From Piezodorus guildinii (Eukaryota; Arthropoda; Insecta; Hemiptera; Pentatomidae), in the NCBI GenBank assembly GCA_023052935.1, contig CM041292.1:202825799-202889798 (forward strand): DNA of 64,000 nucleotides, in the 5' to 3' direction. Shown here piece after piece: positions 1 to 64,000 of this stretch (the first letter of the stretch is position 1; each line of letters opens with the position of its first letter). Below the pieces are notes generated by a model. It was not told where the DNA came from. It ran no database searches and was given only the letters and a program-made list of their open reading frames with translations. A program made the translations under genes and the position numbers.

Positions 1-758
1 TGTGTGTGGTAACTCCCGGGCGGAAACGGTAAGTCCTATGAAACTGAAATTTCATATTTAAGACAACTATACGCCCGAGACGTGACAAAACTTTTTTCAT
101 CAAAATGAGCTTACCAGAAGAGGCACTTTATACCATGCATTTTGCACCTTTTTTCGATTTTCTCGAAAACGGTTCCGACGATTTTGATTAAACTCGCTAT
201 ATCGATGTAAATTTTAATGGGCTTTAATATCATGTAGGTTTTATTTGGATAAAAATGGTCTGACAGGGCTTAAATGCCGATATTTTAAATTTTCTTCCCC
301 TAAAGTACCTTTAATTTTGTAGATTCAATAATAATAACTATATTATCTTGTTAACGCTGATGAAAAACAGGTAAATATATAAATTGAATAAATTCGATAC
401 CCAACTAAAGGAGAAAACAGAAAAAATATTTTTTTAATGCAATTTTTCGTTTTTGAACATAAGAGCAGTAATATACATGAATGATATACCGTTGGAAAGC
501 TAAAGATTTTAGAAAAAATATCATCTCATACTCAAGCTTTTAGAAGTTAATAGAGAGTGATGAGAAGAAGATAAAACTAACTGATTATTTTAGATAATAA
601 TATAATAGATTTTTTAATGAAACACATGTTTCTATATAAATTCAATTTGATTAATTCCTTAATAATTTCACGTATTTTTATCTCTAACTGTATTTGAAAA
701 TTCTTTGATTGATTTTAAAAATAGAGGTAAGTGAAAGTCGTGTGTTGCCCGCACCAGA
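1..758 (-). mobile_element. HINE-like repeat family, copy 1 (cut by window edge)
   Basis: The right end reads, on the minus strand, TCTGGTGCGGGCAACACACG followed by the subterminal inverted repeat ACTTTCACTTAC. The window begins inside the family's GT/CA microsatellite, so the hairpin end is missing. It matches the complete copy at 6681-7584 base for base over long stretches. No coding capacity. Confidence 0.85.
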
Positions 759-1244
759 TTTTTAATCCTGTTTTTAATCGGTGATAACCCATCACCTTGT
801 CTTAATGCAGTTCTTATTAGGAAAGATTCACTTATTTCTCCTCTGAGCTTGACTTTCGAGTAGTTATCAGTTAAAGTCATGAGATATACTCGTAAAGATG
901 ATCCCACACAAATATTATCAAATTTCAGTCGCTGCTCGCTTGCATATTGAAATACCTATATTTCGAAAACGGTAACCTATATATTTTTCTGAATCGGCCC
1001 TTGAGGAAAATTGATAACTAATGTAAGCATTTTTGTTTTGATGTCGTCAAATTCAATGGAGTTTTTTCGTTTAGGTAAATAAATTTGTATTTCTTTACAC
1101 GCCTTTATTTTAAGTATTGGCCCCATTAGAACTTGTACCTCGTAATAGACACCTCTGGTATAAACGCCTATGCATGAGAGTCTTATTTGTATTTATATCA
1201 TAGAGACAAATTTTGTTGTTGAAAAATTTCGATATAGCTTGTTT

Positions 1245-1305
1245 TATCGCGACCTTGGGCATGGAAGGCTGTCATGATAACCACTACACCACAGGTAAAC
1301 CCCCG
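1245..1305 (-). repeat. tRNA-like SINE head fragment
   Basis: On the minus strand the stretch contains TGTAGTGGTTATCATGAC, which resembles a tRNA A-box region (TAGTGGTTATCA). It aligns with the tRNA-like part of the SINE copies at 8880-8935. The B box and SINE body are absent, so this is a fragment and not a tRNA gene. Confidence 0.55.
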
Positions 1306-1373
1306 AGTTATATTACAAGATATGAAGCATTTTTAATAGAATTGCAAAAATTAGATTACAAGATGTTTAACAA

Positions 1374-1411
<38 letters not shown>

Positions 1412-1829
1412 TGAGAAATATTACAGTTTGTTACATAATGAACAGTAGTAATAGAGATGTAGTACACATTCATACAATATATACAGAATAATGATAATAA
1501 AGTCAAATTACATAAAATCGGAAATAAATAAATTCGAATATATACAAGAAAATAACAATTAAAAAAAAACAAAAAAAACAACAACAACCTGTAGTAGAGA
1601 TAAATACAAGTTGGGAAATAAACAAAAATCATACAAGCAAACTTAACTATATACAATATATACAATCTGCTAAAGGGGCCCTAGACTCCGCTGCTCCCTC
1701 CACAAGTGGGGGGAGAAGCCGAATCCAAGAGATCCCAGCGCCTCTCACCCGGCGCTTCATTGGTGTAAGCCAGTGGAGGCCGAGCTAGGGCGGAATAGCC
1801 ACAAACATACAGTACTTGAGAATAAAAGT

Positions 1830-4507
1830 TTACAAAACGTCGCGGGGCCACTGCCGTTTCAATCTTCGAGGAGGATTGTAGGGATGGGTGGAGCTGGAGA
1901 GCGATTGAGCAAGAGGATTAGGGTGATGAAGAAGGTTCTGATGGAATTTGGAAAATTTGGATGATACCAGGTCTAAAATAAATGGAATATTAAGGTCGTG
2001 GTGTAGGGTACAGTTGGTAACGTAATAAGGAGTATTAACTATTGTTCGAAGGACTTTGGATTGGAAGGATTGGATACGTTTGATGTTAGAATGTTTAGTT
2101 GTCCCCCATAGTTCAAGTCCGTAGGCCCATATAGGTTTCAGTACTGTCTTATATATTAGTAATTTGTTGTCGACTGTAAGATGAGATTTTCTGTCCAGTA
2201 GTTTGTATAACCGGCCGAATCTGCGGTTGAGTTCTATCCTTTTAAGTCTTGTATGTGGGTTCCACGTCAGTATTTTGTCTAGTAAAAAGTCAAGGTACCG
2301 GACTGTGTCTGAGGAAGGAAGCGGTATGGAATTGAATTTAACTGTTGGACAGGATTTACGTCGAAGGGTGAAAGTAACGTGTGTGCATTTGCTTTCGTTC
2401 ACCTTAATTCGCCAAGCCTTACACCAGTCTTCGACAAGGGAAAGGTGCCTTTGGAGATTAAGCGATGCTACTTTAGGATCGGAATCGGATGATAAAATGG
2501 CTGTGTCATCAGCAAATGTTGCCAGAAAGGTTTTGGGATCGGTAGGGATATCGGCGGTGTAGAGGATGTAGAGGACGGGTCCTAAGACGCTGCCTTGAGG
2601 AACACCGGCCTCAACAGAATAATGTTTGGAAAATTCGGAACCACAACGAACTCGGAAGGAGCGGTTTGATAAATAGGATCGGAGGATTAGGTATAAAGAT
2701 TGGGGTAAATGGGTTTTGAGCTTAAAGAGCAGTCCCGGGTGCCATACCCGGTCAAAAGCTTGAGCTATGTCCAGAAAGGCACCCGAACAATACTCCTTGC
2801 ACTCAAGGGCGGAGGAAATGTGGTCTACAACTCGGAGTCCTTGCTGAACCGTGGAATGTTGAGGACGGAATCCAAACTGGTGTGGAGGAAAATTATGAAA
2901 TTTGGCTAGGATTCGTTTTAATAGGAGTTTTTCGAAGATTTTGGAGATGATCGGAAGAAGGCTAATAGGTCTGTAGGATGACGTACAGTTGGAGGGTTTG
3001 CCTGGTTTTAGGAAAAGGATGATAGTCGAGTGTTTCCACAACAGAGGGAAATAGGTAGTGCGTAGGATACAGTTATAGATATATGTAAGGAATGTAATGG
3101 CTTTAGATGGAAGTTGTCTTAGGATTTGAGGAGTAAGGAGATCGTATCCAGGGGATTTACGGAGAGGAAGCTTTTTAAGATGATATTTTACCTCAGAGGG
3201 ATTGATTGCTTTAGGTGGTAAGGAAATTGGTATCGGTGACGTAAGGAACTCTTCAACTATTGCGGTATGGGTTGGATTGAGATCAGAATGAGGAGTGAAT
3301 ACCTTGGAAAGGTGTAGTGCGAATTCCTGGGCCCTATCTTTGTCAGAAGCAGCCCAGGAATTATCACTACGCCGGAGAGGATGGGATATCAGGGGGATTT
3401 AAGAATTCTCTTCGTGACATTCCACAAGGAATTGTCACGAGTCGAGAGAGAGGAGAGGTAGGAATTGTAGGATTGGGAACGGAAGATCGCCAACTCCCGC
3501 TTTAATTGTCTACAATAAAAGTTATAGGAGTGGCGATCTGATGGGTGACGGGTGCGTTGCCATAATGCTCTGGCTCGGCGTTTAGTGTGGATTAGGTCTA
3601 GGAGGTGTTGTGGTAAATGGTTTTTGTAAGGATTTATTTGGGAGTGCTTGGGAAAGGAGGCAGTCCAGGCGGCTTGTTGAATCGAGGTTGTAAAGGAATA
3701 GACGGCATTGTCAAGGTCAGTTCGGGTTTTGAGAGTCACTTTGAGGTCAATATCATTGGTGAGGATTTCGCGGAAGAGGTTCCAGTTGATAGGGCCTCTG
3801 ATGAATGACGGTGGGACAGGTTTAGGAATAGGTGTTAAGGATACATTTAGGATCAGTGGACTATGGTCAGAGGATAGTTCATCAAGGCGAGTTACGGAAT
3901 AGTTCAGGGAGCCTAATCCGCTGTGGATGAAGAAGTCAAGGATGTCTGGATTACGGTTAGGATCTGTTGGCCAGTAGGTAGGGGAATTGGGAGGTAGGAG
4001 ATTAAGGCGTCGGGAGTTGAGTGCAGCCTGCAATGTCCGTCCACGAGTATTTGTGGTTCTGGAACCCCATTGTTGGTGCTTGGCGTTTAGGTCTGCACCC
4101 AGAATAAAGTGATTCCCCAATGAGTTGAGGAAGCATCCAAATTGGGCAGAAGAAATGGGATGTTTAGGAGGGCAGTATGCTGATGCGATGACGAGCGGAA
4201 AAGAAAAGGTCTTGATTATAACAGGGGTGGCTTGTAGGAAGTTGTGGGCGGAAAGTGGGTGTAAGTGGGGGGAGAGGGATCGGTGGACAATGACAGCAGT
4301 ACCGGCATGGGCTTTGCCGTCTGGATGGTCTGTCCGGTATGTCGTGTATTCAGGTATTTTGAAGTACTGTTTAGTGGTTAGTCTAGTTTCAGTAATGAGT
4401 GTAACATCAACTTTTTTGTCTTGCAGTAAGGCTGTAAGTTCGTCAGTGTGAGTTCTAACACCATTCGCATTCCATAGGAGAATAGATAAGGAATTAAGTG
4501 AGGTCAT
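1830..4507 (-). pseudogene. Jockey ORF2: AP endonuclease + reverse transcriptase, one frameshift
   Basis: ORF2 would encode the target-nicking and reverse-transcribing protein, about 890 residues, normal for Jockey. The endonuclease half (4507-3389) shows WNANG, LITETR, ILGADLNAKH, LDFFI and SSDHSPL, the expected APE-type order and catalytic Asp/His positions. The RT half shows YRPISLLP, GFRPQHST, AFLDIAQAFDRVWH, GVPQGSVLGP and FADDTAIL, the last carrying the catalytic Asp pair, and ends in NPPRRLKRQWPRD, a typical Jockey C-terminus. The frame breaks once: a stop at 3389 closes the endonuclease frame, and the RT frame is open from there through its first Met at 3041. A one-base indel near 3390 explains this. 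It starts 56 bases after ORF1 ends. It could be a sequencing or assembly error in an otherwise intact copy. Confidence 0.9.
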
Positions 4508-4563
4508 TTATGGCTTTTTTATGGCAGGAATGAGATTTGATACAAGATTCGTAAGGATTCTGA

Positions 4564-5805
4564 TTAGGGCATGACAAGAGATTTGATTTCGGAAATGAAG
4601 GATGTCATCAAACTGGTAAGGTCTGTGGCATTTGAAGGAGGTGGGATATGAGAGATTTGTGGTGGATGAGGATTTTTAGGATTGATTACGTTTTGAGGAA
4701 GAGGTATTTGTTGAATGGACTGAGGATATTGAGGTACATTTTGCAGTTCCGGCAGGGCCTCGGTTTCACTACATTGGTTCCCACCTCTAAGTAAGTGGGC
4801 AAATGATACATTAGCATCGATTATTTTTGAGGGTTCTCTTCTAGTTCTTGTTTGTCTTGCTGTTTCATCCATTACTTGGGGTTTTTGATACCTGGTCCTT
4901 AGTTCCTTATAGATTTGGCATCCTTTGTAGTTGGCCGGGTGGTCCTTGAGGCAATGAGCACATACAGCGGGTGTTGACTTCGGTTTTGTACATTCCACAG
5001 ACTTGTGCTGTTCACCGCATTTCACGCAGCGTGGTATGTGATAACAGTAACTTTTGGTATGACCATACGCCTGACAATTGTGACATTGAACAATTTCTCT
5101 CTTGGTGTAAGGTTTTTCGACTTTTACACTTGTATAGTACAGTCTTTTTAGATCATAAATTTGTTCTACCCCTGACAATGGTTCCAAGTCAACGAAGAAT
5201 AGCGGAAGTTGAACCCTATCTTTTATGACATTAGTGACTTGGCGCACTTTGTAACCCATCTCCATAAGTTCTTCTTTGATTGCTTCAACTGGTGTAGAAG
5301 AATGTAGATTTCTTATTACAACTCTAAGAGATCTCTCTTGGCGTAACTGATAAGTGTGGAAATCCGCTTTAGTATCAGTTAGATATTTCACTATTTTTCT
5401 ATACGTCTCGGCGGTGGTCGGTGATATTTTGGTATCATTGATTCTACTCATACAGTAGTAGCTGGAGGAGTCGGTAATTTTATTCAATTGAGCACACAAC
5501 AACTGAAAATTTTTAATATTTTTGACAAATATCGGTGGAGGCCGTGGTTCACTGGGTGTAGGAGCAGATTCCATGTTTTCTTTTTCATTATGTAGGATTT
5601 GAAAAGGATTTGGGGTGAAAAACGGAGATTCGTCAGTCATCCCTTGTGACGATGTGCCAGGTTGTGGTTCAGATTCGGTATTAGTACCTGAAGGGGTTCC
5701 TTGCTGATTTAATTTTTTATTGGTATCACGGCGGGGTCTTTGTTTTATGGGAGGCGTGATTGAACCACTAGATCTAGATCTTTTAGTTGATGCTTTGGAG
5801 GACAT
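4564..5805 (-). CDS. Jockey ORF1: gag-like zinc-knuckle protein
   Basis: ORF1 is the nucleic-acid-binding protein of the retrotransposon and is expected to coat its RNA. The N-terminal ~90 residues are Ser/Thr/Pro/Lys-rich and probably disordered. The middle carries the PRE_C2HC-type region (VVIRNLHSSTPVEAIKEEL, then MGYKVRQVTNV). Near residues 245-290 there are three consecutive knuckles, CX2CX4HX4C, CX2CX3HX4C and CX2CX3HX6C. The frame is open upstream to a Met at 5877, but I place the start at the internal MSSKAS (5805): the preceding stretch is hydrophobic and unlike Jockey gags. Intact, about 413 residues. It precedes ORF2 on the same strand, which is translated from the same RNA in this clade. 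Confidence 0.88.
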   Translation of the reverse strand: MSSKASTKRSRSSGSITPPIKQRPRRDTNKKLNQQGTPSGTNTESEPQPGTSSQGMTDESPFFTPNPFQILHNEKENMESAPTPSEPRPPPIFVKNIKNFQLLCAQLNKITDSSSYYCMSRINDTKISPTTAETYRKIVKYLTDTKADFHTYQLRQERSLRVVIRNLHSSTPVEAIKEELMEMGYKVRQVTNVIKDRVQLPLFFVDLEPLSGVEQIYDLKRLYYTSVKVEKPYTKREIVQCHNCQAYGHTKSYCYHIPRCVKCGEQHKSVECTKPKSTPAVCAHCLKDHPANYKGCQIYKELRTRYQKPQVMDETARQTRTRREPSKIIDANVSFAHLLRGGNQCSETEALPELQNVPQYPQSIQQIPLPQNVINPKNPHPPQISHIPPPSNATDLTSLMTSFISEIKSLVMP

Positions 5806-6194
5806 CACTTGGTGAAAATATCGCATTTCATGTGAAGAAGATAATAAGATAATAACTAGATGTGGAAAATAAAACAATAACTAAAGAAAAGAAAACCAAT
5901 CCCGGCCTTGCCGTGCTATTGGCAATCAGCTGATGTGAAGAGGTTACCCAGCATTCACTTTACACCGTAAATTGTAACAAAACTTACTGTTTTTTGCTCC
6001 AATATTTACTGCAGTTGTTATCCTGAAGCCTGGTGATGTTTTCAAGATTGCACTGAAGTGAATTCCAACTGAAAAAGCAAGAAATCCAAGAGACGATTTG
6101 AATGATGACTGCTATACTCATGCGCATGCGCAGAACTCTCAAACAATATTAATTAATGTTTTTACTTTCACTCACCTGTATATAAAATAGATAA

Positions 6195-6465
6195 GGGGCT
6201 GGGTGGCTAGCGTAACAGCCTCTTATGCCAAAGGTCACGGGTTCAACCCGCAGGTGGTCCTAGGATTTTTTAATGGTAGTAAAAAATCCATAGTTAGGCC
6301 GTCCTTCGGAGGGGACGTTAAATAGTGGTCCCGGGCCTGTGCGATGTCAGGTACTCGTTAACTAATAAAATCCGGATAGACAAAATTTAGGACTCCCACT
6401 GTAGCATCGTCCAATTAGCCACAGCAGCAAAAAGTGACGTTAAATAAACAAACAAACATAAAATA
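6195..6465 (+). mobile_element. tRNA-derived SINE (SINE-1), full copy
   Basis: The head has a B-box-like GGGTTCAACCCG at ~6239-6250 with an A-box-like GGCTAGCGTAAC ~35 bases upstream, so it resembles a Pol III promoter. The body carries blocks shared by all SINE-1 copies: CTTCGGAGGGGACG, AAATTTAGGACTCCCAC, GTAGCATCGTCC and AGTGACGTTAAATAAAC, and ends in an A/C-rich tail. It lies just outside the Jockey right-hand target duplication. Confidence 0.8.
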
Positions 6466-6680
6466 AATAATAAGGGAAAGTATTGCGATAAAATAAAACA
6501 ACAACAGACATATTCATTATAGGATATTTCAACTTTGAATTCTTTCCTCTATAATAATTTTAAGATAAGGTAAATTGTACTCTTATACATATAATATACA
6601 AATATATAACTCAGTAATATGAGTTAAAACATCTTTTCAATAGACTTTGTTAATTCAAAATTCAAAGGTAAAATAAAAAA

Positions 6681-7422
6681 TCTGGTGCGGGCAACACACG
6701 ACTTTCACTTACCTCGATTTCTAAAATCAATGAAAGAATTTTCAAATACAGTTAGAGATAAAAATACGTGAAACTATTAAGGAATTAATCAAATTAAATT
6801 TCTATAGAAACATGTGTTTCATTAAAAAATCTATTATATTATTATCTAAAATAATCAGTTAGTTTTATCTTCTTCTCATCACTCTCTATTAACTTCTAAA
6901 AGCTTGTGTATGAGATGATATTTTTTCTAAAATCTTTAGCTTTCCAACGGTATATCATACATGTATATTACTGCTCTTATGTTCAAAAACGAAAAATTGC
7001 ATTAAAAAAATATTTTTTCTGTTTTCTCCCTTAGTTGGGTATCGAATTTATTCAATTTATATATTTATCTGTTTTTCATCAGCGTTAACAAGATAATCTA
7101 GTTATTATTATTGAATCTACAAAATTAAAAGTACTTTAGGGGAAGAAAATATCGGCATTTAAGCCCTGTCAGACCATTTTTATCCAAGAAAAACCTACAT
7201 GATATTAAAGCCCATTAAATTTTACATCGATATAGCGAGTTTAATCAAAATCGTAGGAACCGTTTTAGAGAAAATCGAAAAAAGGTGCAAAATGCATTGT
7301 ATAAAGTGCCTCTTCTGGTAGGCTCATTTTGATGAAAAAAGTTTTGTCACGTCTCGGGCGTATAGCTGTCTTAAATATCAAATTTCAGTTTCATAGGACT
7401 TACCGTTTCCGCCCGGGAGTTA

Positions 7423-7460
<38 letters not shown>

Positions 7461-7584
7461 CTTTTTGCGGGACTTGGTTATTTGGACTCAGGAGACCCTA
7501 AAAAGTGTATTTCTGTTGAAAACTGGAATTCGAAAATTTTCACGATCGCAATACTTCCCCTTACTATATATAGTAAGTGAAAGT
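6681..7584 (+). mobile_element. HINE-like repeat, complete copy 2
   Basis: This is the best copy for defining the family. It begins TCTGGTGCGGGCAACACACG, then ACTTTCACTTAC; has a CA microsatellite at ~7428-7457; and ends with the perfect palindrome CTTACTATATATAGTAAG, whose right half runs into GTAAGTGAAAGT, the inverse of the 5' ACTTTCACTTAC. Short asymmetric inverted repeats, an internal microsatellite and a terminal hairpin are the described layout of helentron-associated elements such as Drosophila DINE-1. It has no coding capacity. The class assignment is inference. Confidence 0.8.
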
Positions 7585-8265
7585 AAAAAATAGAACTATT
7601 CGTTAATGGAACTTTGCATAATTTACTTAATGATAATTTTTAAGTGAAAGGACGTTGTTTATTTTCACTACTATAAAATATGTAGTAAGGGAAAGTATTG
7701 CAATCGCGAATATTTTCGAATTCAAGTATTCGACGGAAACACGCGTTTTAAGGCCCCCTGAGTCCAAATGACCAAGTTCCGCAAAAAAAGGTCTGTGTGT
7801 GTGTATATGTGGTAACTCTCGGGCGAAAACTAAAAGAACGCCCGAGATGTTACAAAATCTTTTTCATCAAATCAGCCGACCAGAAGAGCCACTTTATACC
7901 ATGCATTATGCACCTTTTTACGATTTACTAAAAAACGTCTCTAACGTCTCTTTTGATTAAACTCGCTATATCGATGTAAAAATTAACAGACTTTAATATC
8001 ATGCAGATTTCATTTTGATTGAAATAGTCTGACAGGGCTTAAATGCCGATATTTTAAATTTTCTTCCTTTAAAGTACCTTTGATTTTATAGATTTAAAAA
8101 AAATTGGAACATCATCTTATTAGCATTGATAGATAACGGGTAAATATGCAAGTTGAGCGAATTTCATAAGCAACTAAAGGAGAAAAGTACTAAAATATTT
8201 TTTTATGCAATTTTTGCATGTTTTAGCACAAGAATAGTAATGTAGATGTATAATAGGGGAACTCA

Positions 8266-8390
8266 CTACGTTTGCTATAGCATGCTATTTGTGCTATTGT
8301 GCTAAACCCATCAATTTTATACAGGAAATAACTGTAGAAACTCGACGAGTTTAGCAAAATAACACAAATAGCATGCTATAGCAAACGTAG
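8266..8390. repeat. Small hairpin MITE (~125 bp)
   Basis: The ends are near-perfect inverted repeats: CTACGTTTGCTATAGCATGC at the left and its complement ending GCAAACGTAG at the right, with about 50-base arms around a short AT-rich loop. The surrounding HINE-like sequence continues on both sides, so this is an insertion. ACTC occurs close to both ends and may be a target duplication. Class unknown. Confidence 0.7.
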
Positions 8391-8534
8391 AGTACTCCTA
8401 ATATACCGTTGGATAGCTAATAATTTTAGAAAAAATATTATTTAATATAGGGAATTTTAAAGGTTAATGGAGAGTGATGAAAAACCAATAAAGCTAACTG
8501 ATAAAACTGATTGTTGTTGATAAAAATATATAGC

Positions 8535-9462
8535 TTTTTTCAGTCGAATTCATAATTTTTTTAGTCAAATTCATAATTTTTTCAGTCAAATTCATATTTG
8601 TTTTCAGTCAATTTCATAATTTCTTGTACCCATTTTATACAGTTAATATAATGAGCTTTTGCTACCAAGAACTTAACATTTTTATTAAATCTTGTTGTTG
8701 TTTATCCATTTAACGTCACTTTATGTTACTGTGCTTAATCCGACGGTGCAGCGGGAGTCTTTAAGTTTTGCCTACCCAGGTTTACTTAAGATAGGGATCT
8801 TTTACGATTTCCACTTTTTAAATCTTTTAAGAGTCACCTGTGGTGCACAAATATAGGGCCATCTGCTGGTTTTGAACTTACGACCTTAAGCATAGAGAGC
8901 TGTTATGGCTAGCCACTACTCCACAGGTGAACCTTTATGCATTCAGCAAGGTGTTAAAGATTAATATCCCCAAGGTCACTGGTTCAGACCGGGCAGATTC
9001 AAATACCTTGTTGAATGCATTGAGGGTCACCTGTGGAGTAGTGGCTAGCATAACAGCATTCTATGCTTAAGGTCGCAAGTCCAAAACCAGCAGATCGCCC
9101 TATATTTGTGCACCACAGGTGACTCTTAAAAGATTTAAAAAGTGGAAATCGTAAAAGATCTTAAGTAAACCTGGATAGGCAAAACTTAAAGACTCCCGCT
9201 GCACCGTCGGATTAAGCACAGTAACATAAAGTGACGTTAAATGGATAAACAACAACAAGATATGATAAAAATGTTAAGTTCATGGTTGCAAAACCTCATT
9301 AAATTGACTGTATATAATGGGTACAAGAAATTATGAAATTGACTGAAAATATTATGAATTTGATTGAAAAAATTATGAATTTGACTGAAAAAATTATGAA
9401 TTTGACTGAAAAAATTATGAATTTGACTGAAAAAATTATGAATTTGACTGAAAAAAGCTATA
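8535..9462. mobile_element. Large foldback: inverted SINE dimer with tandem-repeat ends
   Basis: Two ~400-base arms are inverted copies of each other around a short spacer (~8936-9009). Each arm holds, from outside in, tandem ATGAATTTGACTGAAAAA-type repeats, an AT-rich segment, and a SINE-1-related copy (minus at ~8690-8935, plus at ~9010-9260) with GTAGTGGCTAGCATAAC and a degenerate B box GGTCGCAAGTCC. Both outer ends read through AGCTATA into interrupted HINE-like sequence. Arms built of tandem repeats are a known feature of Foldback-type transposons. Confidence 0.75.
9330..9455 (+). repeat. ~21-bp tandem repeat, right arm of foldback
   Basis: About six units of ATTATGAATTTGACTGAAAAA run head to tail; the first two vary by single bases. 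An inverted, more diverged set lies at ~8540-8615 in the left arm. Because 21 is a multiple of three the array reads as a repeating peptide (MNLTEKI), but nothing supports it as a gene. Confidence 0.85.
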
Positions 9463-9599
9463 ACAGATTATTTAATAAAACACATGCTTCTATTGAAATA
9501 AAAAAAAAATCCTGTAAAAATGTATTTAAAAATTCTTAAATTGATTTTAACAACGGAGGTCTTGTGTTGCGCGAACCTGATTTTTCGTTTGTTTTTTCA

Positions 9600-9860
9600 T
9601 GTACATATTTTTTATTCACACCTGTAAATCAATGTTGACAATTAGCAAATTGAAGGAAGGTTATGATATTGAGGCGTGGTTGGCATGATGGAGAGAAGAT
9701 GCCCAGCGTCATCTCTTCCTGGCGTGCTTCCTATTACGTATTTAGATCAGATGGTCCCTCATCCAGCTTCTTTTCAGCCTTCTTTAAGTATTTTCCGGCA
9801 TGTTACTAATGGCCATGTATTGTATTAGTGTGTCCGTGTAAGTTGTGAAAACGTTAAATT
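9600..9860. repeat. Unclassified dispersed repeat, copy 1
   Basis: It shares blocks with 60060-60300, including TTCACACCT, GTGCCCAGC-like/ATGCCCAGC, CTCATCCAGCTTCTTTTCAG and GTGTCCGTG in the same order. No coding sequence, terminal repeat or Pol III box is visible, so only its repetitive nature is supported. Confidence 0.55.
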
Positions 9861-9889
9861 ATTGTTGTTGTTTTTTATTTTAACATATT

Positions 9890-10265
9890 TATTGATATTT
9901 ACAACTGTATTTAAAAAAATACATCAAGTAAATGTGATGGTAATATATAAAACTCTCATGAAGTTTATGTAGAGACACAACCCATTGGCAGCACTCTAAA
10001 AATATTCTAAACTATAAGGTCTCGGGACCATCTTCTTTTCAGACGCCTCGGAGGATTATCAGGGATCGAAGAGGAAGCATGGATTGAAACTAATGGATTG
10101 TAGTAGGAATGGAGTTTGTCATGGAATGCATGGTACCTGGTTCGGGCTAAGTCAGCACCATATGTAATATTAAGGTCTTTATGAATGAGTTTGTGACAAA
10201 ATAAGGAGCATTGAGGATTTTGGATTGTAAGGATTGGATACGAGAGGAATTCGATGGTTTAGTAG
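9890..10265 (-). pseudogene. Jockey-like LINE, 3' end fragment
   Basis: On the minus strand the fragment encodes the RT C-terminus with the Jockey-type ending PPRRLKRRWSRD-like (degraded), followed by a 3' UTR block (GGTGCTGCCAATGGG-like) and an A-rich tail around 9890-9915. The same 3' end recurs at 17215, 27812, 38588, 49556, 52920 and 59280. Truncated at its 5' side, as is usual for LINE copies. Confidence 0.75.
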
Positions 10266-10721
10266 AGCCAAATTAATGTTAAAGGTTTTGATTTTCATTT
10301 CTTCGTATTTTTTAAAATTCAAAGTGAAGAAATGCAGAGTTGAAGAAATAATAATAAAAAAAAAAGTTATTACAATGCAACCATGCATGGAGTTAACATT
10401 TTAACGAGCGGGAACGGGTAAGGATCTGCGTTTTTAAATGGAGTTTGTAATTAGCTAATAAGTCATGATAATGATAGATATTATCATACAAAGATGTTTG
10501 TAGAGTCATATATTTAGAGCATAAAATTAAACCGACTGCACAATGAGAACAGGAGCGGTAGTGAATGGACCGCGTGCAAATAATTATCGGATCAGTGCGC
10601 TACTACGCAATATACCAAAGTCAATGGCTTACTGTTATTGTAGGGGAAGGGGCGGAGTCAAAATATTAACCACTATCCTTCTTCCCTATAATATATGCTG
10701 GTTCATAAGTATTAATAATTT

Positions 10722-11640
10722 TTTTTATTTATTTATTTTTTTTTGTTATCCGCCTCTACCTTACAGGGTCATTGGCGTCATTATAATAAATTATACCCTG
10801 TTGTAGTACCCTAAGATCTTTAAATATTCAAACAGTTTGCATATATGTTTTTCTTCGTTGCCGAGTATTTGGTTCAGTGTGAGTGGCAATCCAATATTTT
10901 TTTAAGTTATTTTATATTTTGCATTCCAATAACAAATGGTTCACACTCTGTATGAAGTTGTCACATTTCGTGCAAGTCGGTGCTTCTAACCGTTTTAGGA
11001 GGTACCCATGGGTAAATTGACAATGACCAATTCTCAAACTGCACAGTATGATTTCTTTCCTCTTAGACTTTCTGGAGCTAGTTTCCCATTTACTACTATC
11101 ATATTTCACTGCTCCTCTGTCTGCCCACTTTTCCGTCCAATCCGCTAGCAACCCTTTTTTCGATTGGAACGTCCAATCTTCTACAGTTGCTTCATTAATT
11201 TGGACAATTCCACTCTCTTCTCCTATTCTGGCAGTGTTGGCTGCTTGGTCAGCTTTTTTCATTGCCCGCAATTTCTCGATGAGCTGGTACCCATAGCAAC
11301 AAAACATGTGTATGTCCGAGTTTTATTTTCCAACTCTCGTTAATTATTTCCCGGTTGGTTCGCGTTAGTTGTTGTTTGGCTGTAGATGGCGGCCAGCACA
11401 CTCCAAGAGTCCTTCGCAATAATCCAAGAATTTTTGTTAGAGTTGGCTATACATTTCAGAGCCTTTAGTATAGCAGTGGCTTCCCCTGTGAAGACGGAGC
11501 TCCCTTTAGGCAGCTTGTACATGAGTTGTTTATCTTTATTGTAGACAGCACAGCCAACGCTACCTTCCATTTTGGAAGCATCAGTGAACGGAAAGTTGGT
11601 GGAAGTAAATATCGTGATAGTTGATGTACTATATCACACT
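10722..11640 (-). pseudogene. I-type non-LTR element: RNase H and C-terminal Cys motif
   Basis: The 5'-truncated LINE tail contains an RNase H domain: FTDASK and VGCAVYN at ~11620-11550, EATAILKALK, then KDSWSVLAAI. A frame break near 11310-11345 separates it from the C-terminal part, which has KADQAANTA, LRIGHCQFTHGYLLKRLEAP and the CTKCDNF...HLLLEC zinc-binding-type motif. RNase H followed by this motif is characteristic of I-group elements. A related plus-strand copy lies at 61690-62275, and both share the 3' block GGGTACTACAACAGGGT. Poly(T) near 10722-10741 is the likely A-tail. Confidence 0.82.
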
Positions 11641-12435
11641 TTCATCTACTTTCCTTAACGATAATTAATAACAATATCAATTGTTATATTATTTTGGTCA
11701 AACTTTAACTAAAAATAGTTTATTTGTATTCATATATATTTAATAGTGTTTCTAGATTCCAAAACCATTATTTATTAATATGTATATTTTTACTGTTTGG
11801 ATATTACATTTTAATTCTATAGTTATTTATTAGAAATTATATTATATATATTTTTTATTATAGTTTGAGATTCATAATATTTTTTTTTTTGCGTTAAAAT
11901 TCGAAATTGAAAGGGATTTTACAAAGCAATGTCATAGTTGGCATGCATGTTCCCATCACTTGTCACTTGTGTTGTTTACGTTTGTTGTTGGTTAGTAAGT
12001 AAATTTGTATAAAAATGTCGAAAACATTTTCAGACATTACTCTTATTATTATTAAAACAAGATGACACCAATTGAACATTCATCTTTACATAAGAACTTG
12101 ATAACCTAAACAGAGCTAACCAACATTTTCAACAATTTTCCTGAATATTCACCTGTTCATACATCCGCCATTTTGCCGAGTACTGTTGCGTACTCTCACC
12201 GTATACACGCTCACATTTTTACTCTCACGCAGTTTTCACAACCCTCTAATCTCGCGAGAGTACTTTCACCTCACCTACACATACTCTATTTCTCACCGTG
12301 TATCGCCGCCTTTAATGTTAAAAATTATATATTATATTCTTTTGATTTCAGTTATAAATAAACTTAAATAAAAAATTAAATAAATCACAATAAAATAACA
12401 ATAAATAAATTTAAATGCAGTATACTATCAGATAT
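11641..12435. other. AT-rich stretch, no feature identified
   Basis: Very AT-rich to ~11930, then a less AT-rich part (12000-12310) with repeated ACTCTCACC/ACTTTCACC words. I found no ORF with recognisable motifs, no splice-flanked exon and no terminal repeats. Confidence 0.4.
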
Positions 12436-12678
12436 GCAATACTGTAGTAGGGAAGCGAGAGGTGGGTAGAGGTGTTAAGCTCCATATCTTCAAGTCAGTA
12501 TATTTACCTATACTACTATATGGAGCTGAACGCTGGATATTGACGGACCGGCAAGAAAGCAGAATCACAGCTGCTGAAATGAAGTTCTTGCGAAGAATAG
12601 TGGGAAAGACAAGAAGAGATCGTGTCAGGAATGAGCGGATACGCCTGTCGGGGATGAGGTATTTACTTCAATGACAGG
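12436..12678 (+). pseudogene. RTE-like reverse transcriptase C-terminal fragment
   Basis: The plus strand reads VKLHIFKSVYLPILLYGAER, then TDRQESRITAAEMKFLRRIV and KTRRDRVRNERIR. This is the region after the RT core in RTE-type endonuclease-reverse transcriptases (family YGSETW...R.E.KFLRRI..TRRDR.RNE.IR). The frame ends just before the minisatellite. The continuation of the protein is recognisable on the far side at 13020-13450. Confidence 0.75.
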
Positions 12679-12734
12679 TCTTCAGAAGGCCTCGACAATG
12701 CCTGTCCAATAGGAGTAATGAGATGGAGTAGGAT

Positions 12735-13007
12735 TCGCCCTGCGTGGTAGTAGCACGACAGTAGCGAGGGTTAGGAGATAAATCGCCCTGCGTGGTAGTA
12801 GCACGACAGTAGCGAGAATCAGGAGGGAATTCGCCCTCCGTGGTAGTAGCACGACAGTAGCGAGAATCAGGAGGGAATTCGCTCTGCGTGGTAGTAGCAC
12901 GATAGTAGCGAGGATCAGGAGGGAATTCGCCCTGCGTGGTAGTAGCACGACAGTAGCGAGGATCAGGAGAGAATCACCCTGCGTGGTAGTAGCACGACAG
13001 TAGCGTT
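12735..13007. repeat. 48-bp minisatellite, ~5.7 units
   Basis: Units start at 12735, 12783, 12831, 12879, 12927 and 12974, so the period is 48, then 47. The core is CGCCCTGCGTGGTAGTAGCA, then CGACAGTAGCGAG and a variable GATCAGGAGGGAATT. The period is divisible by three, so the minus strand is open and repeats a 16-residue peptide; I treat this as a by-product. It sits between two RTE-like protein fragments. Confidence 0.9.
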
Positions 13008-13019
13008 AAGGAGCCCTCA

Positions 13020-13450
13020 TAGGTGCAAATTGGCCAATACCCAAACAGCTCATTCTATGAGAGAGATATTAAGGAACAGAAAGGAAAATCAAATAACAAC
13101 TATAGATATAAAGGTTAAAACCAAGGAAGGCATATCTAAGTTAAGTAAGTAGGTAAGAGAGGTTAAGGCGAGGTGAGAAGATGCCATGGCTTAGACACGC
13201 TGGGTGTATATAACCTTATGGCCAATCTCTACACCGTCACGTCATTAGAATGGAGGATCACAGAGATCCTCTAAAAATCATTGATTACGTACCAGATGGG
13301 AGAACGCCTCGGGGGCGACCAAGGATGTCCTACCTGGAGTACGTCGACAGGCTTAGCAGAGTAAGAGGTAAATCTCCGCCTTCAGCTGAATAGAGGGAAG
13401 AGGTAGGGAATTATTTGGACAGAAAGTCGCCGCTCTTTACCGGGAATTAA
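13020..13450 (+). pseudogene. RTE-like C-terminal remnant beyond the minisatellite
   Basis: Around 13170-13345 the plus strand gives RWLRHAG-like then GHVIRMEDHRDPLKIIDYVP and DGRTPRGRPRMSYLEYV. GH(V)xRM and GRRPRGRPxxxW are the usual ending of RTE-type and related LINE proteins. Stops and frame changes show it is dead. It is probably the downstream part of the 12436-12678 fragment. Confidence 0.65.
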
Positions 13451-13835
13451 GATGTATCGTAATTTTTTTCTTCTTAATTTTTCCTAATAACCGAACAAAA
13501 TCAATTCTATGGTCCACAAAAGTAATTCGTTAGTTTGTTATAAGAGAATATTCCGTTATAAACGAGGAGAACGAATAGTTTTCTATACATTTTTCAAGGG
13601 ACCGCAAGGATAGTTCGTTATAAACGGTTGTTCGTTATTACCGTGTTCCTTAAAAAGAGGGTTTACTGTATATAAATATTGTGTAAAATTACAATGACAT
13701 TCACGAAACAACTGAAAATAAACGTGGTATTATCAAACTAAACGCTGTGAAATTATGAGAATCTGTCTCTTTTGGATTTGCCTATAAAGTAAGCTTATAA
13801 CTAAGCAGAAGAAGGATCCAACATAACATAAAAAA

Positions 13836-14200
13836 TCTGGTGCTGGCAACACACCACTTTCACTTAGCTCCATTTTTAGATTCGATTAAATAATTTTCAA
13901 ATTTAGTAAAATATAAAAATGTTTGAAACCATCCATTATATTATTACCTAAAATAATCACTTAGTTTTATCTTTTTCTCATCACTCTCTATCAATTTCTA
14001 AAAGCTTGTGTATGAGATGATATTTTTTCTAAAATCTTTAGCTTTCCAACGGTGTTCATACATGTATATTACTGTTCTCATGTTCAAAAACGAAAAATTG
14101 CATTAAAAACATATTTTTTCTGTTTTCTCCTTTAGTTGGGTACCGAATTCATTCAATTTATATGTTTACCTATTTTTCATCAGTGGTAACAAGATAATTT
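13836..14200 (+). mobile_element. HINE-like repeat, 5' part only
   Basis: Begins TCTGGTGCTGGCAACACACC and follows the family to AACAAGATAAT at about 14200, where similarity ends abruptly. The microsatellite and hairpin are missing. Confidence 0.8.
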
Positions 14201-14639
14201 CCGTTTAAATACCAATGAATCATTTTCATCATTATTTTTCTTAGGCTTGTGAAGCATAGATCTTAGCTGGTTTAATCAAGGATTTGTACGATATGACCTT
14301 TGTTTGCTTCTTGATTAGAAGGTTCCCGATCTACCTCATCGAGCCAGAATAGGATCGTCTGACCACAGTCATCATCAGGCTTATTTCATAAGGGAAAAAA
14401 GTAAACCTAACGCTGAATAAATACGAATATTTGATCGTTTTTACAGGAAAATATTTTTAGTAAAAGAACTTTTATTTAAGAAATATTTTATTCAAAATAT
14501 TCAAACTCATTTTATTGGGTTGATAAAATAAGTTTTCAACATTTCAATTCTAACCTCTCTGTGTTTATAAAATTATGTTCACCACTTGGTCAGTAATGTT
14601 TAAATATCCTAAGAAAAGATTAGTTAGGGTGTTTTTTTG

Positions 14640-15332
14640 CATTAGTTCCAATCGAGACTCCTTATCTTTAAGTGACATTTTATGTTGTAGTTTTTTTGAT
14701 TAGTCTGAAACAATCCACGAATTACTGTTCGTGAAACAGCTGCTGAGTTAAGATCCTGCAAATCGACCGTTTTTGATCGTCTAAAGAAGGTTCCTCATTC
14801 TTATGAGCTTATTGAAAGGATTTCATGTTGTGATTTACTTCTGAAAAAAAATGTGGAGGATCCATTTTAGAAATGAGTTGTTACTGGTGACTAAAAATGG
14901 ATTCTCTACGTCAACACCAGCCGAAAAAAATCTTGGGGTTGCCTTGAACGACGCCGTTCGCAAAACCAAAGGCCGGTTGCATCCAAGAAAGGTGATGCTC
15001 AGTATTTGGCGGGATTGGAAGGGACCCATACATTTTGAGCTCCTTCCACAAAACCAAACTATAAATAAATTTCCATCTTTTCGTTCCCTCGAAAATTTCC
15101 TACAAGGGAAATCCTACTCTTCAGAAGATCACGTCAAAACGGAGCTTTTATTGTTCTTCAGGAGTAAGGACAGGGATTTAAAAAAAAAAGGGATAATGGA
15201 CCTTTCAAGCCGTTGGGAAAGGGTGATCGCTAATGGTGGTATCTATTTTGTAGATTAAATAAATAAATTTTAAGCTGTTCATCCATTTTAATTGTTGTCC
15301 AAATTTCTCCACGAAATTTCCGGACAGCCCAA
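14640..15332 (+). pseudogene. mariner transposase, family A, deleted and frameshifted
   Basis: Mariner transposases cut and paste DNA between inverted repeats at TA sites. Recognisable parts in order: a stretch like TVFDRLKKVPHSYELIERIS (~14769-14830), VTGD followed by KW with an intervening stop (first catalytic Asp region, ~14885), then in another frame KVMLSIWRDWKGPIHFELLP, NFLQGKSYSS and GIMDLSSRWERVIANGGIY ending at 15258. The segment with the second Asp (HQDNARPH in the family) is deleted, replaced by FPSFRSLENFL. Downstream, GGACAGCCCAA followed by TA (15333-15334) fits a mariner terminal repeat; no matching 5' end is visible. The 14530-14690 region resembles 29135-29260. Confidence 0.8.
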
Positions 15333-15345
15333 TATATTTTTTTAA

Positions 15346-15409
15346 CAACGTCTTAATAGCGATCACAATAACAGAAATTGACGCAGACGAAGTCGCGAGC
15401 AACAGCTAG
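15346..15409 (+). mobile_element. Helitron 3' terminus fragment
   Basis: The fragment ends CGCGAGCAACAGCTAG, followed by T, matching the CTAG/T end of Helitrons. Its upstream part (TTAATAGCGATCA to GACGCAGACGAAGTCGC) is identical in outline to internal sequence in the Helitrons at 30660 and 42010, where it is followed by RTE sequence instead of this terminus. Confidence 0.75.
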
Positions 15410-15414
15410 TTTAA

Positions 15415-15549
15415 TAATACACATGTTTCTATTGAAATTCAAAATAATTAATTTTTAAACAATTTATTTGTATCTTTAAATTTATTTAAAATTCTTAAAT
15501 TGATTTTAACAACGGAGGTAAGTGAAAGTCGTGTGTCGCGCGCACCAGA
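15415..15549 (-). mobile_element. HINE-like repeat, 5' end fragment
   Basis: Ends GTAAGTGAAAGTCGTGTG then GCGCGCACCAGA, the complement of the family's 5' end. Only about 135 bases remain, directly beside the Helitron terminus. Confidence 0.75.
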
Positions 15550-15819
15550 TGTTTTCTTGGGCTATCGATGGTGAAGGTAAACTAGACCTTGCAAGTTTCC
15601 AGATCTCATAACTTACAGCGATGCATATCATTAAAACTGACCTGGTAACATCTGACCTTTATTGTCGGATATCTCGAAGAACTGTCAAAACTCTCAATTT
15701 ATAGTAGAATGTTATATGCCTTTACATATACGAAGTGGATTTAGATAAAATTATCTAACATGATTTATGTATTAAGTATGGCAAAATAATTGTTTTAAAT
15801 CGTCTTGAACAAATGAATA

Positions 15820-16215
15820 AATAATAATAATAATAGGCTTAGCGAACCCGAAGGTTCGATGCCGATACCATCAAATTCTGCCTACACAGCCTTAACGCAA
15901 TCCTCCCATCTACGCTTCGGCCTACCTTTCGGACGCCTACCAGTCGGATCAGCAAATACCAACTTTCTCGGAATCCGCTCGTCATCGAGCCCAACAACTT
16001 TACTCGCCCATTTGAGTCTCCGCGATGCAATCAGCTCAATTATATTCACAGGATACAAGTTCCGCAATTCCGCGTTGTGCAACCTTCTAAACTCCCCAGT
16101 GCCCTCATCTCTCTACGGACCAAATATTTTACGCAATACCTTATTTTCGAAGACCTTAAGCCGTTGTTCATCCTTCAAAATAAGCGGCCACGTTTCACAT
16201 CCGTAAAGAATAAAT
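15820..16215 (-). pseudogene. RTE-like retrotransposon 3' end
   Basis: The minus strand encodes LHNAELRNLYPVNIIELIAS, RRLKWASKVVGLDDERI and TGRRPKGRPKRRWEDC with frame breaks. A (TAA)n run at ~15820-15835 is the element's 3' tail; RTE elements end in short repeats instead of long poly(A). The same family occurs at 44885-45480 and inside both Helitrons. Confidence 0.8.
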
Positions 16216-16370
16216 AGTCGTAATAAATAATAGTTGAAACTGCAATAACCCTAATATAAATATAATTTTACCTCCTTGTATCAATTTTATATACATTTTC
16301 AATACAAAAAAAAAAAAAAAAAAATACAATACAGTCATAGGGACTGCCGATAGAAGTGAAATATTTTTTT

Positions 16371-16755
16371 ACTTTCAGTTACCTATATGTGAAATATATA
16401 GTAAGGGAAAGTATTGCGATCGTGAAAATTTTCGAATTCCAGTTTTCAACGGAAATACACGTTTTAGGGTCCTCTGAGTGTAAATGACCAAGTCCCGCAA
16501 GAAAGTCTGTGTGTGTGTGGTAACTCCCGCGCGTAAACGGAAAGTCCTATGAAACTGAAATTTTATATTTAAGACAACTATACGCTGGAGATGTTACAAA
16601 ACGTTTTTCATCAAAATCAGCTCAACAGAGGAGCCACTTTATACTGTTCATTTTTCATCTTCATATGATTTTCTCGAAAACGGTTCCAACGATTTTGATT
16701 AAACTCGCTATATCGATGTAAAATTTAATGGGCTTTAATATCGTGTAGGTTTTTA
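16371..16755 (-). mobile_element. HINE-like repeat, hairpin-end half
   Basis: Contains the ATATATAGTAAGGGAAAGTA end, a shortened TG microsatellite near 16508-16519 and body sequence to about 16755, where it is truncated. Confidence 0.8.
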
Positions 16756-17214
16756 ATTCATTTGAAACTGACTTTAATTTAATTAAATGCTAAAATAAAG
16801 TATTATAAATATTGATATTTTTGTGCCGATATTACACCGGTAACGATAACGTTCACAGAAATTGATATCGTTATCCTATCTCTAATAGAAAGGCTTACAC
16901 AGAGCGCATGCGCCAGTCGAGAGAAAGCATGTTGGTGACGTTGCCATGATTACGAAATCATAGCTTTTACTCCTGTAAAAACGCGCCTAAAGAAGTTTTC
17001 ACTTTATAAAACTATGTTCAGCAATACTAAAATGACGAATCTAAGTTAAAATATGTTTTAAAGGTTTTATTCATATTTGGTACCGATTCTAGTTTTTTAT
17101 TTAAAGTAGGCCACCTTATAATCAATTGTAATTTTTTTCCAACATGTCAGAAACAGAGTATTTTATTGAGTAATCGAGAATTCTGGTTGTTTTATTTAAT
17201 TACGTTTTGATGTT
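16756..17214. other. No feature identified
   Basis: AT-rich single-copy-looking sequence. A short imperfect inverted repeat (GATAACGTT / AACGTTATC-like words near 16840-16880) is the only structure seen. Confidence 0.3.
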
Positions 17215-17490
17215 GTTGATTAAAAAAAATATATATTTATTGATATTTACATCTGTATTAAATAAAAATACATCTAGTCAATGTGATGGTAATATATAAA
17301 ACTGTCATGAAATACATGTAAAGACACTACCCAGGGACAGCACTCTAAAAGTATTCTTAACTAGAAAGCCCCGTGGACATCTTATTTCAGACACCTCGGA
17401 GGATTATCAGGGTTCGAAGAGGAAGCAAGGATTGAAATTAATGGATTGTAGTGGGAATGGAGTTTGTCATGGAAGAAATGGTACCTTAGT
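17215..17490 (-). pseudogene. Jockey-like LINE, 3' end fragment
   Basis: Shares the A-tail, UTR and terminal coding block (GAGGTGTCTGAAATAAGATG on the minus strand) with 9890-10265. Heavily 5'-truncated. Confidence 0.72.
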
Positions 17491-17539
17491 TTGATTTTCA
17501 GGAACTTATTAGTGGGAGAAATTTAAAAAAAATTGTGGA

Positions 17540-19190
17540 TGTAATTAGTTGACCGTTGAGAATTAATGCAAGGAATTAGTCCGGGTGGCGGTCATTAAAT
17601 GAAACAACTAAATAGTTTCAACTATTTTATTGTTTGCCAACGTTTCGACCCCCTTTGTGGGTCATCATCAGAGCTTTTTAGAACTAGAAGTGTGGTGATG
17701 AGAAGAGCGTGAGTCTCCTGAAGGTGTAGAAATGATGGCTTGTTGAGATGAGAATGCCTGCTGTTGTTGAGATGTAGATAGTATGTCCTGCTTGCGATTT
17801 TGTATTCTGGCGCTGCGGCGGAGAGTTGAGGAGGATGTATCTTTTTGTTGTTCCCGTGTTCTTTTTATCATTGTGGATGTAATTAGTTGACCGTTGAGAA
17901 TTAATGCAAGGAATTAGTCCGGGTGGCGGTCATTAAATGAAACAACTAAATAGTTTCAACTATTTATTGTTTGCCAACGTTTCGACCCCCTTTGTGGGTC
18001 ATCATCAGGGCTTTTTAGAACTAGAAGTGTGGTGATGAGAAGAGCGTGAGTCTCCTGAAGGTGTAGAAATGATGGCTTGTTGAGATGAGAATGCCTGCTG
18101 TTGTTGAGATGTAGATATATGTCCTGCTTGCGATTTTGTATTCTGGCGCTGCGGCGGAGAGTTGAAGAGGATGTATCTTTTTGTTGTTCCCGTGTTCTTA
18201 TCATCATTATGGATATAATTAGTTGACCGTTGAGAATTAATGCAAGGAATTAGTCCGGGTGGTTTCAACTATTTATTGTTTGCCAACGTTTCGACCCTCT
18301 TTGTGGGTCATTATCAGGGCTTTTTAGAACTAGAAGTGTGGTGATGAGAAGAGCGTGAGTCTCCTGAAGGTGTAGAAATGATGGCTTGTTGAGATGAGAA
18401 TGCCTGCTGTTGTTGAGATGTAGATAGTATGTCCTGCTTGCGATTTTGTATTCTGGCGCTGCGGCGGAGAGTTGAGGAGGATGTATCTTTTTGTTGTTCC
18501 CGTGTTCTTTTATCATTGTGGATGTAATTAGTTGACCGTTGAGAATTAATGCAAGGAATAGTCCGGTGGCGGTCATTAAATGAACAACTAATAGTTTCAA
18601 CTATTTATTGTTTGCCAACGTTTCGACCCCTTTGTGGGTCATCATCAGGGCTTTTTAGAACTAGAAGTGTGGTGATGAGAAGAGCGTGAGTCTCCTGAAG
18701 GTGTAGAAATGATGGCTTGTTGAGATGAGAATGCCTGCTGTTGTTGAGATGTAGATATATGTCCTGCTTGCGATTTTGTATTCTGGCGCTGCGGCGGAGA
18801 GTTGAAGAGGATGTATCTTTTTGTTGTTCCCGTGTTCTTATCATCATTATGGATATAATTAGTTGACCGTTGAGAATTAATGCAAGGAATTAGTCCGGGT
18901 GGTTTCAACTATTTATTGTTTGCCAACGTTTCGACCCTCTTTGTGGGTCATTATCAGGGCTTTTTAGAACTAGAAGTGTGGTGATGAGAAGAGCGTGAGT
19001 CTCCTGAAGGTGTAAGCCATCATTTCTACACCTTCAGGTGACTCACGCTCTTCTCATCACCACACTTCTAGTTCTAAAAAGCCCTGATGATGACCCACAA
19101 AGAGGGTCGAAACGTTGGCAAACAATAAATAGTTGAAACTATTTAGTTGTTTCATTTAATGACCGCCACCCGGACTAATTCCTTGCATTA
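17540..19190. repeat. Tandem array of ~310/335-bp units with terminal inverted unit; hammerhead-like cores
   Basis: The word GTTTGCCAACGTTTCGACC starts at 17632, 17969, 18278, 18610 and 18918, giving periods 337, 309, 332 and 308: long and short units alternate. Short units lack GGCGGTCATTAAATG to AACTAAATA. Two long+short pairs (starting 17969 and 18610) are nearly identical, a ~641-bp higher-order repeat. At about 19017 the sequence turns round and runs as an inverted partial unit to 19186, ending in poly(A). Each unit contains GTTGACCGTTGAGAA and, on the minus strand, CTGATGATGACCC...GGGTCGAAACG. Open frames on the minus strand are by-products. Probably tandem terminal repeats of a Penelope-like element (inference). 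Confidence 0.85.
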
Positions 19191-19765
19191 AAAAAAAAAA
19201 AAATTATTTATCTTCACACATTTATTTTTCCCTTTTAAATCCATTTATGTTATTAAAATGTCTGCTCCTTTTGGCAGTTGTTTTTTTTTTAATTTTTATT
19301 ATAACACAATTTTACTGCGATTACGTCTTTAAAAAAAATCAACCCTCATTACGTCTAAATTACCAATAATAAATGGTTTCCCCTGGTGGAGGTAACAATA
19401 ACATATAATCAATGACGTATATTAATGTATACTCGATCAGCTGGTTTTCGATGCACATTAGTCAACATATGGCGGTTTATGAAACGATTTCGTTAATCCA
19501 TGCAGTTGGCATGTAAATGTGTCAGCCATTGCACTATTTCCTAATATCTACTTTTAGTGTTCTGCTTAAAATGGGACTTAATAAACTGAAATTTCTCAAT
19601 TCGAACTGGATTTTCTACTTCAAAACTACTTCGAACTTATGTTAGCTCTGATAAAATTGTACTTAATAACAATAAATTTCATTGCACTTTTGAAGAATTT
19701 AAGAAAACAGAAGATGTGATATTGGGCGAATATATCATCTATTGAGTGGTTAAGGGCGATTTTCT

Positions 19766-20050
19766 TTTTTTTTTTTTGATTAGGAACATTACGGATTTTC
19801 CGAAGGAATTCTATGTTTCATGTCCCGATAGACCTAATAATATTAATATAAGGATGTAATTAGAAGGGATTCACTCACAGCCTCTCCCTCGGATATGTTA
19901 GACCCGTCAGCCAAATGGTGGCCACTCACAAAATTAGGCGTTGGGAGTGATGACCCTACACTACAAATTGCATCGAGAAACCCGAGTGTAATCTCCCAGG
20001 AGATTACACCGCGAGGCCCAGGGCCTACACGGCATGTCGCGCCACTGAAA
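19766..20050 (-). mobile_element. Unclassified poly(A)-tailed retroposon
   Basis: On the minus strand it starts CAGTGGCGCGACATGCCG and ends in A15 (T run at ~19767-19780). Unlike its surroundings it is GC-balanced and has a hairpin (GTAATCTCC...GGAGATTAC at ~19990-20010). Length ~285 bases suits a SINE, but I see no convincing A/B boxes. Confidence 0.5.
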
Positions 20051-20335
20051 AAAAAATGAAGGATGAGATGGTTCGAAAGGTGGTCCAAAAATATTAGAAA
20101 GTAGTGAAAGGGTATTTATTAACCTATTTTATGACCGCCTCTCGAGCTATCTCAGCTTTTGTATTTATTACACGGCCAACTATTTAACATTCGATAACAT
20201 TAAAAAAAAAAAAAAAAACCCTGCAAATTATTATATTATTTCCAAATAACAATATTAGGGTATAACTGTTTATATAGCTGTAGATAGACATTTAAGTAAT
20301 ATGAAAAGCAAAATTCAAAGCATCATATCTCCACC

Positions 20336-20394
20336 AGAGAGGTAGCATCGTCCGATTAGCCACAGCACCATAAAGGGACCTCTCTGGTGGAGAA
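20336..20394. repeat. Hairpin enclosing a SINE-1 core fragment
   Basis: CTCCACCAGAGAGGT (~20330-20344) and its exact complement ACCTCTCTGGTGGAG flank TAGCATCGTCCGATTAGCCA, a block from the SINE-1 body. Stem ~15 bp, loop ~35 bases. Confidence 0.75.
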
Positions 20395-20632
20395 CAGCTA
20401 GGGACTGAGATGTGTGGAAAGAAAAATGGTTAGAGGTCAGAAATCCCGCTTCCCAGTTGGGCTAGTCACCCAGGGAAGTGTTAAAGACTATTACTCCTAA
20501 GGGAAGGCCTATGCAAGATAGCAAAAAGTTTTGTATAAATTATAATGTAAAAAAAAAGAGATTGTTTTATTTTGTTTTGTTACCTTTTGAAATTGTAATA
20601 TTAGTGCATAAATAAAGGCTATTTTCATTTCA
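20395..20632 (+). repeat. Retroelement 3' tail, unclassified
   Basis: GC-balanced sequence (GGGCTAGTCACCCAGGG near 20459) runs into AATAAAGGCTATTTTCATTTCATTTC-type repeated tail at the right end. A polyadenylation-type AATAAA followed by simple repeats suggests a LINE 3' end. No coding sequence is left to place it. Confidence 0.45.
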
Positions 20633-20639
20633 TTTCACC

Positions 20640-21300
20640 TTCGATAAGCTGAAGTAGTCGATATAAAAATATTTTATGGAGAGATCATCGCGAATTTAAT
20701 TCAATGATTAACGATAGCATGTTGTTTAAGTTTGGAAAACAATCAAAACTGGTTATTTTATAATTAAAAATACGGATATTATTTTACATATATTACCTCA
20801 TACATTGCAGAAAAAGTAATATATATTCTAAGTTTTATTAATGCTTACTAAACCGGTCCTTGGTAGAAAGTCCTTCTTAACATACCATTTTCCCGACACC
20901 TCGTGGGACTTGAATAAATTTATACCTATAACCTAGATATTGAAAATGCAATATGCAAAATGCACCATTTCATTTAATAGCACATTTTTAAACCAATCCG
21001 TTTTCAACTATTGTTATTTTTTTTATTATTATTTTTTTTTTATGTTCTTTTATCATTTAATTATACAAAAAGGTAGATTGAGATGTTCAGTTAGACTTTT
21101 GGAATAATAATTTAAAATTGATATAAATAAACCTTTCTCTAGACAATCATTATTGCTATCCTGATATGTCGTGAAATCGATGTTTTGTTTTTATTATAGA
21201 CTATTAAATTTTGCATAATTATTTTTAATTGTTTCAGTTTTAATGGTTTTATGTTAAATCACCCTTACCTAACTCAATAAAAATGTGACGTAAATTATAA
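20640..21300. other. AT-rich, no feature identified
   Basis: Nothing beyond AT-rich sequence and T runs near 21015-21045. Confidence 0.3.
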
Positions 21301-21301
21301 A

Positions 21302-22182
21302 TCTGGTGCGGGCAAAACACGACTTTGAATTTTCAAATACAGTTAGAGATAAAATACGTGAAACTATTAAAGAATTAATTAAATTGAATTTATATAGAAA
21401 CATGTATTTTATTAAGAAATCTATTATATTATTATCTATAATAATCAGTTAGTTTCATCTTCTTTTCATCACTCTCTTTTACATTTTAAAAGCTTGAGTA
21501 TAAGATAATATTTTTTCTAAAATCTTTAGCTTTCCAACGGTATATCATACATGTATATTACTGTTCTTATGTTCAAAAATAAAAAATTGCAAAAAAAAAA
21601 AAAAATATGTTTTCAGTTTTCTCCTTTAGTTGCTTTTCAAATTCGCTTAACCTGCATATTTAGCTGTTTTTCATCAGAGGTAACAAGATAATATAGTTAT
21701 TTTTAAAGAATCAACAAAATTAAAGGTACTTCAGACAAAGAAAATTTAAAATATCGGCATTAAAGCCCTACCAGACCATTTTAATCCGAACGAAACCTAA
21801 ATCATATTAAAGCAAATTAAATTTTACATCGATATAGCGAGTTTAATCAAAATCGTCGGAACCGTTTTAAAGAAAATCGAAAAAAGGTGCAAAATGCATG
21901 GTATAAAGTGGCTCTTCTGGTAAGCTCATTTTGATGAAAAAGGTTTTGTAACGCCTCGGTTTAACGTATATTCCTCTTAAATATTAAATTTTAGTTTCAT
22001 AGGACTTACCGTTTTTGCCCGGGAGTTACTACACACACACACACACACACACACACAGACCTTTTTGCGGGATTTGGTTATTTGGACTTAGGGGGCCCTA
22101 AAATGTGTATTTTCGTTGAAAACTGAAATTCGAAAATTTTCACGATCGCAATAATTTCCCTTACTATATATAAAGTGAAAGT
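21302..22182 (+). mobile_element. HINE-like repeat, near-complete copy
   Basis: Starts TCTGGTGCGGGCAAAACACG, lacks the 5' ACTTTCACTTAC block (small deletion), has a CA run at ~22031-22057 and a damaged hairpin (ACTATATATAAAGTGAAAGT) at the end. Confidence 0.82.
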
Positions 22183-22189
22183 AAAAATA

Positions 22190-23226
22190 ACTGTCTGTTG
22201 AAATTTTGGTACTCAGATGAACTGGAAGATTCAAATCCGCCAAGGGTTTTTAATTCATTTTTGGTTTCACTTATCTTGAACCATGAACATTCCAATTCCA
22301 AGGAAAGGTTGAGACTGAGATTGAGTGAATTCAGTAGTGATCCACAGGTTTTGAAGCCTTGATGGCCGAGTGTATTAAGACATTGTAACCCTGGCAACAT
22401 CCAAAGCAAAGCGTACAATAAAAGTTTAATAAAAAGCTGTCTTTTTCGAAATTTTCACATATTATAACTTATTTTTTCCATATTATTTCAAAATTTATAA
22501 CAGACACGACGTTTTACCAAGAGACTGCTTAATCCTTTTCTCTCTCGTAATGGAATACTGGATAGGTTACTCTATTGGTATGTGACTTAATCTAACATTG
22601 CATTTATCCAGTTAAACGATAAAAATTACTCAGAAATGTTTTTTGAAATGATCTAATATATACGGGTTAGTAGCGTTTACAAAAAGTTATACAGCTCGAG
22701 AACATTTTTTTTTTAACAATTTACAGACGATGATTGAGGGTTCGTTGCACCTTTTGCTTCCCAGAAAAATAAGAAAATAATAATAACAAAATCGGCGAAG
22801 CAGCCTCAAATAAATCCTATACAGGAATTATCTTAGAAGGTAGTCTAGTTTAGGATTTAAATAACGATATTGTTGCTAACTCTTGTTCCTAGTTATGTGA
22901 CCTATATTACAGTAAATGCCAAGACCCCTAAGGGGATACGCTGGGATTTACTGTCGAGTCTGAAACAGTTGGAATAGATTTCGAAAGGAGACAGAGGGAT
23001 TAATAGAAATAGGTAATGGTTACATCATCTGTTAGGAAACTGTATCAATCTATTTATGAATTTAAAATTAATATACTAAGTATATTAAGAGAACGTTCGA
23101 CTTTGTTTGAAGCAAGATTAATAATATACTATCAAAATAAAGGAAATACAAAAAATATCTTTACTGTATAAGCTAATGCATTTCGATCATATTCCACGCA
23201 AATATAGTTTATAAATATAGTACATA
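22190..23226. other. No feature identified
   Basis: Over 1 kb with no ORF of interest, no repeat pair and no terminal repeats that I can see; serves as the Tc1 insertion target on its right. Confidence 0.35.
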
Positions 23227-24807
23227 CAATAGCTCACAGTGAAAATGATACACCTACTATATTTCTATAAATATGTCAAAAATAACTTATTTCGCTTATT
23301 TTTATATGACCTATAAGTGTATATGGAATGAGAATACATTCTTAATTACAGATTAACTTGCCTAGATCTCTAACATTAGCAATGGATTAAATAAAGCTAC
23401 ATAAAAGGATTACAAAGCTTTGACCTATCTCACAGTGAAAACGATACACCACTCATGTTGCCATTGTTTACACCACTCATTGTTTTTAATCTGTTTTAGT
23501 TCTATCGAGGCTTTCAGTGTCTTCTGCGCTATCAGTCTCTAAGACAATTTTATTATATTATTTTGTGATTGTTTTTGTTTTATAATATGTCGGCACACAA
23601 CGGTAAGAGAAAGAGAACTCATTATACAACAGTTCAACGGAGGAAAATCGTATCGAGAAATTGGCGAACTTTTTCAGAAAAGTCATGCAACAGTACAACA
23701 TATTGTAGAAAGATATAAAAGGGAAAATAGGCTTTTAATAAGAAGAGGAAAAGCCCCATAAAGATACTTTCCGATGCTGACGAAAGGTGGATTCTGAGAT
23801 ATGTAAAAAAAAAACCAAGAATGAGTGCACCAAAAATTGCAATTTAAGTGGAATATTATTTAAAGAAGATTGTTAGTGCGGAAACTGAGCGTCGCGTCCT
23901 ACGGAAACACAATTTTCATGGTAGAGTTGCTAGGAAAAAGCCGTTCATCAGTAAAAAAAATCAAAAAGACCGGCTAAAATTTGCAAATGAGCACATTTCC
24001 AAAGATTGTGACTTTTGGAAAAAGTTTATTTTTGCTAATGAGAGCATATTTAACATTTTTGGGTCGAATGGACGTGGATACGTTTGGAGAAAACCAGGGG
24101 GATCATTTTCCAAGCGTGGGAGTGTGATGGTGTGGGGATGCATGGCAGCTTCTGTGGTGGGAAATCTGCATTTCATAGAAGGTATAATGGATAAACATTG
24201 ATATGTGGACATATTAAGGCAAAATCTGAAGGTATGTGCTGAAAAACTTGGATTAAAAGATATTTTTACTTTTTACCAAGATAATGACCCCAAGCATTCT
24301 TCGTTGATAGTGAAAGAATGGCTTACATTTAACTGTCCCAAACTTATAAAGACACCTGCGCAGTCACCAGATTTAAATGCCAATGAACATTTGTGGGCCA
24401 AATTGGAGACAGAAATTTGAAAACATAATATTACAAACAAAGAAAATCTAAAAAAGGCACTCTTGGAAGAATGGGAGAAAATTGGCAAAGATTTTACCCA
24501 AAAACTCGTGGAATCCATCCCAAACTGCTTAAGAGAAGTAATTAATAACAAAGAACTTCCAACAAGATATTAAAGTTATATAAAATTACTTTTAAATTGA
24601 ATTTTATTAAAGTGTATCATTTTTACTGTAAGGTCTGGAATTTCATTTTGTTATTTTAATTATTGTTTAAGAGAGATATTTATTTTTTGCTAGGTAAAAT
24701 GTGTAATATTTTAGGGAGAACCTTTTTCAAAAAAATATATTATTGTACATAATGAATGAACATTTTGTGAAATTTGTATGGTGTATCATTTTCACTGAGA
24801 GCTACTG
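23227..24807 (+). mobile_element. Tc1-type DNA transposon, complete with double (IR/DR) ends
   Basis: The outer ends are CAATAGCTCACAGTGAAAAT and the complement of CAGTAGCTCTCAGTGAAAAT, each bordered by TA (23225-23226 and 24808-24809). The repeat CTCACAGTGAAAACGATACA recurs inside at ~23429, and its inverse TGTATCATTTTTACTG at ~24612, so each end has two transposase-site-like repeats ~200 bases apart. This is the IR/DR arrangement known from several Tc1 families. Length 1,581 bp is normal. Confidence 0.88.
23587..24573 (+). pseudogene. Tc1-family transposase, inactivated
   Basis: The reading frame covers the whole family length (~330 codons) with several stops and at least one frameshift. 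N-terminal helix-turn-helix: KSYREIGELFQKSHATVQHI (~23640-23705). Catalytic region: FIFANESIFNIFG (the usual first Asp of DES is Asn here), MVWGCMA, FYQDNDPKH with the second Asp, and PAQSPDLNANEHLWAKLE with the final acidic residue. Stops occur near 23759, 23847, 24199 and 24418. Loss of the first Asp would itself abolish catalysis. Confidence 0.88.
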
Positions 24808-24959
24808 TATATAGTGTTTGTAGGTAATGCAAGGTTTTAAAAATCCTTATACCATACAAATAACTTGAAGAATTTTAATAACTTTCAGACTACTCATAAA
24901 GTGGAATTAGTTGACATAATTTATCATTTTGATGTTTATGTCTACCATCAATACGTATT

Positions 24960-25060
24960 AAGAATGGAAAGAATCAATACTTATTCCGATTCACAAAAAA
25001 GGACCGAGGACGGATTGTAACAACTATCGTGGGATCTCTCTTCTCCCAGTATGCTATAAT
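24960..25060 (+). pseudogene. LINE reverse transcriptase N-terminal fragment
   Basis: Encodes EWKESILIPIHKKG then CNNYRGISLLPV, the start of the RT domain in RTE/L1-like LINEs (W...IIPIYKKG...C.NYRGISLL). Only ~100 bases. Confidence 0.65.
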
Positions 25061-25124
25061 TAATAAAATATTAACTTATTTCATCACTCATGGCCATTTC
25101 ATCTTTTTCACGAATGTGATTGCA

Positions 25125-25361
25125 TCAGTGACACACACTAACTTTTCTTATTGTTTGACTGTTTAGCTTTTGCTTTTTCCTTACGCCTAACATGCTCCTC
25201 TCTATTGCTCTTTGGCATGTTATAATTTTTCTCTCATGAAGCTTGTTGAGGGACCATGTTTGGCATCCATAAGATAGGACAGGCAATATACAGCTATTGA
25301 AGGCTAATGTTTTTAGAGGCTGGCTGATATTGTTGTTCTTCATTACCATAAGTGTATTCAA
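25125..25361 (-). pseudogene. LINE reverse transcriptase C-terminal fragment
   Basis: Encodes SCILPVLSYGCQTWSLNK then ITCQRAIERSMLGV, a post-core RT block (YGCETW...QRAMERSMLG) seen in RTE-related elements. It is opposite in strand to the fragment at 24960, so the two are not one simple copy. Confidence 0.7.
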
Positions 25362-25569
25362 ATGAAATTCTTAAAAATGTGAATTATGCGATTAAGTCTG
25401 ATTTAAGAATTAATAAATGATTCTTAATTTTGTATCATCAGTGTTCTCGCCATATGTTATGTCCTGATAAGGTTTTTCATGACTGTTTCATTGAAAATAA
25501 AAAAAACTGTATAATTTTTATGATATTTATCATAAGATCCTTTTTTGTATTTATTTGTATGTTATATAT

Positions 25570-26515
25570 TTTTTTTTTCGGTTTTCCTCATTACAGTAAC
25601 CCTGCAATGGGTGCATTTATTTATTTCTATGCGTACCATCTTGCGATACAACGCGTATTTTTATTACATAATATAAATTATGTTACAGAACATTAAGTTA
25701 CATAAAAAATAAAATAAGTTAAATAAAACTAATAAATGTAAACTGATAAATTAATCATTTGTTATAACGAATTAACAAAGTAATACGAACTAATTGACTA
25801 AACAAAGAAACCAACAACAAATAATAAATAATTCATTTGTTATAACTACTTAACGAAATAATACAAACTAACTAACTAATTGACTAGTATTAGAAACAGT
25901 GAAAGTAAATGAAATAAAATTAATAACGAGTTATTGCCTGTTGCTATTTCTCTAATTCTGCATAGTCCACCCGGTCCACAAATTCATCAAATTTTGAAAA
26001 ATATTTTGTAAGAAGGTAACACTTTGAAGGCGGCCATTGGTCTCCGTTAAGTAGGACTGTTGAGATCAGTTTGTGTCTATGTTTGTCCAGTTTACTGCAA
26101 TCGAATAAAAGATGGTCGTAAGTCTGTTCGCTTTTACCGTCACACTTACAGATTTTGTCGTCCGCTAGTTTGAATCGAAATAATAGCTTCTGGCTCCTCC
26201 ATGTCCCGTCAGGAATTGTGTCAGTTTGTAGGATATTTTTGTAAGTTTAGTTCGATCGTCAATTGTTTTTATGTAGTCATAGGTGTGTCTATCTTTTGTT
26301 GAGATGGCCCATTCCGTATTCCACTTCTGCCTTGTTTTCATTGATAGTAAGTGTTTGATGGCGCTGATCGGTGCCTTGTCGTATGCTATCGGGAGAGCGG
26401 TGTCTCTTGCCGCCGCTTTAGCCGCTTCATCCGCTAGTTCGTTCCCAACAACGCCAACATGGGCTTTAACCCACTTAAAGCTGATGTTCATATCTTCCTT
26501 ATGACAAACTTTCAT
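25570..26515 (-). pseudogene. I/R1-group LINE: RNase H and C-terminal Cys motif
   Basis: On the minus strand the RNase H tail reads FKWVKAHVGVVGNELADEAA (~26490-26430), then TKISYKLTQFLTGHG, after which one frameshift near 26170 shifts to KLADDKICKCDGKSEQTYDH and LLFDCSKL, a CxC...H...C motif. The rest, to a T run near 25570, is 3' UTR and tail. The UTR has an imperfect ~70-base tandem duplication (25750-25890). The order RNase H, TGHG, Cys-His motif fits the I/R1 group; exact clade unresolved. Confidence 0.78.
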
Positions 26516-26529
26516 AACTTCCTTATGTT

Positions 26530-27810
26530 ATATTTGTTTTTAAAAATAGTTATTTTAAATATAATTAAAAGTTTTTGCCACGAAAGTTAAAAACATAAGA
26601 AGAAGAAAAACAGTAGACGATCCTACTTCAATTGTTTTATGACTGACTCGTGGCGAGTCGAGTATTAAGGTAGCGTCTGAACGGTGAAGCTGTGCCGTAT
26701 CTAGAACCAAGTCTCCTCTCAAGAAGTTTTGAACGTTTGCAAACGTATTTCTTCATCTTGTCATCGTTCCCCTTGGAACTTGAAAGAGCCGTCCTGTTTT
26801 CTTCAACTCTCAAAAGGACTTTGCTAAAGCCGCCCTGTGGTTGTTTTCTTTAACACTGAACAGAACTTCGTTCACGTGAATATGGAATATCTTTAACCAT
26901 TATCGGAACATTTAATTTATTAATTATCATTCTTAAAACTGTTTGATTTTTATTCCTATATTTTTTACATATTTAAATATTTAATTAGGTTAGGTTTGTT
27001 TCTCACATTTTATTAAATATTTTTTGATTAAGATAATTTTGTTTCCTACATTTTCTTACAGCTGTTTAAGTATACAATTAGGTTAATTTTGTCTTTTATC
27101 TTTTCTAATCTCAATTTTATTAGGTTAATTTTGTTTCTTATGTTGTTTATATGTACCTTAGTTTAATAAATGTATTGTGATTCGTCGTTTACCTTTCATC
27201 ATTTTATTTTTCTAAATCTATAAAGTCCACTAATTTTTTTTAATCGAACCACCCTTACAATTTGAGTTATCACTTGAAAGTACTGCTCTTCCACGGATAG
27301 CTCAGCGTATGCAATCAGCTTTACTGTCCCGTTGTTAAGACTGTAAACGGAAATAAACTATAAAAGTGTGACAAAGAGTTACACGTTTGTTTAAACACTT
27401 AGATCTAATCCAAATCTAAATCCCTGACATGTCGAGAGAAAATTTCATGAAAACCTCGACCTGCACACGCCCAAAGACGGTAAGGGTTAAAGTAGTTGTG
27501 CCGAGGGACCATTGAAATGGTTGTGTAATGCATATATTGACCACTCCCTTCTAGTCAGTGACAAGATACAGACCGGGCAGGAGGTGAAAGTGCTCGGGAA
27601 TGTCTAAGTTCAAACAGCCATTGGAGCACCGGTAAATCCCCGAGTGAGGTAATTAGCAGAGCGAGATAGCTGCCTTGGGTGGGACATTTGATCCTTATCG
27701 GGAAACCTGTCTCTAAGCTTTGCGTTCGCTTGTCTCCTCGCGCTGCAATCCCTTTTGTTGCGTGTGACAATATTTAGAGTGGCATTAATAGCGTAATTAT
27801 ATCGTTAAAT
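26530..27810. other. No gene identified; mixed-composition stretch
   Basis: 26640-26890 and 27280-27770 are less AT-rich than the surroundings, but show no open frame with known motifs, no splice-flanked exon and no paired long terminal repeats. GTTAGGTTAATTTTGT-like words recur at ~26990-27130. Decayed repeats are the likeliest content. Confidence 0.35.
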
Positions 27811-27811
27811 C

Positions 27812-29073
27812 AACTGTATTAAATAAATACAACAAGTAAATAGGCTTTATATATGATTAGAGCACGTGGTAGTCCTGTGAAGAAACTACCATTGGTAGCA
27901 CTCCAATATCTAATTTATGGTACAAGTTCTCTTGGCCATCTTCTTTTAAGCGCCTTGGTGGATTGTCGGGAATAGATATGGAGGAGAGGTGATGGATAAG
28001 CGGGTTTGAGTGGGCAGGAAATTTGGAATGAAAAACCCGTTATATCTGTAACGGGCCAAGTCTTCAACTAATGGGATATTTAGGTCTTTATGGATGATTT
28101 TATTAGAACAAAGTAAGGAGGATTGAGGATTTTACGAAGGGTTTTGGATTGCAAGGATTGGATGCGAGAGGAATTCGATGGTTTAGTAGACCCCCATAGC
28201 TCAATGCCGTAGGTCCAAATAGGCCTGATAATTGTTATAAAATGAGTTTTTTGTAGTAAGTAGGAAGTTTTGAGCGTTTGTCAAGTAAGTGTTGTAGTAA
28301 TCTGTATCTACGAGCAGTTTCCTATCGTTTCAGTCTAGTATGAGGATTCCATGTTAGGCGTTTGTCGAGGTGGAGTCCTAAGTACCGAATCTGTTCAACA
28401 GGAGTAAGTAGGATATTGTTAAAGGATACGGTGGGGCAGGAAATCATAGGCTTACGACGTAGAGTGAAGTTGATTTGATGGGATTTATTAGGATTTATTT
28501 TGATTCCAAGTTTTGACACCATTCTTCAATGGCTGATAGATGGTTCTGTAGAATTTGTGATGCAGTAACAGTATCATTATTCACAGATAACACACATGTG
28601 TCATCGGCGTAGGAAGTAAGGATAGTGCTTGGATGGAAGGGAATATCAGCTGTATACACCGTGTAAAGGATCGGACCCAGGATACTACCTTGCGGTACAC
28701 CGGCTGACTGGGTGAATACGGATGAGTAAGAAAGATTGTGGTTAACTTTGAAGGTTCTATCAGAGAGATAGGAACGAATTAATAGGAAGTACGCTGGAGA
28801 GAGGAATTGACGGAGCTTGTATAGCAGACCTGGATGCCAAACTCGATCAAAAGCCTGTTCCACGTCGAGAAAGGCTCCAGTGCAATACTTTCCGCGCTCC
28901 AATGTGGAAGATATGACATCCACCACACGGTGACACTGTTGTATAGTGGAATGGGATATCCAAACTCCTAACTGGTGGTCAGGAATCACGTGGTTGGATT
29001 CGAGGATTAGGTATAAACGTTTGAGGAGAAGTTTTTCGAGAATTTTGCCCATAATGGGCAAAAAATTATCTAA
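27812..29073 (-). pseudogene. Jockey-like LINE, 5'-truncated, RT domain partly readable
   Basis: The minus strand starts inside the RT at LPIMGKILEKLLLKRLYLIL and reads GAFLDVEQAFDRVWHPGLLY, AGVPQGSILGPILYTVYTAD and SYADDTCVLS (catalytic Asp pair intact). One frame change at ~28510 leads to QIRYLGLHLDKRLTWNPHTR and then a stop at 28322; the C-terminus is degraded to ~27950. UTR and A-tail follow to 27812. About 1.26 kb of a ~4.7 kb element. It is a different subfamily from the full-length copy at 1381 (FADDT there, YADDT here). Confidence 0.85.
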
Positions 29074-29376
29074 AGTTAATAATTCATCTTACTACCAGTT
29101 TTAAAATAAATTCGTAGCGGTTTTAAATTTTATCCTCTTTGTTTTTATAAAATCATGTTTACTTGGTCAATAATGTTTACACATTCTAAAAAAAGATTAG
29201 CTTTTATGCATCAGTTGTAACCGAAATTCCTTATCTTTATGTGGTATTTTGATTGCTCAAAATGGAAGAGAAAAAAATGTATTTATTTATTTTGACTTGG
29301 AAGACGCAAAGCGCTCGGGTCGTCGGGGGTAAGGGGGTGTTCTGGAAGAAAAGTACCTGAAAGATGGCAACATCTA

Positions 29377-30181
29377 TTGGGTTGTGTCACATGAAATGTC
29401 CGTTTTCAAGGTAAAGGATTTTTATTAAAAATACGAGATAAAAACAAAATAATTTTATTCGAAGTATTTACCTTATTTTTCTACACATTTTTCCCAACGT
29501 GGCACCAACTTTTTTATCCCCAAACTGAAAAACTCTGAGCTTTGAAGTGAAACAAAATCTGAAAACGCACTTTTCACTTGATCATCATTTTCAAAAAGTT
29601 TTCTTTTGACGAAGTTGTCTAAATTCCTGAACAGGTGGTAATCTGTTGGAGACAAGTCGGGAGAATATGGTGGGTGCGGAAGAACTTCGTAGCCCAGTTC
29701 TTTCCATTTTTGCATAGTATGTTTTGAAACATGGGGTCTTGCTGCCGCTCAGTGAGATCATGAGGTACCCATGAATCGGGTTTTTTTATTTCCCCAATTC
29801 ACTTCCTCGGGGCATGTTTTCCAAGTCGGTATCCCCAGCTGAAAACTTAGAAAACCAAAGGCGAATGTCGGTTCATTAACACTCCCTTCCCCAAACGCCT
29901 TGCAAATATTTCTAGTGGCCTCAGCTGCTCAATGGCCGAGTTTGAACTCGTACAAAATTATTACTCGAAAATCGCGTGTTTCCATGTTCATATTTGGAGG
30001 TATACTAAAAAGTGGGTAATTGATTGGGAAGCTAATGTTTATAATACAAAGGTAGAGGATTAGTAACTGTTTACTTTAAATATGTAAACATTCGGAAGAA
30101 AACAACAGAGACCTGCAAAATGTATTTCCTTTATGTATTTCAGAAACTATAAAAACTGACATTTCATGTGAAACAACCCAA
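29377..30181 (-). mobile_element. mariner, family B: internally deleted but with both ends
   Basis: Terminal repeats TTGGGTTGTGTCACATGAAA (left) and the complement TTGGGTTGTTTCACATGAAA (right), each bordered by TA (29375-29376, 30182-30183). On the minus strand the transposase begins METRDFRVIILYEFK, runs to the HTH region FGEGSVNEP, then jumps to KHTMQKWKELGYEVLPHPPY, SPDLSPTDYHLFRNL and SLGIKKLVPRWEKCVEK (29473). About 500 bases covering the first two catalytic Asp residues are gone. Such a copy could still be mobilised in trans if a source existed. Confidence 0.9.
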
Positions 30182-30488
30182 TACATATCCATGTAAAAAA
30201 GTGAATACAATCTATACTAATATTATAAAGCTGAAGAGTTTGTTTGTTTATTTGAACGCGCTAATCTCAGAAACTACTGGTTCGAAATCTTTTTGTGTTG
30301 GATAGTCCATTTATCGAGGAAGGCTATAGGCTATATAACATCACGCTGCGACCAATAGGAGTGAAGAATCAGTGGAAAATCTGGGAAAAAACGTGAAAAA
30401 TTAGGGAAAAAAAAAACCTCGCATCCCAATGATTCCAAATGATTTACTTTTTATTTTTTAAATAATTCAATTTCCCCATAATTTATCT

Positions 30489-30566
30489 TTTGCTGTAACA
30501 ATTAATAAATCACAGGGCCAAACATTTAAACACGTAGGAATTGATTTACGCCAAGATCGGGTTGCG
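30489..30566 (+). pseudogene. Helitron Pif1-type helicase C-terminal remnant
   Basis: The plus strand encodes FAVTINKSQGQTFKHVG then IDLRQDRVA. INKSQGQT followed by VGIDL is the late helicase motif of Helitron Rep/Hel proteins. Only ~26 codons remain. Confidence 0.8.
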
Positions 30567-30699
30567 GAGAAAACCATTATGTTCTTCTGCCACATGAAAA
30601 TAAAACTAAAAATGTCATTTAGGCGGAAGTTCTTTCAAATATATTCTTTTAAAAACTTCTTAATAGCGATCATAATAACAGAAATTGACGCAGACGATA

Positions 30700-31235
30700 T
30701 CGCTTTAGAATATGTCAAAGAAAAGATGACGTGTACCGAGAAAGGATTAAATCTGGTAGATAAAATTCCGGTTCTGCGAAACGCCGATGATTTGGTACTG
30801 TTAGGGGAAGACACGGAAACTAATAAAATAAAAACCGGTAAAAAAAATAGGACTCGAAATAAATACCGATAAGAAAAAATATATGATTAGTAGCAGAGAC
30901 GGTGGCGATCTTAATGATATTAATATATCAGGGCATACTTTTGAACACGTACAGAAATTTAAGTATTTAGGCTCAATGATAACGAGAAATTAAGTCCCGG
31001 TTATATGCGGGAAATGCGTGTTATTATTCAGTTGCTAAATTACTTAGCTCGCGACTTCTGTCTAAAAACTTAAAGGTTAGAAGTAATAAAACTATTATTC
31101 TTCCGACGGTCCTTTACGGATGTGAAACGTGGCCGCTTACTTTGAAGGACGAACAACGGCTAAAATTTTCGAAAATAAGGTGCTACAGGCAAAATATTTG
31201 GCCCGAAGAGAGATGAGGCCACTAGGGAGTAAAGA
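30700..31235 (+). pseudogene. RTE reverse transcriptase fragment captured in Helitron 1
   Basis: Reads ALEYVKEKMTCTEKGLNLVD, KIPVLRNADDLVLLGEDTE (A-DD is the RT catalytic motif; family YADDLVLLGE), then YLGSMITRN, VAKLLSSRLLSKNLKV, PTVLYGCETWPLTLKDEQR and GPKRDEATG-like, with frame breaks. It matches the RTE copy at 44885-45480 and the second Helitron at 42090-42690. Confidence 0.85.
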
Positions 31236-31758
31236 AGGTTGCGGAGACTATATTTATATCAATCTATATTTTTATATAAGTCATGTTTTATTTCAAGAGT
31301 CATTTTTAACTTTAATCGTTATTACCTTGAAGCCTATACATTGTAAATTTAAATAAATTATAACAATTATTATTTCATTTGAATTATTCGAGTATAATAA
31401 TCAGAACTATTATTTTAATCATATTTAGGACTTTTATTAGCTATATGCCAATGTTTATAAAATATATCAATCAATTTTCTGGTCATCGCAGTATCTAAAA
31501 AATGACTATGGTTGTGAAGCTAAAATTTTTCCTGGAGGTTCGTCTTAGTGTCTAGATGTGCAATAAGGCTGGGTTTGAAAATCTTCAACTTACAAGTGGT
31601 TGAAATTGTAAATTTGACAGGAAGAAGTCTAGATCGGGCTTTAAATAATAACAAAGAGTAGCAGATAGTTGATATTTATTATAGCCACTCTTACTATAAA
31701 CGGAAATAAATTAATACGAAATGCAATATTCGCTCGCAAAGCTGCGGTTCACAGCTAG

Positions 31759-32850
31759 TTTATTTAATATAACCTTACAATTCCCTTTATATCTCTTGGA
31801 CTAATCAGGGATTTTGGGGATGTCATTTGAATTGGTGCAAACCACTGTCAGATTATGAGTTGTGTTGGAATAAATATTTGATGCTTTGATTCTGGCATTG
31901 TACATATTAAATTGAATCGGTATGATCTGGAAGCTTTTGAGTGTTCATATAAAGAACAAAAAATTCTTACTGAACAGGTAAACTGGCATATTTTATCACT
32001 TCGACATTTACTAACAAATTAGAATATTTATAACATATACTCTTAAATTAAAGGGGATTAGAGGAATGTTTAAAACACAGTAGTTTTTTTATATGTCATT
32101 TATTACAAATAATAATTTTACAAATAAAAATATAACTTATCTCATATTTACAATTTTTATATTGAATTATAAATGTATAAAACTACAACAAAAAACAACA
32201 GGAAATATTTTTTTTTTCATTTATTTTAAAATATTTGGGGCAATATTTATGAACATTAATGTTTAGTGATGCATTTATATAAATATAGAATAAACCTTTA
32301 TAATTTTTCTCACTTGTATGAAGCATGTCAAAAATAATGCCTACAATAATCTTTCTAAATAAAAATTAATTAATAAGATATTTAGATGTAAATCAAAAAT
32401 ATAATATATCATTTAGCTGAGCTAATGTATTTATAAGAAAGAAAACCAGTTATATAAATTCTCGTGTATAATTAGTTTATAATTGATAATATAAATTTAT
32501 ATAAATCACCCAAAAAATATTTCATTTTTATCGAGCTTTTAAAAGAAACCCGGAGAAGTTACTATAGAAGCAATATAAATTAATTGAGGATATTTGGTCT
32601 ATGACAACTAAGGTTTCAAGGTCGGTTATTTGTGTTTTGTTTTATTTTTGCCGATAAAAGGGAAAGGGGTCAGCTCAAGGCAAATGGGTTTATAGGACAC
32701 TGTCCGTTCTGTTGTTTTCGTTTATTTTGTAATCATATTATGAAAGAATTCAGTTAGAGTACCTCTCAGTAATTATGCTTTATAGCTATTTTTGAATATA
32801 TGTATTTTTCTAGATTAGTATGATTTGAGGAAGGATTTTCTTAATTATCC
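31759..32850. other. AT-rich, no feature identified
   Basis: Long AT-rich stretch with T and A runs. No ORF, no repeat pair and no terminal repeat recognised. Confidence 0.35.
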
Positions 32851-32853
32851 ATG

Positions 32854-33490
32854 TTAAAACCAGCATATTTTTTTTTCCTTCCATCATCTTTTTCTTTGTT
32901 TAGTTATTTAACGTCACTTTATGCTACTATGGCTAATTGGACGAAGCTACAATGGGAGTTCTAAATTTTGCCTATCCAGGTTTTATTAGGTTAGGGATCT
33001 TTAATGAGTACCTGACATCGCACAGGCTCGGGACCACCTTTTAACGCCTTCTCTGAAGGACGGCATAACAAAGGAATTTTTACTCCCCATTAAAAATCCT
33101 AGGACCACCTGCGGGTTTGAACCCGTGAAATTTGGCTTAGGAGGCTGTTATGCTAACCACCCAGCTACAAGTGATCCCTAATCATCTTTTTTATTATTAT
33201 CAAACCATTCGTCAAATATAGTCAACGTTTCGGGACGTTTTCCCCATTATAATGATTTTTTTTATTGATATATATTATTTCCTTTAGCTGACTGCTACAT
33301 CCACTTATAAACACAGTGAGCCAATAGTCAACTTTTATAAGTTGATGTAGCAGTGTTATGTATATGTATAAATAAAAAGTCTTGATAATGGGGAAAAAGC
33401 CCCGAAACGATAACTATATTTGACGAATTGTATAATAATGATGATAAAAAAGATGTTGGAAGAAAAAAAAATTGTGCTGGTTTTAATATG
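32854..33490. mobile_element. Foldback element interrupted by a SINE
   Basis: The left arm (32854-32897 and 33178-33262) is the inverse of the right arm (~33380-33490): shared words are TTAAAACCAGCA, CATCTTTTT, ATTCGTCAAATATAGT and CCCCATTAT. Each arm has a structured core; on the plus strand the right one reads TTGATAATGGGG, AAAAAG, CCCCGAAACG. The loop (33263-33380) also contains a small inverted repeat around AACTTTTATAAGTTG. A SINE is inserted in the left arm. The right end approaches the 3' end of the host gene. Confidence 0.75.
32898..33177 (-). mobile_element. SINE-1 inserted in the foldback's left arm
   Basis: Complete minus-strand copy: CGGGTTTGAACCCG (B box) at ~33112-33128, body blocks GGTCCCGAG-like, GGCAAAATTTAGAACTCCC and AGTGACGTTAAATAAC, A/C-rich 3' tail at the left. 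ATCATCTTTTT on both sides is the likely target duplication. Confidence 0.8.
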
Positions 33491-33577
33491 AATATATGTA
33501 TTATATTTATAAATTATTAGTTAATTGATTATGTACACTTTACATTCTTGTTTACGTCTCATACTGATGCCACGAAA

Positions 33578-33724
33578 TCAATTCTTCAGGTTATAGTTGA
33601 TGGTCATTCTTGTATCTTGAGAAATATTATTATTTACAAAGTACATCCTAGCTCTCCGCAAAGACAGGTACGTCCAGAGCATGTAGATATAGAAGGCTGT
33701 CAGTATGAGGAACAGTAATTGCTA
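33578..33724 (-). other. Leaky-stop candidate and in-frame transmembrane extension
   Basis: The exon's TAG (33722-33724) is followed by CAA TTA, matching the UAG-CAR-YYA readthrough context first defined in tobacco mosaic virus. The same frame stays open for 47 codons to TGA at 33578-33580. It encodes LLFLILTAFYIYMLWTYL, a transmembrane-length hydrophobic run, then SLRRAR, a basic stop-transfer pattern, and a short polar tail. Its codons keep the G/C-ending preference of the exon over the hydrophobic part. Readthrough would give a type I membrane form with the Pro/Thr/Ser region as stalk. Alternatives: a CAG-to-TAG nonsense change or sequence error in a gene that always encodes the anchor, or unseen splicing. 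Confidence 0.6.
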
Positions 33725-34699
33725 TATTGGTGGAGATGGGGCCAGCTTCTTTTCTTCCTCGAGCTCTTCCACTTCCGCAGGACTTGAGGTCGTCGATGCG
33801 GAAATCTCTTCCGCCATGGTTGGTGGAGTCTGAAGGACCACTTCCGGTTGGCCGTAAGTAGGCAATTCTTCAAAGACGGTACTGTTGTCCGTAAAGTCGG
33901 TTGGTGTTGTTGTCAATTCCTGTTCTTCGGTGGTTGGTGGAGGGCATGATGGTGGTTGTGGTGAGGTTTTGGATTGTTCAGGACTTTCTGAAGTTAGAGA
34001 AGGTTGTGTTGTTTCCGTAGTATTTTTCGCGACCTCAGGTAGTGTGGGGATAGCGCTGGGTGGTGGTGTTATTGGAACTGGTTTGAGGATCGTGGACGGT
34101 TGGGATATCTCTTGCTGTTCGTTCGGGACCTGAGTGTGATTTATAGCTCTGATGCGATGGCTCACTTTCTTCCCCGATAGGAAAGCAGAGAGGTCAGCTT
34201 CGAGGATCCAAGTCCTTCCTGTATCACCTACGGCATGAAGAGGGTCGCCCAAACCTCCTGCATCCCTCTGCTTGAAGGTTTTTCTATTGAGGTCCCTTTG
34301 CGTGTTCCAGGTGTACAGTCTCTGAGACCCGGATACCCTGAACAAGATGTTCCTGCCCTCCCTCCCGATGAGGATCACTCCAGGAGGCTTGGAACCCACT
34401 TTCCGCACCAGACCCCTTTCGTCCCTCGTGTTCATGACGTACATGTCAGGGCTCTTGTAGAAGGTAAAGTAGAGGTTGCTGGGAGGAACCAGCGAGAGGT
34501 AGAGGACATCGGAGGGGTGAGAGACCGCCCTGGGGAGCAGAAGTCTCCTGCCTCGGCCGCTGGCCACGTCCCAGACCGCGATGCACCTCGAAGGACCGTC
34601 GCTGATGTACAGTCGTTCAGGACCTGTCAAAGACTCTTCCACCTCCAGGAACTGCGCGCGGCCTCGTACAAGGCCGTCCAAGGGAATGGTCTGCTTTAT
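33722..34699 (-). CDS. Yellow/MRJP-family protein, terminal exon (host gene)
   Basis: This is the only host gene I can support. Yellow/MRJP proteins are usually secreted beta-propeller proteins of arthropods; some affect pigmentation, but this member's function is unknown. The exon follows a splice acceptor (TTTCAG, G at 34700) and keeps frame IKQTIPLDG. Family-type blocks in order: RLYISDGPSRCIAVWDV, DVLYLSLVPPSNLYFTFYKS, KPPGVILIGREGRNILFRV, LYTWNTQ and DTGRTWILEADLSAFLSG. From about residue 200 a Pro/Thr/Ser/Glu-rich stalk follows with possible N-glycosylation sites NHT, NTT and NST. Codons are G/C-rich against AT-rich flanks. The Met in the polypyrimidine tract (34708) is intronic, not a start. 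Upstream exons were not found here. The frame stops at TAG, then continues open (next feature). Confidence 0.85.
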   Translation of the reverse strand: MKQTIPLDGLVRGRAQFLEVEESLTGPERLYISDGPSRCIAVWDVASGRGRRLLLPRAVSHPSDVLYLSLVPPSNLYFTFYKSPDMYVMNTRDERGLVRKVGSKPPGVILIGREGRNILFRVSGSQRLYTWNTQRDLNRKTFKQRDAGGLGDPLHAVGDTGRTWILEADLSAFLSGKKVSHRIRAINHTQVPNEQQEISQPSTILKPVPITPPPSAIPTLPEVAKNTTETTQPSLTSESPEQSKTSPQPPSCPPPTTEEQELTTTPTDFTDNSTVFEELPTYGQPEVVLQTPPTMAEEISASTTSSPAEVEELEEEKKLAPSPPI

Positions 34700-34713
34700 C
34701 TGAAACATGAAAA
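34700..34713 (-). promoter_or_regulatory. 3' splice acceptor of the MRJP-family terminal exon
   Basis: The minus strand reads TTTTCATGTTTCAG then the exon. The pyrimidine-rich tract plus CAG fits an acceptor, and family similarity begins right after it. The upstream intron sequence is AT-rich. Confidence 0.7.
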
Positions 34714-34719
34714 TCGAAA

Positions 34720-35445
34720 TTAGTGAATGCTATAAAAAGTTTAACAGTTACATTAAATTAGTATAGTTTTAACATTGTAAGTTATTTTCAAAAATAATAC
34801 TAGAATATAAAAGATTTGTTGATGGAGTTTGAAAGTATTACATCAAACCAGAAAAACATCTTCCATGTTAGTGACTAGTTGCCTAAATAAACAAGTATGT
34901 GAGGAGTTAAATTTGTATACAATAAAAGATAATCATCCATTATCAACTAGTCAATTACACTGACAATCTAGGATTAGGAAAGTGTTAAACTTTAGAAATG
35001 ATACTCAACTTAAAATTTCATTAGCTAAGAAGCCAAGGCCATGTCAGTTTACAACAATTTTTTATTTTTATTTTCTAATTTTACAATGGGTAGTTTTTTC
35101 TCAAGAGTTTTTCATGACTTTTTATAATCATTCTAAATATTTACTTATTGTGTTATTCAATACAGTTGTGTTTAAATGTTACAATATGAATTTAATATTT
35201 TAAATTATTTAAATATTAATTATTTTATTTAAATAATTATAATAATTAATTATTTAAATATAAATTATTTAATATTAAATTAAAATAATTTTAATAATAC
35301 TATCAAGTTATTATAATTTATTATTTTATTCTAAATCGTTTGAAAATATTTGTTAAATACACTTAATTAATTAATTATTACCTCATTTTAAACATCATTT
35401 TAGTGTTTTGATAGTACCTTAATTTCAGTTTTAAATTTATTTTTA
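34720..35445. other. Intron or upstream region of the host gene, no exon seen
   Basis: AT-rich, with dense AATTATTTAAATA repeats at ~35200-35300. No second MRJP-like exon could be found here. Confidence 0.4.
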
Positions 35446-36125
35446 TGGGGTTGTTTCACATGAAATGTCCGTTTTTATAGTTTCTGAAATACATTAAGGA
35501 TTTTGCAGGTCTCTGTTGTTTGCTTCCGAATGTTTACATATTTAAAGTAAACAGTTATTAATCCTCTACCTTTGTGTTATAAACATTAGCTTCCCAATCA
35601 ATTACCCACTTTTTAGTATAACTCCAAATATGAACTTGGAAACACGCGATTTTCGAGTAATATTTTTGTACGAGTTTAAACTCGGCTCTCAGCAGCTGTG
35701 GCCGCTAGAAATATTTGCAAGGCGTTTGGAGAAGGGAGTGTTAATGAACGGATCATTCGCCGTTGGTTTGCTAAGTTTTCAGCTGGGGATACCGACTTGG
35801 GAAACTTGCCCCAAGGAAGATATCCGTCCGTAATAGACAACGATGTCCTCAAACATACAGTAGAAGGAAACCCCTTCCAAACAGTTAAAGGACTCTCAGC
35901 ACAACTAAATGCAAGTGCATCTACCGTTTCCAGACATTTAAAGTGTATTGGGAAAGTAAAAAAGCTCGATACATGGGTACCTCATGATCTCACTGAGCGG
36001 CAGCAAGACCCCAGTGTTTCAGTTCGGGGATAAAAAAGTTGTCACGTTGGGAAAAATTTGTAGAAAAAGAAGGCAAATACTTCGATATAATTATCTTGTC
36101 GTATTTTTAATAAAAATCCTTTACC
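35446..36125 (+). pseudogene. mariner family B, deleted, left end only
   Basis: Left terminal repeat TGGGGTTGTTTCACATGAAA after TA. The transposase starts NLETRDFRVIFLYEFKLGS, shifts frame, then reads AARNICKAFGEGSVNERIIR, RWFAKFSAGDTDLGNLPQGR, NASASTVSRHLKCIGKVKKL and WVPHDLTERQQDP, and jumps out of frame to the last ~20 codons (FGDKKVVTLGKN-like). The catalytic region is deleted and the 3' terminal repeat is missing; the sequence stops matching at TCCTTTACC (~36125). Its deletion differs from that of the 29377 copy. Confidence 0.87.
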
Positions 36126-36465
36126 ATAGAATAACACGATAACTTCATTGCAGAATTTTCAAAATTTAATCTTCTCATTGTTAAAAATAAAAAATACGTA
36201 TATTGCATGACCTATAGAAAATTTGCAGGAGAAACTAAAAGGGAAATATTCCCAGGTTAGAGTTACGATTTGTGAGAAAAAGAGCTGAAATATAAATGTA
36301 CAATTTACTGAAGAAAGCTAAATATTATCTAAAATAAATTCGTAGAAGGTAGAGGAAAGGGATTTGTAGCCTATAAACATCGATTGTTGTTTATGATAAT
36401 TCCTATTGTTATATCCATGGGAAATAATTGTTTCCATGCAATTCGAATGATAACTAAATGCAGAT

Positions 36466-36994
36466 GAGGAAGATGGTTGGGGGTGCGGTCATAAATTAGA
36501 AACACACATTTAAAACAAGTGCTATTTTAATTATGTGCCCACGTTTCGGCCTACAATGTGAGCCTTCATCAGGGCTAAAATATTTTTCCTTTGTCATTTG
36601 TTTCATTTGCTTAGTCTCTCTTTATATATTCTCATTACAATATTATCATCTCAATTCTGTTTACTTCCATACTTTATAACTATCATCTTAATTTTGTTTA
36701 TTTCCATACTTTATAACTGTCATTTTATTATCATTTTACATTTAATTTTATTTTATGTTCCCATATTATATTACTGCCATATTATTATTATATACCTAAC
36801 GCATTATTAATTCTATAATTACATTGGTTGTTATCTTGTTTCTTTTAGCCTTGATGAAGGCCCACATTGTAAGCCGAAACGTCGGCACATAATTAAAATA
36901 GCACTTGTTTTGAATGTGTGCTTCTAATTTATGACCGCACCCCCAACCATCGTCCTCATCTAATTTCTCAACGGTCAACAAAAACTCCATCATT
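36466..36994. mobile_element. Foldback element with two hammerhead-like cores and 16-bp target duplication
   Basis: ATAACTAAATG(C/T)AGAT lies at 36450-36465 and 36995-37010, a 15/16 match. Inside, the left arm (GATGGTTGGGGGTGCGGTCA to TTCATCAGGGC) is the inverse of the right arm (~36843-36960). The right end adds CTCAACGGTCAACAAAAACT. The loop is AT-rich with tandem ACTTTATAACTATCATCTTA units. Terminal words are shared with 58347-58983 and 17540-19190. Confidence 0.85.
36541..36572 (-). ncRNA. Hammerhead-ribozyme-like core
   Basis: Minus strand: CTGATGA, AGGC, loop, GGCC, GAAACG. The invariant CUGAUGA and GAAA boxes and the short helix between them match the hammerhead core. The cleavage-site side and stem I cannot be assigned with confidence, so activity is unproven. 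A diverged plus-strand partner (TTGATGAAGGC...GCCGAAACG) is at 36850-36881. Confidence 0.4.
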
Positions 36995-37010
36995 ATAACT
37001 AAATGTAGAT

Positions 37011-37490
37011 TTCAAAATTTATTTGAATTACTCGGTAAGTGAATGTGATGATGGTTGCCCCAGATTTTTATTTTGCGAATTATAAAATCCCACGCACTTT
37101 ATAAGGGAATACCCTTTCAACAATATTAATGAATTGTTTAATCACAGTTGACTATTTCATAGCTTGAATAATGAACGTGCCATCATGATTGTTCTGGCAT
37201 AAACTGAGGAAGGAGCCAGAGTTAAAACACGTCCCGTGGGCAATGACTCCAGTTCATTTTTCTCTTGCCTGACTTTCGACAAGATAGCGTTAAATAACAA
37301 AAAAAAAATATTGTTTAGAACCCACTCCTAGAATTTCTAAAAAAAATATCTGTTATTCAAATGACAGTAACATTTTATTATTTATTTATTTACAATCGTT
37401 TTTGTTTGACTTTAATGTTATTTGCTATCTGCAAAAAAAAAAAAAAAATTTGCAATAGGCAAATATGATGACTTCCGAAAGTCGGTTAAA
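37011..37490. other. No gene; possible SINE-like tail
   Basis: At ~37270-37310 GATAGCGTTAAATAAC and an A run resemble the end of SINE-1-type elements, but the head is not recognisable. The rest shows nothing. Confidence 0.3.
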
Positions 37491-37499
37491 GCAAGGCAT

Positions 37500-38187
37500 C
37501 TCTAGGCCACCGCCTTAAAAGTCGTCGGGGTGGGTTGTACGAGTTCGTGTAGGATTTAAGTGTTTGGGCCGATGGGTTCATGTTTTAAGTCAGTCTGTCA
37601 TGAAATCTTTTATAATGTTCTGTGGCTGTGTCTGAAACTGTGAGTATGTGCAAGTCCTTGTGAAGTAATTCGTTGGTTACATAAAACGGTGCATCCACGA
37701 TTTTTCGCAATATTTTCGATTGAAGGGTTTGAATTATTTGGATGTTAGAATATTTGGCAGATCCCCATAGCTCTATCCCGTATGTCCATAATGGTTTGAT
37801 CAGTACTTTGTAAATAGTAAGTTTGGTGTTCACGGATAATTTGGATCGTTTGTCAAGCAGACGGGATAGTAGTCCAAATCGTCTGTTCAGCTGTTGTCTT
37901 TTAAGTCTAATGTGGGGCCTCCATGTCAGTCTTTTGTCTAAGTACAGTCACAAATATCGTACTTCCTCTGATGTTGGAATGGGTTTATCCTCAAAATAGA
38001 CTGCTGGACAATCCCAATGATTGAGCGTGAAAACGATAAATAGACTCATTGATTGGTTCATTTTCACTTTCCATCTATTAGCCCAACTGGATAAGTCATA
38101 AATGTGGTTTTGCATCATGAAGGATGCAAGAATTGGGTTTTGATGGGATGTCAAAAGAGCTGTATCGTCTGCAAAAAAAAAAAACAC
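37500..38187 (-). pseudogene. Jockey-like reverse transcriptase fragment, third subfamily
   Basis: The minus strand reads FFADDTALLTSHQNP at the RT catalytic motif, WANRWKVKMNQSMS, EVRYL, then after a break NTKLTIYKVLIKPLWTYGIE, LWGSAKYSNIQIIQTLQSKI and VDAPFYVTNELLHKDLHI, and ends in a degraded HPDDF-like tail. Both ends are lost. The sequence differs from both other Jockey-like subfamilies here. Confidence 0.83.
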
Positions 38188-38516
38188 TCCGAAATTTCTT
38201 AGCTTATATATTTTGAGAATACTTGTAGTTGAAATAATTTACCAACAATAGTTCAAGGAGGAAACAATTTTCTATAATATAATTATTGTATATTTATCGT
38301 TGATCATTGAAAATACGTGAGTATTCACACCCTTTAATGTCGGAGTCGTTCCTTTCACTTTCCGTGGCCGCAAGTACCTAAAAGGTGTGGACTGGCAATA
38401 TTATATCCTAGCAATGATTTCTAATAAGATTTTTGTTACACGGAAAAAAAAACTCTTCCTCAACTATTATTCGGTGGTCTAATATAGAATGAGTTCATAA
38501 TAGTTTAATATAATAT

Positions 38517-38587
38517 TTGCCTTGCAAATATTTCTAGCGGCCTCAGCTGCCCCGAGTTTAAACTCGTACAAAAATATTACTCGAAAA
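38517..38587 (-). pseudogene. mariner family B N-terminal scrap
   Basis: The minus strand matches the FRVIFLYEFKLG to ICK region of the 35446 copy. It abuts a Jockey-like 3' end directly. Confidence 0.7.
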
Positions 38588-38787
38588 TCGTAAAGTATAA
38601 CAATCCGAGTTGTCTGAAAAGAAGATGGCCCCGAGACATTCTAGTTTAGAATATTTTTAGAGTGCTGCCAATGAGTAGTGTCTCTACATGTATTTTAAGT
38701 CAATTTACCATATGTCCATCACACTTACTTGATGTATTATTACAGTTGTAAATATCAATAAATATGTTGAATTAAAAAAAAATAAAA
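38588..38787 (+). pseudogene. Jockey-like LINE 3' end fragment
   Basis: Encodes the terminal RLKRRWPRD-like block (TCTGAAAAGAAGATGGCCCC), then the UTR (AGTGCTGCCAATGAG) and an A-rich tail near 38775. Confidence 0.72.
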
Positions 38788-38844
38788 GTTCTTATATTGA
38801 TTTTAACAGCCGAGGTAAATAAAGGTCGTGTGTTGCCCGCACTG
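38788..38844 (-). mobile_element. HINE-like repeat, 5' tip
   Basis: Only the last ~55 bases remain (GCCGAGGTAAATAAAGGTCG then TGTGTTGCCCGCAC). Confidence 0.65.
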
Positions 38845-39470
38845 TTTTTTAAAAATCATTATCTTCGATTTTCACACCTCTGGCTTTAAAAACTGGTTAA
38901 TTGTCAAATTTCAAAGTAAAATTTTAATGGAGTTTTTTTTTTCAAATACTGTATTACTCTCAAGTTTCAATTACACTTATGGAACAAAAACTAGCATAGG
39001 AATGCCTATCCCTCAAACGGCCTTCAAGCTTCAACTTGCAAGCCTTCATGGTCTTTCTAATGTTTTAATTATAATTTCTTCCTTCATTCCCTGCATATTA
39101 AAAGGTAAAAAAAAAAAATAAAAAAGTCTGGTTATGAGATACTGAATGCTGGACAAGCTTGATTCAAATTTTGATTGTTGCACGAAATGGATAAATAAAA
39201 ATATACTCTTTGTTGAGCCATATTCAAAGTATATAACTAGGAAATGAAATAAATAAGTCGATTGGATTTGACCACACCTATCTACTCAGGTGTTTTAAGT
39301 TCGTGCATCAGATAACTTCAGCACTTTCTTCTATTCATTGACTTATATGGAATTGATTGTATATTTCGGTTCTACTAGAAAGGGTCGAAAAGTAGTAGTT
39401 TGGGAAAGCTTAAAGTTCTTGACAACCAAAATTGAGACGTTTATTTGTAAAAGATACTATATTTATTAAT
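38845..39470. other. No feature identified
   Basis: No supported gene; a short open frame at 38828-39121 has no motif and ends in an A run. Confidence 0.3.
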
Positions 39471-40003
39471 GGTGTAGCCGGGTAAGGATTGGTAAGTCTG
39501 CCCCCACAGTTTTTTTGACTCAAACTTAGGGGATCGATTTGGTGTCGAATAAAAATAATTTTCCTAAATGTTTAGCTTTTTGATTCAAACGGTTTTCGAG
39601 ATTTCTTTTAAAAACCTCTTTTCTCGTTTTTTTTTTTTTTTTTTTTAATAGTAAAATTTGAAATTAATTAATGATCATTTTTTATCCGATTCTTAGAAGG
39701 CAAAGGCATAAAAAAAATCACGATTCTTAAACGAAAAGCCAATTTTTCCTCCAAATTAGTTTTTCGTTTAAAAATCATGATCATATCATTTTTTCATGCC
39801 TTTGCCTTCAATGAATCAGAGAAAACAAATCATCATTGATTAATTTCAAATTTTACTATTAAAAAAAAAGGTTTTTAAAAACTCTCTAAAACCGTTTGAA
39901 TCAAACTGCTAAAAATTTAGGTAAATTGTTTTTATTTTGATCCCCCAAGTTTGAGTCTTTAAAACCGCGGGGACAGATTTACCATCTTTACCCGGCCATA
40001 GCC
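39471..40003. mobile_element. Foldback MITE, ~530 bp
   Basis: The left half, from GTAGCCGGGTAAGGAT, is the imperfect inverse of the right half, which ends ATCTTTACCCGGCC. Paired internal words include GACTCAAACTT, GATTCAAACGGTTTT, GGCAAAGGCAT and TTTTCGTTTA. Arms are about 255 bases, the axis is near 39740-39755, and there is no coding sequence. Superfamily unknown; T and A runs in the two halves pair with each other. Confidence 0.85.
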
Positions 40004-40532
40004 TTTCACAGGTACGAATATCTCTCATTTGATTATTATTAATTATTATCTTATTCACATCGCATTATAATCAGAAATATAGTATACCATATTAATAAAA
40101 TTATCTTTACGTTATGGAAATGTTTCATTCTTTATTTATTTATTTTATTTTTTTGTTATTTTAGAGTAGTGATCCTTCAAGGGCCCAGCTAGTTTTTAAA
40201 AGTGCGTAAATAATGAGAGTAAAAACCTCCTAGCCCGGTCGTTTTCCAAAATACGGTAAGAACCATCATGAGCTGTAAAATAACAGTTTTGTTGGTCATT
40301 TTGGGAGAAGACAAAAACGTTTTTCCTTTTTGTCCTGTTTGAAACCGCCACTAATTAGAAGTTCTTTAAACTGTTGTATTAATCTCAGCATAGCTTATAA
40401 CGTTGGTGATTTACTTATAACTGTAATAGGTAATGAAAGAGTTCGAAGATTAATAAATAGTAATAATTAGCAATTAAAAACTGGAATTAAATATTTTATG
40501 AATGATTTAAGTGTAATGATTAATACTTTATT

Positions 40533-41340
40533 TTTCCTTTTTTTTTTTTTTTTTTTCCTTAGGCTTGAACCACTTGGGTCATTTTCGCCTTAAATCACGG
40601 ATATTATATTTATTGTACAAGTCTGTCTGTCGTAGGAAGTCAAAAAGTTTTGCAGTTACCTGTATGTTGTCTTGTAAAACGGTTGGAAAGTAAGTGCCAA
40701 TTGCAATATGAGCTCTTTGAGTATCATAAGCCCTACACTCTGTCAAAACGTGTTTAACAGTAACCGGGCAACCGCATGTTGGGCAGTCAGTAGGAGGTTC
40801 CCGTGCCATGAGATGTCAGTGAGTTAGTCGGGTGTGTCCAATGCGCAGGCGCGCCAGGATAACCTCTCCCCTTCGCTTTTGTCGTAGGGCCGAATGCCAA
40901 TGGGAGATGTCCCTTCTTATTTCCCTTAACTTGTTTTCTTTAGTGTCGTGCCAAATTTGTCCCCACTTCGACCGAATCCGATGCTTGATTACAAAAACAT
41001 AGTCGCCAACAGCAACCCAAATAAACGGAATGCCATCTGTTATTGCTTCTTTGGCTGAACGATCTGCGAGTTCATTGCCAACTATACCGCAGTGGCTCGT
41101 TACCCAGACAAAAAGAACTGAATTATCAGAAACTATTGTGGACTGCAATAATAATAAAATATTTTGAAAAAGAGAGTCGGTGGAGAAAGGGTGTTTCAAG
41201 CTGATCAGAGCCGATAAGGTGTCTGTGCAAATAATCCTGGTTGTTTTAGTAGGGTGAATAACACTTAAACTTTTATAAATTCCAACTAGTTCCGCGGTAT
41301 AGTTGTTACAGAGTGGAGAAAGGGAAAATGATATTGTCTG
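40533..41340 (-). pseudogene. I-type LINE: RNase H and C-terminal Cys motif
   Basis: On the minus strand: NNYTAELVGIYKSL, ICTDTLSALISLK, VLFVWVTSHCGIVGNELADR (RNase H), RGEVILARLRIGHTRLTH then a stop at ~40816, and, still in frame, CPTCGCPVTVKHVLTECRAY followed by a tail ending RDLRRK at 40579. The ordered RNase H Asp/Glu positions and the CX2C...HX4C motif mark an I-group element. The T run at ~40533-40557 is the A-tail. It is only lightly damaged. Confidence 0.85.
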
Positions 41341-41351
41341 CCCTCACACAC

Positions 41352-41490
41352 GATATCAAGTTACACAATATCATCAAGATTGATAAGTACGCTGTGTATG
41401 ATAGCAACCCAATACAGTTGGGCAGCACGGTTTTGTTTTATTGTAATTTTGATAAAATAAAGCATTTCTCTTCTCTATTTTTTTTATAAC
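41352..41490 (+). repeat. Dispersed repeat 'GGGCAGCAC', copy 1
   Basis: Matches 59748-59862 in inverse orientation over ATCAAGATTGATAAGTACGC, CAACCCAATACAGTTGGGCA and AATAAAGCATTTCTCTTCTC. AATAAA followed by a T-rich end suggests the 3' end of a retroelement. It overlaps no coding motif. Confidence 0.7.
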
Positions 41491-41559
41491 AACATATTAA
41501 GCATTAACAAAATTTAGATTAATGAAGCCGCTCTAAAGAAACCTAGTGATAAAAGTTAA

Positions 41560-42879
41560 TCTATACTAATATTATAAAGCTGAAGAGTTTGTTTGTTTGT
41601 TTGTTTATTTGAACGTGCTAATCTCAGAAACTACTGGTTCGAATTGAAAAATTCTTTTTGTGTTGGATAGTCCATTTATCGAGGAAGGCTATAGGCTATA
41701 TAACATCACACTGCGCCCAATAGGACCGAAGAATCAGTTGAAAATCTGGGAAAAAACGGGGAAAATTTGGGAGAAAAAAAAACTCGCATCCCAATAATTC
41801 CAAATGATTTAACTTTTATTTTTAAATAATTCAATTTCCCGTTATTTTATATTTTCCGTAACAATTAATCACAGAGGTAAACATTTAAACATGTAGGAAT
41901 AGATTTACGTCAGGATCGGGTTGCGGAGGAAATCAGTATGTTATTCTGCCACAAGAAAATAAAACTAAAAATGTCATTTACGCGAAAGTACTTTAAAATA
42001 TATTCTTTTAAAAACTTCTTAATAGCGATCATAATAACAGAAATTGATGCATACGAAGTCGCTTTAGAATATATCAAAGAAAAGGTGACATGTACTGAGA
42101 AGGTTTAAATTTGGGTGATAAAATTCCGGTTCTGGGAAACGCCGATGATTTGGTACTGCTAGGGGAAGACACGGAAACTAAACAACTAAATACAGATGCG
42201 TTAATAAAAACCGGTAAAGAAATAGGACTCGAAATAATACGAAAAGACAAAATAGATGATTGTAGCAGAGACGGTGGCGATCATAGTAATATTTTTTTTT
42301 TTTAATTCTTTATTTCCAGATCGGCTACATGAGCCATACATGGTTTATAGTAATATTGATATATTAGGGTATACTTTTGAACACGTAGAAAAATTTAAGT
42401 ATTTAGGTTCAATGATAACGAGAAAAAAATAAATCCAGGAGGAAATAAAGTCCTGGTTAAAGGCGGGAAATGCGTGTTATAATTCAATTGTGAAATTACT
42501 TAGCTTCTATCTAAAAACTTAAAGGTTAGAATTTATAAAACTATTATTCTTCCGACGGTGAATTTGAACGCTTACTTTGAAGGACGGACAACGGCTAAAG
42601 GTTTTAGAAAATAAGGTACTACAGGTAAAATATTTGGTTCGAAGAGAGATGAGGCTACTGGGGAGTATAGAAAGTTACACGACGCGGCAATACATATATT
42701 AATCTATATTATTATCTATATTGTTAAGTCATGTTTTATTTTATTTATTTGGTCAAGATCGGGCTTTAAATTATAACAAAGAGTAGCTGATAGTTGATAT
42801 TATAGCCAATCTTACCATAAACGCACATAAATTAATACGAAATGCAATATTCGCGAGCAAAGCTGCGTGTCACAGCTAG
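41560..42879 (+). mobile_element. Chimeric Helitron 2 carrying the same RTE fragment
   Basis: TCTATACTAATATTATAAAG after A at the left, GTGTCACAGCTAG before T at the right. It contains the helicase remnant (GTAACAATTAATCACAGAGG, more decayed), the old Helitron 3' segment to CGAAGTCGC, then RTE sequence from 42065 (LEYIKEKVTC; NADDLVLLGEDTETKQLNTD) to ~42690. It is shorter than Helitron 1 through loss of the segment corresponding to ~31250-31640. A T-rich insertion with TTTATTTCCAGATCGGC occurs at ~42290-42345. Confidence 0.85.
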
Positions 42880-43705
42880 TTTTTAAATATGTTTTTAAAC
42901 ATTTAACTGTACTAATTAATACAAAAGTGTACGCAGGAATTTTGTTAGGAGTGGTTGAGTACCTTAATAATATAAAATAAAATATAAAACAATACATTTG
43001 AAATCAAGTGCTTTGCTTGGAGGTATAGATAGCGTTAGGGGACGTAGTGAATGAGTTGGTTAGCGTTGCTGTGAACCAGGTGACAAAAAAATTTAAATAA
43101 AATAATTAGAGTTCGGGTCGTGGTACTGGAGCGCTTTTAACTCTACTATAAATCCTTACCCCTCACTCCCTGGCCAGATAAAACTGGGTACAGCTCAAAC
43201 AAGCGATGTAGGGATGAACAAAAAAAAAAGTATAAACAGCGTATAGCCACAAGTAATGCCTTATTTTAATTTTTAAATTTGTTTTAATAATATTAATGAT
43301 ATTTATGTAGTAAGGACACTACATACAGTCAAAAATGTAAAGCCGTATTAATTTAAGCCTTTATCTTTATACTGTTATCATTTTTTTTAAAAAAGGAGCC
43401 CATTTAAAACAAGTGGAAATCGGATAATAGTCGCGTATATAACAATCACTGTTTGGATAAGTTAATTTTAGAACATAATCAGAAAATAAAAAAAACTTCA
43501 GATTCATACAATTTACAAAGCATTTTTACCATATTTATTTATATCTACATGATTTTATAAACGCCAGTTTAAATAGAAGACGAAAAAAAAAAACCTTGTT
43601 TATCTCGGTAACTACCTACCTTTAATTATTAAAACTTAATGTTTGAAGTTTATGAATCACAAATAGTTATTTATACTTTACACAAAGCATAAACAATTAT
43701 AATAT
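42880..43705. other. No feature identified
   Basis: 43015-43230 is less AT-rich (GGTCGTGGTACTGGAGCGCT) but matches nothing recognised. No ORF. Confidence 0.3.
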
Positions 43706-43711
43706 TTTAAT

Positions 43712-43908
43712 AGGAGTAAAAAATCGTTAGTTATGCCGTCCTTCGGAGGGGTCGTAAAAAGTTGGTCCTTAGCCTGTACGATGTCAGGTACTCGTTAAAG
43801 ATCCCTATCATTAATTAAACCTGGATAGGCAAAATTTAGGACTCCCACTGTAGCATCGTCCGATTAGCATAGTAGCATAAAGTGACGTTAAATAAATAAA
43901 CAAACAAT
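43712..43908 (+). mobile_element. SINE-1, headless copy
   Basis: Body only, from GGAGTAAAAAATCGTTAG to AGTGACGTTAAATAAATAAA. The tRNA-like head is missing, as expected of 5' truncation. Confidence 0.8.
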
Positions 43909-43909
43909 T

Positions 43910-44350
43910 GTGATACTACTAAAAGATCCCGTATTAGAGGAAAAGATAAAAATATGAAGGATAAAACACGAAATGAGGTAGGCCTATTGGCAGTGAACTT
44001 GACATTGGAATGATTCTGAAAGAAAACAAGATAAAAGTCATTGGCCACAGTCTGTGACGTAATGTGATGGCTACCGAGGGATCTCATGTCAGCGCTTTTT
44101 CTGTCGGTTTTATAATTAAGTTTTTCTAACATTTATAACTGTTATGATCTTTTAAATGTGTATTGTTCCAATTTGTATATAATGTTAATATATTAGTTTA
44201 ATATCATTTATAAATTACAACATATTAAAAAGATAAGGTATGCATAGTTGATTGTAGTCTAGGAGTTTTTTTAGACATTTCTGGAGTATTTCTAGTCTCA
44301 CTATAAATATTGAACAAAATAAAAACCTTAAAATAAAAAAAAACCGTGCA
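43910..44350. other. No feature identified
   Basis: No supported coding sequence or repeat pairing. Confidence 0.25.
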
Positions 44351-44355
44351 ATAAG

Positions 44356-44627
44356 GTTTGTATGTTTATTTATTTAACGTCACTTTATGCTACTATGGCT
44401 AATCGGACGATGCTACAGTGGGAGTCCTAAATTTTGCCTATCCAGGTTTTATTAGGATAGGGATCTTTAACGAGTACCTGCCATCGCACAGGCTCGGGAC
44501 CACCTTAGGACGGGATAACCAAGGATTTTGTACACACATTAAAAAGTCCTAGGACCACCTGCGGGTTTGAACCCGTGACCTTTGCTATAGGAGGCTGTTA
44601 TGCTAACCACCCAGCTACAAGTCATTC
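44356..44627 (-). mobile_element. SINE-1, full copy
   Basis: B-box region CGGGTTTGAACCCG at ~44562-44575 and the complete set of body blocks on the minus strand. A 12-base deletion lies in the CTTCGGAGG block compared with 6195-6465. Confidence 0.82.
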
Positions 44628-44639
44628 CGCCGTACAATG

Positions 44640-44845
44640 AGGTGATTAGGCCGAAATCACACTTAGCCGCCAGGTTTTACCCCCATTAATTCAGATAACG
44701 ACTTTCTAGGGGCTTGGTCTGCCACAGGAGGGTCTCCATGCCATAGGGCTGCCCCTCGACCGAAATAACAGAATAAGTAATATTATGCTACAGCCGAGAT
44801 TCGAACCCAGACAAGTGGTCTATCTACTAGATCACGTCGCACCTT
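44640..44845 (-). mobile_element. Second tRNA-derived SINE family (SINE-2)
   Basis: The minus strand starts AAGGTGCGACGTGATCTAGT and has GGGTTCGAATCTC, an excellent B box, ~45 bases in. The body (GGGGCAGCCCTATGGCATGG) is unrelated to SINE-1. One copy in the window. A degenerate tRNA gene is excluded by the missing acceptor-stem pairing and the long body. Confidence 0.65.
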
Positions 44846-44884
44846 ACAAAATTAATATCTGAAGTGAAAATTTAATAAAAGCCA

Positions 44885-45480
44885 TCAAATTATTATTTGC
44901 GATTTTGTGTTTTAATAATAATCATAGGCCTACCGAACCCGAAGGTTCGATGCCGATACCACCAAACTTTTCCTGCACAGACATCAGCCTTAATGCAATC
45001 CTCCCATCGAAGCTTCGGCCTACCTTTCGGACGCCTACCAGTCGGTTCAGCGAATACCAACTTTCTCGAAAGTCGTTCCTCATCGAGCCCAACAACTTTA
45101 CCCGACCATTTGAGTCTCCGCGATGCTATTAACTCAATCATATTCAAAGGGTACAAACTCCGCAATTCCGCGTTGTGCAATATTCTAAACTCCCCAGTGG
45201 CCTCATCTCTCTTCGGACCAAATATTTTGCGCAGTACCTTATTTTCGAAAACCTTAAGCCGTTGTTCATCCTTCAAAGTAAGCGGCCACGTTTCACATCC
45301 GTAAAGAACCGTCGGAAGAATAATAGTTTTATAAATTCTAACCTTTAAGTTTTTAGACAGAAGCCGGGAGCTAAGTAATTTAGCAACTGAACAATTACAT
45401 ACATTTCCCACCTTTAACCGGGACTTTATTTCTTCCTGGATTTCATTTTTCTTGTTATTGAACCTAAATACTTGAATTTC
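44885..45480 (-). pseudogene. RTE-like retrotransposon 3' part
   Basis: The minus strand gives an open frame of 172 codons: VAKLLSSRLLSKNLKVRIYK, PTVLYGCETWPLTLKDEQRL, VFENKVLRKIFGPKRDEATG, LHNAELRSLYPLNMIELIAS and TGRRPKGRPKLRWEDC, then a short tail. This is the best-preserved copy of the RTE family captured by the Helitrons. Upstream (45411-45480) it continues as KSRLKVG-like and YLGSITR-like sequence with a break, and is then interrupted by a mariner piece; the RTE word repeats at 45936-45985. Confidence 0.85.
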
Positions 45481-45495
45481 TCTACTTGCTCAAAA

Positions 45496-45930
45496 GTATG
45501 GGGAAGGGAGTGTTAATGAACGGACCATTCGCCGTTGGTTGGTTAAGTTTTCAGCTGGGGATACCGACTTGGAAAACTTGCCCCAAGGAAGACCTCCGTC
45601 CGTAATAGACAACGATGTCCTCAAACATACAGTAGAAGGAAACCCCTACCAAACAGTTAAAGGGCTCTCAGCACAACTAAATGCAAGTGCATCTACCGTT
45701 TCCAGACATTTAAAATGTATTGAGAAAGTAAAAAAGCTCAATACATTGGTACCTCATGATCTCACTGAGCGGCATGTTTCAAAACACCCACCATATTCTC
45801 CCGACTTGTCAGATTACCACTTGTTCAGGAATTTAGACAACTTCGTCAAAGGAAAACTTTTTGAAAATGATGATCAAGTGAAAAGTGCGTTTTCAGATTT
45901 TGTTTCACTTCAAAGCGCAGAGTTTATTTA
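45496..45930 (+). pseudogene. mariner family B fragment inserted in the RTE copy
   Basis: Open through GEGSVNERTIRRWLVKFSAG, VIDNDVLKHTVEGNPYQTVK, NASASTVSRHLKCIEKVKKL, LVPHDLTERHVSKHPPYSPD and SDYHLFRNLDNFVKGKL to FVSLQSAEFI. HTH half and C-terminal part are joined in frame with the central catalytic third deleted. Neither terminal repeat is present. It is bordered by a ~35-base duplication of RTE sequence. Confidence 0.87.
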
Positions 45931-45989
45931 GGAAATACTTGAATTTCCCTACGTGTTCAAAAGTATGCTCTGATATATTTGTGTTTTAA

Positions 45990-46405
45990 TGTAATTTATA
46001 TAAAGGTGATATATTAATAAAGTGCACACTTTTTTTACTGTTTCAAAGGTTATTGAAATGGGTGAGGTGAATTTTAAAACTGTTTCATAACATATGAAAC
46101 AAAGTTGAGGAGGTTTCAGGGTTATTACATAAAAAAAAGACTGTTATTCACTTCTGTCGCCAGTTTTTTTAAGGCGGAAGAATTAGAGGTAAAACAAATT
46201 GGGGAAAATGTTTTTTTTTCAAAAACAGAATTTTTTTATTATAGAGTACTTTGGCATCAGTTTGTAATAGCTGTATTATATTGCATCAACCATTTATTAC
46301 GTAAGACAAATATGTATCATTGTATAACCTAAAAAGTATCAACTCAGAGCGCCAGCTGAAAAATATTTGAGTCTGGTCTTATTCCGCATATTATATCAGT
46401 ATACA
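45990..46405. other. No feature identified
   Basis: AT-rich with T runs; the short open frame at 46105-46332 has no motif. Confidence 0.25.
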
Positions 46406-46407
46406 TG

Positions 46408-46602
46408 GGAGTAAAAAATCCTTAGTTATGCCGCCCTTCGGAGGGGACGTTAAAAGGTGGTCCCGAGCCTGTGCGATGTCAGTTACTCGTTAAAGATCCC
46501 TATCCTAATAAAACCTGGATATGCGAAATTTAGGACTTCCACTGTAGCATCGTCCGATTAGCCATAGTAGCATAAAGTGACGTTAAATGAATAAACAACA
46601 AA
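46408..46602 (+). mobile_element. SINE-1, headless copy
   Basis: Body from GGAGTAAAAAATCCTTAG to GTGACGTTAAATGAATAAAC, the closest copy to the apparent consensus. Confidence 0.82.
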
Positions 46603-46703
46603 TCGGAATATATTGTAGAGTCCATAGCAGAACAGTACAACCAAAAAAGAAACAGGCTTTTCGCATCTATACAGGCCCTCAAAATGAATCTGAGAGTTAA
46701 AAA

Positions 46704-46850
46704 TCTGGTGCGCGCAACACACGACTTTCACTTACCTCCGTTATTTATATCAAATTACGAATTATTAAACAAATTTAGAAACGAAATAAATTGTTAAAGA
46801 ATTATTTACATTGGATTTTAAAAGTAACACGTGTTTTATTAAATAATCTA
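46704..46850 (+). mobile_element. HINE-like repeat, 5' fragment
   Basis: TCTGGTGCGCGCAACACACG then ACTTTCACTTACCTCC and ~110 bases of diverged body. Confidence 0.75.
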
Positions 46851-47325
46851 TTATCTATATTTATAAAAGAAAGTGTCATTATACTCGATTTTTTGGTCAT
46901 CGCAGTTTCTCTCAAAACGACTATGGTTGTGAAGTTGAAAATTGTCTTAGAGGTTCGTCTTGACGCCAAAATGTGCAATAAGGCTGGGTTTGGGAAAATT
47001 CGTCCTCTAAGTGATTTAAAAAATTATTTTTCTAAAACGTAAAACAAAATTGGTTTTCGAATAACTCAAAAATTGTACGCATCCTCTAAAACTATAAGTA
47101 CTCATTTGAATGACATGCGTATATCTAACTAACTGGAAGCAAAATCGTCTTAATCTGATCAGTAATAGCATAGATACTCAAAAAACTTATAAAAAATAAA
47201 TTTAGGTATATTTATTTGTTTCATATTCATGTTTCGTGTGTAGGTTTCTACCCAATCCATATGTTTCATTAATGTTGGTTTTTTTAAAATGATCAATAGG
47301 CTGAAAAAAGTTTAAGTTTTAAAAA
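46851..47325 (+). repeat. Helitron-related segment shared with Helitron 1
   Basis: GGTCATCGCAGTTTCTC, ACTATGGTTGTGAAG and GTGCAATAAGGCTGGGTTTG match 31484-31577. It begins TCTATATTTATAAAAGAAAG, a plausible TC-type start of a second Helitron family. No CTAG end was found before the next HINE-like copy. Confidence 0.5.
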
Positions 47326-47328
47326 AAA

Positions 47329-48218
47329 TCTGGTGCGGGCAACACACGACTTTCACTTACCTCCATTTTTAAAATCAATAAAAGAATTTTCAAATACAGT
47401 TAGAGATAAAAATACGTGAAATTATTAAGGAATTAATCAAATTGAATTTATATAGAAACATGTGTTTTATTAAAAAATCTATTATATTATTATCTAAACT
47501 AATCAGTTAGTTTTATCTTCTTTTCATCACTCTCCAATAACTTTTAAAAGCTTGTGTATGAGATGATAATTTTTCTAAAATCTTTAGCTTTCCAACGGTA
47601 TATCATACATGTATATTACTGCTCTTATGTTCAAAAACGAAAAATTGCATTAAAAAAATATTTTTTCTGTTTTCTCCTTTAGTTGGGTATCGAATTTATT
47701 CAATTTATATATTTACCAGTTTTTCATCAGCGTTAACAAGATAATCTAGTTATTATTATTGAATCTACAAAATTAAAGGTACTTTAGAGGAAGAAAATAT
47801 CGGCATTTAAGCCCTGTCCATTTTTATCTAAATAAAACCTACATGATATTAAAGCCTAATAAATTTTACATCGATATAGCGAGTTTAATCAAAATCGTCG
47901 GAACCGTTTTTGAGAAAATCGAAAAAAGGTGCAAAATGCATTGTATAAAGTGCCTCTGCTGGTAGGCTCATTTTGATGAAAAAAGTTTTGTCACGTCTCG
48001 GGCATATAGTTGTCTTAAATATGAAATTTCAGTTTCATAGGACTTACCGTTTCCACCCGGGAGTTACCACACACACACAGCCACACACACAGACCTTTTT
48101 GCGGGACTTGGTTATTTGGACTCAGGGGACCCTAAAACGTGTATTTCCATTGAAAACTGGAATTCGAAAATTTTCACGATCGCAATACTCCCCCTTACTA
48201 TATATAGTAAGTGAAAGT
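47329..48218 (+). mobile_element. HINE-like repeat, complete copy
   Basis: Both ends intact, including ACTTTCACTTACCTCC and CTTACTATATATAGTAAG with GTGAAAGT. The CA run is short and interrupted (48068-48092). Very similar to 6681-7584 throughout. Confidence 0.87.
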
Positions 48219-48429
48219 AAAATAATAGAACTTGGTTTTTGAATCCTAAAAAAAATGCGAGCTTATTCAGTTGGAAAGGTACACCCCTGATTGAAAAAAA
48301 TACGCATTTTGTGTTACATAGAAGTTACAATGCTATAGAATGATAATGTATTAATGCAAAAATTATAAAAAACTTTCTTAATTCGCAGCAATTAAAAAAA
48401 AGAAATAGTCGCGTGCAAGGTACCATTAT

Positions 48430-49182
48430 CTACGATTATCAGTTTGTTTTATCGGCTTTTCATCAATCTCCGTTAACTTTTACAAAAATGTATATAAGGT
48501 TATATTTTTTTGTTAGGTTCTTTTAATTAAAGTGATCCATTTTCATTCAACTTATTTTTTTTCTTATTTCCTTCTCCCTACGTTTCAAGAGTGGGTGATG
48601 ATAACAAGCATGACAGGGCTGGTCAGCCAATAATAGTTTTTTTTTTGTTTTAATGTGACAAAATATATATTTATATAAGTGCATAATATAGGAATATTAA
48701 AAGATCCTTTGAAAATGGCAAAAAGCCGAAACGTAGGGAGAAGGAAATAAGAAATAAATTAAGTTCAATGAAAATGGATCACTTTAATTAAAAGAACCTA
48801 ACAAAACATATATTCATCCAAACAACTTTTAATTGTAACAAAAGTTATATTTTTTCTAAAATCTTTAGCTTTACAAACGTAAATTATACCTGTATATAAC
48901 TGTTCTTATGTTCAAAATCGAAAAATTGCATTAAAGAAATTTTTTTTTTTCAGTTTTCTCCTTTAGTTGGATATCGAATTCGTTCAACTTATATATTTAC
49001 CTGTTTTTTATCCGTGGTAACAAGATAATATGGTTATTTTTTTTTATAATCTATAAAATTAAAGGTGCTTTAGAGGAAGAACATTTAATTTATCGGCATT
49101 TAAGACATTTCACCTGAAATTTCAGTTTCATAGAAATTTACGTTTTTGCGCTGAACTTAGCACACACACACACACACACGGA
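48430..49182 (+). mobile_element. Degenerate HINE-like copy with nested foldback
   Basis: Family body resumes at GTTTTATCGGCTTTTCATCA and again after the foldback at TTTTTTCTAAAATCTTTAGC, ending in a CA run at ~49160-49180. Both ends are lost; it is the most diverged copy. Confidence 0.7.
48508..48807. mobile_element. Foldback element with GAAACG core, inside a HINE-like copy
   Basis: Arms TTAGGTTCTTTTAATTAAAG to CCTTCTCCCTACGTTTC (left) and its inverse (right, 48730-48807) are ~80 bases with few mismatches. On the plus strand the right arm has ATGGCAAAAAGCCGAAACG, a GGC/GCC hairpin before GAAACG, as in the other foldbacks. Confidence 0.78.
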
Positions 49183-49555
49183 TATGTAGTTTATGAAATA
49201 ATTTACTGAATAATTATTTATACTAACCCTATCCTAGAGCATTTATGGCATAAACAATTCTTTAACCCAGAAAAATTTACGATGATTGCAACGATTATCC
49301 CTATTTAGATAACTAGACTAACTGCTCCAATTAATGGATTCCAGAAGAGAGCACTTCCAGATATATCACTACTTACCTGGTGTGCTTTTTTTTAATCCTT
49401 TGGAAGAATGTGAAAGTTATCGTATCTTCTGGATAAGTACTAAATTTTTAACTTTGTTACGTGCTTGCAACGAGTTTGAAAGATGTTTTAAGCCCGTAAT
49501 AAGACGAAATACGTTAGAAAGTTTCTGTTTTAAGGTCTAATAACAAAGTATGGTG

Positions 49556-50130
49556 TCGGAACTGGAAAATTCAAATAAATGCCAACAAATCCAAACAAAT
49601 TACCTTTACCCTTCGTCGTAAACCTATGACATCCTGCCCTACTGTCTCCTTCAATAATACTCCTCTTGTCCCGGTTGAACAGATCCGTTACCTAGGACTG
49701 CACCTTGACTGAAACGACAAGAAACTGCACGACGTTTTCGGCTACTCCAACACTTACTGGACAAACGTTCTAATCTTGCACTTAACTACAAAAGGCTCAT
49801 CTACATGACTATCATAAGACCGATATGGACTTAAGGAGTTGAGCTTTGGGGCTCTACTAAACCATCGAATTCTTCCCGTATCCAATCCAAAATCCTCAAT
49901 ACCCCTTACTTTGTCACGAATAAACTGATCCATAAAGACCACAATGTTTCGTATGTTGCTGATTTGGCCCGATCTAGATACCATTCCTTTCATGACAAAC
50001 TCCATTCCCACCCTGATCCTCTAGTTTCAATCCTTTCTTCCTCTTCAATTCCTGACAATCCTCCGAGTCGTCTGAAAAGGAGATGACCCCGAGACCTTCT
50101 AGTTTAGAACATTTTTAGAGTACTTTTGCG
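49556..50130 (+). pseudogene. Jockey-like RT C-terminal fragment
   Basis: Reads KQITFTLRRKPMTSCPTVSF, VEQIRYLGLHLD, then with frame breaks the ELWGSTKPSNS-like block and a degraded end at PSRLKRR-like (50070-50090). Same subfamily as 27812-29073. Its last ~170 bases are also the start of the tandem duplication. Confidence 0.8.
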
Positions 50131-50551
50131 TTTGGGTGAAATTAATGCAATAAAGAAGTTAGTCCGTTTTATATTCGGTATTTTATAACTGCCTCTTAGT
50201 CTCGATGAACAACATTTATTTAAATTACTGTTTCAAATTACCTATATTTATACCGCTTAGGCTAAATATGAACATATTAATTTTCAAGACTTTACTGGAA
50301 TATTTGATTTTAAGCACCGATTTTTATGTGTATTTCTTTTACTGCCTCTTCTTATTCATCTTCGAAGGACAGAATCGGGTTTCAAATGCCATATAACTTC
50401 TTTTTGTGATTAAAATAAAATTTTAACGTTAAATATTTGTCTATTTATTTTCAATATTTAGTTTCGGCTAATCAGGTACAATATAATCTTTATTTCAGTG
50501 ATATTAATCTTACTTGAATCATGACTTTAAATCAGGGCTTCATATGTATAT

Positions 50552-50624
<73 letters not shown>

Positions 50625-51277
50625 GTCTAGCCTTTGCAACTCAGATTGCTGATTCGGCCCGATCTAGATACCATTCCTTTCATGACAAACTCCATTCCCA
50701 CCCTGATCCTCTAGTTTCAATCCTTTCTTCCTCTTCAATTCCTGACAATCCTCCGAGTCGTCTGAAAAGGAGATGACCCCGAGACCTTCTAGTTTAGAAC
50801 ATTTTTAGAGTACTTTTGCGTTTGGGTGAAATTAATGCAATAAAGAAGTTAGTCCGTTTTATATTCGGTATTTTATAACTGCCTCTTAGTCTCGATGAAC
50901 AACATTTATTTAAATTACTGTTTCAAATTGCCTATATTTATACCGCTTAGGCTAAATATGAACATATTAATTTTCAAGACTTTACTGGAATATTTGATTT
51001 TAAGCACCGATTTTTATGTGTATTTCTTTTACTGTCTCTTCTTACTCATCTTCGATGGACAGAATCGGGTTTTCAAATGCCATATAACTTCTTTTTGTGA
51101 TTAAAATAAATTTTAAACGTTAAATGTTTGTCTATTTATTTTCAATTTTTTAGTTTCGGCTAATCAGGTACAATATAATCTATATTTCTGTGATATTAAT
51201 CTTACTTGAATCATGACTTTAAATCAGGGCTTCATATATATATATATATATATTTGTCTAGCCTTTGCAACTCAGAA
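49958..51277 (+). repeat. ~690-bp tandem duplication
   Basis: GCTGATT(T/C)GGCCCGATCTAG starts at 49958 and 50648. The units run in parallel through a LINE 3' end, a unique-looking segment, a TA microsatellite and TTGTCTAGCCTTTGCAACTC. Differences are a handful of substitutions, single-base indels and the TA run, ~80 bases in unit 1 (50556-50625) but ~20 in unit 2 (51234-51254). Confidence 0.93.
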
Positions 51278-51451
51278 GAAGAGTTAAATAGATGGCCGAG
51301 AAAAAGGTTTACAGTCATCAAACGGTTTTCTTCTATTTTAGCGTAAATTGTGGAAGCGATTCGAACTCCTTATCCCAAATCTAATTTCATTTCTAACCCT
51401 GATACATAGTACATCAAATTTCATTTCTTTATGAAAACAAAACACAAAAAA

Positions 51452-52008
51452 TCTGGTGCACGCAACACACGACTTTACTTACCTCCGTTTTTAAAATCAA
51501 TTTAAGAATTTTTGGATACTGGATATGATTAGTTGAATTGAAAAAATTGTGTAGTTTCAACAATTTATTTTTTGCCAACGTTTCGACCCCCATTGTGGGT
51601 CATCATCAGAATATTTAAATCAGAATGAAACCTACATCGTGTTAAATCCCATCAAATTTTAGATCGATATATAGAGTTTAATCAAAATCGTTAGAACCGT
51701 TTTTGAGGAAATCGTAAAAAGGTGCAAAATGCATGGTATAAAGTAGATCTTCCGGTCTGCTGATTTTGGTGAAAAAGTTTCTGTAACATCTCGGGCGTAT
51801 AGTTCTCTTAAATATGAAATTTCAGTTTCATAGGACTTTTCGTTTTGGCCCGAGAGTTACCACACACACATAAACACAGTCACAGACCTTTTTGCGGCAC
51901 TTGGTCATTTGGACTCAGGGGACCCTAAAACGTGTATTTCCGTTGAAAACTATTCACGATCGCAATACTTTCCCTTACTATATATTTCATGTACATGTAC
52001 ATGAAAGT
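51452..52008 (+). mobile_element. HINE-like repeat with internal replacement and altered hairpin
   Basis: 5' end TCTGGTGCACGCAACACACG; ~60 bases later the body is replaced by a hammerhead-like segment (51515-51612), then resumes at AATGAAACCTACAT. Near the 3' end the normal palindrome is changed to TTTCATGTACATGTACATGA, still ending GAAAGT. Confidence 0.8.
51515..51612 (-). ncRNA. Hammerhead-like core segment (single, Penelope-like repeat unit)
   Basis: The minus strand has CTGATGATGACCC, ACAATG, GGGGTCGAAACG at 51578-51609: same boxes and GACCC/GGGTC helix as in the 17540-19190 array. Flanking ATGATTAGTTGA also matches the array. Only ~98 bases remain, replacing part of a HINE-like copy. 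Confidence 0.45.
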
Positions 52009-52915
52009 AAAAAGCAACACTGTGGTCTCATATGTATGATATATATTGAAAGCATCAAGTTTTTTATATACCTGACGTACCGAATCGAAATTTCTATTGA
52101 ACAAGAATTTCCATATTTCCTTGTAACTAAAACTAATAGTTTTGTTTTTTTATCTCTCTTAATATTCATATTTTATGTTTCCTTAAGCACGCGCTAAATT
52201 AATTACGATTCAGCATATTTCTTGTGATTAGAAAATATTAAAATATGATTTAAAAAGTTTTTCTTTGTTGCTTTAATCAAGTTAAATCTCAATTTAAATT
52301 TAACTTTAACATTTTGGTTCTAAACGATCGCTAACATTATAGGCATAAGATCGTATTAGTTAATTACGCTAATCATGTCTACTAATTTTGAATATTTTTT
52401 TTTTTTTTTTATCATACATCAAGAAAAATGTCACAAAATTGTAATACAATACATTTAAATATCTCAATTTGTGATTATAATACATTTTTATACTATTTTA
52501 AATTTTTAGTGCAAAAAACATTGATCGATCCGATCTAATCATAATGATATTGATCCATAGTCGAAACTATGCCTTAAAAGTGAAATTCGTTACAGTTCCC
52601 ACAATACTTGAGAACAAAAGGTCCCCCTAATTCATCATTATTCCAAAAGTGTTTGAATTTCTCACCATTGTTTACCCGCCGGTGAAGTAATACTATCGAA
52701 AATTTCTGGGATCTTGTTTCATACGAGCCTGTCACGCATAGAATTTTATTTTTTAAGTTAGGAGAATTATAGATTTAAAAGATCTTTTCATTTTTATTTC
52801 AATGATGCTTACAACCGTATAATAGAAAAAAATACATTAAGCAGAGTAAACAATGATAATGGGCTTGATACAGGCATATGAAAAAAAAACACCCGGTGAT
52901 AGTGTTTTTTTATTC
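52009..52915. other. No feature identified
   Basis: AT-rich with a T run at 52397-52410; no ORF or repeat pairing recognised. Confidence 0.35.
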
Positions 52916-52919
52916 AAAT

Positions 52920-53160
52920 TAGTAGGTTTCGAGGCTATTCTTTTCTCAGCCGCCTCGGAGGATTATATGGATAGATAGAAGAGGATGTCGACAAGTTTGT
53001 TTGAGTGGATTGGTAGTTTGGAAGTAAAGAAGGCACATCTATTTCGAGCTCAGTCTTCAACAAATGGGATAATCAGGTCTCTATGAATTATTTTATTCGT
53101 GACAAAGTAAGGGACGTTTTGGATTGCAAGAATTGGATGCGGAAGGAATTCGATTGTTTA
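52920..53160 (-). pseudogene. Jockey-like LINE C-terminal coding fragment
   Basis: The minus strand retains the HKDLIIPFVEDLARN-like block and ends NPPRRLRKE-like. Lightly diverged from 27812-28200; both ends lost. Confidence 0.7.
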
Positions 53161-53194
53161 TTTTTTTTAAGACTAAAACGAGGACATCTCAAGG

Positions 53195-53709
53195 GGAGGA
53201 GTTAGTTGAGGGTGCAGTCAAATTAATTAACACACGATTAAGTAGAAACTTAACTTAATTGTGCCTACGTTTCGGCCTAAATTTCATTCATTCTTCAGGG
53301 CGATTGAAGGAGTGAGAAACCAAGCAATGGTATTAATTGTGTTAATTTGACTATAATAGTTAATAGTTATGATGTTTATTTATTTGCCAACTTTGTATTT
53401 ATCTCAATTATAGGTTGTTGTTTTGATTTTTTTATTATTATTATTATTTTATTGTATATATATTTATTTATTTTTAATTTCATGTAATTTGACTTTTATC
53501 ATTATTTTCTGTATATATTTTATGAATGTGGTCCCACTGTTCATAAAATATCTACTGTTCATTTTGTAACAAATTGTAATATATCGCAAAAAAAAAAAAA
53601 TAAAATAAAATAAATTTGACTATGAATGAACACTATGAATGTGTGTTAATTTGACTGCGCCCTCAACAAACTTCTCAATATACACACAGTCAACCATTCT
53701 CACTCAACT
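53195..53709. mobile_element. Foldback element with 14-bp target duplication
   Basis: AGGACATCT(C/A)AAGG at 53181-53194 and 53710-53723 (13/14). The left arm has GAGGGTGCAGTCAAATTAAT, the right its inverse ATTTGACTGCGCCCTC, and the right end has CAGTCAACCATTCTCAC, resembling the GGTCAAC...TCTC terminus of the other foldbacks. The core on the minus strand (CTGAAGAATG...GGCCGAAACG, 53266-53298) is degenerate. An A run lies in the loop at ~53587. Confidence 0.82.
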
Positions 53710-53904
53710 AGGACATCTAAAGGTTTACCAGCACAATGGGTTTATCCTAGTCTTGTCGAAAACTCTTGTGTCATATATATTTGGTATAAAAGGAGAATGA
53801 CATTACAGAGAAGAGCACTTGAGTTAAAACCTTAAGTCACACGACGAGGTAAAGTGTGTTTGTCAAATTAATTCTGCAACTAAATGACTTTGGATGAGAG
53901 TTAT

Positions 53905-54114
53905 TAATAATAATAATAATAATAATAAAAACTTTATTCTGGTACTATGTCCTTAAAATAACAAAAATGAACAGTACATATTCATATTTATGTCTGGTCA
54001 AGAAATCATAAAATTAATTTTTATTTACAAATGTGCAAAAAAGAAAAATTAAATACTACCTAGACTTATATACATTCATGTACAAAAAGTATGGATAATA
54101 AACACACAAGAATA

Positions 54115-54150
<36 letters not shown>

Positions 54151-54760
54151 AGAGAAAACTCCTAAAGGCTACTGATAGGGTTGAGAGAACATAAAAAAAA
54201 AAACAAAAAAAACAATAATTATTCCACAATGCTAGGTTAGGATAAAATAGATAATTATAACTTGTATTAATATAAAATAAAGTCAGTTGCGGATTCACAT
54301 TTGTTGTGCATCTATTTGGGATATCAAAAGATGTTGGAAAAGGTGAGATTCGAATGAGAGAAAGGAAGAAGCATGGCGAATATGACTAGTTAGAGAATTC
54401 CAGAAGGTTGCAGAACGGATATAAAAGGAGTGATCAGAAGATTTAGTTTCTATGGGTGGGAATGTAAATGGTCGGAATGACGAGAAGCTTACGAGTGGAA
54501 GAGGGAGAAGATGCCAGGAGCGATGAAAAAACTTAAGTGCTAATCGTTCGTCGGGAAAATGGGCAATATGGGTTTTCCAGAAAGGGTTTGATCAATGGTG
54601 ATACCAAGGTTTTTGACAGAGGAGCTAAAGGTGATTGGATGACCATTAAGAATTAGACTCGGAAAGGAAGTATTGGATCTGAGGAGGGAATTGGAACTTA
54701 TAACAATGGCCTGCGTTTTCTCAGCATTAAGCCTTAGTTTATTCAGGTTATTATTATTAC
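53905..54760 (-). pseudogene. CR1/L2-type LINE 3' end
   Basis: The minus strand reads LNKLRLNAEKTQAIVISSNS, LNGHPITFSSSVKNLGITID and, after a gap, FYIRSATFWNSLTSH then RHASSFLSFESHLFQHL: the KTQ...VKNLG and WNSLP...SF..LK blocks of CR1/L2-type proteins. The 3' UTR contains a long T run (54117-54148 as A on plus) and ends in (TAA)n at ~53907-53932, the microsatellite tail usual in this group. Confidence 0.8.
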
Positions 54761-55059
54761 CCTAACCGATTGAAAAAGATAATCCGAATGCATACAGTTA
54801 AGGAATGGATCTGACAGCCGACAATAGACCTTGAGAAAATACTTTCTCAATGTCCAATCCTGATTAGCAGCGGCTTAAAGGGCACTATCGGACTGTCGAG
54901 GCTCGCAATCTTATGGATGGAGCTTTCGGGTTAACTAACTATAAATCAATAGTTAACTCCGTCGACCCTCTATGCTCAGTTTAAGGCGTATAGAAATTAT
55001 ATGAGCTGACAAGAACGAGCTGCACAACATTAGTTTTGGTCTCCGCAATACCTATGTGA

Positions 55060-55967
55060 ATAAGGACAAATATGAAAATAGGACCATATTATACAGATGG
55101 CTGAAAAACAGAAAATAGCGTTGGATGTTCTGTTGTAATCGAACCCAATATTGTTAAGTACAGACTTCCACACACTGCTTCACAGCAGAAAGTTACGCAA
55201 TTAGTTCAGCACTAAACAAAATCCTACAGGTTGAAGAGGAAGAATTCGTAATATTTACGGACTCTTTATCTTTCTTAATGGCTTTTACAAATATTCATTC
55301 CAATGATACTGTGATAAAGAAAGCCCAAGCCAATGCCTCGATGATAAAATGTATAAACAAAAGCGTGGTTCTTGTTTGGACACCATCGCATGCAGGGATA
55401 AAAGGCAACGAAAAAGCAGACCAAGCAGCCAAAGAAGCAGCATTATCCTGTACAGAAATCACCCCGATATTTACAAAATCTGATATATGCGCTTATCTAA
55501 GAAAAACAAGCGACAATGACATGGCCGAGCCTTGGGAAAATACAGAAGAGTCGAATAAGTTAAGAAGTATCAAATCTGATGTTCAACCGTGGAAGAGCGC
55601 CTACAGTGTCAACAGGCGAGAAGGTGTTGTCATGACTCGCTTAAGAATAGGGCACACCAGCGACTGACCCATGGATACCTTATAGAGAAAAGCACACCTC
55701 CGAGCTGTGAGAACTGCAACCAGCGACTGACCATCTGCCACATCTTTGAGGACTGCCCACTCTACCACAACTATTTTCAGACAGAAAATATTCAAAGAAA
55801 CCTCAAGAGGATACTAGGTGACAACACTACAACGATTAGAAAAACAATTGAGTTTTTAAAAACATTTGATTTGTTTAAAAAAATATAATGAAATTTTTAT
55901 GTAAATAGAAAAGGGCGCTAAAGACCCCAGATGTTTTGTGCCTATAAATAAAATAACCTAACCTATG
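55060..55967 (+). pseudogene. I-type LINE: RNase H, Cys motif and 3' end
   Basis: Plus strand: YTDG, SVGCSVVIEPNIVKYRLP (frameshifts), FVIFTDSLSFLMAF, VLVWTPSHAGIKGNEKADQA, then REGVVMTRLRIGHT, a frame change at ~55660, RLTHGYLIEKSTPPSCENCN and LTICHIFEDCPLYH to FLKTFDLFKKI (55888). The 3' UTR holds GATGTTTTGTGCC and ends near AATAACCTAACC, as I elements often do. The upstream 54775-55060 looks like decayed coding sequence of the same element. Confidence 0.87.
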
Positions 55968-55997
55968 TGATCGATAGCTCAAAAATAATATCAAACT

Positions 55998-56830
55998 TTT
56001 TTTTTTTTTTTTTTTTAAGCCCCATGGGAGTGGGGTTTGGAAATCGGAAATAAAGGAAAGAATATGGGATCTCTTTTTCTGCATTAAATGCATTATAAGA
56101 GGGGAGAGAGGATACAAACATTTTCGGTATATGGGAGTCACATATAGTGATGGGGCTCACTAGTCTTTCTGAGTCAGTTAGTCAAGTTATGGTTTCTCAG
56201 TCTAGTCTGAGGGTCCGTACAAAGTCTTGCCAGCGCTGTGGCCGTCCTGTCGGAGTCAGTGTGTTAAACAGTGGGTTCGTGAAGCACCGGAGGCTATCAA
56301 AGATTTGATATGTCTCCGGGAGATGAACTCTGTCACGGTCGGAAGTTCGAAGGTGTCGTGTATTTGGTCTGTCTTCGTCCTCTGTAGAGAAGTATGCCTT
56401 ACTATTCGTCTCAGTATTCCACTTTGAAACTGCTGAAGCTTTTTTGCTATGGTTGGTGATATATTAGTTAGCATCGGTGCTCCGTATAGGAGGGCCGGTC
56501 TAATTAATGATTTATAGATTAATATTTTCAGGCGGAGGGATAGGTTCGGCGATGTTAGTAAATGATTTAGTCGATAGGACTTGTACTAGCCGAGCTAATC
56601 TTTTTGAGGCAGTGATTAGACAATTTGAGGTGTCTGTCAAGGGTGATGCCTATTGGCCAGCTTGTTTTAGATTCCCGCTACCTCGTAGGTCTTCGGTAGA
56701 CGGCGCTTATTCTTCTGGAAAGAAAAAATAATACAGTCGGTTTTCTTGGGATTAACTGTAATATTTAATCTCTCCAGCTTTTTTGTTATCTCATTACAAG
56801 CCAACTCCGCCTGATGTAGAGCAATAATAA
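55998..56830 (-). pseudogene. LINE reverse transcriptase C-terminal part, Jockey/I-like
   Basis: The minus strand reads ACNEITKKLERLNITVNPKK then TDCIIFSFQKNKRR, breaks, then LKILIYKSLIRPALLYGAPM, TIAKKLQQFQSGILRRIVRH and FELPTVTEFISRRHIKSLIA. The A-tail is the T run at ~55998-56019. It faces the I-type copy at 55060-55967 tail to tail, with ~30 bases between. Clade uncertain. Confidence 0.75.
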
Positions 56831-56834
56831 TATA

Positions 56835-57305
56835 AAAACGAAAAAGAAATACATATAAACAAATTAATGGAACAAGAAAGAGCGAGAAAGTAGGAAGACT
56901 AAACGTGAAGTTCATCGCCTCTTTTACCGGAGACCCACGGAACCCGTTCTACATCTTATACTAGAAAGCTGGTGCAGTGGAGAGCCAACTGGCAGAAGAT
57001 ATCACTGCGCTTGCAGGCTTTTGTTAGTTAATGTATTCTGTTGACAAAACTGATTCGATTTAATTATATAGTCCATAATACACAGATACTTTATCCTTGC
57101 ACATTGTTTATCCAGTGCTTCTCATCCTTAGTAACATTGTATGTTTCGTACCATTTTAACTTACGTTTTTTAAATCTTTAAATTCCCCAATATTTGGCAG
57201 ATTCATGAATTTAAAGCAATTAATTCTTATTCAGGTAGTAAATTAAGTTAGTTGACTGTAAAAAATGAAATGATCATTGACACATCTTATTTAATTAAAT
57301 GTGGA
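56835..57305. other. No feature identified
   Basis: 56905-57000 is less AT-rich without recognisable motifs; the rest is AT-rich. Confidence 0.3.
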
Positions 57306-57309
57306 TGAT

Positions 57310-57710
57310 TGGTTGGTTGGTTTTTAAAATTTTAATGGCACAAAACATCGCGGTCATCAGTGCCAGATATATTCATTTTATAGAAGATTAAGTTAAGATA
57401 AATAGTATAAGTTAAAATATTAAAAGAGATATTCATTAAAAGATATAATGATATATGTATAATTCTACTTGAGATAAATGAATGTTAGATCATATTCAAG
57501 AGAAAAGAATAAATAAATAATTAAAAAAAAATAATAATAAAAAATAATAATAATAAATAAAGATAAAAAACAAGTAGATAAAATAGATAATAATAAAAAT
57601 AAATAAGTAATAGTAATACATTAATATTTAATTGAAAAATAAAGTAATAAATATAATAATTAGAAAAGTAATTACAAAAATAAGTAAAATAAAATATAAT
57701 AGAAGAAAAA

Positions 57711-57753
<43 letters not shown>

Positions 57754-58020
57754 ATTTAAGTCCAAAGAAAACAAGAGTAGTTCAAATAAGCTTGTAAAAA
57801 TCCATTTGAGAGAAGAGACACATTAATTCATCAATCCTTTTTCCATTGTATCCCAAAGCATCTGCGACGTTGCTTGGTATTCTATTTTTGTTCAGCTGCC
57901 TGATGTAGAACGAACATTCTTCAAAAATATGAGCTATGGTCAAGGTTTCCCTACAATGCTTGCATCTTGGGGGCAATTCTTTTGATATTATGTGCCCATG
58001 CGTTAGCCGTGTGTGTGTAA
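57310..58020 (-). pseudogene. I-type LINE 3' end with (AACC)n tail
   Basis: The minus strand reads FTHTRLTHGHIISKELPPRC, KHCRETLTIAHIFEECSFYI and SQMDFYKLI, the C-terminal Cys motif of the I group. The long AT-rich UTR, with a TA run at 57718-57748, ends in GGCACTGATGACCGCGATGT and TTTTGTGCCATTAAAA, then (AACC)n at ~57311-57326. GATGTTTTGTGCC also ends the 55060 copy. Confidence 0.8.
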
Positions 58021-58346
58021 ATGTGGATGAGACTACACATATAAATCCATGAGTGATAATAATTTTCTTAATTTCCTTTATCTATCACTGTAGTTTGTAT
58101 TAGCTACTTATGCAATATTTAAGATGAGTAGATGTGGTGGATTGAAAAATAAAAACATTAAAATATATCAATCAGTTTCACTGGATGAAACTAAGAAAAA
58201 TCTTTACTGATTTATATGCTTGTGTATAAACGTTCTTATATATTTTAAATAAATTTAATATGATGGGTTATAAATTTAATGTGATTAGAGCCTTCTATAC
58301 CCAACATTGCGGGTTCAAAGCTGGTAAATGGCCCTATGATTTTTTT

Positions 58347-58983
58347 AGATCAGGAAGATGGTTGGGGGTGAGGTCATAAATTAAAAACGCACATTTAAAA
58401 CAAGTGATATTTTAATTATGTGCCGACGTTTCGGCCTAAAATGTGGGCCTTCATCAGGGTTGACTCTGAGACGGTGTCTAAAGAAGTGTAGACTTAAATT
58501 AAAGTGTAAAATTAAATTATAGGTGGAATAGTCAGGATTCAGTCATTTTTTGAAATTTTTTACTTTGCCAACGTTTCGCTTCAAGCTTGTGAGCCATCAT
58601 CAGGGCATTACTGAGCCATGTCCAAGCATAAACTCCTAAAGCATAAAAATAGAGTTTTTGCTTGGACATGGCTCAGTAATGTCCTGATGATGGCTCACAA
58701 GCTTGTGCCGAAACGTTGGAAAAATTAAAAAAATTCAAAAAATGACTGATTCCTGATTATTCCGCCTATAATAGTTTCTACAGTCGACTATACATCCTCA
58801 ATGTAAAAATAAATTTATCGTGACTTCTTTAGACACCGTCTCAGAGTCAACCCTCATTGTAGGCCGAAACGTTGGCACATAATTAAAATAGCACTTGTTT
58901 TAAATGTGTGTTTCTAATTTATGACCGCACCCCCAACCATCTTCCTAAACTAATTTCTCAACGGTCAACAAAAACTCCATCAT
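58347..58983. mobile_element. Nested double foldback with hammerhead-like cores
   Basis: A 12-bp duplication TATGATTTTTTT flanks it (58335-58346, 58984-58995). Outer arms (58350-58490 and ~58815-58945) are inverse copies with GGTTGGGGGTG and ACACCGTCTCAGAGTCAA. Inside, a second foldback (~58515-58775) has arms around GACATGGCTCAGTAATG with axis near 58645. Cores: 58426-58457 (minus), 58571-58602 (minus), 58683-58715 (plus); a fourth (58850-58872, plus) has lost its CTGATGA half. The right end CTCAACGGTCAACAAAAACT is as in 36466-36994. Confidence 0.87.
58683..58715 (+). ncRNA. Hammerhead-like core, inner foldback
   Basis: CTGATGATGGC, ACAAGCTTGT, GCCGAAACGTTGG: a GGC/GCC helix extended by the self-complementary ACAAGCTTGT. 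The minus-strand partner at 58571-58602 differs near the GAAACG side. Confidence 0.4.
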
Positions 58984-59105
58984 TATGATTTTTTTTTAAT
59001 GTGAGTAAAAATCCTTAGTTGTGCATTCCTTCGGAAGGTGCGTAAAAAGGTGGTCCCGATTCTGTGCGATGTCTGGTACTCTTTAAAGATCCCTCTATAA
59101 AACCT

Positions 59106-59279
59106 AAACATCCATATTCTAGATGTTAGATTTAGATTTTTAGTTAGCTACACCGTATCACGTATATTTCATACGAAATCCCACTACCGAAGCTCAGTAA
59201 TCTTGAAATGGTCTAGTAGATGAAATGGAAATGAACGAAAAGAACCAACCTCTAGAAGTTTACCTCAATATGAAAAAAA
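59106..59279. other. No feature identified
   Basis: Short AT-rich gap between SINE and LINE fragment. Confidence 0.25.
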
Positions 59280-59535
59280 ATAATTGTTTTTGGTTAATAT
59301 ATTTTTATTGAAATTTACAACTTTAAAAAAATACAACAAGTAAATATGCTGAAATGATATCTCAAATGAAATAAACATGAAGAGAAACTGCCCATTGGCA
59401 GCACTCATTAGTAGTGAGTCTCAAGGTCATCTCCTTTTCAGACGCCTCGGAGGATTATCAGGAATTGAAGAGGAAGCAAGGATTGAAACTAATGGATTAG
59501 AGTGGGAGTGGAGTTTTTCATGGAAGGTGTGAAGC
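59280..59535 (-). pseudogene. Jockey-like LINE 3' end fragment
   Basis: A-rich tail near 59285-59340, UTR block TGCTGCCAATGGGCAG and terminal coding GAGGCGTCTGAAAAGGAGAT on the minus strand. Same family as 9890-10265. Confidence 0.75.
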
Positions 59536-59587
59536 TGGTACGGGCAAAAAATTTAATAACTAAAATTTAATGCTAAACTCGGCAGAC

Positions 59588-59745
59588 GGCCCAAGGATTT
59601 TTTATAGAGTGAAAAAATCCTTGATTTTTGGATTTTGTCTTCCATCCAAGATCGTTATCGTCATTAAACCTGGAGAGGCAAAATTTAGGATTCACGCTGT
59701 ACCATCGTCCGATTGGTCGTAATAGCATAAAAGTGAAGTCAAAGA
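59588..59745 (+). mobile_element. SINE-1, diverged headless copy
   Basis: Blocks CCTGGAGAGGCAAAATTTAG and CCATCGTCCGATTGG are recognisable. It ends where the next repeat starts. Confidence 0.65.
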
Positions 59746-59747
59746 GA

Positions 59748-59862
59748 GAGAAGAGAAATGCTTTATTTTATCAAAATTACAATAAAACAAAACAGTGCTG
59801 CCCAACTGTATTGGGTTGCTATCATACACAGCGTACTTATCAATCTTGATGACATGTGATAT
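59748..59862 (-). repeat. Dispersed repeat 'GGGCAGCAC', copy 2
   Basis: Inverse of 41352-41490, with the same AATAAAGCATTTCTCTTC end adjoining the SINE. Only the last ~115 bases are present. Confidence 0.7.
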
Positions 59863-59987
59863 TGACCTGAAAAATTATAAATTTACAATACAATTACTTT
59901 CTTTATCAACAGATTTCTATGTTATATCTTATAATGTTCAATATAGTCAACACCACATAACATAAACAAACAAACCACGAAAAGAAA

Positions 59988-59988
<1 letters not shown>

Positions 59989-60040
<52 letters not shown>
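59989..60040. repeat. TA microsatellite
   Basis: About 25 TA dinucleotides. Comparable runs are at 50556-50625 and 57718-57748. Confidence 0.95.
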
Positions 60041-60041
<1 letters not shown>

Positions 60042-60059
60042 CTGTTTTGTTTTTCTCTC

Positions 60060-60300
60060 TTCAAATATTTCCATTCACACCTTTAAAAAGCTATCTGACA
60101 ATAAACAAATGTGCTATATAAAAAGTAAGATATAATAGGGCATGGGGAAAGAAAGTGCCCAGCAGCATCCCATCCTAGGCTTTAATTTAGTAGAGGAGGT
60201 CTCTCATCCAGCTTCTTTTCAGTTTTCTGATAGGCAGTTCAGCTATTGACAGGTTATTGATAAGTCTATTGTCGTGTCCGTGCAGTTAACTATAATATAG
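60060..60300. repeat. Unclassified dispersed repeat, copy 2
   Basis: Same block order as 9600-9860 (TTCACACCTTTA, AAAGTGCCCAGCAGCATCCC, CTCATCCAGCTTCTTTTCAG, GTGTCCGTGCAG). Class unknown. Confidence 0.55.
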
Positions 60301-60317
60301 AGTTCGTATTTGTTCGT

Positions 60318-60709
60318 CAATTGAGACGTTGATTTCCAAAAAGTACTAAAGGATATTTTTTACAAAATTGATTTTTTTACATATTTGTATTCTCATCAAT
60401 TAGTTATATCTAAATCTCCAATTTGATTATATCTAATGAACACCCAAGCCCTTTATAAACACAATTTAGAAATATAATTATTATTATTGGAAATAATTAC
60501 ACATTTAATTTCGTTCCAAATAATACCAAAACATCTCATTTCATATCTTTAATATGATGTTATTAATATACTAAAAAAACAGTTCTGGATTTTAACGAGA
60601 AAAGAATCAAATTAGCTAATTTAATAATATAATAATTAGTGATTTTCGCGCCTCCTGTAAAATTTTCTAGAATGGATATAGAACCTTTTGGAAATCAACG
60701 TCTCAATTG
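60318..60709. mobile_element. MITE with 24-bp terminal inverted repeats
   Basis: CAATTGAGACGTTGATTTCC and AAAA follow at the left (60318-60341); the exact inverse ends at 60709. Similarity continues a little inside (GT.CT). The interior is AT-rich and non-coding, 392 bp overall. No clear target duplication, so superfamily unassigned. Confidence 0.75.
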
Positions 60710-61540
60710 TTGGCTGTTGTAAGACCGTATGTAGGGTGCTGTTAACGTACCAAACAGTCTTAAAAATTTTAATAGTTTTTGTTAGTAAGTTTTTTTTGCT
60801 GAGCCATAAATCTGGTAAGGTATAATATATATTTGTTAGCTCAAAATGTTTTTAATATGTTTACCTCGTTTAATAAGTTTTAGAAAGAAAAATAATCTCA
60901 AGATATTTTATTATATGACAATTAATTATTAAAATAGTCCAGGATTTTTATGTTTCTTGATGTATAAGTGTTTAATTTCTCTTGTTATGTACTTGTTTAA
61001 AAACGTGATGGTATTAATTTCAAACACACACAACATAGCTTTGACTCCTGTGTAAAATGTCATTCTTTCTCACGTTAACTTCATTAGAATTCCCAATGTA
61101 GTGGGTTATCCTACAGGTTGGAAAGTTGAGATTCATGAGACCGTTAAAAGTAAATTTTGTCCCACCCAAGCTGGATTCAAAACGATGTCGTTTGAGTCGA
61201 GATTTCTCGAGTTATGGCCAGGATACACACCGGCCCTATCTTATCATGTGACTTAAACCCACCGATTTGCACCTGAACGTTGATCACACCCTGTTTGCTT
61301 GTGAGGTCATTAAGTATGCATTGTGAAATGGCAACGTAAGTAACCGACGCCTTAACATTCTCGTTCGACCTCTGTATCCATAAAATTAACTGGCCTTCAT
61401 TGGACTTGAAAGTAAATGGGTTTGAAAGCGGTCGAACGGGGATTCTAGTCCATTACCCCTCCTTATAGCATTACAGGGAAAGATCGGGAAAAAATTAATA
61501 TTCGTACGGCTTTTTTTTTTTTTTTTTTAATGTCTTTATC
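60710..61540. other. No gene established; composition shift at 61080-61450
   Basis: 61080-61450 is much less AT-rich than its surroundings. A ~60-codon plus-strand frame (61056-61250) is open but lacks a start, known motifs and clear splice signals, so I do not call an exon. It could be a decayed repeat. Confidence 0.3.
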
Positions 61541-61544
61541 CAAT

Positions 61545-61660
61545 ATCATGTAGATTTTATTTTGATAGAAATAGTCTAACATGGCTTAAATGCCGATAAT
61601 TCATATTTTCTTCCTTTAATTTTGTACATTCCAAAAGAATTAGTGATGAATAGGGAATAA
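61545..61660 (-). mobile_element. HINE-like repeat, internal fragment
   Basis: ATCATGTAGATTTTATTTTG, then CTTAAATGCCGATAATT and TTCTTCCTTTAATTTTG match the family interior. Both ends missing. Confidence 0.65.
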
Positions 61661-61689
61661 AAGTATTACTGATTAACAATTTAATGTAG

Positions 61690-62275
61690 TTATATTATTT
61701 AATCTAAATTATCGAGACATTCCGGGCAATGAAAAAGCTGACCCAACAGCCAACACGGCTAGAATAGGAGAAGAGAGTGGTATTGTTCAAATTAATGAAG
61801 TAACCGTAGAAGATTGGGCGTTCCATTCCAAAAAAGGTTTGCCAGGATTGGACGGAGAAGTGGAAAAGAGGGCAGACAAGGTTAGGAACAGTGAAATCTG
61901 ATTGCAGTAAATGGGAAACTAGCTCCAGGAAGTCTAGGAGGGAAGGAATCAATCATACTGTGCAGATTGAGAATTGGTCATTGCCAATTTACCCATGGGT
62001 ACCTCCTAAAACGGTTAGAAGCACCGACTTGCACAAAATGTGACAACGTCATACAGTGTGTGAACCATTTGTTAATAGAATGCAAAATATACAATAACTT
62101 AAACAAATATTGGATAGCCACTCAGACTTAACCAAATACTCAGCTACGAAGAAAAACATATATCCACACTGTTAGAATATTTAAAGATTGTAGGGTACTA
62201 CAACAGGGTATAATTTAATATGATGACGCCAATAAATCGGTAAAGTAGAGACGGATGAGAAAAAAAAAAAAAGAT
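61690..62275 (+). pseudogene. I-type LINE 3' end, second copy
   Basis: The plus strand reads RDIPGNEKADPTANTARIGE, ESGIVQINEVTVEDWAFHSK, then with frameshifts LRIGHCQFTHGYLLKRLEAP, CTKCDN and HLLIEC, followed by the UTR GGGTACTACAACAGGGTATA and an A run near 62261-62273. Same family as 10722-11640 in opposite orientation. Confidence 0.83.
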
Positions 62276-62299
62276 CATGTTTCCAACGAAAATAAATAC

Positions 62300-62377
62300 A
62301 AGTTTTATTAAAACCAACTTAAAATATTTTTCAAATTGAATTATATTCAATAGTATTTTGGATTTTAACAGTCGAGG
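62300..62377 (-). mobile_element. HINE-like repeat, diverged 5' tip
   Basis: TTTGGATTTTAACAGTCGAG and GTAAT match the region just inside the family's 5' end; the tip itself is replaced by TTG repeats. Confidence 0.5.
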
Positions 62378-62704
62378 TAATTTGTTGTTGTTGTGTGTAA
62401 AACCCAGGAGTCATAAATGCCTATAGTTCTCATTAATTAAAAATAAAAAATAGAAATTAAAAGGCTAAGCTTATAATAATAGTAATAATAATGAGATAAA
62501 AATAAAATAAAATTATAATACTGTATATTATTATTATTATTAAATATTAGGTGACTCCTAAGAAACCTGAACAGCGTCGAAATATTATAGTCATTATCGG
62601 AGAGTATGAAGGATATATTAGGTCGGAGTCCTACATCGATCTTTTAAGGCACTCAGTGAGCCTGGAACGATGGTGATTGAGTTTGTTGGAACTGACACAG
62701 CGAG

Positions 62705-62741
62705 TCGAGGTAAGTGAAAGTCGTGTGTTGCCCGCACCAGA
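62705..62741 (-). mobile_element. HINE-like repeat, 5' tip only
   Basis: GTCGAGGTAAGTGAAAGTCG then TGTGTTGCCCGCACCAGA. Only ~37 bases, attached to unrelated GC-balanced sequence (62560-62704). Confidence 0.65.
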
Positions 62742-63590
62742 TTTTTTATATTTCATTACTTGATACTTTGTCGATTTTCGGTTCTTATTAATTAAGAAAA
62801 CCATATGCTCAGGTAGTTCTTAAAAAACTGTAGATATGAGAAATATTTTTTCCAAATAGTATTGGTTTTCAGATTCCATATAACCTATTCTTCAATCACG
62901 TAATCTAATGCCTACGTGATCCCTGAGTGTTCATGACAAACTAAGAAAGGCTGGGATCAGCTTTGGAGCGTTGTGCAAGGCCTCTCCCTTTCGACCTTTC
63001 TGTTCCGCTGAGAGCACGATAGCACTAATTCCTTATGGCTTAGAGCGACAATGACTGTCCGAGAACAGCGAAGGTGAATCGGAAGTGATCCAATTACAGA
63101 AAATGAGTCGGCCATTCCAGCTAATGAACGTCCATCTGTCCGAAATGGCAACTGGAACCGCTCATTACCGTCACTAGATCATACTTAGGGTCCGAAGAAA
63201 TTGATTTTAAGTATAATAATATATTCATTTATTAGTATAATAAATAAATGGAAATTGATACAAAGCTGGGAGGTCCAGTGGGTAGGGTGTCACATTCCCA
63301 ACACTTCAGAGCATCAAAGTTGAGATCCATTCAACTGTACTTAGAAAAACAATATTAGAACATGAAGGCATGACTTGCTATTGTATATTTAGTTTCCTCA
63401 CTAGGAAAAGTTACGGATTCCTGTTTATTAGTATCAATATAAACTGTTTTAGAATACTTTCAAAGATGTTATTAAATCGGAGATCATCATCGTGTGAATG
63501 ACTTCAAAACCATGTTAATCTTACCCGATTAATTGAAAGTTTCTTTATGTATATGTACTTTATAAAAAGTATATAGAAGAAATTAAAATA
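62742..63590. other. No gene identified; possible tRNA-like remnant
   Basis: 62930-63180 is less AT-rich, with a 64-codon minus-strand frame lacking known motifs. At ~63268-63345, GTGGGTAGGGTGTCACATTC and GTTGAGATCCATTC loosely resemble A and B boxes; too weak to call. Confidence 0.3.
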
Positions 63591-63890
63591 AAATCAACTT
63601 TATTTACATATTTACAAATGATTTCGTAATATATAATATATATAATAATAATATGACAGTAATAAAATATGGGAACATAAATATAATTAAATGTAAAATG
63701 ATAATAAGATGACAGTTATGAAGTATGGAAATAAGGTGACAGTTATAAAGTATGGAAAAAACAAAATTAAGATGATAGTTATAAAGTATAGAAGTAAAAA
63801 TAATTGAGATGATAATATTGTAATGAGAATATATAAAGAGAGACTAAGCTAATGAAAAAATGACAGAGGAAAATATGTGAACAATTAAAA
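63590..63890 (-). repeat. AT-rich tandem segment shared with foldback loop at 36590
   Basis: GATGACAGTTATGAAGTATG-type units and AGAGAGACTAAGCTAATG are the inverse of the loop of the 36466-36994 foldback, so this is probably the interior of another copy whose arms lie beyond or have decayed. Confidence 0.65.
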
Positions 63891-64000
63891 TCTAAAACAA
63901 AACAATTAAAATATTTTATGTGTGTAGCGTTTGAGAGAAAATTTATTGTAATTACCGATTTCATTTATAACGGATTTTCGGAGATTGCAGTTTTACAGAA

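Follow-up and report, generated by a model that had tools for sequence, protein, structure and literature searches.

The TMV-type leaky stop has the consensus UAG-CAR-YYA, and members of the Yellow/MRJP family are normally secreted proteins. Stop-codon readthrough is abundant in insects, with more than 600 readthrough stops estimated in the mosquito and 900 in the fruit fly; among fly and mosquito genes TAA and TAG stops have lost readthrough more often than TGA stops, and RNA structures are enriched after the fly readthrough stops (PMC5100048). Table 2 of a second study gives eight Drosophila extensions with predicted transmembrane domains, those of CG4230, CG13163, Fit1, RhoBTB, CG1172, Nplp2, CG33523 and Ark (PMC3840789).

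The locus described here lies on the minus strand of a 64,000-nucleotide stretch of a 1.2 Gb insect genome (C1:202825799-202889798), referred to below as the window. The last exon of a Yellow/MRJP-type gene ends at a TAG, and the frame continues beyond it into a hydrophobic segment. We regard programmed readthrough of this UAG as the best reading of the sequence, and a probable one.

The terminal exon and its Yellow/MRJP kinship

The last exon opens at a phase-0 acceptor, TTTCAG/ATAAAG (34700/34699), with its first base at 34699, and its frame stays open to the TAG. The first part of the exon (34142–34699) encodes the C-terminal half of a Yellow/MRJP-type domain (IKQTIPLDGL...SHRIRAI), recognised by identity to a paralogue and to two relatives, with a lower boundary drawn by us. 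Next comes a fast-evolving stalk rich in Pro, Thr and Ser (33725–34141), defined by alignment of three proteins; its C-terminal end has the form KKL(A/V)PSPPI and reads KKLAPSPPI immediately before the TAG in this exon.

By itself the last exon has no Pfam match, and no solved structure related to it was found. It aligns with the paralogue L007 by BLASTP (E 5e-18, 30% identity), and L007 in turn matches the MRJP profile at E 1e-23; an hhalign comparison of the exon profile with four of its own paralogues was not significant (probability 0.9%, E 0.064). The two relatives from the protein database, P0001 and P0002, fall below the cut-off against MRJP (E 0.27 and 0.17). The exon L014, which shares the strand and lies about 62 kb upstream, matches MRJP positions 2–46 with 30.1 bits (cut-off 19.8), and its 3′ end, GGT GGG/GTAAGT, is in phase 0 and compatible with joining to the window exon. 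Because strand, phase and domain order agree, we assign L014 to the same gene, as its likely preceding exon (exon 2). By eye, none of the open frames within 5 kb upstream of exon 2 was recognisable as a first exon with a signal peptide. The earlier note had placed the gene in the MRJP family, a placement that stands by way of the upstream exon and the paralogue but draws no Pfam match from the window exon. As judged from these sequence comparisons, the gene encodes a divergent protein of the Yellow/MRJP type that carries a Pro/Thr/Ser stalk.

The genome contains 15 matches to PF03022. Around the window, Yellow/MRJP exons of either strand form a cluster (L007, L009, L010 and L012–L014; C1:202744982-203039916), within which L013/L007 lie on the opposite strand, upstream of the readthrough-candidate gene. 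Elsewhere in the window, two arrays of 21-nt units at 8535–8622 and 9328–9456 are separated by about 700 bases, and their consensus units look like mutual reverse complements. A 309-nt unit is repeated 3.4 times with 91% matches at 17953–19014, its successive copies carrying similar minus-strand open frames. Minus-strand open frames at 1830–5880 resemble a non-LTR retrotransposon by eye, with a putative reverse transcriptase at 1830–3398, an endonuclease at 3389–4507 and a gag-like frame at 4564–5880.

The in-frame extension beyond the TAG

The first stop, TAG at 33722–33724, is followed by CAATTA (33721–33716), an instance of CARYYA. From there the frame remains open for 47 sense codons (33581–33721), encoding QLLFLILTAFYIYMLWTYLSLRRARMYFVNNNISQDTRMTINYNLKN, up to a second stop, TGA, at 33578–33580. 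The extension reads, in order, QLLFLILTAFYIYMLWTYL, SLRRAR and MYFVNNNISQDTRMTINYNLKN. It contains an 18-residue hydrophobic run, LLFLILTAFYIYMLWTYL (33665–33718), with a Kyte-Doolittle mean of 1.94 over the 18 residues, followed by SLRRAR (33647–33664), a basic segment resembling a stop-transfer motif. Across these 141 nt, each of the two remaining sense frames contains four stops. The earlier note had listed the TAG, the CAA TTA, the 47 open codons, the hydrophobic run and SLRRAR, and all of these were verified on the minus strand. An ATTAAA at 33482–33487, about 90 bases beyond the TGA, is predicted as a possible poly(A) signal; we take it to be a candidate motif whose use would keep the extension within the mRNA. 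About 125 nt beyond the TGA lies a MITE-like imperfect inverted repeat of 94 nt (33181–33454; arms 79% complementary and 86 nt apart), whose inner hairpin at 33293–33352 scores 26.8 bits against mir-4079, far under the gathering score of 62.

An open frame of this kind was compared with a null set of 38,021 stop triplets from both strands of 290 kb of the host genome (20 spaced 10-kb pieces, two window parts and three adjoining pieces), using criteria chosen after the feature had been seen. At least 46 open codons followed 1,794 of these stops, an equally hydrophobic 18-mer occurred within the first 30 residues after 490, and 101 combined the two. Equal GC3 in 26 open codons after the stop was found in 49 cases and CARYYA in 74, or 1 in 514, in line with the figure of about one in 500 given in the earlier note. 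Length, hydrophobicity and GC3 coincided at only one of the 38,021 stops, and at none when CARYYA was added. Within the window, the TAG-CARYYA motif by itself is no rarity: it occurs four times against 4.02 expected from shuffles.

Codon composition divides the extension into two parts. The first 26 codons have a GC3 of 0.69 (GC1 and GC2 are 0.35 each) and the last 21 one of 0.38; upstream of the TAG, the exon as a whole has 0.57, and its final 130 codons, which make up the stalk, have 0.41. In a test that conditions on the amino acids and takes an assumed AT-rich background (GC 0.26) as its reference, the first 26 codons gave a GC3 count of 15/23 against 5.8 expected (P 0.00015), and the last 21 gave 7/20, with no excess (P 0.21). 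Since the excess is present in the first 26 codons and absent from the last 21, the coding-like signal covers the anchor and the basic motif but does not reach the tail; locally higher GC content could be behind part of it. The earlier observation of G/C-ending codons thus holds for the start of the extension and fails for its end and for the stalk. On these measures the extension looks coding-like over its first 26 codons, and its combined length, hydrophobicity and GC3 go beyond what chance would produce.

These data bear directly on the alternative that translation ends in the ordinary way at the TAG and that the downstream frame is either a chance opening or a relic, left by an anchor that disappeared before the three related proteins diverged. 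The last 21 codons, lacking coding bias, would suit such a frame, and simulation indicates that an unselected frame can stay open for some time: at an assumed distance of 0.1 substitutions per site it survived in 1,987 of 4,000 runs without indels and 879 of 4,000 with them, and at an assumed 0.3 substitutions per site in 801 and 243 of 4,000, respectively. Chance, however, has to account for a combination of length, hydrophobicity and GC3 seen at a single stop in the null set, and in a relic the GC3 excess should fade in the AT-rich setting, yet it persists in the first 26 codons. We therefore consider ordinary termination with a relic or chance frame rather unlikely.

The anchor was also examined in an AlphaFold2 model built from three sequences, in which Gln takes the place of the TAG. 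The model is weak overall (mean pLDDT 44), but residues 325–372 were built as a helix, and ten-residue pLDDT blocks of 94 and 89 cover residues 331–350, a span reaching from the middle of the hydrophobic run into the residues beyond it; this anchor helix is the sole stretch of the model with ten-residue blocks above 70. The hydrophobic run with its 18-residue Kyte-Doolittle mean, the basic SLRRAR flank and the confident helix together predict a single-pass (type I) membrane segment, and the position of SLRRAR would fit a topology with the N-terminus outside and the C-terminus inside.

The shared stop position and other routes to an anchored form

In a database of 5.8 billion proteins, two relatives, P0001 and P0002, emerged from 5,029 scored candidates; a profile search that scored its best 7,999 candidates gave this pair again and none further. 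Over domain residues 26–186 the exon is 87% identical to P0002 and 91% to P0001, and all three proteins fall between 87% and 91%. In the stalk (residues 187–283) identity among the three is 26–40% with 12–52 gap columns, residues 284–312 are identical at 13–18 of 27 positions, and the last 13 residues match at 9, 9 and 12 positions. Both relatives terminate in KKLVPSPPI at the residue that precedes the TAG, as read from their predicted protein ends and not from stop triplets. Their source contigs are 1,018 and 1,671 bases long, and a contig edge cutting both at the same residue is unlikely. Because the proteins share this end despite a stalk that has diverged to 26–40% identity, we conclude that the stop is old.

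Conservation of the stop position was one half of the check that the earlier note had set for programmed readthrough, the other half being conservation of the frame beyond it, and two of the two relatives found agree in the stop position. The same result tells against the alternative that the note ranked first, in which CAG mutated recently to TAG or the TAG is a sequencing error. Such an event would require only one base to differ, but P0001 and P0002 end at the same residue, which nearly excludes it and leaves it with a very low probability. A shared stop is nevertheless equally expected of an ordinary gene, as of any normal stop, and is no proof of readthrough by itself; to that extent it also favours ordinary termination with a relic or chance frame. 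Searched alone against the protein database, the extension returned no candidate, a weak test at 47 residues. Among viral contigs 94 stretches fitted the pattern of the relatives and none was confirmed, none of 48 pattern matches in genome contigs was confirmed, and the conserved C-terminus had no match in either of two pattern scans.

An anchored isoform could also arise by splicing if the AG of the TAG served as a 3′ splice site, with an intron ending at 33722 that joins upstream coding sequence in frame to CAATTACTG... and so dispenses with readthrough. The site, TATAG/C, is preceded by a C-rich pyrimidine stretch, and with crude scoring matrices it ranks in the top 7% of AGs on the minus strand of the window (214 of 3,026 score at least as well, itself counted) and among 5 of 71 within the exon, again counting itself. 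Phase 0 is shared by the two best in-exon donors, AAA/GTGAGC at 34165 and AAA/GTGGGT at 34399, and by the end of exon 2, and so the frame would fit a spliced isoform. By the same matrices, however, the TAG acceptor scores 2.1 against 7.7 and 5.0 for the inferred acceptors of exons 2 and 3, and the best in-exon donor 3.4 against 5.6 for the exon-2 donor. Splicing at this position would further need a stop codon, a reading frame and an acceptor to coincide, and the supposed intron is the stalk, whose coding frame is preserved in three relatives. These considerations make splicing an improbable explanation, though still a live one.

Editing was considered as a further means of passing the stop, in that A-to-I conversion would turn UAG into UIG, read as Trp, and extend the protein. 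The neighbours of the UAG presumably suit ADAR, and a weak 14-nt pair (33310–33323 / 34158–34171, 86% complementary) holds the stop inside its 834-nt loop. No stable fold was found around the stop, though, and none of the four inverted-repeat pairs in 32900–34800 has an arm that covers it. With neither a repeat arm nor a fold over the stop, editing was set aside as highly implausible.

Two variants of stop-codon decoding were also rejected. Folding of the RNA downstream of the stop gave z +0.99, with 171 of 200 shuffles equally or more stable, and in the absence of structured RNA there we set aside readthrough driven by RNA structure. Selenocysteine insertion is ruled out by the codon, which is TAG and not TGA.

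Programmed readthrough would be the simplest route by which the stalk and the anchor could be joined, because the frame is the same, nothing is lost and the context is leaky. Several points weigh against it: no stem-loop follows the stop, although fly readthrough stops are enriched for such structures; the last 21 codons look neutral; the search with the extension came back empty, weak as that test is; and TAG is among the stops at which fly and mosquito genes more readily lose readthrough. We propose that most ribosomes would terminate at the UAG and release a soluble protein, and that a minor share would decode UAG-CAA-UUA by means of a near-cognate tRNA and add the 47 residues. The first 25 of these would form a single-pass transmembrane helix with its basic stop-transfer motif, and the readthrough product would be a type I membrane-anchored form carried on the stalk. 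Whether an old, shared stop of the UAG-CARYYA type sets release against membrane tethering of this Yellow-family protein, as a translational switch between soluble and anchored forms, seems to us an evenly balanced question. The idea of a secreted form and a readthrough-anchored form, put forward in the earlier note, gains from the shared stop and from the coding-like and transmembrane signals, and is weakened by the competing possibility of splicing to the TAG acceptor.

Comparison with known readthrough systems

If the proposal is true, a single leaky stop determines whether a Yellow-type protein can diffuse away or is kept at the cell surface. This would have consequences for the distance from the producing cell over which Yellow-type proteins act, and insect readthrough genes would gain a clear transmembrane-adding case in the UAG-CARYYA context. 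That context agrees with the TMV-type stop in its consensus and differs in setting, which in TMV is a viral replicase. Within the Yellow/MRJP family (PF03022), the upstream exon lies above the cut-off, and a paralogue that matches the family is a homologue of the window exon. The gene differs from its family in its long Pro/Thr/Ser stalk and possible anchor; no in-frame extension of at least 18 residues follows any of the five paralogue open frames, from the 15 family matches, that were taken as terminal exons.

Like the readthrough genes described in Drosophila and Anopheles, the locus has an in-frame extension after a conserved stop, and some of the extensions in those insects carry targeting signals (PMC5100048, PMC3840789). 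In those accounts TGA is enriched among the ancient insect cases, whereas the stop here is UAG-CARYYA and is not followed by RNA structure. The described genes also display conservation of the extension and ribosome footprints, while the present case is known from its own sequence and from the protein ends of its relatives. Further counterparts are the eight Drosophila transmembrane extensions, in which readthrough would likewise add a membrane segment. As tabulated, none of the eight is named as a Yellow gene, and six of them are negative in a score column that we take to be PhyloCSF, whereas codon use looks coding in the first 26 codons of the extension described here (PMC3840789). Readthrough that adds a transmembrane segment is thus a kind of event already known, of which a Yellow-type protein may be a new case.
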